DNA of 64,000 nt from Stappia sp. ES.058 (GTDB lineage: Bacteria > Pseudomonadota > Alphaproteobacteria > Rhizobiales > Stappiaceae). Both the position numbers and the translations under genes were made by a program. Of the stretch, positions 1 to 64,000 are shown one piece after another; positions within the stretch are counted from its first letter, which is position 1; the number at the start of each line of letters is the position of its first letter. Below the pieces are notes generated by a model. That model worked only from the letters and a program-made list of their open reading frames with translations, searched no databases and was not told the DNA's origin. The stretch is taken from the NCBI RefSeq assembly GCF_900105595.1, contig NZ_LT629784.1:372001-436000 (forward strand), in the 5' to 3' direction.

Positions 1-353
1 ATATCCGTGACGAAGGCTTCCGCCTCGATGCCGGCGAAGGCCCGGGTGAAGGGCACGGAGACGATCCCGTCGAGCCCCATCGCCGCGAGGATGCGTGCCT
101 TTTGCGCCGGCGGGGTGAGACGAAAGACCGGCGTGTCGGGCTGAAAGACGCTACGCGGATGCGGCTCGAAGGTCAGTGCGTAGGCCGGAACGCCAGCATC
201 CTGCGCATGCGACAGCGCGGTTTCCAGCACCCGGCGATGGCCGCGATGCACCCCGTCGAAATTTCCGATCGCGACGACACCGCCGCGCAGGCCGGCGGGG
301 AAGGCGTCAAGCGCGTCGATGGCGACAAAGCGGGAAGGCGGGTGTTCGTTCAT
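1..353 (-). CDS. ribF: FAD synthetase / riboflavin kinase, N-terminal part (runs off window)
   Basis: This is the N-terminal 117 residues of the bifunctional enzyme that phosphorylates riboflavin to FMN and adenylates FMN to FAD. It starts MNEHPPSRFVAIDAL. The nucleotidyltransferase signature GNFDGVHRGH is present at about residues 29-38, followed by the usual TFEPHP strand. The C-terminal riboflavin kinase domain lies beyond the window edge, so completeness cannot be judged. It follows the MaoC-like gene on the same strand after about 145 bp. That gap contains GC-rich inverted repeats of the GGCCGGC type but no clear T-tracted terminator. The start is the first ATG before the conserved region. 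The Shine-Dalgarno is weak. Confidence 0.93.
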   Translation of the reverse strand, partial: MNEHPPSRFVAIDALDAFPAGLRGGVVAIGNFDGVHRGHRRVLETALSHAQDAGVPAYALTFEPHPRSVFQPDTPVFRLTPPAQKARILAAMGLDGIVSVPFTRAFAGIEAEAFVTD

Positions 354-497
354 CTGGGTCGGGCCACTCACCGGCCGCGGTGGCCGGCCGAAACGGAAAG
401 AAGGCCGGCGCGAGGCCGGCAGGCTCTGCCGGACATCCCCGCGAAATCGCAGTCTGCCCGGAGGTTTCGCGGACCCTGCCCATTCTCCCGGGAAACG

Positions 498-953
498 TCA
501 AGCGCGCGGGTCGTCGCTTTCGCTGTCGCCGCGGGCCGGCACCTTCACCATTGCCTCGCCTTCCAGAACCACCGTCTCGCCGACCGCGCATGTGCAGTCG
601 AGCCGGGCGCGGTTTCCCTTTTCCATCAGTTCCGCGACGGTGACCGTCACCGTGACGTCGTCGCCGATTCGCACCGGCGCGCGAAAATTCAGCGTCTGGG
701 AGAGATAGATCGCGCCCGGGCCGGGCAGCCGCGTCCCAAGAACCGCGGAAATCAGGCTTGCGGTGTAGAGGCCATGGGCGATGCGGGTGCGGAACGGGGT
801 GCGGGCGGCGAAGTGTTCGGACAGGTGAATCGGGTTTCGGTCGCCGGACACTTCCGCAAAACCAATGACATCCGAGGAGCTCACTGTCTTGACGAGACTT
901 TCGCTTTGCCCGACGGAAAGGTCCTCGAAATACAGTGTCTGTAGGGTAAGCAT
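498..953 (-). CDS. MaoC-family (R)-specific enoyl-CoA hydratase-like protein
   Basis: This 151-residue hot-dog-fold protein of the MaoC/PhaJ type probably hydrates trans-2-enoyl-CoA in the cytoplasm. The family motif GDRNPIHLSEHFAA carries the catalytic Asp and His pair of the D-x4-H dyad, and a typical RIAHGLYTASLISAVLG helix follows. The frame is open further upstream, but the ATG at 953 sits behind a good Shine-Dalgarno (AGGAAAAGGAT) and aligns with the usual family N-terminus (MLTLQTLYFEDL). It ends 144 bp before ribF on the same strand. The exact acyl-CoA substrate cannot be told. Single-domain members serve in polyhydroxyalkanoate supply or in other acyl-CoA routes. Confidence 0.88.
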   Translation of the reverse strand: MLTLQTLYFEDLSVGQSESLVKTVSSSDVIGFAEVSGDRNPIHLSEHFAARTPFRTRIAHGLYTASLISAVLGTRLPGPGAIYLSQTLNFRAPVRIGDDVTVTVTVAELMEKGNRARLDCTCAVGETVVLEGEAMVKVPARGDSESDDPRA

Positions 954-1200
954 GGTGCGATCCTTTTCCTCCCTTTGGGTGAAATATTGGTGTTCTGCGA
1001 GGCTATGCGCTGGGGTGCGCGAGGGCAATTGAGCTTTTGAGGAAGACGGGACTGGCAAATTAACGGAGTTTTCAGCCCCCGGCGTCTAATGTCTAACAGC
1101 GTGGGGAGGCGGAGACATCAAATGTGTCGTCCTCCTGAAGACAACAAAGCATCAGACGCCCGTTCAACGGGTCGGGCAGATTGACAGTATGGAGTAAACA

Positions 1201-1584
1201 ATGGCCCTTGATGTTCAGATGCCGGTCCTCGTGGTGGACGACTACAAAACCATGATCCGCATCATTCGAAACCTGCTCAAGCAGCTCGGTTTCGAGGATA
1301 TCGACGACGCTGCCGACGGTACGGAAGCGCTGGAGAAGATGAAGCAGCGCCGCTATGGCCTGGTCATCTCCGACTGGAACATGGAACCGATGACCGGATA
1401 TGAGCTGCTGAAGCAGGTCAGGGCCGACGCCGGTCTCTGCAAGACCCCCTTCATCATGGTCACCGCGGAATCCAAGACGGAGAACGTGATCGCCGCGAAG
1501 AAGGCGGGCGTGAACAACTACATCGTGAAACCGTTCAACGCGCAGACGTTGAAGGGCAAGATCGAGGCGGTGTTCGCCGAATAA
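1201..1584 (+). CDS. cheY: Single-domain chemotaxis response regulator CheY
   Basis: A 127-residue receiver domain without an output domain. All phosphorylation-site residues are present: the acid pair D13-D14, phosphoacceptor D58 (in VISDWNMEPMTG), T88 and K110 (in YIVKPFNA). Each is one position later than in E. coli CheY. Phospho-CheY would bind the flagellar switch. A Shine-Dalgarno (ATGGAGTAAACA) precedes the ATG. The cheZ-like gene starts about 150 bp downstream, so phosphorylation and dephosphorylation partners appear co-transcribed, away from any larger chemotaxis operon visible here. Alphaproteobacteria often have several CheY copies, so which one this is cannot be said. Confidence 0.95.
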   Translation: MALDVQMPVLVVDDYKTMIRIIRNLLKQLGFEDIDDAADGTEALEKMKQRRYGLVISDWNMEPMTGYELLKQVRADAGLCKTPFIMVTAESKTENVIAAKKAGVNNYIVKPFNAQTLKGKIEAVFAE

Positions 1585-1737
1585 CCGGCTTCCGTCGACA
1601 CCGACAGAGTTTTGTCTCCGGCAGCGGTGCTGCCGGTGAACAGGGAACGTGCGTGCTTGTGCGCACAGGGGATTTCCGCGCCACAGGCGCGGGGCAGGGA
1701 AACCTGTATCCGGTCCCGGCAAATGAGAAGGGGTGAC

Positions 1738-2418
1738 ATGGGCGCTCTCAGAAAAGAAGACGTTGCGGGCCTGATCACGTTCCTTGAGCAGAACAAGGAT
1801 CGCGATGGCGATGTGACGCTGAACGACGTGATCGACCTGGCGGAGATGATGACCGGGTCGATGCACGAGTTCCTAGGCGCTGTGCAGCCGACGATCACTG
1901 CCGAACTGACGGCGATTGCGGGGGAGATTTCGCGGCTGAAGACCGAGATCCTGCAGCTTCGCCCCAACGACATGAAGGACAACCAGATCCCGGAAGCGGG
2001 ACGCGAACTCGACGCCATCGTCGAGGCGACCGAATCCGCGACCGAAACGATCATGGAGTCGGCAGAGAAGATCATGGCGGCTGACGACGACATGGATCCG
2101 GCCGAATACCGCGCGTTCGTCAACGACAAGATGATCGAGATGTTCGAGGCCTGCGCGTTTCAGGACATCACCGGTCAGCGCATTTCCAAGGTGGTGAGTG
2201 CCCTGAACGCGATCGATCGCCGGGTCACCGGTTTCGTCGAGCGGCTTCGTATCACCGAAGGCGATGACGCGCCCGCCGAGGAAACCGACGAAGACCGGCG
2301 CAAACGCGACCTTATCCTGCACGGTCCCCAGCATGCTGGCGAGGGCGTGTCCCAGTCCGACGTCGACGACATGATGTCGCAAGGATCCCAGGACGAGATC
2401 GACAAGCTTTTCGGCTAG
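1738..2418 (+). CDS. cheZ: CheZ-type phospho-CheY phosphatase
   Basis: A 226-residue, largely helical protein that should accelerate dephosphorylation of CheY-P. The catalytic motif FQDITGQ places Asp at 143 and Gln at 147, the same numbers as the catalytic residues of E. coli CheZ. The acidic, linker-like stretch around 175-195 is followed by a C-terminal peptide (SQDEIDKLFG) resembling the CheY-binding tail of the enteric protein. The frame is open from 1612, but the ATG at 1738 has the Shine-Dalgarno GAGAAGGGG and gives the natural N-terminus. A strong terminator follows the gene. Confidence 0.9.
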   Translation: MGALRKEDVAGLITFLEQNKDRDGDVTLNDVIDLAEMMTGSMHEFLGAVQPTITAELTAIAGEISRLKTEILQLRPNDMKDNQIPEAGRELDAIVEATESATETIMESAEKIMAADDDMDPAEYRAFVNDKMIEMFEACAFQDITGQRISKVVSALNAIDRRVTGFVERLRITEGDDAPAEETDEDRRKRDLILHGPQHAGEGVSQSDVDDMMSQGSQDEIDKLFG

Positions 2419-2511
2419 GCGCGCCCGATACGGTGCGCTCCGGAGTTTCCGGCACCCTTCAAGAGGTGCCGCATTGCCTGGCCAGCGCCCCCGCGAGTGG
2501 CCGGATACCTG

Positions 2512-2545
2512 AAAGCCGGTTCCCGAAAGGGGGCCGGCTTTTTCT
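2512..2545 (+). terminator. Rho-independent terminator after cheYZ
   Basis: The arms AAAGCCGG and CCGGCTTT pair, extended by TTCCC/GGGGG with G-U pairs, around a GAAA loop, and run directly into TTTTTC. The hairpin lies about 95 bp beyond the cheZ stop and just before the convergent end of the HAD gene, so it could serve both. Confidence 0.85.
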
Positions 2546-2570
2546 CTTGCGCGGTCAGGTGTAGGTGCAC

Positions 2571-3443
2571 CTACCAGACAAGCCCGGCGATCGCCGCACG
2601 GGCCCGAAGCCCTTCCTCTTCAAGCCGTTTGCGCACGAGGCTCTCCACAGGAGCGCCGGTGAGGCCGAAATCCGCGCCGTGAATCCCGCCGGTGATGAAC
2701 AGCACGTCGATCTCGTTCGCCACCGCACCGCGGATGTCCGTCGGCAGCCCATCGCCGATCGCCAGGATATCCGCCTTGGCGACAGGCTCGCCGGCAAGCT
2801 CGGCGACGCGGGCAAGGGCCGCCTCGTAGATCGGCGCATGCGGTTTTCCCAGGATGATGACCCGGCCGCCGAGGTCCTCATAGAGCCGGGCGATCGCACC
2901 CGCGCACCAGATCAGCGTGTCGCCGCGTTCCACGACGATGTCGGGATTGGCGCACAAGAGCGGCAGGTCGCGTGCGATCATTCGCTCCAGAAGCGCGCGG
3001 TAGTCCTCCGGCGTTTCGCGCTCGTCGTCGACGAGCCCGGTGCACACCGCCTGGCCGGCGCCCGCTTCGTCGGTGAGCGTCAGGTCCAGGCCCTCAAACA
3101 GGCTGTGATCCCGCTCCGGGCCGATGTGCATCACCGGGACGTCGCCGTGCGCCTGAAGCTGGGCGCGGGTGACGTCGCCCGACGTCACCACGGCGTCGAA
3201 GGCATCGCGCGGCACGTAGAGGCGGGCGAGCTGTTCCAGGATCGGCGGAGAAGGGCGCGGCGCGTTGGTGATCAGCACGACCTTGCCGCCGGTCTCCGCC
3301 CGATAGCGCTGCAGCGCCTCGCAGGCCTTTGGAAACGCGGAAACGCCATTGTGCAGCACGCCCCACACATCGCAAAGCACGGCCTTGTATCCGGGTGCCA
3401 GGGCCGAGAGGCCTGGAACGAGAAGCGGATTGTGTGTGGACAT
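2571..3443 (-). CDS. HAD-superfamily class IIA hydrolase (TIGR01459 type)
   Basis: A 290-residue sugar-phosphatase/NagD-like HAD hydrolase. The nucleophile motif is CDVWGVLHNG (the DxWGxL variant typical of class IIA), motif II is VVLITNAPR, and the acidic motif is AIGDGLPTDIRGA near residue 240. The central cap region has the class II alpha/beta architecture. Members of this group sit close to ribF in many Hyphomicrobiales, as here, which hints at a flavin-related or general phosphatase job. The substrate is not established. It ends convergently with cheZ and is divergent from mutL. Confidence 0.88.
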   Translation of the reverse strand: MSTHNPLLVPGLSALAPGYKAVLCDVWGVLHNGVSAFPKACEALQRYRAETGGKVVLITNAPRPSPPILEQLARLYVPRDAFDAVVTSGDVTRAQLQAHGDVPVMHIGPERDHSLFEGLDLTLTDEAGAGQAVCTGLVDDERETPEDYRALLERMIARDLPLLCANPDIVVERGDTLIWCAGAIARLYEDLGGRVIILGKPHAPIYEAALARVAELAGEPVAKADILAIGDGLPTDIRGAVANEIDVLFITGGIHGADFGLTGAPVESLVRKRLEEEGLRARAAIAGLVW

Positions 3444-3654
3444 GGCTCTCTCTTGGCTGCGGCGGGATCTTGCCGGGAGGGAAGTCTGATACTGTTGCAG
3501 GCGGAGAATCGCCCAACGACATGATGATCATGTGGCGGCGCGGGCGGACCATAGACGATCCGCCCCCGCGAAGGAAAGCGGTGCAGCCCGTGAAGGCCCG
3601 CACATGAGCTACGCGACGGCTCGCACAGGCGAGGAAAACCGGCAGGGAGCTGCA

Positions 3655-5499
3655 ATGACGATCCGGCAGTTGAGCGACCATGCGATCAACCAGATCGCCG
3701 CCGGCGAGGTGATCGAGCGTCCCGCCAGTGTGGTCAAGGAACTGGTGGAAAACGCCATCGATGCCGGCGCGCGCCGGATTTCCGTGGCGACGGCCGCCGG
3801 CGGCAAGACGCTGATTCGGGTCGATGACGACGGATCCGGCATGCGCGGCGACGACCTTCCGCTCGCCATCGGCCGGCATTGCACGTCGAAACTCTCCGAG
3901 GACGATCTCTTCGATATCCGCTCGCTCGGCTTTCGCGGCGAGGCGCTGCCCTCCATCGGCGCGGTCGGGCGCCTCTCGCTCACCTCGCGCCACGCCGACG
4001 ATCCGCATGGCTGGACCATTCCCGTTGAAGGTGGCGCGCGCGGGGAGATCCGCCCGGCCAGTCGTCCGTCCGGGACCCAGGTGGAGGTCCGGGACCTCTT
4101 TTTCGCAACGCCGGCGCGGCTGAAGTTTCTCAAGTCCGACCGGGCGGAGGCTTCCGCGATCACCGACGTCGTCAAGCGGCTGGCGCTGGCGCATCCGTCC
4201 GTGCGCTTCGAGCTGTCGGGCAGCGACCGCCAGACGCTCACCTATGCCTCGGCCACTGGCGAGACCGCGCTGCAGGCGCGCATGGCGCAGGTGATGGGCC
4301 AGGAGTTCGTCGACAACGCCTGCGAGATCGACGCGGAGCGCGAGGATGTCCGGCTCTACGGGCTTGCGGGACTTCCGACCTATCACCGCGCCAACACGCT
4401 GGCGCAGTTCTTTTTCGTCAACGGCCGGCCTGTGCGCGACAAGCTCTTGATGTCGGCGCTGCGCGGTGCCTATGCCGATGTGCTGGCGCGCGACCGCCAT
4501 CCGGTGGTGGCGCTCTTCATCGAGGTCGACCCGCGACTGGTCGACGTCAACGTGCATCCGGCCAAGGCGGACGTGCGCTTTCGCGACGCCCAACTCGTGC
4601 GCGGGCTGGTGGTCGGCGCGCTGAAACAGGCCTTCGCGGCGGCGGGACACATGGCGTCCTCGCACAATGCCACGGCGGCGCTCGCCGCCTTTTCCGGCGG
4701 GGCGGGCGGTGGTGTGTCGGGGGCAGGCGGTGCCGCGGCGCGCGACTGGCGTGCGATGCCCGACAGACGGGGAACGACGGACTGGCGCACCTCCGCCTAC
4801 CGCCCGCTGCAAGCGGACGCCGGCTTCGACGCGCCCGATCAGGCGGGCTTCGCGGCGGTCAGCCAGCCCTCTGCGGATGCGCGCGCGCATGAGGATGCGG
4901 CGCCGGAGGATCGCATGGCGCGTCCGCTCGGGGCCGCGCGTGCGCAGATCCACGAGACCTATGTGATCGCGCAGACCGAAACCGGGCTTGTCATCGTCGA
5001 CCAGCATGCCGCGCACGAGCGTCTCGTCTACGAACGGCTGAAGAGCGCGCTGGCGGAACGCGGTGTTGCGCGGCAGGGGCTGCTGATTCCGGAAATCGTC
5101 GAACTGCCGGAGGAAGACGTCGCGCGCCTTGCGGAGCGGGCCGGGGAACTGGAGGCGGTCGGTCTGGTGCTGGAGGCCTTCGGTCCCGGCGCCATTGCCG
5201 TGCGGGAAACGCCGGCAATGCTTGGCCAGATCGACATTCGCGGCCTCGTTCGCGATCTTGCAGACGATCTTGCGGAATGGGACAAGGCGACGCGTGTGCG
5301 CGAGCGGCTCGATCATGTCGCCGCCACCATGGCCTGTCACGGCTCGGTGCGCGCGGGACGCCGGATGCGGCCGCAGGAAATGGACGCACTGCTGCGCGAC
5401 ATGGAGGCGACGCCGAACTCCGGCCAGTGCAACCATGGCCGCCCGACCTGGATCGAACTGAAGCTCGCCGATATCGAACGCCTGTTCGGGCGCAAATAG
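3655..5499 (+). CDS. mutL: DNA mismatch repair protein MutL
   Basis: A 614-residue MutL. The N-terminal GHKL ATPase has [20 protein letters not shown], the DDGSGM loop and [11 protein letters not shown] low-complexity linker rich in Gly, Ala and Arg spans roughly 335-425. The C-terminal dimerisation domain contains [12 protein letters not shown], which fits the DQHA-x2-E-x4-E endonuclease motif of nicking MutL proteins, in keeping with the absence of MutH from alphaproteobacteria. The frame is open from 3532, and an alternative ATG exists at 3604. The ATG at 3655 gives the canonical start [13 protein letters not shown]. It is divergent from the HAD gene. Confidence 0.95.
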
Positions 5500-5597
5500 C
5501 GCAAGCGTGCAGGCTTTCGTCACGAAACGGTCGCTGTCCGCGTGGCAGGAAGCGCAGGGCGCCGGCTGACCGGCGCATCGCGGATCGGGATCCACAC

Positions 5598-5888
5598 ATG
5601 AGCCGGAGACTTGCCCCGATATTCGCTTGGAGCGCTGCGGTCGTCCTGATCGTGCTCGGCCTCCTCACGATCTGGCTGCCGATCCCGACCGGCGTGCCGC
5701 TGCTGGTGGGCGGCCTTGTCCTGATCCTTTCGACAAGCCGGCAGGCGATCCGCTGGCTGAGGGCGCGCCGGCGTCGCAATCTCGATTTCAACCGGCTGAT
5801 GAGCGGGCTGGAAGACCGGGCCCCCGCGCCGATGGCCCAGGTGCTCAGGCGCAGCCGTCCGTCCGCCCGCCCTTCGGCCCATGTCTGA
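5598..5888 (+). CDS. Small two-helix membrane protein (PGPGW-like)
   Basis: A 96-residue protein with two closely spaced hydrophobic segments (about 8-25 and 30-47), linked by LPIPTGVPLL and followed by an arginine-rich cytoplasmic tail (WLRARRRRN). The arrangement resembles the PGPGW family of small inner-membrane proteins (PF09656), but the PGPGW motif itself is not intact. It begins 98 bp after mutL on the same strand and ends convergently with rsmD. The function is unknown. Confidence 0.7.
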   Translation: MSRRLAPIFAWSAAVVLIVLGLLTIWLPIPTGVPLLVGGLVLILSTSRQAIRWLRARRRRNLDFNRLMSGLEDRAPAPMAQVLRRSRPSARPSAHV

Positions 5889-5903
5889 GCACTGCGCGGG
5901 GCG

Positions 5904-6458
5904 TCAGATGGTTTTCAGAAAAACAATCTGGCTGTCGCCGACGGTGCGGCGGTCGAGAACCTCGAACCCGTCCGGAATGGCGATCTCGGTGCGGGCGTCT
6001 TCTTCCAGGATGGCCAGCGCGCCGGGCGCAAGCCAGCCACCGGCCCGGGCCGAGGCAAGTGCTGCCTCGCCGAGCTCCTTGCGATAGGGCGGGTCGGCGA
6101 AAACCAGATCGAAGGGCGGGATGGTTCCGGCCGCACCGAGACGGGTGGCGTCGCGGCGAAAGATCTTGGTGGCGCCCGTCAGCCCGAGCGCTTCCACATT
6201 GGTGCGGATCGCGCCGCGCGCTGCCGTCGCCTCCTCGATGAAGGTGCAATGGCGCGCGCCCCGGCTCAGCGCTTCCAGCCCAAGCGCGCCGGACCCTGCA
6301 AACAGGTCGAGAACGCGCGTCTCGTCGAGCGCCTCGGGATGAGAATGCGCGAGCACGTTGAACATTGTCTCGCGCAGACGGTCGCTCGTCGGCCGCGTTT
6401 CGGACCCGCGCGGTGCCTCAAGGGGTTTGCCCCTGAAGCGCCCGGCAACGATCCTCAC
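5904..6458 (-). CDS. rsmD: 16S rRNA (guanine966-N2)-methyltransferase RsmD
   Basis: A 184-residue class I SAM methyltransferase that modifies G966 of 16S rRNA in the assembled 30S subunit. It starts [13 protein letters not shown], the usual RsmD N-terminus. It carries the motif I strand [20 protein letters not shown] and the catalytic motif IV DPPY ([12 protein letters not shown]). Its ATG overlaps the rluB stop codon (ATGA), so the two rRNA-modification genes are translationally coupled. Confidence 0.95.
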
Positions 6459-8248
6459 CGCCCGCCTCCGCCGCGCGGACCCTTGCCCCCGTCGCCGCGC
6501 GGACCCTTCGGGCCTGCGCCTTTCGGACCGGACCCGCGCGGACCTGCGCTACGGGGACCGCCTGCGCCCGGACCCGAACCACGCGAGCCGCCGGCGGGGC
6601 CTGAATGTCGCGGTCCCGAGGATCTTGGTCCTGAATTTCCGCGCCCGCCGCGTTCGCCGGCGTTCCGTCCGACTGTGTCACGTCCGCCCGCATCGCGTTC
6701 CCGCTTGCCGGGGCGCGGGGCGCTGTCGCGATCCGCGCCACTGCGCGGCGGTCTGTCGCGTGCCGGCCCGCCTCTCGACGGCCTGTCGCCATCGCGTTGC
6801 GGGCGATCCCGCTCGCCACGCGGGGCTGCGTCCCGTTCCCGACCGCCTGCACCACCGCGCGGCGCACCGCCACGCGAGGGGGCTCCGCGTGCCGGGGCGC
6901 CACGACCCGGACCACCACGCCCCGGCCCGCCACGACCCTGGCCGCCGTCCTCGGGCGGCGGCGCGCGGTCTTCCACCAGCGAGCCGTCCTCCTCCCAGAT
7001 GCGGCGCTTGCGACCGAGCTTCGTTTCCTCCACCGGTCGCGGCTTCATGTCGGATGTGAAGCGGAAGCGCGAGCGCGGCGAGACATAGGCCGGTTTGTCT
7101 GCCTGTGCCTTGTCGGGCCGCTCGCCACGGCGGGCATCGCCACCGGCGGGTTTTCCGCGTGCCGGCTTGCCCTTGGTCGCCCGGGCCGTCGTCTCCGCCT
7201 TTCCCTCGCGGGCACTGAGGTAGCGACCTTCGCTTTGCCGGGGCGCGGGGCCGCGCGGCGCACGGGCCGGCTTGGCGGTCTCCTCGCCATCGGATGCGGT
7301 GAGGATCGGTGCCTCGAAATCGACACCGGCTTCGTCGGCCAGCCGGTCGCCCAACTGGTCGCGCAGCACCCGGCCGCGGATCTCGCGCACGTCGCCCTCG
7401 TCGAGATCGGCCAGCTGGAAGGGTCCGAAGGACACGCGGATCAACCGGTTCACGACCATACCAAGATGCTCGAGCACCTTCTTGATTTCGCGGTTCTTGC
7501 CTTCCCGGAGCGCGATTGTGAGCCAGACGTTGTCGCCCTGCGCCTTGTCGATCGTGGCCTCGATGGCACCGTAGAAGACGCCGTCGATGGCGATGCCGTC
7601 GGCCAGCGCGTCGAGCTTGTCCTGGGTGATGCGGCCATAGGCGCGCACCCGGTAACGGCGCAGCCAGCCGGTAGCGGGCAGCTCCAGCACCCGGCCAAGG
7701 CCGCCGTCGTTGGTCAGCAGCAGCAGGCCTTCGGTGTTGATGTCGAGCCGTCCGATGGTCAAAACGCGCGGCAGCGTCTTCGGCAGGCGGTCGAACACGG
7801 TCGGCCGGCCTTCCGGGTCGTGGTTCGTCGTCACCAGCCCGCGCGGCTTGTGATAGAGCCACAGCCGGGTGCGCTCGCGCTCCGGCATCGGCTCGCCATC
7901 GATCGTGATCTTGTCGCTGGCGGTGACGGTGACGGCGGGTGTCGTCAAGAGCTTGCCGTTGACCGCGACCCGGCCGTCCACGATCCAGCTTTCCGCCGTT
8001 CGGCGCGAGCACAGCCCGGCGCGCGCCATGACCTTGGCCACGCGCTCGCCCGCGTTGCTCTTCGCGCTCTCGGTTGCCGGCGGCTGGCTCTTGTCGCGCT
8101 TGGGCGACGGCTTTCCCGCCCCTGCCTTCTGGAACGGGCGTTTCGGGCCGCGGCCCTCCGGGCGGGACGGACGTGGGGCGCCGTCGGGCGCGCGTGTCGG
8201 TCTGGACGTGCGGTCGGTTCCGCGCGGGGGGCGTTTGTCTTTGGTCAT
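6455..8248 (-). CDS. rluB: 23S rRNA pseudouridine synthase RluB/RsuA family with a long Arg/Gly/Pro-rich tail
   Basis: A 597-residue protein in three parts. Residues 1-65 are a basic, disordered leader. An S4 RNA-binding domain ([19 protein letters not shown]) spans about 68-115. The RsuA/RluB catalytic domain runs to about 315, with the catalytic Asp169 in [18 protein letters not shown]. The last 280 or so residues are low complexity: RGG-like runs ([15 protein letters not shown]), Arg/Asp mixtures and Gly/Pro/Ser/Lys repeats. The family core is about 250 residues, so the tail is exceptional in size. The start is ATG 8248; an in-frame ATG at 8260 is equally possible. The gene is coupled to rsmD by ATGA overlap. 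Confidence 0.9.
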
Positions 8249-8387
8249 GGCGCGCGTCATACCAGAGCCGCCGATCCCGGGGAAGCGGGCTTTTCGCGCG
8301 GGCGTCATGCATTTCCGGCAAGGGTTGCGACTTGCGCGCGGTCTTGTCCGTTTCCTTTTTCGCGGACCGGCGATAGGCTCCGCCGCG

Positions 8388-8873
8388 ATGAGCGTAGATC
8401 GAGCTTCCCCCTGCCCGGCCGATACCGGCTTCATGGACCTTGCGCTTGCCCAGGCGCGGCTTGCGGCGGCGCGCGGTGAAGTGCCTGTCGGCGCGGTTCT
8501 GGTGCGCGATGGCGAGGTGTTGGCCGCCGACGGCAACCGCACCCTCGAACTCCGCGATCCGACCGCCCATGCCGAGGTTCTGGTGCTGCGCGCGGCCTGC
8601 GCGAAAGCCAACAGCCAGCGGCTCCCGGGCTGCGATCTTTACGTTACGCTCGAACCCTGCCCGATGTGCGCGGCGGCGATTTCCTTTGCGCGCCTGCGCC
8701 GCGTCTATTTCGGCGCCGGCGATCCCAAGGGCGGCGCGGTGGAACACGGCGTGCGCCTTTATGCGCAGCCGACCTGCCATCATGCGCCGGAGGTCTATTC
8801 AGGACTGGCAGAGCGCGATGCCGCAACGCTCCTGCGCGACTTTTTTCGCACCCGCCGCGACGGCGGCATCTAG
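8388..8873 (+). CDS. tadA: tRNA-specific adenosine deaminase TadA
   Basis: A 161-residue deaminase that converts A34 to inosine in tRNA-Arg(ACG). The zinc and catalytic signature is intact: HAE at 61-63 (TAHAEVLVL) and PCPMC at 90-94. The C-terminal helices ([10 protein letters not shown]) are typical. ATG 8388 is chosen; the ATG at 8433 would give [12 protein letters not shown] and is also possible. The stop codon TAG is the first part of a terminal inverted repeat, so the present C-terminus (after RRDGGI) may have been fixed by insertion of the downstream element. Confidence 0.93.
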
Positions 8874-9139
8874 GGTCAGGACCTGTTGCCATGACTGAAA
8901 TGGCGTTCGAGATGACGAGAGATGCAAGGAAAAGCTCGAAGAGCGGGGCCGTTCCCCCGGTCGAGGGCTTTGACGCCACAGGTCGACGTCAGCCCGAGCG
9001 TCCTTCGGATCGGGCGGATCCGCACGGGATACCATGTCGCAATCCCTTGAAAGGCTCCAGCCTTCCGGCGGGCTTGCTCCTCGTATCCGCACACATCCGC
9101 TCCGACCATCGCAGTCATATCAACAGGTCCTGACCCTAG
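8870..9139. mobile_element. MITE-like element, about 270 bp, with terminal inverted repeats
   Basis: The left end reads CTAGGGTCAGGACCTGTTG. The right end (9121-9139) is its exact reverse complement. The match continues inward with gaps for a further 13 or so bases (ATGACTG and ATGG are shared), making about 34-bp imperfect termini. The outermost CTAG is palindromic and could be a target duplication. No open frame inside looks like a transposase, so this is a non-autonomous element or a degenerate insertion-sequence remnant. It begins inside the tadA stop codon and ends 166 bp before the protease start. Confidence 0.75.
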
Positions 9140-9305
9140 TCCCGCATTTTGCCTCCTGTCGTGTTTGCCTGCGGCCTGTTCCCTCCGGGACTGAGGTCGG
9201 CGCCCGGGCGTGGCAGGCTTTTCCTGCGAACGGGAGCTTTCCCGTGTACGGGACCCGGCGCGACCGGCCCGTCTGGTTTCAAGGCAAGGCAAATTGGAGG
9301 ACGCG

Positions 9306-10178
9306 ATGTCGATCGAACGAGCGATTGTGATGCTGTGCGGCGTGGCTGCGGCGGCTGTTGCGGCGGGATCGCCCGCATCCGCGGCGGATGACCGCTTCGT
9401 GTGCTGGGACCCGAGCCCGGCGCAGCTTGCGGCGGATGTCGAATACTGGACTCCGGATCGCCGCGCAGCCGCCGTGCCGGAGACCTTCGGCCTGACCACA
9501 CCGCCGGGTGCGGACGCGCTCGCGGCACCGATGGTGGCCTCGAGCAAGGCGGATGTTGCGGTTGCGCCCTATTCCTACGGTGGCAAGCTCTTCTATTCGC
9601 GCGGTGGCAACGACTATTCGGCGAGTGCACAGTTTCTGTCCAAGGACAATACCGTGCTCGCGGCCGCTCACAGCATGTACAAGGGCGGCAATCAGGCGAC
9701 CAACATCACCTTCTACCGGGCGTATGACGGCGGCGGCGGCACGAAGTTCGACATCGAGAATGCCGCGGTGCTCGCCGGCTGGCCAGGCATTGCCGACGAT
9801 GCGCCTTCTCCGCAGAAAAGCGCGCTGGATTATGCGATCCTCAAGACGTCCGCGAATTCCGATGCTGGCAAGTTCGCGCTCGGCAAGGACGCCGATTTCG
9901 TCGATGTGACGCTGATCGGCTATCCGGTCGCGAAGGAGGACGGAGCGCATATGTACAAGCAGCCCTCCCAGCGTATTGCAACGATCGGAGACGCCTTTCA
10001 GGCCGAACCCAACGACCTCACCCAGGGCGCAAGCGGCGGGGCGTGGTTCATCGGCGCCGCGGCGCCCTACACGGCGGTGAGTTCGATTTCCTCCGGCAGT
10101 GGCGGGAAGGTCTACGGACCGGTGTTCAAGGATCTCACTCAGGACCTCGTCGACTATGTCGCGGCCGGCTGCCAGTAG
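9306..10178 (+). CDS. Secreted trypsin/V8-like serine endopeptidase
   Basis: A 290-residue exported protease. A Sec signal peptide ends near AGSPASAA-DDR (about residue 27). The chymotrypsin-fold triad is readable: His122 in VLAAAHSMY, Asp175 in SALDYAILK, Ser243 in LTQGASGGAWF. Overall it resembles V8/glutamyl-endopeptidase-like proteins (COG3591). The Shine-Dalgarno GGAGGACGCG precedes the ATG. A Crp/Fnr-family gene ends convergently 42 bp beyond its stop. The natural substrate is unknown. The signal peptide indicates action outside the cytoplasm. Confidence 0.85.
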   Translation: MSIERAIVMLCGVAAAAVAAGSPASAADDRFVCWDPSPAQLAADVEYWTPDRRAAAVPETFGLTTPPGADALAAPMVASSKADVAVAPYSYGGKLFYSRGGNDYSASAQFLSKDNTVLAAAHSMYKGGNQATNITFYRAYDGGGGTKFDIENAAVLAGWPGIADDAPSPQKSALDYAILKTSANSDAGKFALGKDADFVDVTLIGYPVAKEDGAHMYKQPSQRIATIGDAFQAEPNDLTQGASGGAWFIGAAAPYTAVSSISSGSGGKVYGPVFKDLTQDLVDYVAAGCQ

Positions 10179-10220
10179 GCGGCGCGACAGGCACAAACAC
10201 GACCTGTCGCGGTCCACGCC

Positions 10221-10928
10221 CTAGCGCATCGGCCGCGACAGCGCACTCAGGGCGTCGGGATCGAGAATGGTGATGCGGCTTCCCTGCACGCGGATGAATT
10301 CCGCGACATGCCAGCGCCGCATCTGGAGATTGATCTTCGGGCGGCTGGCATTGATCATCTGCCCGATCACGCTTTGGGAGATCGGCCGGTCGATCAGGAT
10401 GCCGCCGTCGACATTGCGCCCGTCCTGGTCGCCGAGTTTGATCAAAAGCCGGGCCAGCCGGGTCTCGAGCGTGTAGAGCGACGTGGTTTCGGTGAAATCG
10501 AGGATCTCTCGCACCTGGCTGCAGACCCGCAACAGCAGCTTGCGGGTGAAGGTCGCGTCCTCCAGCAGCCGTTCGAACACGCTGTGGGTGATGCGCAACA
10601 CCCGTGTCCGGGTCTGGGCGCACGCCTCGCACTGAGTGGTGCCCCCCGTGATCAATTCGATTTCGCCGAAAATGTCGCCGCAGGTCAACTCGCGGATGAT
10701 GACCTCCTTGCCCTCCTCGGACGCAAGCGAGAGCGCGATTGACCCCGATATCACGATCACCGCGGTGTCGAGGTGCTCTCCCTGCGGAAAGACGGTCTGG
10801 CCGGCTGTATAGGTGGTCTCGCGCAAGGGCGCGGTCTCGCGGTTCAGCAGCGTCTCGTCGAAGTGCTCGAAGAGGAACAGGGACCTGAGAAACGCCAATC
10901 GTTCGGCTTGGGTCTGGTTCTGCAACAT
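10221..10928 (-). CDS. Crp/Fnr-family transcriptional regulator
   Basis: A protein of about 235 residues. The N-terminal cyclic-nucleotide-binding fold includes GQTVFPQGEHLDTAVIVISG and GDIFGEIELITGG. The C-terminal winged helix has a recognition-helix region SQSVIGQMINASRPKINLQM. There is no FNR-type N-terminal cysteine cluster, although two cysteines occur in QCEACAQ, so oxygen sensing is not evident. An in-frame ATG 30 bp upstream (10958) would add MHFGKSTRGL; I prefer MLQNQTQAERL. It is divergent from two RhiA-like genes across an AT-rich gap holding an inverted repeat, which suggests auto- and neighbour regulation. Confidence 0.9.
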   Translation of the reverse strand: MLQNQTQAERLAFLRSLFLFEHFDETLLNRETAPLRETTYTAGQTVFPQGEHLDTAVIVISGSIALSLASEEGKEVIIRELTCGDIFGEIELITGGTTQCEACAQTRTRVLRITHSVFERLLEDATFTRKLLLRVCSQVREILDFTETTSLYTLETRLARLLIKLGDQDGRNVDGGILIDRPISQSVIGQMINASRPKINLQMRRWHVAEFIRVQGSRITILDPDALSALSRPMR

Positions 10929-10972
10929 GAGCCCCCGCGTAGACTTCCCAAAATGCAACCTCAGTTAGATCT

Positions 10973-10988
10973 AATTGACGATTCAATT
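10973..10988. promoter_or_regulatory. Inverted repeat AATTGA-N4-TCAATT in the divergent promoter region
   Basis: There are 6-bp perfect arms around CGAT, in an AT-rich patch between the Crp/Fnr gene (start 10928) and the RhiA-like gene (start 11152). A second palindrome, TTAGATCTAA, lies at about 10965-10974. Its half-site spacing (TTGA-N4-TCAA) is two bases shorter than an FNR/FixK box, so it may be the binding site of the adjacent Crp/Fnr protein or simply promoter DNA. The regulator link is inference from position. Confidence 0.4.
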
Positions 10989-11151
10989 TTTAATTGTATC
11001 CCGGGGAACAGGTGATCTTTCGCTTGCGACATACGATGAAAGCTGCCTGGCGCTGACGCGGTCACGCAGGTGCAGCGGGCGGCCCCGGCGTTCCGGTCGA
11101 AGCAGGACGGGCCGACCCGATCATTGGTCGAAACCGAATTGGAGAGAGCGA

Positions 11152-11865
11152 ATGACATTTCGAATGGGAGCCCGCCCGGCCAAGGAAGATCTCGAAGCCG
11201 CACAGGCCTACAGCCTGACCGTTCTCAACGAGAACAGCCAGTTGCAGCAGTTTGCGATGTTCCAGACCATTCCCAACATCGTCGGTCCGTCCAGCGACCC
11301 GTTGTCGCTTGCCTGGATGCTGGGAACGGCCGCCCCCGGCAGTCCGAGCAATCCGAGCCAGTCGTCCTTCAGCTGGCAGATCGATTATTCGGCCAACACC
11401 GGCTACGTGCAGGACATCGGCACAACGACCGATCCGCGCCGCTTCACGACGGCAAGCAACATCGGTGTCGCCATCGACAGCGACAACATGCTCGACGTCA
11501 CCTATCTCGGGACTTTCCCGAACGGCGCGCCGGCGTTTCCCAGCAATCCGTCTTCCGGCACCACCGGCGAGATCCAGGTTCAGGCCGACGGCAAGATCCC
11601 CACCCACGCCGAGACACAGTCTCAAAACATGACGATCAACGTCGGCATCGGCATGAACAACAAGCCGACCGTGGTGGTCGAGCTTCTGCCGAACCTTTTG
11701 TACCAGTTCACGCCGAAGCCGACCTACTACATCATCTCCGGTTCCTTCGTCGAAGGGCAGGTGATCGACACGGCCATTTCGTCTGCAGCCTACAAGGTCG
11801 TCTTCGACGGCGTGACGACGAAGACCCTCAAGTTCACCGCGAACAACCAGTTCGAGCCGGCGTAG
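11152..11865 (+). CDS. RhiA-like protein, first paralogue
   Basis: A 237-residue, signal-peptide-less, beta-rich protein. Segments such as AYSLTVLNENSQLQQFAMFQ, PLSLAWMLG, FSWQIDYS, VGIGMNNKPTVVV and FTPKPTYYIISGSFVEGQ recall the rhizosphere-induced RhiA protein of Rhizobium leguminosarum and its relatives, from memory of that family. The biochemical role of that family is not known. A Shine-Dalgarno (GGAGAGAGCG) precedes the ATG. The next gene is a diverged copy with the same block order and a matching C-terminus (TANNQFEPA against TASNTFQPS). Both are divergent from the Crp/Fnr regulator. Confidence 0.75.
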   Translation: MTFRMGARPAKEDLEAAQAYSLTVLNENSQLQQFAMFQTIPNIVGPSSDPLSLAWMLGTAAPGSPSNPSQSSFSWQIDYSANTGYVQDIGTTTDPRRFTTASNIGVAIDSDNMLDVTYLGTFPNGAPAFPSNPSSGTTGEIQVQADGKIPTHAETQSQNMTINVGIGMNNKPTVVVELLPNLLYQFTPKPTYYIISGSFVEGQVIDTAISSAAYKVVFDGVTTKTLKFTANNQFEPA

Positions 11866-11974
11866 CCGCCGCGACACACGGATCGCAGACCTCCCGGGCG
11901 AGTGTTCGCCCGGGAGGTCTGGTCGTGCTGCGCGGCGCGGATCCGGTGGAGACGGGACAGGGAGTGCGATCCAA

Positions 11975-12700
11975 ATGCCGTTCAAACGCGGTCGGTTGCC
12001 CGAAGCCGAAGAAGCGAGGCTGCCCTTCAATGTGGAGGTGCTGAACGAAAGCGCCGCCGACCAGACCTTTGTGATGCTGGCCGATCCGGGAACCGCCACC
12101 GTCGCGCCAAACGCTCCCGCACCCTTGCCGCTTGCCTGGCTCGTCGGGGTCATTCCGGGCAAGGTCGACGGCATCGTGTCCGCCGGTTACTTCTTCTGGT
12201 CGCAGGATTTCGCCTATGCGCTCGGCGAGATCACGTCGAAGGGCGCCGGCACCTTCATGGAAACGCTCGCGGCACCGATGGCCGTCGGCGGCAACAACAC
12301 GGTTGAGACCGGCTTCACCGGATCGGCCGGGCAGGGCGCGCCGAAACTGATTTCGGTTGGCGCCAGCAGCAATCCGGATTTGACCATGTCGAGCAATGGC
12401 GATGTTCCCAACGCCACCCTGCAGGCCGCCGCCCTTGTCTACTACGCCGGCTCCTGGGCCATCGGCGAGGCGGACACGGCGGGCCGCTATGCGGCAACCC
12501 GGGCCATTCAGTACCTGCCCAATCTCACCGAAACGCTGGTGCCCGCCGCCAGCTACGCCATTCTTGCCGCGTCGTCCCGGACAACTCCGGGCGATGTCCT
12601 GTCGGCGACGGTCGTGTCGAAGGCCTATGCCATCGACTTCGCCGGCGCGCCGATCGTGCGGCTCACCTACACCGCCAGCAACACCTTTCAGCCGAGCTGA
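11975..12700 (+). CDS. RhiA-like protein, second paralogue
   Basis: A 241-residue paralogue of the preceding gene, 109 bp downstream. Shared landmarks are FNVEVLNESAADQTFVML near the start, LPLAWLVGV, a central Gly/Ser-rich part, QYLPNLTETLVPAASYAILA (compare LLPNLLYQFTPKPTYYIISG) and the terminal LTYTASNTFQPS. There is no signal peptide or membrane segment. The two copies have diverged strongly, so the duplication is old or the partners have specialised; a hetero-oligomer is conceivable. The function is unknown. Confidence 0.72.
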   Translation: MPFKRGRLPEAEEARLPFNVEVLNESAADQTFVMLADPGTATVAPNAPAPLPLAWLVGVIPGKVDGIVSAGYFFWSQDFAYALGEITSKGAGTFMETLAAPMAVGGNNTVETGFTGSAGQGAPKLISVGASSNPDLTMSSNGDVPNATLQAAALVYYAGSWAIGEADTAGRYAATRAIQYLPNLTETLVPAASYAILAASSRTTPGDVLSATVVSKAYAIDFAGAPIVRLTYTASNTFQPS

Positions 12701-12795
12701 CCCTGCGGCTTCGGCCTCGACCCGGTGTCCTTTCTTGCGATATATGCGCAAGCTGCGGCTTGGCGCCGCCGCCACGCGTGAAAGGAGATCCGATC

Positions 12796-13140
12796 ATGAT
12801 CGCCGTGATTTTCGAAGTCTGGCCGAAGGACGGTCACACGGGGGCGTATCTGGACATCGCCGCCGAGCTCAAGCCGTTGCTCGCCGACGTCGACGGGTTC
12901 ATATCCGTTGAGCGCTTCGAAAGCCTGACGGAGCCCGGCAAGCTTTTGTCCGTCTCCTTCTGGCGCGACGAGGACGCGCTCTCCGCCTGGCGCCACCAGG
13001 CCGAACACCGCATCGCGCAAGGCAAGGGCCGGCACACACATTTCGCCAACTATCGCCTCAGGGTCGCAAGCGTTTCGCGCGACTACGGCATGAACGAACG
13101 CGACGAGGCCCCGGCCGACAGCGTCGCGCTGCACGGCTGA
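12796..13140 (+). CDS. Antibiotic biosynthesis monooxygenase (ABM)-fold protein
   Basis: A 114-residue dimeric alpha-beta-barrel-type protein. Its first strand is MIAVIFEVWPKDG. It has the family pattern GFISVERFESLTEPGKLLSVSFW and SAWRHQAEHRIAQGKGR, with the conserved W-R-x-x-x-E-H stretch. Members range from quinol monooxygenases to heme-degrading and stress proteins, so no reaction is assigned. A strong Shine-Dalgarno (AAAGGAGATCC) fixes the start at ATG 12796. It lies 95 bp after the second RhiA-like gene and ends convergently with the ankyrin gene region. Confidence 0.8.
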   Translation: MIAVIFEVWPKDGHTGAYLDIAAELKPLLADVDGFISVERFESLTEPGKLLSVSFWRDEDALSAWRHQAEHRIAQGKGRHTHFANYRLRVASVSRDYGMNERDEAPADSVALHG

Positions 13141-13144
13141 GCGC

Positions 13145-13225
13145 TCACCACCGGCGGCGGAACGGCCCGTCGAAGCCATGGGCGTAGACCGGCAGGTCCC
13201 CGGCCAGCGGTTCGTCGTCGGTCAT
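13145..13225 (-). CDS. Possible 26-residue ORF downstream of the ankyrin gene
   Basis: This short frame encodes MTDDEPLAGDLPVYAHGFDG and ends RRRW, starting 14 bases past the ankyrin stop codon on the same strand. The residue composition looks protein-like, but no Shine-Dalgarno is clear and I recognise no family. It may be a remnant of a longer gene or chance. Confidence 0.2.
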   Translation of the reverse strand: MTDDEPLAGDLPVYAHGFDGPFRRRW

Positions 13226-13238
13226 GTCGATCATGCCA

Positions 13239-16200
13239 TCATGCGGGTGGTGTTGCGCCGGCCTCCAGAAGCAGCGCGACGCAATCTTCGTGGTCCCGAT
13301 GCAACGCCAGGACGAGGGGAGAAATGCCGTCGGTTGGATGAGTGGCGTTCGGATCGGCGTTGGCCTCGAGCAGAAGCGTGACGCAGTCGGCGTGGCCGTT
13401 CAGCGCGGCCAAGTGGAGCGGGAAGGTGCCGGTGTTCGGGTCTGTGGCGTTCGGATCGGCGTTGGCCTCGAGCAGACGCCTGACGCAGTCTGTGTGGCCG
13501 TTCAGCGCGGTCATGAGGAGCGGGAAGGTGCCGTTCTGCTGATTGACGTTGTTCGGATCGGCTTTGGCCTCGAGCAGATGCGCGACGCAGTCCGCGTGGC
13601 CGTTCTGTGCGGCCATGAGGAGCGGGAAGGTGCCGGTGTTCGGGTCTGTGGCGTTCGGATCGGCTTTGGCCTCGAGCAGATGCGCGACGCAGTCCGCGTG
13701 GCCCTCCTGCGCGGCCATGAGGAGCGGGAAGGTGCCGTCGACCGGATCGATGGCGTTCGGATCGGCACTGGCCTCGAGCAGACGCCTGACGCAATCTGCG
13801 TGGCCGTTCTGCGCGGCGAAGCCGAGCGGGAAGGTGCCGGTGTTCGGGTCTGTGGCGTTCGGATCGGCTTTGGCCTCGAGCAGATGCGCGACGCAGTCGG
13901 CGTGGCCCTCCTGCGCGGCCATGAGGAGCGGGAAGTTGCCGGTGTTCGGGTTTCTGGCGTTCGGATCGGCCTTGGCCTCGAGCAGCAGCGCGACGCAGTC
14001 TGCGTGGCCCTCCTGCGCGGCCATGAGGAGCGGGAAGGTGCCGTCGACCGGATCGATGGCGTTCGGATCGGCGTTGGCCTCGAGCAGAAGCGTGACGCAG
14101 TCTGCGTGGCCGTTCTGCGCGGCCATGAGGAGCGGGAAGGTGCCGGTGTTCTGGTTTCTGGCGTTCGGATCGGCGTTGGCCCCAAGCAGATGCGCGACGC
14201 AGTCTGCGTGGCCATTTTTTGCGGCCATGAGGAGCGGGTAGGTGCCGGTGTTCGGGTCTGTGGCGTTCGGATCGGCGTTGGCCTCGAGCAGCAGCCTGAC
14301 GCAGTCCGCGTGGCCGTTCTGCGCGGCGAAGCCGAGCGGGAAGGTGCCGTCGACCGGATCGATGGCGTTCGGATCGGCACTGGCCTCGAGCAGACGCCTG
14401 ACGCAATCTGCGTGGCCGTTCTGCGCGGCTTGGAGGAGCGGGAAGGTGCCGTCGGTTGGATGAGTGGCGTTCGGATCGGCTTTGGCCTCGAGCAGACGCC
14501 TGACGCAGTCTGCGTGGCCCTCCTGCGCGGCCATGAGGAGCGGGAAGTTGCCGGTGTTCGGGTTTGTGGCGTTCGGGTTTGTGGCGTTCGGATCGGCCTT
14601 GGCCTCGAGCAGACGCCTGACGCAGTCTGTGTGGCCGTTCTGTGCGGCCATGAGGAGCGGGAAGGTGCCGGTGTTCGGGTTTCTGGCGTTCGGATCGGCC
14701 TTGGCCTCGAGCAGCAGCCTGACGCAGTCTGCGTGGCCCTCCTGCGCGGCGAAGCCGAGCGGGAAGGTCCCGTTGGTTGGATGAGTGGCGTTCGGATCGG
14801 CCTTGGCCTCGAGCAGCAGCCTGACGCAGTCTGCGTGGCCCTCCTGCGCGGCCATGAGGAGCGGGAAGGTGCCGTCGGTTGGATGAGTGGCGTTCGGATC
14901 GGCCTTGGCCTCGAGCAGCAGCGCGACGCAGTCCGCGTGGCCCTCCTGCGCGGCGAAAAGGAGCGGGAAGGCGCCGTTGCTATCGTTGCGATTGACGTCC
15001 GCGCCGCCCGCAAGCGCTGCGGCAAGCAGGCCGTCCAGTCCGTAATAGGCGGCGAGGTTCGTATCGAACCCGCTGTAATCGGCATCCGGGAAACGCACTG
15101 CCGCGAGCGCCTGTGTCACCGGGTTGGTTGAAAAGTCGTCCCTGAGACGGATCAGGAAAGCGGTCAGCATGTCGGGGTCGAGGGTCGCCGCATGGCGGAT
15201 GAGCGTCTCGACGCGCGCCAGCGCATCGGCGCGTTTGTCGGGTTTCGACACATCCCGCAGACACCAGAGCACCATATATTCGCCGAGAAGGTCCGGCTCG
15301 CGCGCCGGGAAGGTGGCGTCGCCGTCCGGATCGAGCGCGGCCGGCGGGAAGCCGAGCAGGCAAAAGGCATCGTGTCCCGCCGCGCCCCGCAGGTCGCCAT
15401 AGGTCGCCGCAAGCTCCCTGGTTGCGGCGTCGCTTTGTCCCGGACCTTCGAACAGTCTCTGCGCGTCGATGCCGCCGATCATGGTGGCGAGACAGGCGAG
15501 GTTACCGGCCCGCGCCGACATCTCCTTCGGCCGGTCGGGGGCATCGGGGTGGCGCGGCCAGTTCTTCGCCCGTTCGTTGTCGAAGGTTTTTCCAAGAAGC
15601 GTTGCGATATCCGTTTCAAGCGCAAGGGGCGCGCCATCGACAGGCTCTTCGCCGATCAGGCTCGCGAACATTATCGCAAACAAAGGCCGCCAGGCCTTGG
15701 AGCTTTTGGCCGGATCGGAGTGGCGACCCCGCAGGGTGTCGAGCAGCCGCGTTTCCAGGGACCGATCGAGCGGCGGCTTTCCGGCGAATGCGCGCCAGGA
15801 ATTGGCGACCGCGATCATTTCGTCCTCGGCGAGGGCGTCGACGACCAGCGGACCGGCGGGAGCGGTGCACGTTTCCTTGCGATGAACGCTCGCTTGCAAG
15901 CGGATGGATTGATCCGCATCGGCGTTCGCCGACCGCAGCCAGTTGAAGCCGCCTTTCGCGCGCTCATCGAAGGCATAGCCGACGCGCTCCAGCACGAGGA
16001 GCCGCACCGGGGCGTCGAGCTGCGGATTGGCGGACCCATCTGCCCGCCCGGCGAGCGCCGTGATCGCCTTGACCACGTTTGCCGCCTTCTGCGGCGCGGC
16101 GGCATAATCCACGATGCAAAGCGTCGGCACCTCAAAGGGTTCCCTTTTCCAGTCGAAGTTTTCAAGCTCCTCTGCATCGATGAAGCCTGCGTCCCAGGCG

Positions 16201-17306
16201 GCGTCCAGTTCGTCGACGAGGTGCAGCGCGAGCCGGCTCTTGCCCTGACCGCCCTCTCCGGCGATCTGCCACCAGGCGAAATCCGCGTCGCTTTCCAGAA
16301 AATCCCGGAGCTGCGCCAGCTCCCGCTCACGGCCCACGACCCGCGTGCTCCTTTGGCGAAACGTCAGTTGCACGAAGGACGATTTGTCGGTCTCGATCGC
16401 GCGCTTGCGGTCGAGCGCCAGCCGGCCGCGCGCGGCAAGGCGTTGATCGGTGCGTTGCAAGAGATCCCGTATGAAAGCGGTATCTTGCTCCACCCGTGCC
16501 ACGGAGAGCGCAATGCCGTCGATATCGTTGGCGCGCTTGTCCAGTTCGGCAAGCGACGCCTGCACGTTGTCGTCGCTCTTCGCCAGCATCTCGCGGACCT
16601 CCTGCAGGCCGCTTCTGATCTCGCCGCCGACACGGTGGTCGAAGGCGCGCGCCGCCTCCCTGTGGTCGCGGCTTTTCAGCCGTTCGATGAAGCTGTCGAG
16701 CACGCGCTTGCCGAAGCGGTTGAGACCGTCCGCATCGCTGCGGTCCAGTTGCGTGCGGGCCGCTTCGGGAAGCCCTTCGCCGTCGCGCGCCTCCAGCGTT
16801 TCGCGGAAGGCGGTTGCGAGCGTGGCGCAGGTGGTCTTCAACTCCGCCGTGGCGACGGTCGCCTCCGGGACCGCCGCGACGACGCGGGTCATGATCTCTT
16901 CGCCGACGACGGTCTCGAACGGCGTCGTCCTGTCCTCCGCGTCCCGCCCGCGCGCCTCGATGAAGAGACGGACGCGCGCGTCGAACGCCGCCAGATCGGA
17001 CGGGTCGGCCTGCGACAGCTCGTGCTCGGGAACGGCGTTCAGCCGGGCGAGCCAGTCGAGCCCGGCATCGCGAAGCGACAGCGTCAGCAGCCGTTGCAGA
17101 TCGTGGTTGGTGCCTGGTTCAAGCGGCGCCTGACGGAGGGATTCCGACAGGCGTCCGGCGATCCTTTGCCGAACCTGCGTTGCGCGGGTGACAAGGGCCG
17201 CTCCGGACCGGGTCTTCGCGCAGACCGACACGACCTGTCCTGTCGCCCAACTCGTTGCAACCCCCAATGCCCAGGTCCCGACACCCAGGGTCACCGGATC
17301 CGCCAT
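13239..17306 (-). CDS. Large P-loop (STAND-like) NTPase with C-terminal ankyrin-repeat array
   Basis: A 1355-residue protein (numbering below counts from a GTG two codons upstream). Residues 5-30 form a hydrophobic N-terminal helix; 40-320 are helical and coiled-coil-like. An NTPase domain follows with Walker A GEGGQGKS (352-359), a probable Walker B TLCIVDYA (397-404), a downstream VRLLVLER strand, and EPDLLGEYMVL near 672-682, as in NACHT/STAND-type ATPases. From about 755 to the end are ankyrin repeats: a diverged first unit, 16 units of 34 residues (ADCVALLLEAKADPNA... type) and a capping half-unit. No signal peptide is seen. The overall plan, a switch ATPase plus a repeat sensor, resembles bacterial conflict or signalling ATPases. 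A defence role is inference. ATG 17306 is preferred (AAGGGG upstream). Confidence 0.85.
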   Translation of the reverse strand: MADPVTLGVGTWALGVATSWATGQVVSVCAKTRSGAALVTRATQVRQRIAGRLSESLRQAPLEPGTNHDLQRLLTLSLRDAGLDWLARLNAVPEHELSQADPSDLAAFDARVRLFIEARGRDAEDRTTPFETVVGEEIMTRVVAAVPEATVATAELKTTCATLATAFRETLEARDGEGLPEAARTQLDRSDADGLNRFGKRVLDSFIERLKSRDHREAARAFDHRVGGEIRSGLQEVREMLAKSDDNVQASLAELDKRANDIDGIALSVARVEQDTAFIRDLLQRTDQRLAARGRLALDRKRAIETDKSSFVQLTFRQRSTRVVGRERELAQLRDFLESDADFAWWQIAGEGGQGKSRLALHLVDELDAAWDAGFIDAEELENFDWKREPFEVPTLCIVDYAAAPQKAANVVKAITALAGRADGSANPQLDAPVRLLVLERVGYAFDERAKGGFNWLRSANADADQSIRLQASVHRKETCTAPAGPLVVDALAEDEMIAVANSWRAFAGKPPLDRSLETRLLDTLRGRHSDPAKSSKAWRPLFAIMFASLIGEEPVDGAPLALETDIATLLGKTFDNERAKNWPRHPDAPDRPKEMSARAGNLACLATMIGGIDAQRLFEGPGQSDAATRELAATYGDLRGAAGHDAFCLLGFPPAALDPDGDATFPAREPDLLGEYMVLWCLRDVSKPDKRADALARVETLIRHAATLDPDMLTAFLIRLRDDFSTNPVTQALAAVRFPDADYSGFDTNLAAYYGLDGLLAAALAGGADVNRNDSNGAFPLLFAAQEGHADCVALLLEAKADPNATHPTDGTFPLLMAAQEGHADCVRLLLEAKADPNATHPTNGTFPLGFAAQEGHADCVRLLLEAKADPNARNPNTGTFPLLMAAQNGHTDCVRRLLEAKADPNATNPNATNPNTGNFPLLMAAQEGHADCVRRLLEAKADPNATHPTDGTFPLLQAAQNGHADCVRRLLEASADPNAIDPVDGTFPLGFAAQNGHADCVRLLLEANADPNATDPNTGTYPLLMAAKNGHADCVAHLLGANADPNARNQNTGTFPLLMAAQNGHADCVTLLLEANADPNAIDPVDGTFPLLMAAQEGHADCVALLLEAKADPNARNPNTGNFPLLMAAQEGHADCVAHLLEAKADPNATDPNTGTFPLGFAAQNGHADCVRRLLEASADPNAIDPVDGTFPLLMAAQEGHADCVAHLLEAKADPNATDPNTGTFPLLMAAQNGHADCVAHLLEAKADPNNVNQQNGTFPLLMTALNGHTDCVRRLLEANADPNATDPNTGTFPLHLAALNGHADCVTLLLEANADPNATHPTDGISPLVLALHRDHEDCVALLLEAGATPPA
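13290..14936 (-). repeat. Tandem 102-bp repeats encoding 16 ankyrin units
   Basis: Sixteen consecutive 102-bp units (34 codons) with the same core, interrupted only by a 15-bp internal duplication in the fourth unit (NATNP twice). Units differ mainly at a few repeat-face positions (K/N/S before ADPN; THPT, RNPN, IDPV or TDPN; LLM, LGF or LLQ). Blocks recur: roughly 95 bp around 13722-13816 is identical to DNA 612 bp away (six units), which points to recent segmental duplication or gene conversion. No spacers separate the units, so it is not a CRISPR array. Confidence 0.95.
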
Positions 17307-17406
17307 GCCCACCCCTTTTCCGCAATGCCCGAAGGCAGTCTGGAGAAGGCGGATCGGAAGTTCAATCCCTGAATGTCGCTGGCAATCGGTGCAACTTTTT
17401 CCCCGT

Positions 17407-18258
17407 TCAGCGCTCGGGAAGCACCAGCACCGTCGTTTCGGCTGGAAGCGACGCGCGGCTTGCGATCAGCAGCGGCGTGTCGCTCAAGGTCAGCGCATAG
17501 CCTTCGCCCACCATGCGGGCGGTGAAGCTCTCCAGCGAGCCGTAGGTGTAGGCATGCATCGGGATGATGAGGCGCGGCGACACGGCCTCGAGCACCTCGA
17601 CCATGCTGTCGAGGCGCAGCGTCGAGGCATTGTCGACGGGGGCGAAGACGATGTCGATGGTGCCGAGCCGGGCGAGGTCGTTTTGCGTGAGGCGATGGTG
17701 CAGATGGCCCAGATGGGCAATGCACAGGTCGGCGACCTCGAAGACGAAGATCGAGTTGCCGAGCCGTCGGGTCTCGCCGTTCCAGCCGCGGATGTTGGTC
17801 TGGATGTTGCGGATGCGCACGTCGTCGACCAGCAGATCGTGGTCCATCGGCCCGCCGTCCGGGTTCCAGCCGAGCAGGACGTGTTCGATCCCCGGATCCG
17901 GGTTCATGGTGAAATGCGTGCCATGCGCGCCGTTCATCGTCACGATGCGCGGCAGGCGCTCCGGCTTGTGGATGGCGTTGTAGTCGGTGGCGATGCGCAC
18001 GCCCATCGGCGTCTCGATCTCGAAGGTGGCATGTCCGATGTAGCGGATCGCGACCTGATCGCGGGCAAGGGCTGTCGGCTGGACCAGCGCGGCGCGCTGC
18101 ACGAGGGGCGGCGGCGCGCGCCAGGCATCGGCGAGGATCTGGCAGGAGGCCTGTGCCGCGCCGGTCAGGCCCGCCAGCGCGAGGGCGCTCGCGCCGAGCC
18201 GGGTCAACATGTGCCGGAACCCGTGTCGTCCGGTATCGCGTCGTGATGAAACCGCCAT
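17407..18258 (-). CDS. Exported metallo-beta-lactamase-fold hydrolase
   Basis: A 283-residue protein with a long basic N-terminus followed by a hydrophobic signal segment (LGASALALAGLTGAAQA). The mature part begins with the UlaG/YtnP-like strand VAIRYIGHATFEIETPMGVR, contains HLGHLHHRL, and ends with LIIPMHAYTYGS, all typical of metal-dependent MBL-fold hydrolases. The substrate cannot be predicted. It lies 47 bp from the patatin gene upstream and about 100 bp before the ankyrin gene, all on the minus strand, so co-transcription is possible. Confidence 0.82.
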   Translation of the reverse strand: MAVSSRRDTGRHGFRHMLTRLGASALALAGLTGAAQASCQILADAWRAPPPLVQRAALVQPTALARDQVAIRYIGHATFEIETPMGVRIATDYNAIHKPERLPRIVTMNGAHGTHFTMNPDPGIEHVLLGWNPDGGPMDHDLLVDDVRIRNIQTNIRGWNGETRRLGNSIFVFEVADLCIAHLGHLHHRLTQNDLARLGTIDIVFAPVDNASTLRLDSMVEVLEAVSPRLIIPMHAYTYGSLESFTARMVGEGYALTLSDTPLLIASRASLPAETTVLVLPER

Positions 18259-18305
18259 GCGCACCTCCCTGTCCTTGCGTAAGGATAGGCTCGCGCGCAA
18301 GAGCT

Positions 18306-19160
18306 TCAAGACCGGCCGGTGCCGTTTGCCTCGAATGTCTCGATCGCGACGGAAATGCGCCGCTTGACCATGTCGCGCATCGGTTCGGCGGCAGCGAGGA
18401 TCTTTTCGGTCTTCATGAAATCGAGCACGCGGAAGGCGGCGATGTCCGGCTTGACCAGAATGTCCGGCTGTCGGGTCTTCAGTTTCTCCAGCGTGATCGA
18501 CTGCATCAGGATCTGGGTTGCGCCGAAAACCGCGTCGCCCGCGCCCGGGATCGTCTTTCCCTTGCGCGGCATTGGCGAGCCGACGACGTCGGAGGCGACG
18601 ACGATGTCGATGTCCTCCGGCAGCGCGTCGAAGGGGAGGGGATTGACCAGACCGCCGTCGACCATGACCCGTTCGCCGACGAGAACGGGTTTGAACAGCG
18701 CCGGTATCGCGATCGACGCGGCGACGGCGGAATGCAGGGCACCGGTGTCCATCCGCGATTCCCGGCAGCGGAAGAAGTCGGTTGCGACCAGCGTCAGCGG
18801 GATCTTCAACTCCTCGAAGGTTTCGGGAATGTGGGCCCCGACGAAATGATGCACCACCTTGCCTGCATCGAACTGCATGAAGCCGGGCGTGCCGAAAATG
18901 TCGCCGAAGCGTCTCGGCCGCAGCTTCCACAGCCGCGAGAACACCGCATTGCGGTCGCGGAAGGTCGCTGTGGAAATCTCGCGCAGCTCCTCGCCGCTCA
19001 GGCCGCTGGCGTAGGCTGCGCCGAAGATCGCGCCGATCGAGGTCCCGGAAATCGCATGCGGCACGATCCCCAGATCGTCGAAGGCCTCCATGACCGGGAC
19101 ATGCGCCATGCCGCGCGCGCCGCCGCCGCCAAGCGCCAGTCCGATCCGGGGTGTCGTCAT
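18306..19160 (-). CDS. Patatin-like phospholipase (RssA-type)
   Basis: A 284-residue patatin-fold serine hydrolase. It has the oxyanion loop GLALGGGGARG, the nucleophile Ser41 in GTSIG and the catalytic Asp168 in DGGLVNPLP, giving a complete Ser-Asp dyad. Length and architecture match the common RssA/YlbK group of bacterial patatins, which act on membrane lipids. It is the first gene of the possible patatin, MBL, ankyrin series and lies 90 bp below the TylF-type gene. Confidence 0.9.
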   Translation of the reverse strand: MTTPRIGLALGGGGARGMAHVPVMEAFDDLGIVPHAISGTSIGAIFGAAYASGLSGEELREISTATFRDRNAVFSRLWKLRPRRFGDIFGTPGFMQFDAGKVVHHFVGAHIPETFEELKIPLTLVATDFFRCRESRMDTGALHSAVAASIAIPALFKPVLVGERVMVDGGLVNPLPFDALPEDIDIVVASDVVGSPMPRKGKTIPGAGDAVFGATQILMQSITLEKLKTRQPDILVKPDIAAFRVLDFMKTEKILAAAEPMRDMVKRRISVAIETFEANGTGRS

Positions 19161-19250
19161 TTCGTGTCTCCGCGCCTGGGCGTTGTCGCCGGGGTCAAGC
19201 CGCGTATCAACTCCGCGAATGCGGAATGAATATGATCGCGTGAGGGCCCG

Positions 19251-19991
19251 TCACGCCCCGGCCGGCTTGCGCACGACGGTCGGGGTCTTGTTGTAGGGGG
19301 CCTTTTCAAGCGCAAGCCTGCGGTTGCGCATGAAATCGTCCACCGCCTGCGTGGCGCCGGCGACGGCCGTGTAATCGTCGATGACGATCGCGCCGCCGGC
19401 AACCACGCGCTCGTACAGGTGTTCCAGCACGAAAGCAGTCGGTTCCAGAACATCCATGTCGAGATGCAAAAGCGCGATCCGAAGCGCCGGGTGCGCTTCC
19501 AGAAAGTCCGGCAGCGTGTCGAACACGTTTCCGGCCACCAGTTCGGTGTTGGAAAAGCCCTTTCCGGCGAGAAGTGCCGCGACCTCGTCGACCGACAGGC
19601 CGTCTCCGCCTGCGCGTTCCCAGTTCTCGATGAAGGCGTGGTCGCCGTCGAGCGTGAGCGCGCGGGTGGGAAAGACGCCGAAGGCATCGAAACCGATCAG
19701 CGCGCGCGCGTCGTCGTTTTCCAGAACGCGGCGAAACGTGGCGAAGCGGATGAAGGAGGCGGCCTTGAAAACGCCGAACTCCAGCACGTCGCCCGGAAGC
19801 CCGACGATGGTTTTGTAGATTTCGTATTGCGCCAGCGCCTTGGCCATGCGGTTCGGCGGCGCGAACCAGTTGTAGCCGTTCTCGTGGTCCCAGACGTCCG
19901 CCCGGCTCAGTCCGCGCACCCGTGTCCGGTTCGCCGTGAGGTCATTCTCGCCCGAGCCTGACAATCGTTCGTCTCCTGCATCACGCGTCAT
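19251..19991 (-). CDS. TylF/macrocin-type SAM-dependent methyltransferase
   Basis: A 246-residue class I methyltransferase-like protein. It has the SAM-site strand DVLEFGVFKAASF, the second acidic strand LIGFDAFGVFP, LLHLDMDVLEPT and GGAIVIDDYT, characteristic of the TylF family of metal-dependent sugar O-methyltransferases. No polysaccharide or antibiotic genes adjoin it, so the acceptor is unknown; glycan decoration is a guess. It reads in the same direction as the patatin gene. Confidence 0.82.
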   Translation of the reverse strand: MTRDAGDERLSGSGENDLTANRTRVRGLSRADVWDHENGYNWFAPPNRMAKALAQYEIYKTIVGLPGDVLEFGVFKAASFIRFATFRRVLENDDARALIGFDAFGVFPTRALTLDGDHAFIENWERAGGDGLSVDEVAALLAGKGFSNTELVAGNVFDTLPDFLEAHPALRIALLHLDMDVLEPTAFVLEHLYERVVAGGAIVIDDYTAVAGATQAVDDFMRNRRLALEKAPYNKTPTVVRKPAGA

Positions 19992-20031
19992 CGCGGTGTG
20001 TTGCCACTATGGAAGCGGGCGGAATCGCAAG

Positions 20032-20514
20032 TCAATCAACCGCAGTGCTTGCGGGCATCACGACCTCGCCAACGGCAACCCTTCCGGAACGGACCACGCG
20101 GGCATACCATCCGCCATGTCCGCGCATGGCGTTGTAACCGCCAAAGCCGAGCTCTTTTTCCATCCTGCTGCAGGGCGCGCAAGGTCCCGAGATTTCGATC
20201 TGCGCCCCCCCGAGCGCGACGGTCCGGTGACGCAGCGCGGCCAGATTGATGCCCGAGACCACGATGTTGCGGCGCAATCGGGCAGGCTCGATGGCAGCGG
20301 TCCCGACAAGGCTCGCGATCAGCGGCAGGTGCTCTGCCTGGATCAGCGTCACGGCGCGCTTGCCGCCGCTGGCGTGGTGGTCTCCTTCCAGCCCCGTCTC
20401 AAGCAGATGGGCCGCCTCGACAGGCTCGACCGGCGCAAGGCGCGCCGGGCGCAGGCCGATCCAGTCGATCCGCCCGCTGCGGGCATGCCGGGACAGCAAG
20501 TCTTTCAAATCCAT
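20032..20514 (-). CDS. MOSC-domain protein
   Basis: A 160-residue stand-alone MOSC domain. It has the early GLEGDHHAS motif, the central [12 protein letters not shown] and the conserved cysteine region [14 protein letters not shown]. Family members bind sulfur or molybdenum cofactor and include molybdenum-dependent N-hydroxylate-reducing enzymes. Small members such as this have unknown targets. It lies 40 bp upstream of the TylF-type gene on the same strand and is divergent from the VOC gene. Confidence 0.88.
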
Positions 20515-20614
20515 GGATGCGTCCCCCGCTGCCTGCTTGCGCCATTGCGCTTGTCTTCGGCCACGGAATGCGGCACGACATTGTCAATCTCACACACGGA
20601 TCCGGAGATTTCCC

Positions 20615-21043
20615 ATGGCATCGCTGACGCCGTTCCATCTTGCCTTCCCGGTTCACGATCTGGAAGCCGCCCGTTCATTCTATAGGGATGTGCTCGGCTG
20701 CGGCCAGGGGCGCGAGGCCGACACCTGGATCGATTTCGACATGTTCGGCCACCAGATCGTCGCGCATTTCGACAAGGACGCCGCCGCGCAAGGTCCGCTG
20801 GTCAACCCGGTCGACGGCGATTCGGTGCCGGTGCCCCATTTCGGCGTTGTGCTCGCCATGGACGACTGGACCGCTCTCGCGGAGCGTTTGAAAACGCGCG
20901 ACGACACCCGTTGGGTGATCGAGCCAAAGATCCGTTTCAAGGGCGAACCCGGGGAGCAGGCGACCCTCTTTGTCCTGGATCCGTCCGGGAATGCGCTTGA
21001 ATTCAAGGCCTTCGCCGACATGGGTCAGCTTTTCGCGAGCTGA
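20615..21043 (+). CDS. VOC (glyoxalase/bleomycin-resistance) superfamily protein
   Basis: A 142-residue protein of paired beta-alpha-beta-beta-beta modules. It has [20 protein letters not shown] at the start, [11 protein letters not shown] in the middle and the final strand [18 protein letters not shown]. His, His and Glu in these positions are the usual metal ligands. The reaction is unknown; such proteins include dioxygenases and isomerases. It is divergent from the MOSC gene and precedes the kefB-like gene by about 150 bp. Confidence 0.85.
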
Positions 21044-21190
21044 AGCCCGCACGGAGCGTCCGCGCGTCATGCCGAGATCGCCGGCGGCGCCCGTGGTGTC
21101 GTCGAGGGAATACGGCTAGGATCGCGGGGGAAGGTGGTCGCCTCCCGGCCACCCCGCGACCTTTCATGTTGCGAGCGAACACGAGACCGA

Positions 21191-22999
21191 ATGGCCAGCG
21201 AAGCCGCGCCTCCCTTTTTTGTCGAATCGATCCTTTTCCTGTCGGCGACCGTCGTGGCGGTGCCGCTGGCGAAGCGCGTCGGTCTCGGCTCCGTCGTTGG
21301 ATATCTCGCCGCCGGCATGGCGATCGGACCTTTCGGCCTGGACTTCATCCCGTCGCCGGAGGAAGTCAGGGGCGTCGCGGAACTCGGCGTGGTGCTTCTG
21401 CTGTTCGTGATCGGGCTTGAACTGGAGCCGGCCCGCCTGTGGCGGATGAAGGGCGATATCTTCGGCCTCGGCACGTCCCAGGTCCTGGCTTGCGGTGCGG
21501 CGCTGGTCGGGCTGTTCCTGCTTGCCGGACAGGCGCCGAATGTCGCGATCATCGCCGGACTCGGGCTGGCGCTGTCCTCCACCGCCTTTGCGCTGCAGAT
21601 CCTTCAGGAACGCGGACAACTCTCCACCAGCTACGGTCAGCGTGCCTTTGGCATTCTGCTCCTGCAGGACATGGCGATCGTGCCGCTGCTGGCGCTCGTT
21701 CCCATTCTCGCGCCGGGCAAGGACGATGTCGGCGGCACCGGCATTCTGATGGAAATCGGTATCACGATCACCGCCGTCGGCGGGGTGATCGTGGCGGGTC
21801 GCTATCTGTTGACGCCGTTGTTCACGCTGCTGTCGGCTGTCAGGGCGCGTGAGGTGATGCTCGCCGCGGCCCTTCTGGTTGCGCTGGGAAGCGGCGGGAT
21901 CATGCATGCGGCCGGCCTGTCGATGGCGCTCGGTGCGTTTCTCGCCGGGGTCCTGCTGGCGGAATCGAGTTTTCGTCACACGCTGGAAGCCGACATCGAG
22001 CCCTTCCGGTCGATCCTCATGGGCCTGTTTTTCATTTCCGTCGGCATGTCGCTGGATCTTGGGCTGGTTGTCGAGAACTGGCGCCTGGTGGCGCTGGGCG
22101 TCGTCGCCGTGATGGGGGTGAAGGGTATCATCATCTGGGGGTTGTCGCGGGTTTTCGGGTCGACCAACTCCGACGCCTTGAAGATCGCCGTGACGCTGCC
22201 CCAGGGGGGCGAGTTCGCCTTCGTGCTCTTCACCGCGGCCGCCGCTGCGGGCGTCCTGCAGAGCGAAATCCTGACGCTCCTTCTCGCCGTCGTCGTGCTT
22301 ACGATGCTGATGACGCCGATCGGCTGTCTGGCCCACGATCTTCTGGCGAAACGGCTGCAGGAGCGCGGCGTGGAGCCGGCGGCGATCGAGGGGTTCGACG
22401 AGACCCGCCCGACCGTTCTGGTGATCGGCTTCGGGCGGTTCGGCATGATGGTCTCGCAGATGCTCACCTCCGAGGAGGTCGAGGTGACCGCGCTCGACAA
22501 CCGGGCGGATCGGGTCGCCTACGCGCGGAAGCTCGGTTACAAGGTCTTCGTCGGCGACGCGACGCGGGCGGATGTTCTCAAGGCTGCCGGTGCGGAGGAG
22601 GCCGTTCTCGTCGCGTTGTGCATCGAGAACGACCAGGTGATGGGCCAGGCGATCGACCTTGTCCGCTCGAATTTTCCGAAAGCCAAGATCTACTGCCGCG
22701 CGACCGACCGCGCCCATGCGCTGGATCTCACCCGGCGCGGCGTCGATTTCCAGATCCGCGAGACCTTCGAGTCGAGCGTCACGTTCGGTCGCGCCGCGCT
22801 GGGCGCGCTCGGGATCGCAAACGACCGCATCGCCGAGATCGAGACCGATGTGCGCCGCCGCGATCAGGAACGTCTCGACGCGCAGTTGCGTGACGGGTTC
22901 ATGGCCGGATCCGAGACGTTGCACCGGGTCACGCCGCGCGCCGGCGCCTCGAAGGGCAGGCAAACCGGTCCGGCGCCTGACACGACACGGGACGAGTGA
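21191..22999 (+). CDS. KefB/KefC-type monovalent cation:proton antiporter with RCK domain
   Basis: A 602-residue CPA2 antiporter. About 12 membrane segments cover residues 8-385, including GYLAAGMAIGPFGLDFI, LLLFVIGLELEPARLWRMK and LLLQDMAIVPLLAL, followed by a TrkA-N (RCK) Rossmann domain from about 400 (TVLVIGFGRFGMMVSQML, VFVGDATRADVLKAAGAEEA). It should exchange K+ or Na+ for protons in the inner membrane, gated by nucleotide or glutathione-type ligands. Its C-terminus is a short disordered tail. No KefF/KefG-type ancillary gene is adjacent. Confidence 0.92.
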   Translation: MASEAAPPFFVESILFLSATVVAVPLAKRVGLGSVVGYLAAGMAIGPFGLDFIPSPEEVRGVAELGVVLLLFVIGLELEPARLWRMKGDIFGLGTSQVLACGAALVGLFLLAGQAPNVAIIAGLGLALSSTAFALQILQERGQLSTSYGQRAFGILLLQDMAIVPLLALVPILAPGKDDVGGTGILMEIGITITAVGGVIVAGRYLLTPLFTLLSAVRAREVMLAAALLVALGSGGIMHAAGLSMALGAFLAGVLLAESSFRHTLEADIEPFRSILMGLFFISVGMSLDLGLVVENWRLVALGVVAVMGVKGIIIWGLSRVFGSTNSDALKIAVTLPQGGEFAFVLFTAAAAAGVLQSEILTLLLAVVVLTMLMTPIGCLAHDLLAKRLQERGVEPAAIEGFDETRPTVLVIGFGRFGMMVSQMLTSEEVEVTALDNRADRVAYARKLGYKVFVGDATRADVLKAAGAEEAVLVALCIENDQVMGQAIDLVRSNFPKAKIYCRATDRAHALDLTRRGVDFQIRETFESSVTFGRAALGALGIANDRIAEIETDVRRRDQERLDAQLRDGFMAGSETLHRVTPRAGASKGRQTGPAPDTTRDE

Positions 23000-23113
23000 C
23001 GACAGACGCAAGCGCGGGATGCGCGGGGCTGGCAAATGAGGCCGCGCGCGGCTATCTAGGGGCGAGATTCAGGTGAACAACCAGACGAACGCACGGACGT
23101 TGCGAGGCACGAC

Positions 23114-23335
23114 ATGATGAACCGGATTGAGACCCCCCGCGCGCCGGGCGAAGCGCGCATCCGCTATCTCGACGCGGATTACCAGATGCTGTCGCCGGGA
23201 ACATTCGTGCGTTGCGCCGTGACCGGTCAGTCCATTCCGATCGACGAGCTGAAGTACTGGAGCGTTTCGCGCCAGGAGGCCTATGTCGATGCGGCCGCCT
23301 CGATGCGCCGCTTCAAGGAAGCCGGCGGCGCCTGA
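23114..23335 (+). CDS. DUF2093 family protein
   Basis: A 73-residue protein with the pattern ARIRYLDADYQMLSPGTFVR, CAVTGQSIPIDELKYWSV and RQEAYVDAAAS, matching the small DUF2093 family of alphaproteobacteria. CAVTG includes a single cysteine, so it is not a full zinc ribbon. It stands alone and ends 21 bp from the convergent lpxK gene. The function is unknown. Confidence 0.85.
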   Translation: MMNRIETPRAPGEARIRYLDADYQMLSPGTFVRCAVTGQSIPIDELKYWSVSRQEAYVDAAASMRRFKEAGGA

Positions 23336-23356
23336 GAATTTTGCGAAACGCGACCT

Positions 23357-24424
23357 TCAATCGACAAATTTTGTGCCGGATTTAAGCAATTTTGCGTTTG
23401 AAGTTGATGAAATTGCACGAATTGCCGTCTCCAGGAAGGTTGCAAGCGCCTCCGGCTCGCTGAGCCGCATCTCCACCTCCAGCACCCGGGCGCGCGCCGC
23501 GAGCTCTGTCAGCGCTGGTGTCGTCGCGCCGGCGAGACGGACGTGATCCTTGCGCGTCGTGACCAGCGTGAGCCCCTGTGCATCGGCCTCGCGCAGCAGC
23601 GTTTGCGCATCGCTTTCATGATAGCGGTGGTGATCGGGATATCCCCGCGCCGCGACGATCTCTATGCCCGCCTCCCTGGCGGAGCGGAACACCTTCTCCG
23701 GTCGTCCGATACCGGCAAAGACAAGGGCCCGCGCCCCCTTCAGGTCGTCCGCGGCAAAGGGCACCAGCGCAGCGTGGAATGCCGCGACATCTTGGGCATC
23801 GGTCCGGGCGAGGACGGCCGCGCCGGCTGTTCCGTCGCCGATAGCGACCAGCGCACCGGCGAAGGGCATCTGCCGCGCAAGGGGCGCCCGCAAGGGCCCG
23901 GCGGGCACGCAAAGACCATTGCCGATGCCGGTCTCGCCGTCGACCAGAACAAGTGACAGGGTTTTTTCCAGATCCGGGTTTTGAAACCCGTCGTCCATCA
24001 GCAGAATGTCGCCAAGGGTTTCGGCAAGCCGCGCGCCTGCGACCCGGTCGCGCGCGACCACCGTCGGCGCGCTTTCGGCCAGCAGAAGAGCCTCGTCGCC
24101 GACATCCGGTGCGCCATGCCGGGTCGGGTCAACGAGGAGCGGGCCAGTTTCGCGTCCGCCGTAACCGCGCAGCAGAAAGACCGGCGTCCAGCCGTTCTGG
24201 ATCAAGAGCGGCGCGAGCGCCAGGGCGAAGGGCGTCTTGCCCGTGCCGCCTGCGACGAAATTTCCGACGCAGATCACGGGACTGTCGACGCGCCCCTTCG
24301 GTGCGCGGGCCATGCGCCAGGCGGTGATCGCACCGTAGAGCGCCGAGACCGGCTGAAGCAGGCGGGCGAGGGCGGACGGCCGGGCACGCCACCAGAACGA
24401 GGGTGCCCGGCGCAGCCCGCTCAT
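23357..24424 (-). CDS. lpxK: Tetraacyldisaccharide 4'-kinase LpxK
   Basis: A 355-residue inner-membrane kinase that phosphorylates the lipid A disaccharide at the 4' position to make lipid IVA. The P-loop-like VGNFVAGGTGKTPFALAL is at residues 53-70. Typical blocks include RGYGG, VGDEALLLA, DGFQNPDLEK and GIGRPEKVFRSAREAG. Its ATG overlaps the waaA stop by four bases (ATGA), as the last gene of the lipid A/Kdo block read from the minus strand. Confidence 0.95.
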   Translation of the reverse strand: MSGLRRAPSFWWRARPSALARLLQPVSALYGAITAWRMARAPKGRVDSPVICVGNFVAGGTGKTPFALALAPLLIQNGWTPVFLLRGYGGRETGPLLVDPTRHGAPDVGDEALLLAESAPTVVARDRVAGARLAETLGDILLMDDGFQNPDLEKTLSLVLVDGETGIGNGLCVPAGPLRAPLARQMPFAGALVAIGDGTAGAAVLARTDAQDVAAFHAALVPFAADDLKGARALVFAGIGRPEKVFRSAREAGIEIVAARGYPDHHRYHESDAQTLLREADAQGLTLVTTRKDHVRLAGATTPALTELAARARVLEVEMRLSEPEALATFLETAIRAISSTSNAKLLKSGTKFVD

Positions 24425-25770
24425 CTTTCGTCTCCGTCCGGCAGCAACGTGCTCAATTCGTGCAAGGTGGCAGCGAGCGCACCGGCACCGGCTTCGCTGA
24501 CCTCGGCGGCGACGTCCGCGCGCCGGGCCCGCAGTCCGGGATCGCGCAGAAGCGCGACGACGGCCGCTCCCAGGCTCTGCGCGTCGCGCACGATCTGCGC
24601 GCCCTTGGCAGACAGCAGCGGCGTGTAGATGTCTTCCAGGTTGAAGACATGCGGACCGGTCAGGATCGCTGTGTCCAGCCGGGCGGCCTCAAGCGGGTTT
24701 TGGCCACCCTCCGGCACCAGTGACTTGCCGATGAAGGCAACGGGCGCAAGCCGGTAGAAAAGCCCCATCTCGCCAATGGTGTCTGCCAGATAGACGTCCG
24801 TGTCGGCGGCAAGCGGCTCTCCTCGCGAGCGTTGCGCGACGCGCAATCCGCTTGCGCGCAGGTCGCTTGCGATCCCGTCGCCGCGATGGGGATGACGCGG
24901 CACCAGCAGCGTCAGCAGGCCGGGCAGGGCGGCGGCGGCGGTGCGGTGGACCTCGTCGATGAGGGACTCCTCGCCGTCGTGGGTGCTGGCGGCAAGCCAT
25001 GTAGGGCGCTCGCCGATTGCGTGCTTGAGATCCGCCAGCGCCTGCGGATCCGCCTTGAGCGATCCGCTGTCGTATTTCAGGTTGCCGGCGACGGCCACGC
25101 GCCGCGCGCCGAGTGCCGCCATCCGCTGCGCGTCTTCCCTGGTTTGCGCCAGACACAGGTCGATGCGCGAGAACACCTGCCAGGCAAGCCCGCGCGCCCT
25201 GGCCCAGCCTCGTGACGTGCGCTCAGACATGGTCGCACTGACGATGGCGAAGGGGATCTGCCGGCCGGAGAGGGCTGCAATGGTCGCTGGCCAGATCTCC
25301 GATTCCATCGTCACGGCCAGGTCCGGACGCCAATGGGCAAGAAAACGCTCAAGGTTCGGCGCGGTGTCATAGGGGACGAACTGATGTGTGATGCCGGCGC
25401 GAGTCCGGCTGGCGGCGATGCGCGCCGAGGTGACGGTTCCGGTCGTCAGCAGGACGTTCAGGCCCCTGCCGATCAGGGCATCGATCAGCGCGTCGGCGGC
25501 GTTCATCTCGCCGACACTTGCCGCATGCAGCCACACAAGCCGTCCGACGGGGCGCGCGCAGGATGCTCGCCCGAACCGTTCGCCACGCCGTGATCCGTCC
25601 TCCTTGCCGCGTGCGGCCCTGCGACGAAACAGCAACGCCAGGCCCGGATTGGCGATATGGCCGAAGGCCCGGTAGCCGGCAAGCGCGGCCGCGCCGATCC
25701 AGCGGCTGGGCGCGGCGGGACGCGATGGCACGGGCGCGCCCGGCGTTTGCGTTTCCGGCGCCTGGCTCAT
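24421..25770 (-). CDS. waaA: 3-deoxy-D-manno-octulosonic acid transferase
   Basis: A 449-residue GT30 glycosyltransferase that adds Kdo to lipid IVA from CMP-Kdo at the inner membrane. It shows WLHAASVGEMNAADALIDAL, MESEIWPATIAALSGRQIPF, AVAGNLKYDSG and the C-terminal EGGQNPLEAARLDTAIL. The N-terminus has an extra Pro/Ala-rich stretch of some 25 residues before the membrane anchor (GAAALAGYRAFGHIA). It overlaps both neighbours by ATGA, so translation of the three genes is coupled. Confidence 0.95.
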   Translation of the reverse strand: MSQAPETQTPGAPVPSRPAAPSRWIGAAALAGYRAFGHIANPGLALLFRRRAARGKEDGSRRGERFGRASCARPVGRLVWLHAASVGEMNAADALIDALIGRGLNVLLTTGTVTSARIAASRTRAGITHQFVPYDTAPNLERFLAHWRPDLAVTMESEIWPATIAALSGRQIPFAIVSATMSERTSRGWARARGLAWQVFSRIDLCLAQTREDAQRMAALGARRVAVAGNLKYDSGSLKADPQALADLKHAIGERPTWLAASTHDGEESLIDEVHRTAAAALPGLLTLLVPRHPHRGDGIASDLRASGLRVAQRSRGEPLAADTDVYLADTIGEMGLFYRLAPVAFIGKSLVPEGGQNPLEAARLDTAILTGPHVFNLEDIYTPLLSAKGAQIVRDAQSLGAAVVALLRDPGLRARRADVAAEVSEAGAGALAATLHELSTLLPDGDER

Positions 25771-26456
25771 GAGCGTTGCACCAGTTCGTCGGCGCGCTGC
25801 GTCACGGCATTCATCGCGGCCTCGACCTCGAGACGCGCGGCTTCGATGCGCGCCTCGTCGGCGTCTTGCGGCACGTGAATGAGCGGGCCGGTCGCAATCG
25901 ACATCGTGCTGAACGGCAGGTTGATCGTCGCCCTGTCCCAGGAGCCCAGCGTGATGTGCCAGCGCGTGGCGGCAGCGAGCGGCAGGATCGGGCGGCCCGA
26001 GCGGGCGGCCAGCTGCACGATGCCGGGGCCGGCGACCCGCGAGACCTTGGGTACGTCGGCGGTGATGGAGACGCTTGCGCCCTCGCGAAGCGCGCGCAGC
26101 GCCTCTATGAACCCGCGCGCGCCGCCGCGTTTGGCGACCTGATGCGGCTTGTGCGCGCCGGAGGCGCGGATCGCGCCCATGCCGAGACGCTCGGCCGCAA
26201 TCGCGTTGATCTCGCCGTCGGCGGATTTCGAAATCATGGCGCGCGCCTCATGTCCGGGCGGACGGGCGAAGGGTAGCAGGAAGTGCTGTCCGTGCCACAT
26301 GGCGCAGATCACCGGCAGGTCCGGGCGGATGGCGTCGAAAAAGTCCGGCGGATCGAGTACGAATGTGCTCGTGCTGCGCACCATCTGCAAATAGCCGCCG
26401 AGTGCCTTGCCGATCGCGCGCTGGACGAACGGCGCGCGGCCCGCCCGCTTCAGCAT
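25767..26456 (-). CDS. DUF374 lysophospholipid acyltransferase-like protein
   Basis: A 229-residue protein of the DUF374 group next to waaA. An acyltransferase-like core is visible: ICAMWHGQHFLLPF (the H-x-x-H variant of the usual HX4D box) and SITADVPKVSRVAGPG, which stands where the DGP motif is found. A role in lipid A or lipoprotein acylation is inferred from its constant place beside waaA-lpxK in Hyphomicrobiales. It overlaps the waaA start by four bases. Confidence 0.88.
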   Translation of the reverse strand: MLKRAGRAPFVQRAIGKALGGYLQMVRSTSTFVLDPPDFFDAIRPDLPVICAMWHGQHFLLPFARPPGHEARAMISKSADGEINAIAAERLGMGAIRASGAHKPHQVAKRGGARGFIEALRALREGASVSITADVPKVSRVAGPGIVQLAARSGRPILPLAAATRWHITLGSWDRATINLPFSTMSIATGPLIHVPQDADEARIEAARLEVEAAMNAVTQRADELVQRS

Positions 26457-26510
26457 GATGGCATTCGCACGGCGTGCGACAATCTCGACACGATCCGCAT
26501 GTCTGTCCGC

Positions 26511-26753
26511 TTACTGTCCGTCCGTTTCCGGGTCGAGCAGCCGGTGCATGTGGACGATGAAGTACCGCATATGTGCATTGTCGACCGACTGCTGGGCCTT
26601 TTGCTTCCACACTTTCTGCGCGCTGGCGTAATTTGGGTAGATGCCGACCAGGTCAAGCGAATCCAGATCCCGGAAGGTGAGGCCGTCGACCGTTTCCAGT
26701 TCGCCGCCAAAAACGAGGTGAAGCAGTTGCTTGCCAGTATCTTCGTTTGTCAT
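26511..26753 (-). CDS. DUF4170 family protein
   Basis: An 80-residue soluble protein with LLHLVFGGELETVDGLTFRD, VGIYPNYASAQKVWKQKAQ and DNAHMRYFIVHMHRLLDP. This is the usual small gene between the cysQ and DUF374 genes in this block in related bacteria. There is no signal peptide or catalytic motif. The function is unknown. The position suggests a link to envelope biogenesis. Confidence 0.85.
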   Translation of the reverse strand: MTNEDTGKQLLHLVFGGELETVDGLTFRDLDSLDLVGIYPNYASAQKVWKQKAQQSVDNAHMRYFIVHMHRLLDPETDGQ

Positions 26754-26794
26754 TGTCTGTCTCCGAGGGGCCGGTGCCGCAAGGGATCGCCGGG

Positions 26795-27592
26795 CTACAT
26801 GAGCTCGGCCAGGATGGGTCTGAGCGGATCGACGAGAGCCTTCGGTCCACCCAGCAGGGCAGGGTGACGAACGCTGCCGCGGTTGTAGGACAGCGGTCGT
26901 CCGCGCAGGTCCTCAAGGCGCCCGCCCGCTTCCTGCACCAAAAGATCGGATGCCGCAAGATCCCAGTCGCATGCATTCTCGCGCACGACTGCAAGGTCGA
27001 TGCGCCCGGCCGCGAGAATGGCGAGCCTGAGGGCCAGCGAGGGAACGTATCCGGCCGGGCGAATGCCCATGTCGCGCAGCCGGTCCCGGGAGGTGATCGC
27101 CTTCGGTCCGGCAGCGCTCGCGCCGTTGAGCGAGGCCCGGTCGGAGATCCGAAGCGGGGCGCCGTTGCAGGTGGCGCCATGCCCGGGGGCGGCGGTGTAA
27201 AGGTGATCGGTGACCGGCTGATAGAGCGCGGCCGCGACCGGGCGCCCCGCTTCCACCACCGCGATCGCCACGGTCCATTCCGGCGAGCCGGACAGAAAGC
27301 CGCGCGTGCCGTCGATCGGATCGACGACGAAACTGCGCGCGGAATTGAGACGCGAGCTGTCGTCGGCGGTTTCCTCCGACAGCCAGCCGTAGTCCGGCCG
27401 CGCCGCCTGAAGGATCTCGGCGAGCTGGCGGTCGACCGCGAGATCGGCCTCCGAGACCGGCGAATCATTGTCCTTCGTCCAGCGGTGCGGATCCTTGCGG
27501 AAGTAGCTCATCGCCGTCGCTCCGCCCTGGCGGGCGGCCTGTGCGATCAGCTCCATGTCCGCGAGGTTCGCGCGCGCGTCACTGACCGGCAA
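26795..27592 (-). CDS. cysQ: 3'(2'),5'-bisphosphate nucleotidase CysQ / inositol-monophosphatase family
   Basis: A 265-residue Li-sensitive phosphatase-fold enzyme. The metal-binding residues are Glu74 (WLSEET) and Asp91/Asp94 (VVDPIDGTRGF), with a C-terminal acidic motif WDLAASDLLVQEAGG. It probably hydrolyses PAP released in sulfur metabolism, though inositol phosphatase activity cannot be excluded. The start is TTG 27592, overlapping the end of pmbA by 14 bp behind GAGGGG. ATG 27556 (MELIAQAARQGG) is the alternative. Confidence 0.9.
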   Translation of the reverse strand: MPVSDARANLADMELIAQAARQGGATAMSYFRKDPHRWTKDNDSPVSEADLAVDRQLAEILQAARPDYGWLSEETADDSSRLNSARSFVVDPIDGTRGFLSGSPEWTVAIAVVEAGRPVAAALYQPVTDHLYTAAPGHGATCNGAPLRISDRASLNGASAAGPKAITSRDRLRDMGIRPAGYVPSLALRLAILAAGRIDLAVVRENACDWDLAASDLLVQEAGGRLEDLRGRPLSYNRGSVRHPALLGGPKALVDPLRPILAELM

Positions 27593-28922
27593 TGGTGATG
27601 CCCCTCACAAGCAGGCTCGGCACCGCGAAGGCGGAGCGGGTGTCGAGATCGCTGCCCGCGACAAGCCCGGCGAACATGCCGGTCAGATTGCCGGCAAGCG
27701 TGATCTCGCTGACAGGATAAGCGATCTCGCCGTCCTCGATCCAGAAACCCGAGGCTCCGCGTGAATAGTCGCCCGTCACGCCGTTGACCCCGTGGCCGAT
27801 CAGATCGGTGACCAATAGTCCTGTTCCGATGTCCTTCAACAGCTCGGCCTGGGACATGTTTCCCGGGTGGAGCGTCATGTTGGTGGCACCGGGCGAGGGA
27901 CCTGCGCCGCCGCGCGAGGCGCGGCCGTTGGATTGAAGACCCAGCTCGCTCGCCGTTGCCGTGTCTAGCAGCCATTGGGTCAAAACGCCGTTTTCCACCA
28001 ACGTCAGCGGCCGCGCCGGGCGTCCCTCGCCGTCGAACTGCCGGCTGGCCGGTCCGCGCGGTCGGGTCGGATCGTCGGTGATGGTGATTTCGGAGGAAAA
28101 GATGCTCTCGCCGATGCGGTCCTTCAAAAAGCTGGTGCCACGGGCAATTGCGGCACCGTTGATCGCACCGGCGAAATGGCCAAGCAGCGAGCGCGCCACG
28201 CGCGGCTCATAGACAATGTCGGCGGTGCGGGTGGAAAGCTTGCGCGGGTTGACCCGGGCAACGGCGCGCGCGCCCGCCTGCTGGCCGATCGCCTCGGCGG
28301 CATCGAGGTCGGTGAGATAGGTCCGGCTGTCGAAATCGTAGTCCCGCTCCATCGCCGTGCCGTCGCCGGCAATCGCGGTCGCCGAGACGCCGTGGCGCGA
28401 GACCAGGTGGCTGCCGCAAAAGCCGTTGCTAGTTGCCAGCACCAGCCCGCCCAGCCGCCAGGAAGCGCTGGCGCCGCCCGACTTGGTCACGCCCTTGACG
28501 GCCAGTGCCGCCGCTTCCGCCGCCCTGGCCCGCTCCGCCAGCGCAAGGGCATCCACGGTTGCCGGATCGACAAGATCGAGATCGGCGAACTCCGTTGCAA
28601 GCTCATCCGCCGGAACGAGCGTCGCAAAAGGATCCTCGGGTGCGGCTTTCGCCATTGCGACGGCGCGCTCGGCGAGCGTCTCCATCTCCTGAAAGGCGTT
28701 CGATGACACGCTGGCGATGCGGCGGCCGCAGAAGACCCGCAGCGTGATGTCGTCGCCTTCGGCGCGTTCGCTTTCCTCCACCTTGCCATCGCGCACATCC
28801 GCCGACAGGGACACGCCCGTGCTGGCCACGACGTCGGCGGCATCGGCCCCTGCGGCGCGCGCGGCCTGGACGAGGCGTTGTGCCGCGTCCATCAGGTCGG
28901 ACTGGTCGATAGAAAGCTTCAT
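27579..28922 (-). CDS. pmbA: TldE/PmbA-type metalloprotease subunit
   Basis: A 447-residue TldD/PmbA-family protein, the TldE half of the TldD/TldE peptidase that processes unfolded peptides such as microcin precursors and antitoxins. It has GKVEESERAEGDDITLRVF, HFAGAINGAAIARGTSFL, TLVENGVLTQWLLDTATA and GDYSRGASGFWIEDGEIAYP. It lacks the HExxxH motif carried by TldD, as expected. The partner tldD is at 36335-37759 in this window but not in the same operon. The start is ATG 28922 with AAGGAT upstream; a TTG 57 bp earlier is less likely. Confidence 0.93.
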   Translation of the reverse strand: MKLSIDQSDLMDAAQRLVQAARAAGADAADVVASTGVSLSADVRDGKVEESERAEGDDITLRVFCGRRIASVSSNAFQEMETLAERAVAMAKAAPEDPFATLVPADELATEFADLDLVDPATVDALALAERARAAEAAALAVKGVTKSGGASASWRLGGLVLATSNGFCGSHLVSRHGVSATAIAGDGTAMERDYDFDSRTYLTDLDAAEAIGQQAGARAVARVNPRKLSTRTADIVYEPRVARSLLGHFAGAINGAAIARGTSFLKDRIGESIFSSEITITDDPTRPRGPASRQFDGEGRPARPLTLVENGVLTQWLLDTATASELGLQSNGRASRGGAGPSPGATNMTLHPGNMSQAELLKDIGTGLLVTDLIGHGVNGVTGDYSRGASGFWIEDGEIAYPVSEITLAGNLTGMFAGLVAGSDLDTRSAFAVPSLLVRGITIAGQ

Positions 28923-29146
28923 TGCGGGATCCTTGTTTGGCGGTGCCGGGACCGTAGTGTTGGTCGCCGTGTCCGGCAAGTTGCACGGGAGGTCGTGGTG
29001 ACGTTTTGTTTGGGATGTTCGCTCACCATTCTCTAACCTTCTTTAAAATCAGAGAAAATTAACCTCGCTTGTTAAGACGATCGGGACGGTCGGCTGCTAC
29101 CGTTAAGACATCAGAGGCCAAGACAAAAGGCCCGGTGGAGAGCGAA

Positions 29147-29746
29147 TTGAGCCGTCAAACAGCACATCAGGATGCCACTGCAAAAGGATCGGGCCGCACC
29201 GCGCGGCTCGATCCGGCGCAGATGCCGCATCGCTTCGCATCCCGCAGCGTGACGCAGGCGGGTCGCGTCGATCAGACACCCCTCGATGTTTATATCGATC
29301 GCCAGCAGGTGATCGTCAAACGCCGCCTTGCGGGACTGCCGCTGACACTGGTTCAGCCGGTGGGCGTGTTCCTCGGTGTCTTTGCCGAGGTTGCGCCGGG
29401 AGCGACGCCTGGAACGCTGCGCGCACGCATCGGCTTGCGCCATCGCGATCCGGCCATGTCCATCGAACTTGCCGCCAGCGACAAGCTGGAAGATCTGGCC
29501 GCCGACTGGTGTGCCTGGGGCGAGGCGCTGGGCCTGCCGCTGCTTCTGGTGGAGCCGGACGGCAAGGTCTCGCGGATCGAAAAGCCGGAAGACAAGGGCG
29601 TTGCAGCCCCTATGGTGCCGCCGCGCCGACGTGTCGCGGCCCTGACCGCGCGGCGTCCGCGCTTTCTCGTGCGGCGCAAGCCCGGTCGCCCGGCGACGGC
29701 AGGTCCGGTCTATCGCGGCGAGCGGGAGATCATCGCGCGCAATTGA
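29147..29746 (+). CDS. DUF6101-like hypothetical protein
   Basis: A protein of about 199 residues, beginning SRQTAHQDATAKGSGRTARL and containing DVYIDRQQVIVKRRLAGLPL, a central domain (FLGVFAEVAPGATPGTLRARIG) and a basic C-terminal tail (RRRVAALTARRPRFLVRRKPGR). It resembles the DUF6101 group of Hyphomicrobiales. The frame is open from 29069 without an ATG. TTG 29147 behind GGAGAGCGAA is my choice, and GTG 29135 is possible. It is divergent from pmbA across an AT-rich promoter region. The function is unknown. Confidence 0.7.
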   Translation: MSRQTAHQDATAKGSGRTARLDPAQMPHRFASRSVTQAGRVDQTPLDVYIDRQQVIVKRRLAGLPLTLVQPVGVFLGVFAEVAPGATPGTLRARIGLRHRDPAMSIELAASDKLEDLAADWCAWGEALGLPLLLVEPDGKVSRIEKPEDKGVAAPMVPPRRRVAALTARRPRFLVRRKPGRPATAGPVYRGEREIIARN

Positions 29747-30321
29747 CGCGTGAGGACACTTCTTCCTCCGATCGATGACAAAGGTTGCGAATTCTTTCCC
29801 GCGTCATGCCGGGCAAGCGCAAGCGCGACCCGGTATCGGCAGAGCCAAGATCCCGGCCTTTCAACGCGTTGCACATGGCGAGACCGTGCCTCTCCGGTCC
29901 CGGATCGCAGCTGTCGCTGCGTCCGTTATGACGAGTCCTTGAGCGACCGTCCTCTTTCTCAGGACGCTCTTCGAGGCCTCCTCGGCTTGCCGACCAAGGT
30001 AGAAACACCCCCCGCGTCATCCCCGACTTGATCGGGGATCCATTCGTTTGCAGAGCGATTGCGGTGTGTCGCGGTGCTTTGCCCCGTGTCCCGTCCCTGA
30101 CCGCGAAGCGGAGCGCACAGGCCGTTTCGAATGCGGTGCCGCTTGTCTGCCTCCCGATGCCCGTACGCTTGCCGAGGGGGCCAATGGATCCCCGATCAAG
30201 TCGGGGATGACGGCAGAGGGTTTGGCCGGGACCGTGCTTTCCCTGCCTTCGGCCGGGACGATGCGCCCTAGAGCGACCATCGTCTTTCTCAGGGCGCGTT
30301 ATCGACGCGTGCTTTTTGTAT
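29747..30321. other. Intergenic region filled with dispersed repeats
   Basis: This 575-bp gap between the DUF6101-like gene and the convergent ubiA gene holds no convincing gene. It contains a partial palindromic repeat starting GCGTCATGCCGGGCAA near 29801 and ending around TTATGACG near 29934, a pair of direct repeats (29941-29967 and 30271-30297, 24 of 27 identical) and a nested inverted-repeat element (30015-30212). Short open frames here are by-products of the repeats. Confidence 0.7.
30015..30212. repeat. 198-bp element with perfect 30-bp inverted termini
   Basis: The left terminus begins CGTCATCCCCGACTTGATCG (30015-30044). The right terminus (30183-30212) is its perfect reverse complement. 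Each arm is itself partly self-complementary (CCCGA/TCGGG). Repeats of the type CGTCATCCCCGACTTGATCG are widespread between genes in alphaproteobacteria; whether they are mobile is unclear. No coding sequence is inside. Confidence 0.85.
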
Positions 30322-31275
30322 CTACCAGGCCTGAACCAGCGCGTCGGCGACGAGGCCGGCGAACAGGATCCACCCGAACCACTCATTGGAGCGGAAGAGC
30401 TTCAGGCACTGGTCGTTGTCGTCGATGTCGAGCACCACGATCTGGCGCAGGAGATGCGCCAGGCTGAGAACAAGTCCGGCAAAGGCAAGCGGCCCCGCAT
30501 CCGCGCCGACCATCGCCAGCCCGAACAACACGGTGGCGCCGCCGTACAGGCCGGTGAGTGCCAGTTTCGTCCAGTCGCCGAACAGTCGGGCCGTGGATTT
30601 TACGCCGACGAGGGCATCGTCCTCCTTGTCCTGATGGGCGTAGATCGTGTCGTAGCCGATGGTCCACAGGATGCCGCCGCAATAAAGCGCGACCGGCGGC
30701 CAGTCGAGCTCGCCGAAGGCGGCGGCCCAGCCCATCAGCGCGCCCCAGGAAAACGCCAGTCCCAGGAAAAGCTGCGGCCAGTTGGTCACCCGCTTCATGA
30801 ACGGATAGATCGCGACGACCGCAAGCGACGCGATGCCGAGCAGGATTGCGAAGCGGTTGAACTGGATGAGGACCAGCAGACCGACGAGTGCCTGGGCGAC
30901 CAGAAACGCCTTTGCCTGAAGCGGTGTGACCTGGCCTGACGGGAGCGGGCGCGAGCGGGTGCGCGCCACCTTGTCGTCGATGTCCTGATCGACGAGATCG
31001 TTGTAGGTGCAGCCTGCGCCGCGCATGGCGATGGCGCCGATCATGAAGAGCACGAGGTGCCAGGGATTGGGAAAGGCGGCGCCCCCGGCAATGGCGGCAA
31101 GCGCCGCCGACCACCAGCACGGCCACAACAGCAACTTCCAGCCGATCGGCCGTTCCCATCGTGCCAGCCGTGCGAAAGGTCGCAGCCAGTCGGGAGCATG
31201 CGTGTCGACCCAGTGGCCCTTTACCGCGTCGGCGACGCGTCCGGTGATCGTGTTTTCGCCCATCGTCTCACTCAT
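30322..31275 (-). CDS. ubiA: 4-hydroxybenzoate polyprenyltransferase UbiA
   Basis: A 317-residue inner-membrane prenyltransferase that attaches the polyprenyl chain to 4-hydroxybenzoate in ubiquinone synthesis. The first aspartate-rich motif NDLVDQDIDDKVARTRSRPL is followed by about eight membrane segments and the second motif YAHQDKEDDALVGVKSTA. The start is ATG 31275 (MSETMGENT); ATG 31260 is possible. It is divergent from purD. Confidence 0.94.
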   Translation of the reverse strand: MSETMGENTITGRVADAVKGHWVDTHAPDWLRPFARLARWERPIGWKLLLWPCWWSAALAAIAGGAAFPNPWHLVLFMIGAIAMRGAGCTYNDLVDQDIDDKVARTRSRPLPSGQVTPLQAKAFLVAQALVGLLVLIQFNRFAILLGIASLAVVAIYPFMKRVTNWPQLFLGLAFSWGALMGWAAAFGELDWPPVALYCGGILWTIGYDTIYAHQDKEDDALVGVKSTARLFGDWTKLALTGLYGGATVLFGLAMVGADAGPLAFAGLVLSLAHLLRQIVVLDIDDNDQCLKLFRSNEWFGWILFAGLVADALVQAW

Positions 31276-31422
31276 TGTCACGTTTGAGCGTGTGGTACCG
31301 GGTTTGGCGCGTGAATAAAAGGCCGGGGCGCTCTTGTCTCGAGTCGGCGCGGGGGGTAGGAGGCAGGCATTCCGGCGCATGCAGGCCGGCGGCACGACGA
31401 CGCAAGTGGACAGGACGCGGAC

Positions 31423-32700
31423 ATGAACATTCTCTTGATCGGATCGGGCGGACGCGAGCATGCGCTTGCCTGGGCGATTGCCAGGTCGCCGCGCACCACC
31501 CGTCTGTTCGCCGCGCCCGGAAACGCCGGCATCGCCGAAGAAGCCGAGTGCATCGCGCTCGACACGTCCGATGCCGCCGCCGTCATCGCCTTCTGCAAGG
31601 CGGAGGATATCGGCCTCGTCGTCGTCGGCCCCGAGGCGCCGCTGGTCGCAGGCCTTGTCGATGCGCTGTCTGAGGCCGGGATCCGCGCCTTCGGTCCGAA
31701 CCGCGCGCCGGCGGCGCTCGAAGGCTCCAAGGGCTTCACCAAGGATCTGTGCGCGCGCGCCGACATCCCGACCGCCGCCTACGGCCGCTTCACCGATGCC
31801 GCCTCCGCGCGCGCCTATGTCGAGGAAAACGGCGCGCCCATCGTCGTCAAGGCGGACGGGCTGGCCGCCGGCAAGGGCGTTGTCGTCGCGGAAACGGTGG
31901 CGGACGCGCTTGCCGCCGTCGATGCCTGTTTCGACGGCGCCTATGGCGACGCCGGGGCCGAGGTCGTCGTCGAGGAGTGTCTTGTCGGCGAGGAGGCGAG
32001 CCTCTTCGTGCTGTGCGACGGAACCACCGGCCTGGCGCTTGCAAGCGCGCAGGATCACAAGCGCGTCGGCGACGGCGACACCGGTCCCAACACCGGCGGC
32101 ATGGGCGCCTATTCGCCCGCCCCCGTCATGGATGCGACGCTGACGGAGCGGGCCATGCGCAAGATCGTGCAGCCGACCCTCGACACACTGCGCGCCGAGG
32201 GCATGCCCTTTACCGGCATTCTCTACGCCGGGCTGATGATCACCGCCGACGGGCCGAAGCTGATCGAATACAACGTGCGTTTCGGCGATCCGGAGTGCCA
32301 GGTGCTGATGATGCGCCTGACCGACGATATCGTCGCGCTGATGGAGGCCGCCGTCGACGGCCGGCTTTCCGGCAAGACGCTTTCCTGGCGCGACGCGGTG
32401 GCGCTGACCGTGGTGCTGGCGGCCAAGGGCTATCCGGGAGCCTACGAAAAAGGCAGCGAGATCAGGGGGCTCGACGCGCTCGCCGACAGCGCGGACGTCA
32501 AGGTGTTCCATGCCGGCACGACGCGCGACGGCGACCGGGTGCTGGCCAACGGCGGGCGCGTGCTCAACGTCACGGCACTCGGCAAGACGGTGGCCGAGGC
32601 GCAGGCGCGCGCCTATGCGGCGGTCGGACGCATCGACTGGCCGGACGGCTTTTGCCGCACGGACATCGGCTGGCGGGCGGTCGCGCGCGAAGAGGGCTGA
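31423..32700 (+). CDS. purD: Phosphoribosylamine-glycine ligase PurD
   Basis: A 425-residue ATP-grasp enzyme forming glycinamide ribonucleotide in purine synthesis. The N-terminal domain starts [23 protein letters not shown]-grasp motifs are [17 protein letters not shown] and [15 protein letters not shown], and the substrate loop is [20 protein letters not shown]. The length is normal for the family. It is monocistronic in appearance, followed after about 110 bp by the dehalogenase-like gene. Confidence 0.97.
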
Positions 32701-32808
32701 GGGCAGCCCGACCGCCCTTGATGGCCCGCTCCAAAGCGGCCATGCTCACCGCCAAGCGGGCGCCCGACACGGCGCGCAGGCAAGGTGGAGGCAAGCGTGG
32801 GCGGCGAG

Positions 32809-33720
32809 ATGGCGGAACTTTTTCCCGGATTTGAGGCAAGGCACGTGACCGGCGACGGCGCGGAGATCTTCTGCCGCATCAAGGGCAACGGCCCGCCGCT
32901 CCTGCTGCTGCACGGCTATCCGCAGACCCACGCCATGTGGCATCCTGTGGCCGACGCGCTTGCCGGCGATTTCACCGTTGTGGTGGCGGATCTGCGCGGT
33001 TACGGCGCCTCCGACGCGCCCGAGGGCGATCCGGCCCACGAGCGCTATTCCAAGCGTGCGATGGCGCGCGACATGGTCGCCGTGATGGCGGTGCTGGGGC
33101 ACGAGCGCTTCGCCGTCGCCGGGCATGACCGGGGCGGGCGCGTCGCCTATCGCATGGCGCTCGACCATCCCGACCAACTGACCGCGCTCGCGGTGCTCGA
33201 TATCCTGCCGACCTATGAATACTGGAAGGCGATGGACTGGCGCTACGCCATGGCGATCTACCACTGGCTGTTCCTCGCCCAGCCCCATCCCCTGCCGGAA
33301 CGGCTGATCGCCGGCGATCCGGGCTTTTATCTCGATTACACACTGGCGAGCTGGACGGCGACGAAGGACCTCTCCGCCTTCGACGCAAGGGCGCTTGCAG
33401 CCTATCGCGCGTCGTTTTCGCAGGCCGCCCGCCAGCATGCGGCCTGCGAGGACTACCGCGCCGGCGCCACCATCGACATGGACCACGACAGCGCCGACCG
33501 CGCGGCAGGGCGCAGGATTTCCGTGCCGACGCTGGTGCTCTACGGCACGGCCGGCATCGCGGGAAAGGCCTCGACGCCGCTCGACACCTGGAACACCTGG
33601 GCGGACGATCTCGCCGGCGAGGGGATCGACGGCGGGCATTTCGTCGTGGAGGAAAACCCGCAAGCCACGCTTGCCGCGTTGACGCGGTTCCTGAAAGCCC
33701 GCGCGGGGGGCGCGGCGTGA
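32809..33720 (+). CDS. Fluoroacetate dehalogenase-like alpha/beta hydrolase
   Basis: A 303-residue alpha/beta hydrolase. The nucleophile elbow is GHDRGGRVAYRMALDHP. With ATG 32809 as residue 1, the catalytic Asp107, His277 and acid Asp131, the carboxylate-binding Arg108 and Arg111, and the halide-pocket His152, Trp153 and Tyr216 are all present. Each lies exactly three positions before the corresponding residue of Rhodopseudomonas palustris fluoroacetate dehalogenase (Asp110, Arg111, Arg114, Asp134, His155, Trp156, Tyr219, His280, from memory of the literature). The predicted reaction is hydrolytic release of fluoride or chloride from haloacetates. GTG starts at 32785 and 32797 are possible. 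It overlaps the next gene by four bases. Confidence 0.85.
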   Translation: MAELFPGFEARHVTGDGAEIFCRIKGNGPPLLLLHGYPQTHAMWHPVADALAGDFTVVVADLRGYGASDAPEGDPAHERYSKRAMARDMVAVMAVLGHERFAVAGHDRGGRVAYRMALDHPDQLTALAVLDILPTYEYWKAMDWRYAMAIYHWLFLAQPHPLPERLIAGDPGFYLDYTLASWTATKDLSAFDARALAAYRASFSQAARQHAACEDYRAGATIDMDHDSADRAAGRRISVPTLVLYGTAGIAGKASTPLDTWNTWADDLAGEGIDGGHFVVEENPQATLAALTRFLKARAGGAA

Positions 33721-34802
33721 GCGGCAGTTTCGACCGGCAGGACGCCTTTTCCGGCACCAAGGCGGTGCCCGACGCGCTCGCCATCGACGCGGAGCGGCTT
33801 GCCGGCTGGCTGGCCGATCATGTGCCGGGTTTTGCCGGTCGCCTGGAGGTCCGCCAGTTCAAGGGCGGGCAGTCGAACCCGACCTATCTGCTGGAAACGC
33901 CGGCCGCGTCCTTCGTGCTCAGGCGCAAGCCGCCGGGCGCCCTGCTCCCCTCCGCCCATGCGGTCGACCGCGAATACAAGGTGATGAAGGCGCTGGGCGA
34001 AGCGGGCTTTCCCGTGCCGCGCGTTCTGGGGCACGAGACCGACGCGGACGTGATCGGCACCGAGTTCTATGTGATGGACAAGGTTGAGGGGCGGATCTTC
34101 TGGGATCCCGCAATGCCGGACGCCACCAGGGGAGAGCGCGCCGCCGTCTACGGCGCGATGAACGCCACGCTGGCACGGCTCCACGGCTACGATCCGCAGG
34201 TGCTGGGGCTTGGCGACTACGGCAAGCCCGAGGGCTATGTCGCGCGCCAGATCGCGCGCTGGTCGAAACAGTATCGCGCGTCCGAGACTGAAACGATCGC
34301 CGAGATGGACCGGCTGATCGACTGGCTGCCGACGCGCCTGCCCGGGGCGCAGCCCGCGCGCGTGGTGCATGGCGACTTCCGCCTCGACAATCTGATCATT
34401 GCGCCGGAGACGCCCGAGGTCGCCGCCGTGCTCGACTGGGAACTGTCGACGCTGGGCGATCCGGTCGCCGATTTCACTTATCACTGCATGCAATGGGTGA
34501 TGCCGCAGGGCCCGGACGGGGCAGGGATCGGCACGCTCGCGGGCCGGGATCTCGAAGCGCTCGGGATACCAGCGCTTGCCGACTATATCGCGTCTTATGA
34601 GCGGGCGACGGGCTTTCCGGTCGCGAAGGATCTTGATTTCTTCTTCGCCTACAACTTCTTCCGCATCGCCGCGATCCTGCAAGGCATCGCCGGCCGCGTG
34701 CGCGACGGCACGGCGACGAATGAAAACGCGGAGCAAATGGCCAAACAGATCCGCCCGCTCGCGGAAACGGCCTGGGGCTTTGCGCGAAAAGCGGGGGCGT
34801 GA
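33717..34802 (+). CDS. APH-family phosphotransferase (ACAD10/11-like)
   Basis: A 361-residue aminoglycoside-phosphotransferase-fold kinase. It has the nucleotide-binding loop GGQSNPTYLLETPAASFVLRR, the catalytic loop VVHGDFRLDNLII and the metal Asp in VLDWELSTLGDPVADF. This is the group fused to acyl-CoA dehydrogenases in ACAD10/11, where it phosphorylates 4-hydroxyacyl-CoA; a hydroxyacid or acyl-CoA substrate is therefore more likely than an antibiotic. It starts at a GTG that overlaps the hydrolase stop (GTGA), so the two are coupled, which is odd for unrelated chemistries. Confidence 0.88.
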   Translation: MSGSFDRQDAFSGTKAVPDALAIDAERLAGWLADHVPGFAGRLEVRQFKGGQSNPTYLLETPAASFVLRRKPPGALLPSAHAVDREYKVMKALGEAGFPVPRVLGHETDADVIGTEFYVMDKVEGRIFWDPAMPDATRGERAAVYGAMNATLARLHGYDPQVLGLGDYGKPEGYVARQIARWSKQYRASETETIAEMDRLIDWLPTRLPGAQPARVVHGDFRLDNLIIAPETPEVAAVLDWELSTLGDPVADFTYHCMQWVMPQGPDGAGIGTLAGRDLEALGIPALADYIASYERATGFPVAKDLDFFFAYNFFRIAAILQGIAGRVRDGTATNENAEQMAKQIRPLAETAWGFARKAGA

Positions 34803-35149
34803 GGTTTTCTCGCCTCGAAGCGCTCTGATGTGTCGCCACGTGGTTGCATCCCGGCTTGGTGGCTAAAATGACGCCGGTGGTGGGGGCGTTTTTGCCTCTT
34901 TGTTTTCCTTGGCGAAATGAGTGGAGGGGAGGCCGATGAAATGAACCGCACCAGGTTTGCCGGAGGCTGATTGTGCGCGGGTCAGCATCATTAAGTGAGC
35001 GTTCGCGTCTTAGATCGGTATACTAGCTTTGCGGCATGGCTTGAAGATCGTAGTTAGGAAAGCAATGGCGAAATCGTAGGCCGTGCGCTTGGCTTGGTAA
35101 TTGCGCGACTTGTTAGCTGGGAACAGAAGAAGTATCGACAGTGGATCGA
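34803..35149. other. Left intergenic flank of the AT-richer island
   Basis: This stretch contains the left copy of a direct repeat (34822-34882) and then sequence that becomes visibly poorer in G and C from about 34985. No ORF with recognisable content is present. Short frames on the minus strand that read KTKRQKRPHHRRH come from a dispersed intergenic repeat. Confidence 0.6.
34822..34882. repeat. Direct repeat flanking the TA island, left copy
   Basis: It starts GCTCTGATGTGTCGCCACGT and matches 36227-36288 at about 47 of 60 positions, same orientation. The shared core includes GCCACGTGGT and GCATCCCGGCT. Confidence 0.7.
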
Positions 35150-35569
35150 TTAACTGTAGACAATATGATTGCAATCCAACCAAACGACATAAAAACAACT
35201 TCCGATGATAAATCCATGAACTCGACCGTGCTTGTTAACTGACACCGAAAATTGATATGGAGTGTATGATTGATATTGCTCGTGCAACTGGACGAAGCCA
35301 TCAGGACGTTTTGTTTCCTCCCACTTTATCGGATGGCTCCTAATCGACTTGCTTCTACTGCCTGTGAACTCGGAAATTTTCCATGAAGACAGGTTCCTAA
35401 GCCTGTCCATAAGCGCCTGTGTGTATCCGTCGCTGAACGTGGCCGGGCAAGCTTCTCCGTCAGTTGCATCAAAAAACTTGAAAGAAAATCTAAGAAGATC
35501 ATCGTCCGGCGTAGCGGTTTGTATACCAGATTTAGAAATATTCTTTTGATTATTTTTCTTAATTGCCAA
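35150..35569 (-). CDS. Probable toxin partner of the Panacea antitoxin
   Basis: About 139 residues. I recognise no named domain with certainty, but its blocks are well-formed: RFSFKFFDATDGEACPATF, ALMDRLRNLSSWKISEF, RSHPIKWEETKRPDGFVQLH, PYQFSVSVNKHGRVHGFIIG and CFYVVWLDCNHIVY. I recall similar small proteins beside DUF4065 genes. No ATG is suitable. The likely TTG start at 35569 overlaps the antitoxin stop region, and the frame stays open into the antitoxin to 35653. Codon use is AT-rich compared with neighbours. A toxin role is inferred from the pairing. The mechanism (RNase, or a replication or translation target) is unknown. Confidence 0.65.
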   Translation of the reverse strand: MAIKKNNQKNISKSGIQTATPDDDLLRFSFKFFDATDGEACPATFSDGYTQALMDRLRNLSSWKISEFTGSRSKSIRSHPIKWEETKRPDGFVQLHEQYQSYTPYQFSVSVNKHGRVHGFIIGSCFYVVWLDCNHIVYS

Positions 35570-36026
35570 CGCTCCGGTAGAAGTATTTAGTAATTTCTTT
35601 CGAAATGTAGTTATTGCATGGTTCGTCTTCAGCCAAATCGCCACGCGCATCAAGCCAAGGTTGCTCTTTATGGGTCATGATTTCTAGCGCAACGGCAGTC
35701 TCTGAACCAAACACGTCAACAACTTCATCAAGGTGTTTAACCATTTCAATTGGTAGATCAGGGCACTCAATCTCTGCATCAATTGGACGCCATTTGAAGT
35801 TTTTAAAGCGATGATATTGACTAAGCGCCACTGGCCCATGAACCCAAGCCTGAAACCGTTCGACCGTAATTTCTGTGTCGTACAAAGCGAGGTGCCACGC
35901 ATCGGAATAGTACATAAGCTTTTGAAGCTTCAGTGGCGTCAAAAGCTCTCCGCGCTCGCGGGACTCACTAATCAAGTAGTCCGCAAGCGTGAACGATGCC
36001 GGATATCTTTCGTCTTCATATGCCAT
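35559..36026 (-). CDS. Panacea-domain (DUF4065/SocA-like) antitoxin
   Basis: A 155-residue protein whose N-terminal half is the Panacea domain: TLADYLISESRERGELLTPL, KLQKLMYYSDAWHLALYD, ERFQAWVHGPVALSQYHRFK. This domain is found in proteolytic adaptors such as SocA and in many antitoxins that neutralise unrelated toxins. It is the upstream gene of a two-gene minus-strand unit and overlaps the putative toxin gene. Base composition is visibly AT-richer than the flanks, in keeping with horizontal acquisition. Confidence 0.88.
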   Translation of the reverse strand: MAYEDERYPASFTLADYLISESRERGELLTPLKLQKLMYYSDAWHLALYDTEITVERFQAWVHGPVALSQYHRFKNFKWRPIDAEIECPDLPIEMVKHLDEVVDVFGSETAVALEIMTHKEQPWLDARGDLAEDEPCNNYISKEITKYFYRSVGN

Positions 36027-36334
36027 AACGACAATCTACTCGCACAATTTGGAGAAAAAGTGAATTGTGAATTTAGGTTGAGATCAATCGCCACAACTGC
36101 AATCCGGTCCTATCCCGACCAGAAACAATGGCTCCTGTTTTCGCAGTCCCCTAGAACGCGTGACACCTTGTTCGTGAGCTTCTTTAAGTGCGTATGGTCG
36201 CTCAAATTGTCTCCCCGCCACGATGTGCTCTGATGGGCGGCCACGTGGTCGCATCCCGGCTCGGGGGCCGGGGTGACGTCGGCGGGTGTGATGCTCTCTG
36301 ACTACATCACCAGCGTATACGGTTCTCGCCCCGC
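36027..36334. other. Right intergenic flank of the island
   Basis: This is the promoter side of the antitoxin gene, followed by the right direct repeat (36227-36288) and then the 3' end of tldD, which reads toward it. Base composition returns to GC-rich at about 36215, exactly at the repeat. No gene is seen. Confidence 0.6.
36227..36288. repeat. Direct repeat flanking the TA island, right copy
   Basis: It starts GCTCTGATGGGCGGCCACGT and pairs with 34822-34882. The sharp change of base composition coincides with both copies. Confidence 0.7.
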
Positions 36335-37759
36335 TCACACAGCCGTGCCGCCGACCGTCATCTTGTTGATCCGCAGCGACGGCTGGCCGACGCCGACGGG
36401 GACGCCCTGGCCCTGTTTGCCGCAGGTGCCGATGCCCGGATCGAGCGCCATGTCGTTTCCGACCGCTGCAATGCGGGTCATCGCCTCCGGCCCGTTGCCG
36501 ATCAGCATGGCGCCCTTGATCGGCGCGCCGATCCGGCCGCCCTCGATCCTGTAGGCCTCCGTGCAGGAGAAGACGAACTTGCCGGAGGTGATGTCGACCT
36601 GGCCGCCGCCGAAGGAGACCGCATAAATCCCGTCCTTGACGCCTTCCAGGATTTCGCCCGGATCGCGGTCGCCGGCGAGCATGATCGTGTTGGTCATGCG
36701 CGGCATCGGGATATGGGCGAAGGACTGGCGCCGGCCGTTGCCGGTCGAGGTCGCGCCCATTAGCCGGGCGTTTTGCCGGTCCTGCATGTAGCCGGTGAGA
36801 ATGCCGTCCTCGATCAGCACGGTGCGGCTCGTCGGCGTGCCCTCGTCGTCGATGGAGAGCGAGCCGCGCCGGCCGCCGATGGTGCCGTCGTCGACGATGG
36901 TGACGCCCTTGGAAGCGACGCGCTGGCCCATCAGGCCGGCGAAGGCGGAGGTCTTCTTGCGGTTGAAGTCGCCCTCGAGCCCGTGGCCGACGGCCTCGTG
37001 CAGCAGGATGCCGGGCCAGCCGTTACCGAGCACCACGTCGAAACTTCCGGCCGGCGCCGGGATCGCCTCCAGATTGACCAGCGCCTGGCGCAGCGCCTCG
37101 TCGACGGCATGTTTCCAGCTTTGCTCCGTCACATAGGCGCCGACGCTGTCGCGCCCGCCGAAGCCGTAGGAGCCGGATTCCTGGCGCGTGCCGTCGCCGG
37201 CGACGACCGAGACGTTGAAGCGCACCAGCGGGCGGATGTCGCGCACCCGGTGGCCGTCGGCGCGCAGGATGTCGACCACCTGCCAGGAAGAGGCGAGCGA
37301 GACCGAGACCTGCCGCACCTTGGGATCGCGGGCGCGGGCATAGGCGTCGACGGTCTGCATCAGGGCGACCTTGTCGGCGAAGTCGGGCTGCGCCAGCGGG
37401 TTGACGTCGCTGTAAAGCTTCGCGTTTGTGCGCTGCGGCGCGGCCGCATAGGTGCCGGAATGCCCCGAGGCAACGGCCCTGACGGCATCCGCTGCGCGCG
37501 AAAGCGCGGCCTGCGAGATCTCGCCCGAATGGGCGTAGCCGGCGGCTTCGCCCGCCACCGCGCGCAGGCCGAAGCCCTGCGAGGTGTCGTAATTCGCGGC
37601 CTTGAGCCGTCCGTTGTCGAACACAAGGCTTTCCGACTGGCGATATTCCAGAAACAGTTCGCCGTCGTCGGCGCCCGTGAGCGCCTCGAAAAGCATGGCG
37701 CGGGCGGTGGCTTCGCCGAGATCTCCGGTCGCGAGCAGGTCGATGGCGGTGTCGGTCAT
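36335..37759 (-). CDS. tldD: Metalloprotease TldD
   Basis: A 474-residue catalytic subunit of the TldD/TldE protease. The zinc motif is HEAVGHGLEGD (HExxxH) in VLGNGWPGILLHEAVGHGLE, followed by RRGSLSIDDEGTPTSRTVLI, GYMQDRQNARLMGATSTGNG and the C-terminal GIGTCGKQGQGVPVGVGQP. The start is ATG 37759 (MTDTAIDLLATGDL); an upstream extension from 37810 is not needed. Its partner pmbA is at 27579-28922. Confidence 0.95.
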   Translation of the reverse strand: MTDTAIDLLATGDLGEATARAMLFEALTGADDGELFLEYRQSESLVFDNGRLKAANYDTSQGFGLRAVAGEAAGYAHSGEISQAALSRAADAVRAVASGHSGTYAAAPQRTNAKLYSDVNPLAQPDFADKVALMQTVDAYARARDPKVRQVSVSLASSWQVVDILRADGHRVRDIRPLVRFNVSVVAGDGTRQESGSYGFGGRDSVGAYVTEQSWKHAVDEALRQALVNLEAIPAPAGSFDVVLGNGWPGILLHEAVGHGLEGDFNRKKTSAFAGLMGQRVASKGVTIVDDGTIGGRRGSLSIDDEGTPTSRTVLIEDGILTGYMQDRQNARLMGATSTGNGRRQSFAHIPMPRMTNTIMLAGDRDPGEILEGVKDGIYAVSFGGGQVDITSGKFVFSCTEAYRIEGGRIGAPIKGAMLIGNGPEAMTRIAAVGNDMALDPGIGTCGKQGQGVPVGVGQPSLRINKMTVGGTAV

Positions 37760-37968
37760 GATGGCGGCTTTCGCTTGTGGCTTCGGTCTTGCGGGGAAAG
37801 ATAGGCACAAAGGTGCCGTCTGCCCAGCCTTGCGGAGCCCGGCAGCATTGACGGTGGCCTGTCAGGCCGGTCGGATCAGGACAACAGGCCGCGCCTCAGG
37901 TGAGCGCGGCGGCGAAGCTCGGACCGCGCCTCGGGGAAGCGCGGCGGCGCAGCCCAGGCCGCGCAAAA

Positions 37969-38490
37969 TCACGGAAGCGCGGCGAAGCCGTCGGAAAAGC
38001 CGTTCAGCGAGATCGGAATGCCGATGCCTTCTTCCGGGGTCTGGAAGATGACGAATGTGGCGGCCTGGCCCTGCTGCATTTTCTGGATCAGGTCGTCCTG
38101 CATCACCACCTCGACGATGCAGCCGTTCGGCAGGCAGCGCACGAAGCCGGCGCGGCCGACGTCGGCATTGTCGACGCGAAGACCGAGGCCCATCGGCAGC
38201 AGCACACCGAGCGGTGCGAGAACGCGCAGCAGCCGCGACTGCTTGTCGGCGGTCTTCAGCACGATGACGGAGAGGCCGACGTTTTCACGATCGTCCGCCG
38301 TCACGTTCTGGATCAGTGCGCATTGTTCTTCCTGCGCGCCGGCGGGCGTGTCGCAACGCATTTGCCAGTCGCCATGGACGGAGCGCACGGCGCCCTGCGC
38401 AAGGGCTGCTGTGCCGGAGGCTGCGACATGGGCGAGAACGACGCCGGCGATCGCGAGGGCGCGGAGAAGCGGGTTCGATCGAAATGGCAC
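37969..38490 (-). CDS. Invasion-associated locus B (IalB) family periplasmic protein
   Basis: A 173-residue exported protein with a signal peptide (LLRALAIAGVVLAHVAASGTAALAQG). The family pattern is RSVHGDWQMRCDTPAG, EQCALIQNV, PMGLGLRVDNADVGRAGFVR, CLPNGCIVEVVMQDDLI. Four cysteines suggest two disulfides. IalB of Bartonella promotes erythrocyte entry. In free-living relatives the role is unknown, and the gene is habitually found upstream of the cox operon as here. Confidence 0.88.
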   Translation of the reverse strand: MPFRSNPLLRALAIAGVVLAHVAASGTAALAQGAVRSVHGDWQMRCDTPAGAQEEQCALIQNVTADDRENVGLSVIVLKTADKQSRLLRVLAPLGVLLPMGLGLRVDNADVGRAGFVRCLPNGCIVEVVMQDDLIQKMQQGQAATFVIFQTPEEGIGIPISLNGFSDGFAALP

Positions 38491-39089
38491 AGGCTGGGCT
38501 CCGGTTTCTACGGCAAGACTTCTGGTTCAAGACGACTGGTTACAGACACATCGCGATTGCGCGGCGATTTCCCGGATCGCGCGACAGGGATGCATGAGCA
38601 TCCGGGAGTGCACGATTTTGCCGTGATTCGCACGGCGCAACGCTTCCTTCGGTTTTCAACCCTTGAAATGCGGAATTCAAGGCGAAACGGTGGCGAAGGC
38701 CGTCCGGTGCGACCGCAAGGGCGCTCATTGCCCGGTCTTTCTGCTGTTGCGCACAAGCCACATTGGCAATTGGGTGTGAATTTTGTCATTCATGAAAGGA
38801 GTCCATTGCGCAACGCGGCAGCTTGTGGTTTTTCAACCCGACTTTGACCTCGATCAAGCGCGAATGCGGCTTTTTGCCGCTCCTCAGGACCAGTCCTCGC
38901 GCGGTATGTACCGCAGAGAGTAGAGTCGCAGGCAGCGGTTCGACGCTGGGAGAGGCGGACTTTCGACCCGACGGCAAGATGCCGGCAAGGTCGCGGATCA
39001 AGGCGCGGAACGCGCCGACGGTTCTTGAGCGAATGATGAAAATCGACCTGCATTTCACTTCGGTAGCAGGTCAGGAAGGGAGACCGGAC
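38491..39089. promoter_or_regulatory. Divergent ialB-coxB intergenic region
   Basis: About 600 bp without a recognisable gene. It carries a FixK/FnrL-like box (38844-38857), a GCGGC-TTTTT-GCCGC hairpin near 38870-38884, and a 13-codon frame (LRNAAACGFSTRL from a TTG near 38807) behind a good AAAGGAG ribosome site whose stop lies just before the box. The long leader suggests promoter and possibly post-transcriptional control of the oxidase operon. Confidence 0.6.
38844..38857. promoter_or_regulatory. FixK/FnrL-type box upstream of the cytochrome oxidase operon
   Basis: TTGACCTCGATCAA fits the consensus TTGAY-N4-RTCAA of Crp/Fnr-type oxygen regulators in alphaproteobacteria, with both half-sites intact. 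It is 233 bp upstream of the coxB start. An aa3-type oxidase would be expected to be lowered when oxygen falls, so repression or promoter choice are possible. The regulator gene that would use it is not known from this window. Confidence 0.55.
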
Positions 39090-40007
39090 GTGACACAGTT
39101 GGTCAAGCGTCTGACAATGATCGGCGCGGCACTCGCCGCGCTCGGCGGATTTGCCGGCGGGGCCTTTGCCGCGCAGCCGCAGGAATGGCAGATGGGGCTT
39201 CAGCCCTCGGTCACGAGCGTGATGAGCGACATCCGCTGGTTCAACGGCTTCACGCTGGTGATCATCACGGTGATCACCCTGTTCGTTCTGGCGTTGCTGC
39301 TGTGGTGCATCTTCCGCTTCAACAACAAGGCCAATCCGACGCCGTCGCGCACCTCGCACAACACGATGATCGAGGTTGTGTGGACGCTGGCGCCGATCCT
39401 GATCCTGGTGATGATCTCCATTCCCTCGTTCCGCCTGCTCTACAAGCAGATCGAGGTGCCGGAGTACGACATGACCGTGAAGGCGACCGGCCTGCAGTGG
39501 GCGTGGAGCTATGCCTACACGGATGAGGGCATGGAGGACGTCATCCTCGATTCCTACATGCTCGACAACGAGGGGCGCGCCGAAAAGGCCGCCCAGTTCG
39601 ACCGTCCGGCGGAAGAGTTTCCGCGTCTTCTGGCCGTCGACTACGAGATGGTCGTTCCGGTGAACAAGGTCGTTCGCCTTCAGGTCACCGCCGCCGACGT
39701 TCTGCACTCCTTCGCCATGCCGGCCTTCGGCGTGAAGATGGACGCCGTCCCCGGCCGGTTGAACGAGACCTGGTTCAAGGCCGAGCAGACCGGCATCTAC
39801 TACGGCCAGTGTTCGGAGCTTTGCGGCAGGGATCACGCCTTCATGCCGATCGCCATCCGTGTGGTCGAGGACGCGCAGTACCAGGCCTGGGCGGATGCCG
39901 CCAAGGACGACATCGACACGGCCAACGAGCAGTTGATGGCGTCGATCAATGCCGCCGCAAAGACCGCCGATGCCGATGATGGCGAACTGGATGTCGCGGC
40001 GCGCTGA
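39090..40007 (+). CDS. coxB: Cytochrome c oxidase subunit II
   Basis: A 305-residue subunit carrying the CuA centre that accepts electrons from cytochrome c at the periplasmic face. A signal sequence (IGAALAALGGFAGGAFA) precedes two membrane segments (TLVIITVITLFVLALLLWCI and VVWTLAPILILVMISI) and the cupredoxin domain. CuA ligands are present: His in LHSFAMPAFGVKMD and CSELCGRDHAFMPI. The start is GTG 39090 behind GAAGGGAGACC. The frame is open far upstream. Confidence 0.95.
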   Translation: MTQLVKRLTMIGAALAALGGFAGGAFAAQPQEWQMGLQPSVTSVMSDIRWFNGFTLVIITVITLFVLALLLWCIFRFNNKANPTPSRTSHNTMIEVVWTLAPILILVMISIPSFRLLYKQIEVPEYDMTVKATGLQWAWSYAYTDEGMEDVILDSYMLDNEGRAEKAAQFDRPAEEFPRLLAVDYEMVVPVNKVVRLQVTAADVLHSFAMPAFGVKMDAVPGRLNETWFKAEQTGIYYGQCSELCGRDHAFMPIAIRVVEDAQYQAWADAAKDDIDTANEQLMASINAAAKTADADDGELDVAAR

Positions 40008-40072
40008 TCGCGCGTCGCCGTACCGCAATTCCGCAGGCTATGGCGTCTGCGGCCGAGATCCGACCGCGGTGA

Positions 40073-41710
<1,638 letters not shown>

Positions 41711-41732
41711 GCGCGACAGGCTTGTAACGACA

Positions 41733-41761
41733 GACCGCGCCGGCATCCCGCCGGCGCGGTC
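41733..41761 (+). terminator. Perfect 12-bp hairpin between coxA and ctaB
   Basis: GACCGCGCCGGC and GCCGGCGCGGTC pair around ATCCC. No T-tract follows, so this is more likely an mRNA-stability or partial-attenuation structure than a full terminator. It would let coxBA transcript levels exceed those of the assembly genes downstream. Confidence 0.6.
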
Positions 41762-41891
41762 ATCGTCCGGCGGACACGCAGCCCTTGGTGGTCGTGACCG
41801 TCAGCCGAGAGGATCCGGATCTGTCCCGGGTCGCGAACGTGCCAATAGGTCCGGGCCGTGTTGCGGACCGCGAACGTGAAAGACCTGCTTG

Positions 41892-42842
41892 ATGTCGCTT
41901 GCCGAAATCCAGGACACGACGCTTGACGAGACCGCTTTTGGCGGAGGCCAGGGCGAGGTCGGCGATTACATCGCGCTGTTGAAGCCGCGTGTGATGTCGC
42001 TCGTCATCTTCACGGCGCTTGTTGGAATACTGATCGCGCCGGGGGGCATCCACCCGGTGCTGGGCGTGGTGGCGATCCTGTGCATCGCGGTCGGTGCGGG
42101 CGCATCCGGCGCATTGAACATGTGGTACGACGCCGACATCGACGCGGTGATGTCGCGCACCCGCAATCGTCCCGTTCCCGCCGGCAGGGTGACGGCGCGC
42201 GAGGCGCTGGTCTTCGGCCTGACGCTGTCGGCGTTTTCCGTTCTGGTGCTCGGACTTGCGATCAACTGGCTGGCCGCCGGCCTTCTGGCCTTCACGATCT
42301 TCTTCTACGCCGTGATCTACACGATGTGGCTGAAGCGCGCGACGCCGCAAAACATCGTCATCGGCGGGGCCGCAGGCGCCTTTCCCCCGATGATCGGCTG
42401 GGCGGCCGTGACGGGCGATATCTCCGTCGAGAGCGTCGTCCTGTTCCTGATCATCTTCATGTGGACGCCGCCTCATTTCTGGGCGCTGTCGCTGTTCAAG
42501 CGCGGCGACTACGAAAGCGCCCGCATTCCGATGCTCCCCGTCGTCGCCGGCGAAGACGCCACCCGCCGCCAGATCCTGGCCTATTCGGTGCTGCTCGCGC
42601 CCGTCGGAGTCGCCCCGGCGCTGCTCGGCTTCGCCTCGCCGGTCTACGGCGCGATTGCCGCCATCCTCGGCGTCGCCTTCGTCTGGTATGCGGGAATGGT
42701 GTTCAAGGAGCGCGAGGGCGATGCGGCGCGCAAGGCCGCGGTGCAGCTGTTCAAATTCTCGCTTTTCTACCTGTTCCTGGTGTTCGCCCTGCTTCTCGGC
42801 GACAGCATGTTTGCGGCCCTCTTTTCCGGAGGTTTTGCATGA
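41892..42842 (+). CDS. ctaB: Protoheme IX farnesyltransferase (heme O synthase)
   Basis: A 316-residue UbiA-superfamily membrane enzyme making heme O, the precursor of heme A for the oxidase. It shows [39 protein letters not shown] (aspartate motif), [20 protein letters not shown] and [21 protein letters not shown] 41892 is preferred over the TTG one codon upstream. Its stop overlaps the coxF start (ATGA). Confidence 0.95.
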
Positions 42843-43000
42843 GTGACGACGACGGCATCCGCCTGAGCGACGAGCAGAAGCGACGCCAGCGCGGTCGATC
42901 CATCGCCATTGGCCTCGCAATTGCGGGCCTCGTGGTGCTTTTCTATCTCGTGACGCTGGTCAAGATGGGCCCCGGCGTTCTCGACAAGGGCATGTACTGA
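42839..43000 (+). CDS. coxF: CoxF-like small membrane protein
   Basis: A 53-residue protein: a charged N-terminus ([19 protein letters not shown]), one membrane helix ([20 protein letters not shown]) and a short tail ending [12 protein letters not shown]. This matches the tiny gene annotated coxF between ctaB and ctaG in rhizobial oxidase operons. Its role in assembly is presumed. It is coupled to ctaB by a four-base overlap. Confidence 0.8.
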
Positions 43001-43013
43001 GGAGGTGACCCGC

Positions 43014-43667
43014 ATGACGCACTCTCCCGAGCCGACCGACAGGCGTCGCGCCGAACCGGCGAGCGATGATGCGGATGCAGGTGCGCGTCTGCAACGCTCG
43101 AACCGGCGGGTGGCGGTTGCCGTTTGCGCCGGCGTGTTTGCGATGACGGGCGCAGCCTATGCGGCTGTTCCGCTGTATGAGCTCTTCTGTCAGGTCACCG
43201 GCTACGGCGGCACCACCCAGCGTGCCGACGCGTCCTACAGCGAGGTGATCGATCGCACAATCACGGTGCGGTTCGACGGCAACGTCAATTCGGCGCTTCC
43301 CTGGAAGTTCGGCCCGAAGGTTCGCACGATCACCCTGCAAATGGGCGAAACCACGCAGATGGCCTATGCCGCGACCAATGAGGGCGCGGCTGATACGGTC
43401 GGCACGTCGACCTTCAACGTGACGCCGTTCGAGGCCGGGGCCTATTTCAACAAGATCGACTGCTTCTGCTTCACCGAGCAGCCGCTGGCCGCCGGTGAAA
43501 GCGTCGACATGCCTGTCGTGTTCTTCATAGATCCGGAGATGGACAAGGACCCGACGCTGAAGCATATCAAGGAGATCACGCTCTCCTACACCTTCTTCCC
43601 GGCGAAACAGCCGGAAACGCCTGTGGCGGGCCGGTCGGATGCGACCGAAACCCGCAACAACCTGTAA
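43014..43667 (+). CDS. ctaG: Cytochrome c oxidase assembly protein CtaG/Cox11
   Basis: A 217-residue copper chaperone that delivers copper to CuB of subunit I. A single membrane anchor (VAVAVCAGVFAMTGAAYAAVPLYELFCQVTG) is followed by a periplasmic immunoglobulin-like domain with the copper-binding CFCF motif in FNKIDCFCFTEQPLAAGE. A perfect ribosome site (GGAGGTGA) precedes ATG 43014. Confidence 0.95.
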   Translation: MTHSPEPTDRRRAEPASDDADAGARLQRSNRRVAVAVCAGVFAMTGAAYAAVPLYELFCQVTGYGGTTQRADASYSEVIDRTITVRFDGNVNSALPWKFGPKVRTITLQMGETTQMAYAATNEGAADTVGTSTFNVTPFEAGAYFNKIDCFCFTEQPLAAGESVDMPVVFFIDPEMDKDPTLKHIKEITLSYTFFPAKQPETPVAGRSDATETRNNL

Positions 43668-43721
43668 CTTCGCAAGCCCGCGGCACGCGCGGCACTCGTT
43701 GAAAGATCGGGGGAGACACCC

Positions 43722-44585
43722 ATGGCGCACGCCAAGAACCACGACTACCATCTCGTCGATCCGAGCCCCTGGCCGTTCCTTGGCGGCGTCGGCGCCTTCA
43801 TCATGGCGCTCGGGGCGATCGGTCTGTTCAAATACGTCCAGGACAAGCAATTCCTTCTGTTCGGCGTGGACCTGGCCGGCTGGGGCATCTTTGCCGTGGG
43901 AATGCTGATCGTTCTCTACGTGATGTACGGCTGGTGGCGCGACACGGTGCGCGAATCCATCGCCGGCGATCATACGCCGGTCGTTCAGCTGCACCTGCGC
44001 TACGGCATGCTGCTGTTCATTGCTTCCGAAGTGATGTTCTTCGTGGCCTGGTTCTGGGCGTTTTTCGACGCTTCGCTCTTCACCGGCGATGCCATGCAAT
44101 ACGCGCGCGTCGAGGCAACGGGGGGTGTTTGGCCGCCGGAGGGCATCGCCACCTTCGATCCCTGGCATCTTCCGCTGCTCAACACCTTGATCCTGCTGAC
44201 CTCGGGCACCACGGTCACCTGGGCGCATCATTCCCTGCTGCACAATGACCGGGAAGGCCTGAAGTGGGGCCTGACGCTCACGGTTCTGCTTGGCGTGCTG
44301 TTTTCCGTCGTGCAGGCCTATGAGTACAGCCATGCCGCTTTCGGATTTTCCGGGTCGATCTACGGCGCGACCTTCTACATGGCGACCGGCTTTCATGGCT
44401 TCCATGTGATCGTCGGCACCATTTTCCTGCTGGTGTGCCTGATCCGCGCGTCGATGGGGCAGTTCACTCCGCAAAAGCACTTCGGGTTCGAGGCGGCCGC
44501 ATGGTACTGGCACTTCGTCGACGTCGTCTGGCTCTTCCTCTTCGTGTCGATCTATGTCTGGGCATCGGGTCCGACGGGCCACTGA
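43722..44585 (+). CDS. coxC: Cytochrome c oxidase subunit III
   Basis: A 287-residue, seven-helix subunit that stabilises the catalytic core and supports proton uptake. It has [14 protein letters not shown] N-terminal residues ([20 protein letters not shown]), [40 protein letters not shown] and the C-terminal [20 protein letters not shown]. It ends the first segment of the operon, before a terminator. Confidence 0.96.
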
Positions 44586-44890
44586 CCGTCACTTCGGTGC
44601 GACGACAGGATGGTGTGACGACAGCAAAGTGTCGCATCGCCGTGTAGGTTTTCGTCCGCGGCGGGATCTCTCGCCGCGGACGTTTCGTTTCCGCCAAACG
44701 TCGTTCGGGCACCGGGCCGGGGCACAAGGTCCGGGCGCCGGTCTGTCGATCGGACAAATCGACCTTTGGCCGCCACCAGGGCGGGTCGCGCGATCTGCTG
44801 CAAGTCCGGGCAGCCGGGACCGCGCCGCCCCCAGCCCAGCCGCGCGCTAGTTGCAAGGGGCGCGGCGACAGCGCCGGGAGCGCAAGACCC
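44586..44890. other. Gap between coxC and the DUF983 gene
   Basis: About 305 bp. It contains the terminator at 44654 and further GC-rich dyads (for example GGGCACCGGGCCGGGG and its neighbours near 44706). No gene is recognised. Confidence 0.6.
44654..44690 (+). terminator. Terminator after coxC
   Basis: The arms GTCCGCGGCG and CGCCGCGGAC (44654-44681, loop GGATCTCT) form a perfect 10-bp stem followed by GTTTCGTTT. Confidence 0.75.
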
Positions 44891-45298
44891 ATGACAGACA
44901 CCGAATCCGAACGGGCGAAACCCGTCGATCAGGCCCGGTTCCCCCCTCAGGCCCCCTTGCGCACCGGTCTGCGCGGGCGCTGCCCGCGCTGCGGGCAGGG
45001 GCGCCTGTTCCACGGGTTTTTGACAGTCCGTCCGAGATGTTCCAACTGCGGCCTGGCGTTCGACTTCGCCGACAGCGGCGACGGGCCGGCCGTGTTCATC
45101 ATCATGATCGTCGGTTTCATCGTTGTCGGCCTGGCGCTGGTGGTCGAGGTCGCCTTCATGCCGCCGATCTGGCTGCACATGCTGCTGTGGTTGCCGCTGA
45201 CGCTGATCCTCGGTCTGGGCATGTTGCGCCCGCTGAAGGGTCTGATGATCGCGCAGCAGTACCGGCACAGCGCCGAGGAGGGCCGCCTTGACGAGTGA
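44891..45298 (+). CDS. DUF983 zinc-ribbon membrane protein
   Basis: A 135-residue protein with a cytoplasmic zinc ribbon (CPRCGQGRLFHGFLTVRPRC, then CSNCGL-type spacing) followed by two membrane helices (FIIMIVGFIVVGLALVVEVAF and LLWLPLTLILGLGMLRPL). It is regularly found between coxC and surf1 in alphaproteobacteria, which suggests a part in oxidase biogenesis, possibly metal-related. This is not demonstrated. It overlaps the SURF1 gene by 11 bp. Confidence 0.88.
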   Translation: MTDTESERAKPVDQARFPPQAPLRTGLRGRCPRCGQGRLFHGFLTVRPRCSNCGLAFDFADSGDGPAVFIIMIVGFIVVGLALVVEVAFMPPIWLHMLLWLPLTLILGLGMLRPLKGLMIAQQYRHSAEEGRLDE

Positions 45299-46148
45299 CC
45301 CGGCCCGCGGCACGAAGACATCCCCGTCAGGACCCGTTCGCTCTCTTGCCCGCCGGCTGTTCTGGCCGGCACTCGCGACGGCGGTCGCCTTCGCCGTTCT
45401 GCTGACGCTTGGATCCTGGCAGGTCGCCCGGCTCAACTGGAAACTCGCCCTGATCGAGCGGGTGGAAACGCGGGTCGACGCCGCACCGGTTCCCGCGCCC
45501 GGACCTGCGGCCTGGCCGGACCTTGAAACAGACGACTGGGACTACCGCCCTGTCGAGGTGCGTGGACGCTATCTCGACGGCGAGGTCTATTATTATATCT
45601 CCCTCGCGGATGCGCGCGGAGAGACAGGGGGACCTGGCTATTTCGTCTATGCGCCGTTCAGGGCGGATCGCGGCTTTGTGGTCATGGTCAACCGCGGCTT
45701 CGTGCCGGATGGTCGCAGGCGTCCCGGGACACGGCCGGGCAGTGCCGCGCCGGGCGGCGAGGTCACGCTCAGCGGCCTTTGGCGCCGCGACGAACGCGGC
45801 AACATGTTCACGCTGGAAGCGGACAAGGGGATCTGGTTCGTCCGCGAAGCCCGCAAGATGGCAGCCGCTCTCGGTGTGAGCGACCCCGACACGCGCATCG
45901 CGCCCTATTCGATCGATGCAGGCGCGGAGCAGACCCCGGCGTCGGGCTTGCCGCAGGCCGGCGAGACGATCGTCAGCTTCACCAACAATCACCTGCAATA
46001 TGCGGTGACCTGGTACGGGCTGGCCCTTGTGCTTCTGGCGGTGTTCTTTGCTTATGCGCGCGGGGAAGCACGGCGCGGGGACGATGCGCGCGGGGAAGCA
46101 CGGCGCGGGGACGATGCGCGCGGGGAAGCACGGCGCGACCAAGACTGA
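45288..46148 (+). CDS. SURF1-family cytochrome oxidase assembly protein
   Basis: A 286-residue protein with two membrane helices (LFWPALATAVAFAVLLTLGSWQ and YAVTWYGLALVLLAVFFAYA) flanking the periplasmic SURF1 domain (WQVARLNWKLALIERVE, YRPVEVRGRYL, VVMVNRGFVP). It helps insert heme a into subunit I. The start is TTG 45288 behind GAGGAGGGCC. The last 30 or so residues are three copies of ARGEARRGDD-like sequence encoded by a minisatellite. These lie past the last membrane helix, so they probably do not disturb the fold. Confidence 0.92.
   Translation: MTSDPARGTKTSPSGPVRSLARRLFWPALATAVAFAVLLTLGSWQVARLNWKLALIERVETRVDAAPVPAPGPAAWPDLETDDWDYRPVEVRGRYLDGEVYYYISLADARGETGGPGYFVYAPFRADRGFVVMVNRGFVPDGRRRPGTRPGSAAPGGEVTLSGLWRRDERGNMFTLEADKGIWFVREARKMAAALGVSDPDTRIAPYSIDAGAEQTPASGLPQAGETIVSFTNNHLQYAVTWYGLALVLLAVFFAYARGEARRGDDARGEARRGDDARGEARRDQD
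46054..46137 (+). repeat. 30-bp minisatellite in the 3' end of the SURF1 gene
   Basis: A unit beginning ATGCGCGCGGGGAAGCACGG is repeated at 46054, 46084 and 46114. The first two are identical; the third breaks off after 24 bases. The repeat length is a multiple of three, so copy-number change keeps the frame and alters only the length of the basic tail. Confidence 0.92.
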
Positions 46149-46201
46149 GGCCGCGCCGCAAAGGAAAGGGACGCCCGGCGCGAACTGCCGGGCGCCGGGT
46201 A

Positions 46202-46687
46202 TCAGAGCTGGTTGAGGATCTCGGCCGCGCCGGAGGCGTCTGCCGTGCCCGGCGTGTCCTCGACGTTGAGCGTCTCGACCACGCCGTCTTTCACGATCAT
46301 CGAGTAGCGCTTGGAGCGCAGGCCCATGCCGAAGCCGGACGCATCGAGCTCCAGGCCGATGGCCTTGGTGAAATCGGCGCTGCCGTCGGCGAGGAAGTGG
46401 ATCTTGTCGGCCCCGCCACTGGCCTTGGCCCAGGCATCCATCACGAAGACATCGTTGACGGACACGACGGCGATGTCATCGACGCCCTTGGAGCGGATCG
46501 TGTCGGCGTGTTCCACGAAGCCGGGCAGGTGATTGAGATGACAGGTCGGCGTGAAGGCGCCCGGCACCGCAAAAAGAACCACGGTCTTTCCGGAAAAAAG
46601 CTCCGCCGCGGTTTTTTCGGCCGGCCCGTCTGCGGTCATGATCTTGAACGTCGCGTCGGGAAGTTTGTCCCCAGCCTTGATGGTCAT
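46202..46687 (-). CDS. Peroxiredoxin (Prx5/AhpE-like, hybrid-type)
   Basis: A 161-residue atypical two-Cys/one-Cys peroxiredoxin. The peroxidatic Cys49 is in VPGAFTPTCHLNHLPGF, with the usual Thr46 and a later Arg (in GMGLRSKRYSMIV). It reduces H2O2 and alkyl hydroperoxides in the cytoplasm. It lies beside the respiratory operon on the opposite strand, ending convergently with SURF1. The start ATG 46687 gives MTIKAGDKLPDATF. Confidence 0.93.
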   Translation of the reverse strand: MTIKAGDKLPDATFKIMTADGPAEKTAAELFSGKTVVLFAVPGAFTPTCHLNHLPGFVEHADTIRSKGVDDIAVVSVNDVFVMDAWAKASGGADKIHFLADGSADFTKAIGLELDASGFGMGLRSKRYSMIVKDGVVETLNVEDTPGTADASGAAEILNQL

Positions 46688-46824
46688 TTGAAATCTCCGG
46701 ATTGAATGCGGGAATAACGAGGAGCGTTCGGCGACTGCCATGCTCCACCTGCCCACATAGGGTGTGACAGGGGCTGCGTCGAGACCCGGCGGCCACGCAG
46801 GGCTTGCGCAAAACGCGTGACGGG

Positions 46825-47664
46825 TCAGCGCGGGTCCAGCGTGTCGGCGTCGACGTCGTGTTCGACGGCGCCGGCGCCATTGACCAGCACGAAGGTGAGC
46901 GGCCGCCCCTGACCGGTGCGCGCCAGACCATGCGTGGAAAGAGCGAAGACGGCCCGTGTGCCGTCGCGCTCGACCAGACGCGGCACCTCGTTGTAGGACC
47001 CGTCCGCTCCTTGCGCGAAAAGGTCGACATCCAGATTGCCGCCGGCGAGCGCAACCTCGACGGTCAGCATGCGCTCTCCGCTGTCGTCCTGCGGCCCGGC
47101 AACGATCCGGGAGATGCGTGGCGGCGTGTCGTTTTGCCTTTTCGGCATGGAAAGACGCGCGCTGGTGATTGCCATGCGGTGCTGCAGCGTGTCGGCGGCG
47201 GGCGGGATTTCCAGCGACAGCGACGCCTGCGCCGGGACGCAGATATCGCTGCACACGCCGAACAGGACATCGGCGGCAAGCGTTGCCGTGCCGTCGACAT
47301 CCGTCAGCGTGAAATCGACCGGCAGGACCACACGATCCTTGTAGACGATCGAGGTGGAGGTGCCGTCATCGTATCGCTCGGGCGCGGGATACCCGAGCCG
47401 GACGTCCGTCAAGCCGACCGAGCGGCTGAAGTCGGCGTTGGTCGGAATGCCCGCCTCGCCGGGAAAGCGCCAGTAGGTGTGCCAGCCGGGCTCCAGCATG
47501 ATTTCGAGGGCGGCATCCGTGCGCTCCGGCGCGCCGGGAGCGCCGACCGCGATCAGCCGGACCTTGCCGCCGGTGACATTCTGCCAGTCGGTCTGGGAGG
47601 CATTGGCTGTCGAAGCCGCCGCAAGAAGTGCAAGTGCCGGCAGAAGGCGAAGGACGGAGATCAT
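46825..47664 (-). CDS. Periplasmic DsbD-alpha (DsbC/thiol:disulfide interchange N-domain)-like protein
   Basis: A 279-residue secreted protein with a signal peptide (VLRLLPALALLAAASTANA). The domain resembles the N-terminal domain of DsbD (PF11412 type): GWHTYWRFPGEAGIP, YKDRVVLPVDFTL and the paired cysteines VLFGVCSDICVPAQASL. Unlike DsbD there is no membrane part and no thioredoxin domain, so it needs an external electron donor or acts as a copper/thiol binding protein. It is divergent from yqgE. Confidence 0.85.
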   Translation of the reverse strand: MISVLRLLPALALLAAASTANASQTDWQNVTGGKVRLIAVGAPGAPERTDAALEIMLEPGWHTYWRFPGEAGIPTNADFSRSVGLTDVRLGYPAPERYDDGTSTSIVYKDRVVLPVDFTLTDVDGTATLAADVLFGVCSDICVPAQASLSLEIPPAADTLQHRMAITSARLSMPKRQNDTPPRISRIVAGPQDDSGERMLTVEVALAGGNLDVDLFAQGADGSYNEVPRLVERDGTRAVFALSTHGLARTGQGRPLTFVLVNGAGAVEHDVDADTLDPR

Positions 47665-47984
47665 GGAGTGTGGCCCTGACGAGATGATCAGGGATCACTG
47701 TTGCCGCAAAAACCGGGGCCGGTCTACCGCAGCCCCGACCAAATTCGCGTGATTGACCGTGTGATCCGTGGCCTCTGCGGAGCCGGGGAAACAGGAAGCG
47801 GTTAACATTCGCCCGGAGGCGGCGTACAGTCGACCGTGTTGAAATGCCGGTATGGCGGGACGTCACCGGACGACCGCCGAGCTCGCCATTTTCGACAAGT
47901 CGGCGCCGGCCGGTCGTTCACCGTCGTGCGGGCCGGCAGGCGAATGTGCAAGAATGCCAATGGACACATGTGACGCGGGACGAA
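47665..47984. other. Divergent promoter region between the DsbD-alpha-like gene and yqgE
   Basis: About 320 bp. There is no recognisable gene. Promoter elements for both directions are expected, but I see no certain operator. Confidence 0.5.
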
Positions 47985-48572
47985 ATGACGGACAGTGATT
48001 TTCTGACGGGCCGGTTGCTGATTGCCATGCCGCAGATGGCCGACGAGCGGTTCGCGCATGCCGTCGTTTACCTGTGCTCCCATTCGACCGACGGGGCGAT
48101 GGGGATCGTCGTGAACCAGCCTGCGGCCAATCTGACCTTTCCAGACCTCCTGCGCCAGCTCGATCTCATTCCCGAGGCGGCGGATATCGTTCTTCCGAGC
48201 CTGGCAACGCGCATGCAGGTGCATCGCGGCGGACCGGTCGAGACCGGTCGCGGCTTCGTTCTGCATTCTCAGGATTTCATCATCGACAATTCCACGATGC
48301 TCATCGAGGACGGCATCTGCCTGACGGCGACGCTCGACATCCTGCGCGCCATCGCGGAAGGGCGCGGGCCGAGCGAGGCCATGCTGGCGCTCGGATATGC
48401 CGGCTGGGGTGCGGGACAGCTGGAAACGGAGATCCAGGAAAACGGCTGGATCATCGCGCCTGCGGATCCCGCGATCCTGTTCGACCGCGCGGTCGAGAGC
48501 AAATGGGATCGGGCGCTTGCCAAACTCGGCATCAGTCCCGGCATGCTTTCAAGCGAAGCCGGGCACGCCTGA
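47985..48572 (+). CDS. yqgE: YqgE/AlgH family protein
   Basis: A 195-residue DUF179 protein. It has the N-terminal [40 protein letters not shown], then [20 protein letters not shown] and [20 protein letters not shown]. The fold is known, but the biochemical role is unclear; AlgH affects alginate regulation in Pseudomonas. The frame is open upstream from 47844. ATG 47985 matches the family start. Confidence 0.92.
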
Positions 48573-48921
48573 TCCATTCGAGCCTCCGTCAATGCGCTTG
48601 CCCGTTCCGGGCCGGAGAGATAGTGTGCGCGATGGTCCGCCGGGCACGCCGGCCGGCGACCGGACGCCGGTATCCTTGACGAAAGGGGCTGGGCGGACGG
48701 GCGCTTGCAGGTGCCATATTTGCGGGTTTCCGGAAAGCTGCGGGTGCGCGGCACGGTGAGGCCGCCAAACGTCAAGCGACGATCCGCCGTCAGTCGGCTG
48801 CGGGTCACACTCCACCGGGCTGGAAAAGCCTGGTGACAGCGGGCCGGTCTTCCGTGGCGGAGGGCGGTGCGCAGGGCGCGTATCGACCGCCCGGACGATC
48901 GAACTGGAGGACGTCGCCACC
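48573..48921. other. Gap between yqgE and thrC
   Basis: About 350 bp of GC-rich sequence with several small dyads (CGCCGGCCGGCGACCGGACG near 48646). No gene is recognised. It presumably holds the thrC promoter. Confidence 0.5.
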
Positions 48922-50331
48922 GTGAAATACGTCAGTACGAGGGGCGAGGCCCCTGAGCTGGGCTTTGCAGATGTTCTTCTGACCGGGCTTGCCGCCGACG
49001 GCGGGCTCTATGTGCCGAAATCCTGGCCGGGTCTGTCGCGCGAGACCATCGCGGGTTTTGCCGGCAAGCCTTATGCCGAGGTCGCCGAGGCGGTGATCGC
49101 GCCTTTCGTGGGCGACGACATTCCCCGCGCGACCCTGTCGGAAATGATCCGCGAGGCCTATGCCGGTTTCCGCCATCCGGCGGTGACGCCGCTGGTGCAA
49201 CTGGCGCCGAACCGCTTCGTGATGGAGCTCTTCCACGGCCCGACGCTCGCCTTCAAGGATGTCGCCATGCAGCTGCTCGGGCGGCTGATGGACCACGTTC
49301 TCGCCGAGCGCGGGCAACGCGCCACCATCGTCGGCGCGACCTCGGGAGACACGGGCGGCGCGGCCATCGAGGCGTTTCGCGGGCGCGAACGCACCGACAT
49401 CTTCATCCTGTTTCCCGACGGGCGCGTGTCCGACGTGCAGCGCCGCCAGATGACGACGCCGACGGAAAGCAACGTCCACACGCTGTCGCTGTCGGGCACC
49501 TTCGACGACTGCCAGACCATTGTGAAGGGCATGTTCACCCATGCAGCCTTCCGCGACCGGGTGCAGCTCGCCGGCGTCAACTCGATCAACTGGGCGCGCA
49601 TCGTCGCCCAGGTCGTCTATTATTTTGTCGCGGGTGCGGTACTTGGCGCGCCCCACCGGCCCGTTTCCTTCACCGTGCCGACCGGTAATTTCGGCGATAT
49701 CTTCGCAGGCTTCGTCGCAGCAAAGATGGGCCTGCCGATCGAGCGGCTGGTGATCGCCACCAATTCCAACGACATTCTCACCCGCACGCTTGAAAGCGGC
49801 GCCTATGAGACGCGCGGCGTGATGCCGACCATCGCGCCGTCGATGGACATCCAGATCTCGTCGAACTTCGAGCGGTTGCTCCATGATGTGCACGGGCACG
49901 ACGGCGGCGAGATCCGCCGGCTGATGGCCCGTCTTGGCCAGTCGGGCGGCTTCACGCTCGCCGCGCCGGCGCTTGAGGCGATCCGGGAGCGCTTCGACGC
50001 CGGACGCGCCAGCGAGGCGGAGATTTCCGCGACCATCGCGCGCACGCTGAAGGAGAGCGGCTATCTGCTCGATCCGCATACGGCGATCGGTCTGCATGTG
50101 GCCGAACACCGTCCGGCCGGTTCTGCGCCCATGGTGGTGCTTGCGACCGCCCATCCGGCGAAGTTCCCGGACGCGGTGGAGGCGGCCTGCGGTGTGCGGC
50201 CCGCCCTGCCACCGACGCTCGCGCCGATGATGCAGGCGGCGGAACGCTTCGAACGTCTCGATGCGACACGCGAAAGCGTCGAGGCGCATATTCTTTCCAC
50301 GGCCCGCGCGGTCGGACTGGAGGTTGGCTGA
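48922..50331 (+). CDS. thrC: Threonine synthase
   Basis: A 469-residue PLP enzyme converting O-phosphohomoserine to threonine. The N-terminus MKYVSTRGEAPELGFADVLL is typical of the long class. The PLP lysine is Lys112 in GPTLAFKDVAMQ, and the phosphate-binding loop is GATSGDTGGAAIEAF. The start is GTG 48922. Its stop overlaps the ATG of the M16 peptidase gene. The thrB gene (55766-56731) is separate and on the other strand. Confidence 0.96.
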   Translation: MKYVSTRGEAPELGFADVLLTGLAADGGLYVPKSWPGLSRETIAGFAGKPYAEVAEAVIAPFVGDDIPRATLSEMIREAYAGFRHPAVTPLVQLAPNRFVMELFHGPTLAFKDVAMQLLGRLMDHVLAERGQRATIVGATSGDTGGAAIEAFRGRERTDIFILFPDGRVSDVQRRQMTTPTESNVHTLSLSGTFDDCQTIVKGMFTHAAFRDRVQLAGVNSINWARIVAQVVYYFVAGAVLGAPHRPVSFTVPTGNFGDIFAGFVAAKMGLPIERLVIATNSNDILTRTLESGAYETRGVMPTIAPSMDIQISSNFERLLHDVHGHDGGEIRRLMARLGQSGGFTLAAPALEAIRERFDAGRASEAEISATIARTLKESGYLLDPHTAIGLHVAEHRPAGSAPMVVLATAHPAKFPDAVEAACGVRPALPPTLAPMMQAAERFERLDATRESVEAHILSTARAVGLEVG

Positions 50332-51614
50332 TGAATGTACGCACGACCCGGCTCGAAAACGGCCTGAGGGTCGTGACGGACACGATGCCCCACCTGCGCA
50401 CCGCTGCATTGGGGGTCTGGGTCGAGGCGGGGTCGCGCTCCGAACTGCCGGAGCAGAACGGCATCACCCATCTTCTGGAACACATGGCCTTCAAGGGCAC
50501 GGCGACCCGCTCTGCCCGCCGGATTGCCGAGGAGATCGAGGCGGTCGGCGGTGAACTGAACGCGGCGACCAGCGTCGAGCACACCAATTATCATGCGCGC
50601 GTTCTGGCCGAGGATGTCCCTCTCGCCGTCGACATGATCGCCGACATTCTCCAGAACTCGGCCTTCGACGAGGAGGAGCTGGCGCGCGAGAAGCACGTGA
50701 TCCTGCAGGAACTCGGGGCGGCCCATGACACGCCCGACGACAAGGTCTTCGACCAGTTCCAGGAGACCGCCTGGGCCCGCCAGGCGATCGGCCGGCCGAT
50801 TCTGGGCACCCGCGAAACGGTGATGAGCTTCACGCCGGATGATTTGAGAGCCTATCTCGCCGACAACTACCGGGGCGACAACATGGTGTTGGCGGCGGCC
50901 GGCGCGGTCGATCACGATGCGCTGGTCGAACTTGCCAGGGACCGCTTCGGCGGCCTGTCGTCCAAGGCCACGCCCGACCTTGCGCCGGCGCATTACACCG
51001 GCGGCACCGGGCGCATCGAGCGCGACCTGATGGAGGTGCAACTCGTGCTCGGCTTTCAGGGGCAGCCCTACAAGGCGCCGGACTACTATGCCATTCAGGT
51101 TCTGGCCTCCGTCATGGGCGGGGGCATGTCCTCACGCCTGTTCCAGGAAATCCGCGAGCGTCTGGGCCTGTGCTACGCGATCTATTCCTTTCACTGGGCG
51201 TTTCGCGACACAGGCGTCTTCGCCATTCACGCAGCAACCGGCGAGGAGGATGTGGCAGAGCTGTTTCCGGCGCTGATGGAGGAGCTTGCGGGCGCGGCCG
51301 CCGGCATCGCCCAGGACGATCTCGACCGTGCCAAGGCGCAGATCCGCGCCGGCCTGATGATGTCGCTGGAAAGCCCCGCCGCGCGCGCCGGACAGATCGC
51401 CCGGCAGTTGATGATCCACGATCATGTCATGTCGCTTGAGGAAATTCAGGCGCGCATCGATAGGGTGACGCTCGACTGCCTCAAGCGGGTGGCGGCCACG
51501 ACCTTCGCCACCGCGCCGACCCTGTCGACGGTGGGGCCGGCCAGTGTGGTCCTCAGCGCCGACGACGTCGCGCAAAGCCTCGGTCACCGGCTGGCACGGG
51601 CCGTTGGCGCCTGA
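50331..51614 (+). CDS. M16-family zinc metallopeptidase (mitochondrial-processing-peptidase-like)
   Basis: A 427-residue peptidase with the inverted zinc motif HLLEH (residues 47-51, ITHLLEHMAFKGT), a downstream acidic region (EEIEAVGGELNAATSVEHTN) and the second-domain GGGMSSRLFQEIRERLGLCY loop. These bacterial enzymes are the closest kin of mitochondrial MPP-beta. Translation is coupled to thrC by a one-base stop-start overlap (TGATG). Confidence 0.94.
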   Translation: MNVRTTRLENGLRVVTDTMPHLRTAALGVWVEAGSRSELPEQNGITHLLEHMAFKGTATRSARRIAEEIEAVGGELNAATSVEHTNYHARVLAEDVPLAVDMIADILQNSAFDEEELAREKHVILQELGAAHDTPDDKVFDQFQETAWARQAIGRPILGTRETVMSFTPDDLRAYLADNYRGDNMVLAAAGAVDHDALVELARDRFGGLSSKATPDLAPAHYTGGTGRIERDLMEVQLVLGFQGQPYKAPDYYAIQVLASVMGGGMSSRLFQEIRERLGLCYAIYSFHWAFRDTGVFAIHAATGEEDVAELFPALMEELAGAAAGIAQDDLDRAKAQIRAGLMMSLESPAARAGQIARQLMIHDHVMSLEEIQARIDRVTLDCLKRVAATTFATAPTLSTVGPASVVLSADDVAQSLGHRLARAVGA

Positions 51615-51631
51615 TCGAAACGGAGACCGGC

Positions 51632-52318
51632 ATGTCGTTTCTGCGGGGTCTCGGAGGACAGGAAGCGGCGCGGATTCTGGCGGGCGAGGGGGTGCGTCTG
51701 CGCGCGCCCGCCCCCCATGATCACGCGGACTGGGCGCGCCTGCGCGAGGACAGCCGTGCGTTTCTGCAGCCCTGGGAGCCGCTTTGGGCGCGCGACGAAC
51801 TGACCCGCCCCGCCTTCCGCCGACGCCTGCGCCGCTACGCCCGCGAAATGCGGGACGACCGCGCCTATCCGTTCTTCATCTTTCGCGCTGAGGATGACGC
51901 GCTTGTCGGGGGCGCGACCCTTTCGAACCTGCGCCGGGGCGTCGCGCAGACCTGCGCCCTGGGCTACTGGATGGGCGCACCCTATGCGGGGCGGGGCTAT
52001 ATGACCGCCGCCGTTCGCGTCTTGGTCGGATTCGCCTTCGGAGAGCTTGCGCTGCACCGGGTCGAGGCGGCCTGCCTGCCGCACAACGAGGCGTCCCGAC
52101 GCCTCCTTGAAAAGGCCGGATTTCAGGTCGAAGGCTTTGCCCGCCGGTATCTGCGCATCGCAGGCGACTGGCAGGACCATGTACTTTTCGCCCGCCTTTC
52201 CAGCGATCCCGATCCTGTCGTGGATGGTCGTGAGGCTCCGGCCCGTCTGACGCCGGTGTGGCGGGGGCAGGGTGTGCGACCCCTCGGCCAGCCCGGCGGC
52301 CAGAAAGAAATCTTGTGA
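51632..52318 (+). CDS. GNAT N-acetyltransferase (RimJ/RimL type)
   Basis: A 228-residue acetyltransferase. The acetyl-CoA motif is WMGAPYAGRGYMTAAVRVLV, followed by ALHRVEAACLPHNEASRRLL and EKAGFQVEGFARRYLRIAG. This is the RimJ-like group that acetylates N-termini of ribosomal proteins or small molecules. The C-terminus continues some 30 residues past the core (ARLTPVWRGQGVRPLG). It is 17 bp after the peptidase and one base before the EAL-domain gene. Confidence 0.9.
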   Translation: MSFLRGLGGQEAARILAGEGVRLRAPAPHDHADWARLREDSRAFLQPWEPLWARDELTRPAFRRRLRRYAREMRDDRAYPFFIFRAEDDALVGGATLSNLRRGVAQTCALGYWMGAPYAGRGYMTAAVRVLVGFAFGELALHRVEAACLPHNEASRRLLEKAGFQVEGFARRYLRIAGDWQDHVLFARLSSDPDPVVDGREAPARLTPVWRGQGVRPLGQPGGQKEIL

Positions 52319-52319
52319 G

Positions 52320-55262
52320 ATGGTACGGATGCCGATATGTGTCCGCGACATCGTTAGGGCAAAATCTCAGCGGGTAATACGGTTGCGTTTCCTGAAAGTT
52401 TTCCTCCTCGCGCTCACAGCGTGGCTTGCCACTTTGGCTCCGGTCGCCGCGCTGGAGGCTGTCGAGGTGCCCGCGAACGCCGATGCGATCGACCTCACGT
52501 CCGCCGTGGATCTCTACGCGGGCACCGGGGCGAGCCTGCAGGTTTCGACGGCGCCCGGCGCCGACGGCATCGTGCGCCGCATCGAGGTGAATTCCCGCGA
52601 CGATGAAAACACCAGCTGGGCGGTCTTCGCGCTGTCGAACCCCGGCGACGAACAGATCGACCGCCTGATCGTCGCGCCGTTCTTTCAGCTTGTCGGATCG
52701 CGGCTGATCTGGCCGGACCTCGGTGCGTCGCGCATTGCCTCGATTACGCCCAGCCAGGGCATTGCCCCGGAGCGCCAGTCGAGCCAGGAGGCGGATGTCT
52801 TTCTCGTCACGCTCGATCCCGGTGCCGTGGTCACCTATGTGGTTGAGCTGAGAACCGAAAACCTCCCGCAGATCCGCTTGTGGGAGCCGGATGTCTACAA
52901 GGACACGGTCAACGCCTATACGCTTTATCGCGGCATTATTCTGGGCATTTCCGGCCTTCTGGCGCTGTTCCTGACCATCCTATTCGTGGTCAAGGGAACC
53001 ATCATGTTCCCGGCGACGGCCACGCTTGCGTGGTCGGTGCTGGCCTATCTGACCATCGACTTCGGCTTCTGGAACAAGGTGCTGCAAATCACGCCGGGCG
53101 ACGAGCAGCTCTACCGCGCTTGCGCGGAGGTTGCCCTTGCCGCCAGCCTGATCATCTTTCTCTACGCCTATCTCAACCTGAACCGCTGGCACATCCGCTA
53201 CTCCCACCTGGCGCTGGCGACGCTGATCCTGGTGCTCGGCCTCCTGGGCGTCGCGGTCTGGGATCCGTCTGTCGCCGCCGGCATTGCCCGTATCTCGCTC
53301 GGCATCATCGGTGTGCTGGGCTTTGCGATCATCGTCGCCCTGGTGGCGCAGGGTTACGACCGGGCGATCATGCTCGTGCCCACGTGGGTGTTGTTGCTGT
53401 CGTGGCTTGTCGGCGCGGGCATGACGGTTACGGGTGCGCTCGCCAATGACATCGTGCAGCCGGCGCTCGCGGGCGGGCTGGTGCTGGTGGTGCTCCTGAT
53501 CGGCTTCACGGTGATGCAGCATGCCTTCGCCGGCGGCGCCATCGCGCAGGGGCTGATTTCGGATGTGGAACGGCGCGCCCTGGCGCTGACCGGCTGCGGC
53601 GACATTATCTGGGACTGGGACATAGACCGCGACCGCATCTCCACCGGCAACGAGGTGGAAGAACTGCTTGGCCTCAAGCAGGGGCTTCTCGAAGGGCCGG
53701 CACGTGACTGGCTCGATATCCTTCACCCGCAGGATCGCGACACGTTCCGCGGCACGCTGGACGCGGTCATCGATCAGCGCCGCGGCCGCATCTCGCAGGC
53801 TTTCCGCCTGCGGTCCGAGGATGGACACTATCGCTGGTTTCGCCTGCGCGCGCGCCCGATTATCGGCTCCGATGGCGAGGTGATCCGCTGCGTCGGCACG
53901 CTGCTCGACATCACCGAACAGAAGGTGACGGAGGAGCGGCTGTTGCATGATGCGGTGCATGACAATCTGACGGGACTGCCGAACCGAGAGCTTTTCCTCG
54001 ACCGCCTTCAGGCGGCGCTTGCCCGTGCACGTGCGGAAGGATTGGCGCGCCCGTCGGTGTTGATGATCGATCTCGACCGCTTCAAGCAGGTCAATGATTC
54101 AATCGGCCTGTCGGCCGGCGACAGCATCCTGTTGACGGTCGCACGCCGGATCTCGCGTCAACTCAAGCCTCAGGATGCGCTCGCACGATTGAGCGGCGAC
54201 ACCTATGGGCTGCTGCTTCTGTCAGAGCCCTCGGCCGACCGTGTGGCGACCTTTGCCGACGCCATTCGCAGGGCGGTGCGTTCCCCGATCACATTCGGCG
54301 ATCAGGAAGTCTTTCTCACCTCTTCGGTCGGCATCGCCATCTATGAGGGAAATGACAGCGAGGTCGGCGCACCCGAGATGATGCGCGAGGCCGATGTCGC
54401 AATGAACCATGCCAAGCGCATGGGCGGCGACCGCGTCGAGGTGTTCCGCCCCTCGCTTCAGTCCAGCGGTGCGAGCCGGGTCGAACTGGAAGCGGATCTG
54501 CGCAAGGCGCTCAACACCGACGGGATCACGGTATTCTACCAGCCGATCGTGCGTCTGGCGGACCGGTCCATCGCAGGCTTCGAGGTTCTGGCGCGCTGGA
54601 ATCACCCGCGCCGCGGGGCGATCTCGCCGACGGAGTTCATCCCCATCGCCGAACAGTCGGGCCTGATCAACGAGTTGGGTCTCTTCGTGCTCGACCGCAG
54701 CGCGCGACAATTGTCGGAGTGGCAGTCGAAGTTTCGGGTCCCCGTTCCCCATTTCATCAGCGTCAACGTGTCGTCGCTGCAACTCCTGCGGCATGAGTTG
54801 ATCAATGACGTGAAACAGGTGCTGTCGCGCTCCTCGCTGGAGCCGGGAACGCTGAAGCTGGAACTCACCGAATCCGTGGTGATGGCCAATCCGGAATACT
54901 CCGCGCGCATGCTGGAGCGGCTGCGCGCGCTCGGTGCCGGCTTGTCGCTGGACGACTTCGGCACAGGCTACTCCTCGCTCAGCTATCTGCAGCGCTTCCG
55001 CTTCGACACCATCAAGGTCGACCAGTCCTTCGTGCGGCCGAATGGTCGCAGTGCGCGGCCGGTGATCCTGCGCTCGATTATCGCACTCGGGCACGACCTC
55101 GGCATGCAGGTGGTGGCGGAAGGCGCGGAGACGGAGTCGGATTCGCTGGAGTTGCATCAGCTCGGCTGCGAATTCGCGCAAGGCTTCCTCTACGGTCAGC
55201 CGATGGAAGCTTCCGAGGCGACGAAGCTGCTTCAGGCGGAGATGGAAGCGCTCAGCGTCTGA
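52320..55262 (+). CDS. 7TM-DISM sensor with PAS, degenerate GGDEF and EAL domains
   Basis: A 980-residue inner-membrane c-di-GMP protein. A signal/anchor (24-45) and a periplasmic beta-rich domain (46-190, 7TMR-DISM-like) precede seven membrane helices (about 203-400). A PAS domain follows (about 415-535, WDWDIDRDRISTGNEVEELLG). The GGDEF domain at 545-710 has SGDTY (625-629) instead of the catalytic GGDEF, so cyclase activity is unlikely. The EAL domain (715-975) keeps EVLARW (Glu755), ELTESVVM, LDDFGTGYSSLSYLQ, IKVDQSFV and AEGAETE, so c-di-GMP hydrolysis is expected. The start is ATG 52320; the frame is open from 52272. Confidence 0.9.
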   Translation: MVRMPICVRDIVRAKSQRVIRLRFLKVFLLALTAWLATLAPVAALEAVEVPANADAIDLTSAVDLYAGTGASLQVSTAPGADGIVRRIEVNSRDDENTSWAVFALSNPGDEQIDRLIVAPFFQLVGSRLIWPDLGASRIASITPSQGIAPERQSSQEADVFLVTLDPGAVVTYVVELRTENLPQIRLWEPDVYKDTVNAYTLYRGIILGISGLLALFLTILFVVKGTIMFPATATLAWSVLAYLTIDFGFWNKVLQITPGDEQLYRACAEVALAASLIIFLYAYLNLNRWHIRYSHLALATLILVLGLLGVAVWDPSVAAGIARISLGIIGVLGFAIIVALVAQGYDRAIMLVPTWVLLLSWLVGAGMTVTGALANDIVQPALAGGLVLVVLLIGFTVMQHAFAGGAIAQGLISDVERRALALTGCGDIIWDWDIDRDRISTGNEVEELLGLKQGLLEGPARDWLDILHPQDRDTFRGTLDAVIDQRRGRISQAFRLRSEDGHYRWFRLRARPIIGSDGEVIRCVGTLLDITEQKVTEERLLHDAVHDNLTGLPNRELFLDRLQAALARARAEGLARPSVLMIDLDRFKQVNDSIGLSAGDSILLTVARRISRQLKPQDALARLSGDTYGLLLLSEPSADRVATFADAIRRAVRSPITFGDQEVFLTSSVGIAIYEGNDSEVGAPEMMREADVAMNHAKRMGGDRVEVFRPSLQSSGASRVELEADLRKALNTDGITVFYQPIVRLADRSIAGFEVLARWNHPRRGAISPTEFIPIAEQSGLINELGLFVLDRSARQLSEWQSKFRVPVPHFISVNVSSLQLLRHELINDVKQVLSRSSLEPGTLKLELTESVVMANPEYSARMLERLRALGAGLSLDDFGTGYSSLSYLQRFRFDTIKVDQSFVRPNGRSARPVILRSIIALGHDLGMQVVAEGAETESDSLELHQLGCEFAQGFLYGQPMEASEATKLLQAEMEALSV

Positions 55263-55310
55263 CACGCGCTCCAAACGGTGGATGCGGTCCGGCGGGTGCG
55301 CCCGACGCGC

Positions 55311-55769
55311 TCAGCCCTTGAACGGCGCCATGCCGCGCCGCGCAAGCTCGTCGGCGCGTTCGTTGTCGTCGTGGCCGGCATGGCCCTTCACCCAGTGCCA
55401 GACCACTTCGTGGCGCTTGCGTGCCTCGTCCAGGCTTTGCCAGAGTTCCGCGTTCTTCACCGGCTTCTTGTCGGCGGTCTTCCAGTTGTTGCGCTTCCAG
55501 TTGTGCAGCCACTTGGTGATGCCGTCGCGCACATAAGTGCTGTCGGTGTGCAGATCCACCGCGCAGGGCCGTTTCAGCGCGTTCAACGCCTCGATCGCTG
55601 CCGTCAGTTCCATCCGGTTGTTGGTGGTCTGCGCCGCGCCGCCGCACAATTCGCGCTCATTGTCCCCGAAGCGCAGCAGCGCGCCCCAGCCGCCGGGCCC
55701 CGGATTGCCCGAGCAGGCGCCATCGGTGTGGATCGTCACGCGCGATGCGGTGTCGCTCACGCCGCTCAT
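55311..55769 (-). CDS. rnhA: Ribonuclease HI
   Basis: A 152-residue enzyme degrading RNA in RNA-DNA hybrids. The active-site carboxylates are Asp16 ([12 protein letters not shown]), Glu54 ([10 protein letters not shown]), Asp76 (LHTDSTYV) and Asp140 ([10 protein letters not shown]). The handle region with [15 protein letters not shown] is present. The ATG overlaps the thrB stop (ATGA). Confidence 0.96.
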
Positions 55770-56731
55770 CCCGTCAGGCCGTAATCGGTTGCGGTGGAAA
55801 CGCGCTGGTGGACGCGCAGCTTCTTCAGGTACTCGATCGGATCCTTCGGCGTCACCAGCGCGCCTTCGGGAACGCGCAGCCAGTCGTGCAGGCGGGTCAG
55901 AAGGAAGCGCAGGGCCGCGCCGCGTGCCAGCAGCGGCAGCGCATCGAATTCCGCCGGAGTGAAGGGCCGCACCGCGCGATAGGCATTCAGCAGAGCGCGC
56001 GCCTTGGTGACGTTGAAGGAGAGATCCGGCTCGAAGCACCAGGCATTCAGGCAGATCGCGACGTCGTAGGCGAAGGCGTCGTTGCAGGCGAAATAGAAGT
56101 CGATCAGGCCCGACAGCCGGTCGCCGAGAAAGAACACATTGTCGGGGAAAAGGTCCGCATGGATCACGCCGCCCGGCAGGTTGCGCGGCCAGTGAGCCTC
56201 CAGGTGATCGAGTTCGGCGGTCAGCTCATCGGCGAGCCCTTCGCTGATCGTGTCGGCCTGGTCGATGGAATCGGCCAGAAGCGGCCGCCAGCTGTCGACC
56301 GACAGGGTGTTTGTGCGGGTCATCCGGAAATTTGCGCCCGCGAGGTGGAATTCGGCCATCGCCTTTCCAAGGGCTGCGCAATGATCGCGCTTCGGACGGC
56401 GCACCCACATTCCGTCGAGAAAGGTGATGATCGCGGCCGGGCGGCCGGCGAGTTGGCCGAGCATCGCGCCGTCGCGCGCGGCGACCGGTGTCGGACAGGA
56501 GATGCCCTTGTCGGCGAGATGGCGCATCAACTCAATGAAGAAGGGAAGATCCGCCGGATCGACGCGCTTTTCATAAAGGGTGAGAATGAAATACCCGGCG
56601 TCCGTATGCAGCAGGAAGTTGGAGTTCTCGACCCCTTCCGCGATGCCCTTGCAGGCGAGCACGCCGCCGATATCGTATCCCGCGACGAAAGCGGCGAGCT
56701 CCTCGTCGGATACATCCGTGTAAACTGCCAT
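55766..56731 (-). CDS. thrB: Homoserine kinase (ThrB, APH-fold type)
   Basis: A 321-residue kinase of the type common in alphaproteobacteria, related to aminoglycoside phosphotransferases and not to GHMP kinases. It has [20 protein letters not shown], the catalytic loop [16 protein letters not shown] and the metal motif [20 protein letters not shown]. It makes the substrate of ThrC. The start ATG 56731 gives [16 protein letters not shown]. Confidence 0.94.
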
Positions 56732-56790
56732 TTCTGTGTTGTTTCTTCTTGTCTGGATTGCAATTGGCGCGGATGCCGGGGCAGCCGGCC

Positions 56791-57423
56791 TCAGGGGGCG
56801 ATGGGGTTGCGGGCGTCGGTCAGGATGCGGCCGCCGATGGCGACGAAACAGGCCCCGGCCACGCGCTCGATCCAGTGCTGAAGGCCGGTGAAGCGGCGAA
56901 GCACCGGGCCGGAGGACATGAACAGGCTGACGAGCGTGTACCACAGCGCCGCCGCTGCCACGACCAGCGCGACCATGGCGACAAGCACCCAGACAGGCGT
57001 TTGCGCCGTCACGGAGGTTGCGAAGACGCTGGCGAAGAGCACGATGGCCTTGGGATTGGTCATTGTGACGAGAAAGCCGAATACGACCGGATTGCGCCGG
57101 GGCGCGTCATCGGCGATGCCGATTTCAAGCGTTTGGGGCCGTGCGAAAAGAAGCCGGATGCCGAGCCAGGCGAGATAGGTCCCGCCGGCGACGCGCAGCA
57201 CGATGGCCAGCCACTGGTACTCGACGAGCAGGGCGGACAGGCCGGCCAGCGACAGCGTGGCATAGACGCCGAGCCCCAGCGAAACGCCGGCGGTGGTCAT
57301 CAGTCCGGCGCGGGCGCCATGTGCCATCGACGCGCGCACGACGGCGATAAAGTCCGGTCCCGGCAGCATCAGGGCGGGCAGGAAGATCGCGAAAACCGCG
57401 ATGAAGACGCCGAGCCACTCCAT
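56791..57423 (-). CDS. LysE/RhtB-type amino-acid exporter
   Basis: A 210-residue, six-helix membrane exporter: [61 protein letters not shown]. The family exports homoserine, threonine, lysine and related compounds. Its place between ispH and thrB makes threonine-pathway overflow export an attractive but unproven idea. The gene lies 49 bp downstream of ispH and 59 bp upstream of thrB. Confidence 0.9.
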
Positions 57424-57472
57424 ATCCGCCTCCTCAGATTGTCACGGAACGCTCTCCGGCCCCGTCGCAGGT

Positions 57473-58480
57473 TTATTCGGCCGCCTCGCGCAGGGCGCGC
57501 GGCAGGTTGAAGGCGATCGTTTCTTCCGCCGTGCGCACACTTTCCACCGACACCTCGTAGCGATCCGCGAAGGCGCCGATGATCTCTTCCACCAGAACCT
57601 CCGGCGCGGAGGCGCCGGCGGTGATGCCGAGGCTCGAAAGCCCGGAAAACCGCTCCCAGGGGATGTCGGACGCGCGCTGCACCAGAACGGCGAACGGGCA
57701 GCCGGCGCGTTCCGCGACTTCGCGCAGCCGCTGCGAGTTGGAGGAATTCGGAGCGCCCACCACGATCATCGCGTCGATTTTCGGCGCAACGGCCTTCACC
57801 GCTTCCTGCCGGTTGGTGGTGGCGTAGCAGATGTCGTCCTTGTGCGGGGCGACGATCTCGGGGAAACGCTGGGTGAGCACCTCGACGATGGCGCGCGTGT
57901 CGTCGACCGACAGCGTCGTCTGGGTGATCCAGGCGAGCGGCTTGCCGCCGGTGGGCACATAGGCGCGGGCATCCTCCACCGTCTCGACGAGGCGCACCGC
58001 GCCCTCGGGCAGTTGGCCCATGGTGCCGATCACCTCCGGGTGGCCGGCATGGCCGATGAGAACGATCTCCCGGCCGCGCCGGAAATGGATCTCGGCTTCC
58101 TTGTGGACCTTGGAGACGAGCGGGCACGTTGCGTCGAGATAGAACATGTTGCGGGCCTGCGCCGCGGCCGGAACGGATTTCGGCACGCCATGGGCGGAGA
58201 ACACCACCGGGCGCTCGACGTCCTCGTCCGGGATCTCGGTCAGTTCCTCGATGAAGACCGCGCCCTTGGTCTTCAGGCTTTCCACCACGTATTTGTTGTG
58301 CACGATTTCATGGCGGACGTAGACCGGTGCGCCGAAGCGTTCCAGCGCAAGCTCGACGATCTGAACGGCGCGGTCGACGCCGGCGCAAAAACCGCGCGGC
58401 GCGCACAGCAGCACGCGCAGGGGCGTGCGGTCCTGCGCCCGGTCGCTGGATGTTCCCGTATCGCTGGATGTCGAAGCCAA
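57473..58480 (-). CDS. ispH: 4-hydroxy-3-methylbut-2-enyl diphosphate reductase IspH
   Basis: A 335-residue iron-sulfur enzyme that completes the MEP isoprenoid pathway. Cluster cysteines are Cys32 ([15 protein letters not shown]), Cys119 ([15 protein letters not shown]) and Cys218 ([15 protein letters not shown]). Substrate residues such as [14 protein letters not shown] and [13 protein letters not shown] follow. The start is TTG 58480 behind AAGGGAGG. The frame is open upstream to 58930. Confidence 0.96.
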
Positions 58481-58706
58481 GCCGGGCCTCCCTTTGTTCG
58501 CCTGCCCGTGTGGCGCGCGGCTCTGGACGGCGCACCCGGTTCCCGGCAATAGAGGGTTGCACCCGGCACCTGTCAAGAGTTGCCGGTCACGCCGCCGTCC
58601 ATTGTCGAAGCGGGGAGGGGCTGGCGTCTCGCCAAGTCCGCGGCGGACTGATATAGACGGGCGCTGTCGAGATTTCGGGACACGGGTTGAAGTGAAAGAG
58701 ACGGAT

Positions 58707-59324
58707 ATGGACAAGACTGTCGGAATGCGCCGGGCCGGATCTGTCGCGGCTGTCGTCATGGCGCTGGCACTGGCCGGCTGCGGCAGCGACGGTGGCGGCA
58801 GCGTCTTTGGCGGCGGAGATGTTGGCAAGACGATCATTTCCGGCAATGCTTCCGGCAAGTCCGCCGTCGATGTCGACCCGGACGTGTTTCGCAAGGATGT
58901 GCCGTGTCCGTCGCTTGAGGTCGAGGACAACGGCTACATCATCATGAAATCGCTGCGCGGCAAGGACGATGACCCGCGCGCGCTGCAATATCAGGCGAAC
59001 CTGGAAAAATGGGCGCGCACGTGTCGCCGGGAGGGGGGCGAAGTGAAGATGACGCTCGGTGTCTCCGGCCGCGTCACGCCGGGCCCGGCCTGGGAGGGAG
59101 GCGAAATCTTCCTGCCTGTCCGCGTCACTTTCGTTTCCAACGAGGCCGGAGACGACACCGGGCGCAAACGGGCGAAGCCGACCATGCTGACCGTTCCGGT
59201 CACGCTGGGCGCGGGCGCGCCTGCCGAGCAGTGGGCGCTGGTGGAGCAAAACCTCGTCGTTCCCCAGACCGGTTCGGTCAAACTCGAAATAGCGCTGGAC
59301 GACGGCCGCAAACGGCGGCAATAG
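58707..59324 (+). CDS. Lipoprotein of unknown function
   Basis: A 205-residue protein with a lipoprotein signal (MALALAGC lipobox). The mature N-terminus is Gly/Ser-rich ([13 protein letters not shown]), and the domain has [39 protein letters not shown] and [20 protein letters not shown]. Two cysteines in the mature part could form a disulfide. The protein probably sits in the envelope. It is divergent from ispH and upstream of the glycine riboswitch. I do not recognise a named family. An upstream GTG (58692) is an alternative start. Confidence 0.75.
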
Positions 59325-59334
59325 GAGGCGGTGA

Positions 59335-59363
59335 TTGACAGTCCGAGTCGGAGTGCCGACAAT
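59335..59363 (+). promoter_or_regulatory. Promoter-like sequence before the glycine riboswitch
   Basis: A consensus -35 TTGACA (59335-59340) is followed, with a 17-bp gap, by GACAAT as the -10 element. Transcription starting here would include the riboswitch. Confidence 0.5.
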
Positions 59364-59460
59364 GACTGGACGTGACTGACGCGGCGTTTTCGTTGTGCGC
59401 CGCAGGGTTTCCCCGCACCGGGCCGGTCGAAGGACCATCCCTTGGGGACAATCCGAAACG

Positions 59461-59675
59461 ACTTGCGGGAGAGGTCGGCGTAGGGCGCCGGCGCCGAAGG
59501 AGCAACCGCCCCGGAAACTCTCAGGCAAAAGGACCGCCGGTCGAGCAACGCTCTGGAAAGCAGGACGCGCAAGCCGAAAGGCATGCTCGCCCTCACCGAA
59601 GGAGTAACCGCCCTCATCAAGGCGCGCCATCCGTGCGCGGGCGGGAAATCTCTCAGGTCGTCGGGACAGAGGGGG
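59461..59675 (+). ncRNA. Tandem glycine riboswitch
   Basis: Two aptamers in series. The first has CGGGAGAGG, GCCGAAGGAGCAACCGCC and ACTCTCAGGCAAAAGGACCG (to about 59535). The second has the matching GCTCTGGAAAGCAGG, CACCGAAGGAGTAACCGCC and AATCTCTCAGGTCGTCGGGA (to about 59672). The ACC-GAAGGAG and CTCTCAGG elements are those of the conserved glycine-binding core. It lies directly before gcvT and should switch on the glycine-cleavage genes when glycine is plentiful. Confidence 0.93.
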
Positions 59676-59729
59676 TGCGTGGATGCTCATGTGTTCGCGT
59701 CACCATTCCCTCTTGCGCCAGGACGCCCC

Positions 59730-60869
59730 ATGACCGACGCCTCCCTGTTGTCGACGCCGCTCACCGATCTTCACCGCGAGCTCGGCGCGAGGCTCGTGCC
59801 CTTCGCCGGCTACGAGATGCCGGTGCAATACCCGCAGGGCATCATCGCCGAACACACCCATACGCGCGAGAAGGCCGGTCTGTTCGACGTTTCCCACATG
59901 GGCCAGGCGTGGCTCGTCGGCCCGGATTTCGAGACGACCGCCGCAGCACTCGAGCGCATCACGCCGTCCGCCATCGCGGCGCTCAAGCCGGGCCGCCAGC
60001 GCTACACCGTGCTCTTGAACGAGACCGGCGGCATCGTCGACGACCTGATGGTGAGCCGTCCGGAAGGGGCAGAAAATGACGGCCGGCTGTTTCTCGTGGT
60101 CAACGCCTCGCGCAAGGCGGTCGACTACGAGACGATCGCGGCAAGCTTGCCTGAAAACGTCCGGCTGGAGTCCATCGAGGACCGCGCGCTGATCGCGCTT
60201 CAGGGGCCGATGGCCGCCGATGTCTTGAAGGCGCATGCGCCCGAGGCCGCCGACATGGCCTTCATGGCGGCACGGTCCATGGAATTCGACGGCATTGCCG
60301 TTCATGTCTCGCGCTCCGGCTACACCGGCGAGGACGGCTACGAGCTGTCCGTTCCGGCCGGCGCTGCGGAGGCGATTGCCCGCGCACTGCTCGCCGACGA
60401 GCGGGTCGCGCCGGTCGGGCTCGGCGCGCGCGATTCGCTGCGCCTGGAAGCCGGGCTTTGCCTCTACGGTCACGACATCGACGAGACCACCTCGCCGGTC
60501 GAGGGCGCGATCACCTTCGTTTTGCAGAAGCGGCGCAAGGAGGCGGGCGACTTTCCCGGCGCCAAGCGCATTCTGGCGGAACTCGCGAACGGCCCGGAGC
60601 GTGTGCGCGTCGGCTTCACGCTCGAGGGCCGCGCGCCGGCGCGCGAAGGCGCGGAAATCCGCGATGCCTCCGGCAACGCAATCGGCACGGTGACCTCCGG
60701 CGGCTTCGCGCCGAGCCTCGGCGCGCCGATCGCCATGGGCTATGTCGATCCGGCCAACGCCAAGGTCGGCACGAAGCTGACCCTCGTCGTGCGGAGCCGC
60801 GAGCTTCCCGCGACCGTTGCCGACATGCCCTTCGTGCCGCAGCGCTACCACCGCAAGCCGACCGCCTGA
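59730..60869 (+). CDS. gcvT: Glycine cleavage system T protein (aminomethyltransferase)
   Basis: A 379-residue tetrahydrofolate-dependent subunit of the glycine cleavage complex. Key blocks are LVPFAGYEMPVQYPQGIIAE, FDVSHMGQAWL, GYTGEDGYELSVPA and LCLYGHDIDETTSPVEGAIT. ATG 59730 gives MTDASLLSTPLTDLHRELGA. The long open frame upstream comes from the riboswitch region. Confidence 0.96.
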   Translation: MTDASLLSTPLTDLHRELGARLVPFAGYEMPVQYPQGIIAEHTHTREKAGLFDVSHMGQAWLVGPDFETTAAALERITPSAIAALKPGRQRYTVLLNETGGIVDDLMVSRPEGAENDGRLFLVVNASRKAVDYETIAASLPENVRLESIEDRALIALQGPMAADVLKAHAPEAADMAFMAARSMEFDGIAVHVSRSGYTGEDGYELSVPAGAAEAIARALLADERVAPVGLGARDSLRLEAGLCLYGHDIDETTSPVEGAITFVLQKRRKEAGDFPGAKRILAELANGPERVRVGFTLEGRAPAREGAEIRDASGNAIGTVTSGGFAPSLGAPIAMGYVDPANAKVGTKLTLVVRSRELPATVADMPFVPQRYHRKPTA

Positions 60870-60903
60870 CGGCTGTCTTTCGCTGACGCCCTCCCGCGTC
60901 TTT

Positions 60904-60955
60904 CATCCCTGGACGCTCGAAGCGTCCGCCATCCCTGGACGCTCAAAGCGTCCGC
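60904..60955 (+). repeat. Two tandem 26-bp stem-loop repeats between gcvT and gcvH
   Basis: The 26-bp unit CATCCCTGGACGCT(C)(G/A)AAGCGTCCGC occurs twice without a gap. Each copy contains the hairpin GGACGCT/AGCGTCC. The copies differ only at one base (G or A). No T-tract follows. Confidence 0.85.
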
Positions 60956-60988
60956 GCCATGTGACTTTCCATCCGGAGGAACGAGACG

Positions 60989-61360
60989 ATGTCCACCCGC
61001 TACACCGAAGACCACGAATGGATTGCCGTCGAGGGCGATGTCGCCACCGTCGGCATCACCAATTATGCCCAGGAGCAGCTCGGCGACGTCGTCTTCGTCG
61101 AACTTCCCGAGGTCGGCCGCAAGGTCGCCAAGGGCGACGAGGCCGCCGTGGTCGAGAGCGTCAAGGCGGCGTCGGAGGTCTACGCGCCGCTCGACGGCGA
61201 GGTCGTCGGCGCCAACGACATGCTGGCGGACGAGCCGGGCAAGGTGAACGAGGATCCCGAAGGCGCGGCCTGGTTTCTCAAGATCAGGATGTCCGACACC
61301 GGCCAGCTCGAGGGCCTGATGGACGAAGCCGCCTACAAGACGCATCTCGAGGGTCTTTGA
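60989..61360 (+). CDS. gcvH: Glycine cleavage system H protein
   Basis: A 123-residue lipoate carrier that shuttles the aminomethyl group between P, T and L proteins. The lipoyl-lysine is Lys59 in [20 protein letters not shown] Shine-Dalgarno (GGAGGAACGAG) precedes ATG 60989. Confidence 0.97.
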
Positions 61361-61365
61361 GGCGT

Positions 61366-61875
61366 ATGGCGAAACACCTCTACCGGGCCGATGTCAGTTG
61401 GCGATGTTCGGGCGATTTCGCCGCGAACACCTACAGCCGGGGCCATGACTGGTCGTTCGACGGCGGGATCACCGTTCCCGCGTCCGCCTCGCCGAGCGTG
61501 GTGCCGCTGCCGCACTCCGTGGAGGCGGCCGTCGACCCGGAAGAGGCCTTCGTCGCCGCCATATCCAGCTGCCACATGCTGTGGTTTCTCGATCTGGCGC
61601 GCCGCGACGGGCTCGAGGTGGAAAGCTATACCGACCGGGCGGACGGAACGATGGACCGCATCGCGCCCGGCAAGATGGCCGTGACCCATGTGGCGCTTCG
61701 CCCGGAAGTCGTTTTCTCAGGCGATGTCCTGCCCGACGCCGATCGGCTCGATGCCCTGCACCACAAGGCCCATGAGGCCTGTTTCATCGCCAATTCCGTG
61801 ACCAGCGAAATCGTCATTGAGGCCCGGCCCGCGCGCCTCGCGCAGGTTGCACAAGATGATCGTCAAGGAGCGTAA
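61366..61875 (+). CDS. OsmC/Ohr-family peroxidase-like protein within the gcv operon
   Basis: A 169-residue protein with the two reactive cysteines of the family: Cys69 ([19 protein letters not shown]) and Cys139 ([14 protein letters not shown]). Conserved Arg/Glu-type surroundings are present ([27 protein letters not shown]). It would reduce organic hydroperoxides. It begins five bases after gcvH, and its last codons contain the ribosome site of gcvPA, so it is embedded in the operon. Confidence 0.88.
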
Positions 61876-61876
61876 C

Positions 61877-63223
61877 ATGCGCTATCTGCCCCTTTCCGAC
61901 GCCGACCGCGCCGACATGCGCGCCCGTGTCGGCGTTTCCGACATCGACGAGATCTTCGTCGACATTCCGACCAGCGCCCGCCTCGACGGGTTGCTCGACC
62001 TTCCGAAGCGCCAGAGCGAATTTGGCGTCGAACGCGACATGTCGCGCATGGCGCTGAAAAACGTCCCGGCCTCCGCCGTGCCGTTCTTCGTGGGTGCCGG
62101 CGCCTACAAGCACCATGTGCCGGCAAGCGTCGATCACCTGATCCAGCGCTCGGAGTTCCTGACCTCCTACACGCCCTATCAGCCCGAGGTCACGCAGGGC
62201 ACGCTGCAGTATCTCTTCGAGTTCCAGACGCAGGTCGCAGCCCTCACCGCCATGGATGTGGCCAATGCCTCCATGTACGACGGTTCGACCGGAACGGCGG
62301 AAGCCGTGCTGATGGCGCACCGGGTGACCAAGCGCAACAAGGCGGTTCTCTCCGGCGGGTTGCATCCGCAATATCGCGATGTCGTCGAGGGCCTGAGCGC
62401 CATGGCCGGCGACACGGTGGAAAGCCTGCCGGCCGATCCGAACGCCACCGAGGATATCCTGTCGAAGATCGACGACGAGACCTCCTGCGTCGTCGTGCAG
62501 TCGCCGTCCTTCTACGGCCAGCTGATCGACCTGAAGCCGATTGCGGAAAAGGCGCATGCCCATGGCGCGCTGCTGATCGCCGTCTTCACCGAGGTGATGT
62601 CGCTCGGCCTGATCGAGCCGCCGGGCGCGCAAGGCGCGGACATCGTTGTCGGCGAGGGCCAGTCCATCGGCAATGGCCTCAACTTCGGCGGTCCCTATGT
62701 CGGGCTGTTCGCCACGCGGCAGAAATACATCCGCCAGATGCCGGGTCGGCTCTGCGGCGAGACCGTCGACGCCAACGGCAAGCGCGGCTTCGTCCTCACG
62801 CTTTCGACCCGCGAGCAGCACATCCGCCGCGACAAAGCGACGTCGAACATCTGCACCAACTCCGGGCTTTGCTGTCTCGCCTTCACCGTCCACATGACGC
62901 TTCTGGGCGGCAAGGGGCTGGAGAAGCTGGCGAGGATCAACCACGCCCATGCGGTGAAGCTGAAGGCGATGCTGGAAGAGCTTCCGGGCGTTTCGGTGAT
63001 CAACGACGCCTTCTTCAACGAGTTCACCGTGAAGCTGCCGATGGAGGCAACCGCGGTCGTCGAGGCGCTGGCGCGTCAGGGGATCTTGGGAGGCGTGCCG
63101 GTTGCGCGGCTGGAGCCGGGCAAGGCCGATCTTGAAAACCTGCTGCTCGTGGCATCGAGCGAGATCAATTCCGACGAGGACCGCGAGGCCTTCGTCGCCG
63201 CGCTGAAGGAGGTGCTGGCATGA
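61877..63223 (+). CDS. gcvPA: Glycine dehydrogenase (decarboxylating) subunit 1
   Basis: A 448-residue alpha subunit of the split P protein: [68 protein letters not shown]. The start ATG 61877 has AAGGAG in the end of the OsmC gene. Its stop overlaps the gcvPB start (ATGA). Confidence 0.95.
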
Positions 63224-64000
63224 GCATGAACAATCAGGGACGCCCCTCCACCCCGGCCGAGACGGGCGGAATGACCGGGCATCCGACCTTCACCGGCAAC
63301 AAGGCGTTGCAGATGGAGGAGCCGCTGCTGTTCGAGACCGGTCGCACGGATATCTGTGGCGTCGATCTCGACGAGCCGGAGGATTTCACGCCCGCACTCG
63401 GGGCGCATGCCCGCAAGGCGGAGCTGGATCTGCCCGCGCTCACCGAGCCGGAAACCATGCGCCACTTCGTGCGGCTGAGTTCAAAGAACTACGCCATCGA
63501 CGCCGGGCTTTATCCGCTTGGCTCCTGCACGATGAAGCACAATCCGCGCCTGAACGAGAAGATGGCGCGGCTGCCGGGCTTCGGCGACATTCACCCGCTG
63601 CAGCCGCTTTCCACCGTGTCGGGCGCGATCGACCTGATCGACGAACTGTCCCACTGGCTGATGACCATGACCGGCATGAGCGCGGTGGCGATGAGCCCCA
63701 AGGCCGGCGCGCATGGCGAACTCTGCGGCATGATGGCGATCAAGGCGGCGCACACGGCGGCCGGGCGCGCTCCCAGGATCGTGTTGGTGCCCGAATCCGC
63801 CCATGGCACCAATCCGGCGACCGCCGCCCTTCTCGGCTACAAGGTCGTTTCCATCGAGGCGCGCGCGGACGGCACGGTCGATCCGGCCGCCGTCGAGGCG
63901 CGGATCGCGGAGCATGAGGGCGACATCGCCGGCATCATGCTGACCAACCCGAACACCTGCGGGCTGTTCGAGCGCGACATCATCGCCATCGCCGACGCGA
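63220..64000 (+). CDS. gcvPB: Glycine dehydrogenase (decarboxylating) subunit 2 (runs off window)
   Basis: The first 260 codons of the beta subunit are present: FIGNKAL-like [94 protein letters not shown]. The PLP-lysine region lies beyond the edge. A strong Shine-Dalgarno (AAGGAGG) precedes ATG 63220, which overlaps the gcvPA stop. Confidence 0.95.

Follow-up and report, generated by a model that had tools for sequence, protein, structure and literature searches.

The window, a 64,000-nucleotide stretch of Stappia sp. ES.058 DNA, carries a gene that we read, with moderate confidence, as a horizontally acquired NLR-like STAND receptor, in which an ankyrin array is the sensor, likeliest for a phage protein, the NTPase oligomerises and a helical N-terminus is the effector. 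Such a gene, for a switch protein on the plan of plant and animal immune receptors, would most likely, if not provably, guard the cell against phages. The layout of the protein, the NTPase motifs, the STAND-like model, the array, the insertion and the domain loss were all read from the sequence or the model, and the proposal of the initial annotation was partly supported, namely in the fusion of an amplified ankyrin sensor to a STAND-type ATPase, with effector, switch and sensor in that order. The features are listed below by window position.

12799..13140, plus strand: left flank, conserved gene, ABM-like (named by reading its sequence only)
13141..17405, no strand: single-gene insertion, approximate limits (comparison with sister species)
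13145..13249, minus strand: remnant of a lost C-terminal domain (last ~35 residues and stop), in a frame differing by one from the ORF end
13239..17306, minus strand: STAND-ankyrin gene, 1355 aa from the ATG at 17306, alternative GTG start at 17312
13242..15062, minus strand: ankyrin region of 17 pattern-defined units (16 full units of 34 residues), array core 13342-14976 (TRF, Pfam, pattern search)
15072..15626, minus strand: helical part after the NTPase, residues 561-745, with a PDLLGE motif, inside the span aligned with NLRC4
15627..16364, minus strand: P-loop NTPase core and following helices, residues 315-560, with Walker A, Walker B LCIVDYAA, LLVLER and WRPLF
16422..17306, minus strand: N-terminal helical region, residues 1-295, putative effector (AlphaFold2 model)
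17407..18255, minus strand: right flank, conserved gene, MBL-fold-like (named by reading its sequence only)

Protein layout and the predicted STAND-type switch

The reading frame is real and open (13239-17312, minus strand, 1357 codons from the GTG), no other gene called in the window reaches its coding score of 307, and at 0.82 its GC3 is similar to that of the neighbour genes. The protein runs from a helical N-terminus through the P-loop ATPase to 17 ankyrin units (16 full); residues 315-745 comprise the P-loop NTPase and helical parts, and the ankyrins start at about residue 749. The large P-loop ATPase of the initial annotation was borne out, with Walker A reading G350-EGGQGKSR and residues G350, G353, G355, K356, S357 and R358 invariant in an alignment of 22 rows. 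Both Walker A and a hydrophobic Walker B with its aspartate, as expected of a P-loop NTPase of the STAND superfamily, are present. STAND proteins carry a GxP-type motif after the NTPase core; [W/G]RPL[FL] occupies this place in 21 of the 22 aligned rows, the remaining row being without letters there, and equating it with the GxP motif is our own reading.

The first 12 solved structures matched to the model by Foldseek were plant resistosomes, SAMD9, the maltose-system regulator and Apaf-1, all of which we take to be STAND or NLR-like proteins. On account of these matches, assignment of the modelled protein as a STAND-type switch is well supported. TM-scores by query were 0.18-0.23, and of the helical and winged-helix domains that follow the NBD in STAND proteins the winged helix could not be singled out; NLRC4 aligned over 341 residues, the first and last aligned residues being 299 and 756, and the second aligner, VIA-align, ranked general AAA+ proteins higher than NLRs. 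The protein fits no curated STAND family, neither nSTAND_NTPase5 nor nSTAND3 of Pfam was matched, and no Pfam match to NACHT or NB-ARC was found at E<=1. The NACHT signature that had been predicted was not found. A PDB sequence search with residues 1-761 gave no match, and PADLOC gave no convincing model match outside the ankyrins, the best stretches lying on the ankyrins and a weak JetA match having E 0.012.

Residues 1-295 were modelled by AlphaFold2 as first helices, a helical bundle and a long helix (249-292), with pLDDT <50 at residues 1-22 and 31-35. The single Pfam match in this region had E 0.13 and the search gave no nameable domain, in agreement with the earlier remark that the first half has none. 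The N-terminal helix described as hydrophobic is present, but only moderately so: its best 19-residue mean is 1.12, as compared to a median of 0.80 in 251 background ORFs, 33% of which reach 1.2.

Ankyrin array

The tandem array far exceeds what chance would give. TRF reported a repeat of period 102 at 13342-14976 (15.9 copies, score 1992), Pfam Ank_2 matched with E 8.9e-153, and the pattern search resolved 17 units, 16 of them full and one an end unit of 29 residues; one unit is followed by 5 extra residues. The 16 full units share a mean pairwise identity of 0.854 in DNA (0.745-0.980) and 0.770 in protein (0.618-0.971), so that "near-identical" is too strong for them; the number and size of the units given originally (about 16, of 34 residues or 102 bp) hold.

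Twelve columns of the 34-residue unit are variable (2, 6, 7, 10, 11, 18, 19, 24, 30, 31, 33 and 34), and nine of them fall inside the 16 columns assigned to the beta-hairpin and inner helix (p 0.019, with the cut for "variable" chosen after the data had been seen). At six positions, which we take to be those randomised in designed ankyrins, mean entropy is 1.29, compared with an overall value of 0.54 (permutation p 0.0013). These data support a concentration of the variation on the presumed binding face, and the earlier statement that repeat-face codons account for most of the differences holds in broad terms. Between units the pooled dN/dS is 0.91; pN of 0.35 and pS of 0.29 in the variable columns carry little weight, because the columns were picked for varying and the contrast is circular.

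Relatives with exchangeable modules

Searching with residues 1-760 returned 22 proteins, in which the ATPase is kept and the N-terminus (helical, TIR or hydrolase) and the repeats (ankyrin, TPR or Sel1) change. P0002-P0006 have the N-terminus, ATPase and ankyrins in common with the window protein, and P0007-P0016 have its ATPase and ankyrins with differing N-termini. The ATPase is joined to a TIR domain in P0022, to an alpha/beta hydrolase in P0017, P0018 (by its listed domains) and P0023, to Sel1 repeats in P0021, and to TPR in P0019, the TPR match of P0020 being below the cut-off. Effector and sensor are thus exchanged around a common switch, the layout by which NLR-like immune receptors are recognised. 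The seven named genome relatives bear names of Alphaproteobacteria. A secreted ankyrin effector aimed at eukaryotic cells is very improbable: NCBIfam does list similar Dot/Icm Ank effectors, but all scores are far below the cut-offs (e.g., 154.0 vs 600) with the best stretches on the ankyrins, and fusion of the ATPase to TIR or hydrolase in relatives points to an intracellular switch.

Repeat arrays recur in the family. The genome of the window holds a second member (L039:9554-12907, 1117 aa, C1 about 1197153-1200506), which ends in 11 TPR-like units of 46 residues, whose first 42 residues average 91% identity in DNA and 88% in protein. A genome of the same genus (L040) has a Sel1 array with the ATPase, and a prophage-borne relative (L019) has 11.8 copies of a 102-bp unit. 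We counted in-frame tandem arrays (period >=90 and divisible by 3, >=2.5 copies) at 20 loci, the window excluded, and found them in 7 of 20 ATPase genes and in 0 of 212 other ORFs of the same loci. Against only those other ORFs that have >=500 aa the comparison is 7/20 vs 0/35 (Fisher p 0.0004), in which contig ends cut some genes, the ATPase genes are mutually related, and the search profile was made from ankyrin-bearing proteins and may favour array-bearing relatives. As a separate observation, the second member has a short N-terminus with a VQIVGDGN motif, also present in L052, and GxGN variants occur in L047 and L051; these may be akin to amyloid signalling motifs.

Insertion, and loss of the C-terminal domain

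The right-hand flank gene is present in 13 of 14 genus genomes, the window's included. None of the 12 sister loci that were read has the STAND gene. In 10 of them the two flank genes are direct neighbours, their matches lying 15-48 bp apart; the left flank gene was not found in the other two. Since the gene is absent and the flanks adjoin in sister loci, the comparison identifies the window locus as a one-gene insertion of ~4.26 kb between two convergent conserved genes. Neither junction region yielded internal direct repeats. Elsewhere in the window, positions 34800-36340 have a low GC (about 0.54-0.55 in 2-kb steps) unlike their surroundings, encode ORFs of 155 and 167 aa, and are possibly a small island, and a glycine riboswitch aptamer (Rfam RF00504, 68.1 bits) lies at 59456-59546, upstream of a 428-aa ORF listed from 59583.

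New here is a C-terminal domain of ~225 residues without Pfam match, which follows the ankyrins in three relatives (P0003, P0004 and P0006), is encoded in two others (L041 and L050) by a gene of its own that shares 4 bp with the ATPase gene, and is left as an out-of-frame remnant in the window. That the domain is fused in some relatives and made from an overlapping gene in others suggests that it is a real functional partner. Its model has pLDDT 72.8 and pTM 0.75, with no significant match among solved structures. In the window's genome the domain profile finds one place only, 13145-13249, directly after the ORF stop and one frame off, which matches positions 191-225 of profile A5 (E 5.7e-8, and 5.6e-9 in a second search). 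As this sole match covers the last 35 positions, out of frame after the stop, the gene has been deprived of about 190 of the domain's residues, apparently in recent times. The initial annotation had missed both this remnant and the single-gene insertion. The domain occurs in 22 of 385 class genomes at E<=1e-5, the window's remnant and the L050 genome included. More open frames with it (L056-L074) were seen in many class genomes, which have as many as three matches each; judged by eye, some of these frames start with a hydrophobic segment.

The window copy may possibly be a crippled NLR-like receptor. The stronger version, a decaying, non-working receptor that was complete on arrival, shed its C-terminal domain and has been drifting since, is in our estimation unlikely. 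Little of the domain is left, the junction carries a frame shift, the profile finds no other copy in the genome, and another record of the window protein (P0024, 563 aa, on a 5.6 kb contig) is frame-shifted after about residue 483. That difference, however, may be an assembly error or a strain difference, 1355 codons are still open, and the ATPase motifs are intact. Loss of the domain need not be fatal, because P0005, whose N-terminus is of the same type, has ankyrins at its end and no such domain, so the domain is not obligatory.

Distribution and defence context

A PADLOC search at E<=1e-8 covered 93 of the 200 listed neighbour ORFs around the relatives. Nineteen models were matched, corresponding to 5 or 6 proteins among the 93, against 1 or 2 of 47 other window ORFs (2 models) as control; the association of the family with defence genes is weak, which falls short of the earlier prediction. 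Twelve of the models fall on one prophage methyltransferase (L019) and three on a single protein at L022. At L024 a near full-length Upx match comes directly after the ATPase gene, itself split into two ORFs, and at L046 two genes separate a PDC-S66/bSEFIR match from the ATPase gene. One or two further proteins make up the tally. The L019 locus (L019:399-20853, Palleronia caenipelagi) has transposition, ParB-like and tail-fibre genes by PHROGs around the ankyrin-STAND gene, with transposition genes on one side and the DNA methyltransferase and a tail-fibre gene on the other, and its contig is listed as viral in IMG/VR. We read this region as a Mu-like prophage.

A STAND signalling protein with a non-defence role, such as a MalT-like regulator or one in kin or self recognition, is another unlikely reading. 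The maltose-system regulator complex 8bob is rank 10 of the Foldseek matches, the window has no clear defence neighbours, and proteins of non-self recognition are among the fungal NLRs whose repeats behave similarly, according to the available part of PMC4986451. On the other hand, Pfam found no DNA-binding domain in the protein, and a patchy distribution together with prophage carriage fits defence better than it fits a core regulator. The full-length protein is in 1 of 14 genus genomes, with a partial ATPase match in two others, a second, partial match in the window's own genome and no full-length homologue among the 13 sister species, and the ATPase module is in 12 of 385 class genomes at E<=1e-10, its own included. 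No housekeeping role turned up; homologues with a clear one would, by the initial annotation, have told against its proposal.

Proposed mechanism

In the favoured reading, a phage-sensing NLR-like receptor, the ankyrin array would be the sensor and would bind an invader molecule, likeliest a phage protein. Binding of this ligand would release the autoinhibited NTPase, leading to nucleotide exchange and oligomerisation, and the oligomer would gather the N-terminal helices and coiled coils. The gathered N-termini could then arrest growth of the infected cell or bring about its death, perhaps by perturbing the membrane. Duplication and homogenisation of the 102-bp units may diversify the array and thereby change the binding face. 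Some intact relatives have an extra C-terminal domain, fused or supplied by the next gene, which the window copy has lost.

Comparison with known systems

Bacterial NLR-like proteins are already known. Avs and the bacterial NLR-related NACHT proteins have, in the parts of PMC10907252 and PMC12169576 available, the same arrangement as the window protein, i.e., an N-terminal effector, a STAND NTPase and a C-terminal superstructure-forming sensor. The window protein differs in that its NTPase is neither NACHT nor a named nSTAND by Pfam, its sensor is of ankyrins and its putative effector is an unnamed helical N-terminus. Among named families, nSTAND_NTPase5 (PF25199) matches the relatives P0020 (E 6.5e-6) and L052 (E 7.1e-6) weakly and nSTAND3 (PF20720) matches P0021 (E 0.0014) weakly, all below the curated cut-offs. 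The plant resistosomes (NRC2/3/4, Roq1, 6j5t/6j6i) and Apaf-1 are the best solved Foldseek matches, and their repeats and effectors are different from those of the window protein.

Fungal NLRs carry highly conserved ANK, TPR and WD repeats and, in the part of PMC4986451 available, resemble the window array in having internally similar ankyrin units of 33-34 residues with variable sites mainly on the inner helix and beta-hairpin. The fungal definition of highly conserved repeats asks for >85% protein identity between units over >=100 residues (same part of PMC4986451); the bacterial window array lies below it, with a mean of 0.77 over 16 full units and a best pair at 0.97. Sensors diversified by retroelements have been described in bacterial NLR-like proteins (PMC10907252, in the part available), and outside such cases the source of new sensor specificities is, in our view, largely open. 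We suggest, tentatively, that the ATPase family could be a bacterial counterpart of the fast-evolving fungal NLRs, in which ankyrin, TPR and Sel1 arrays are repeatedly duplicated and homogenised in DNA to give new sensor specificities, and the receptor would have one more component in a portable C-terminal partner not yet in Pfam, which acts in cis or in trans. An ATPase family coupled to arrays of several repeat types amplified at the DNA level would be a directly testable system for sensor specificity.
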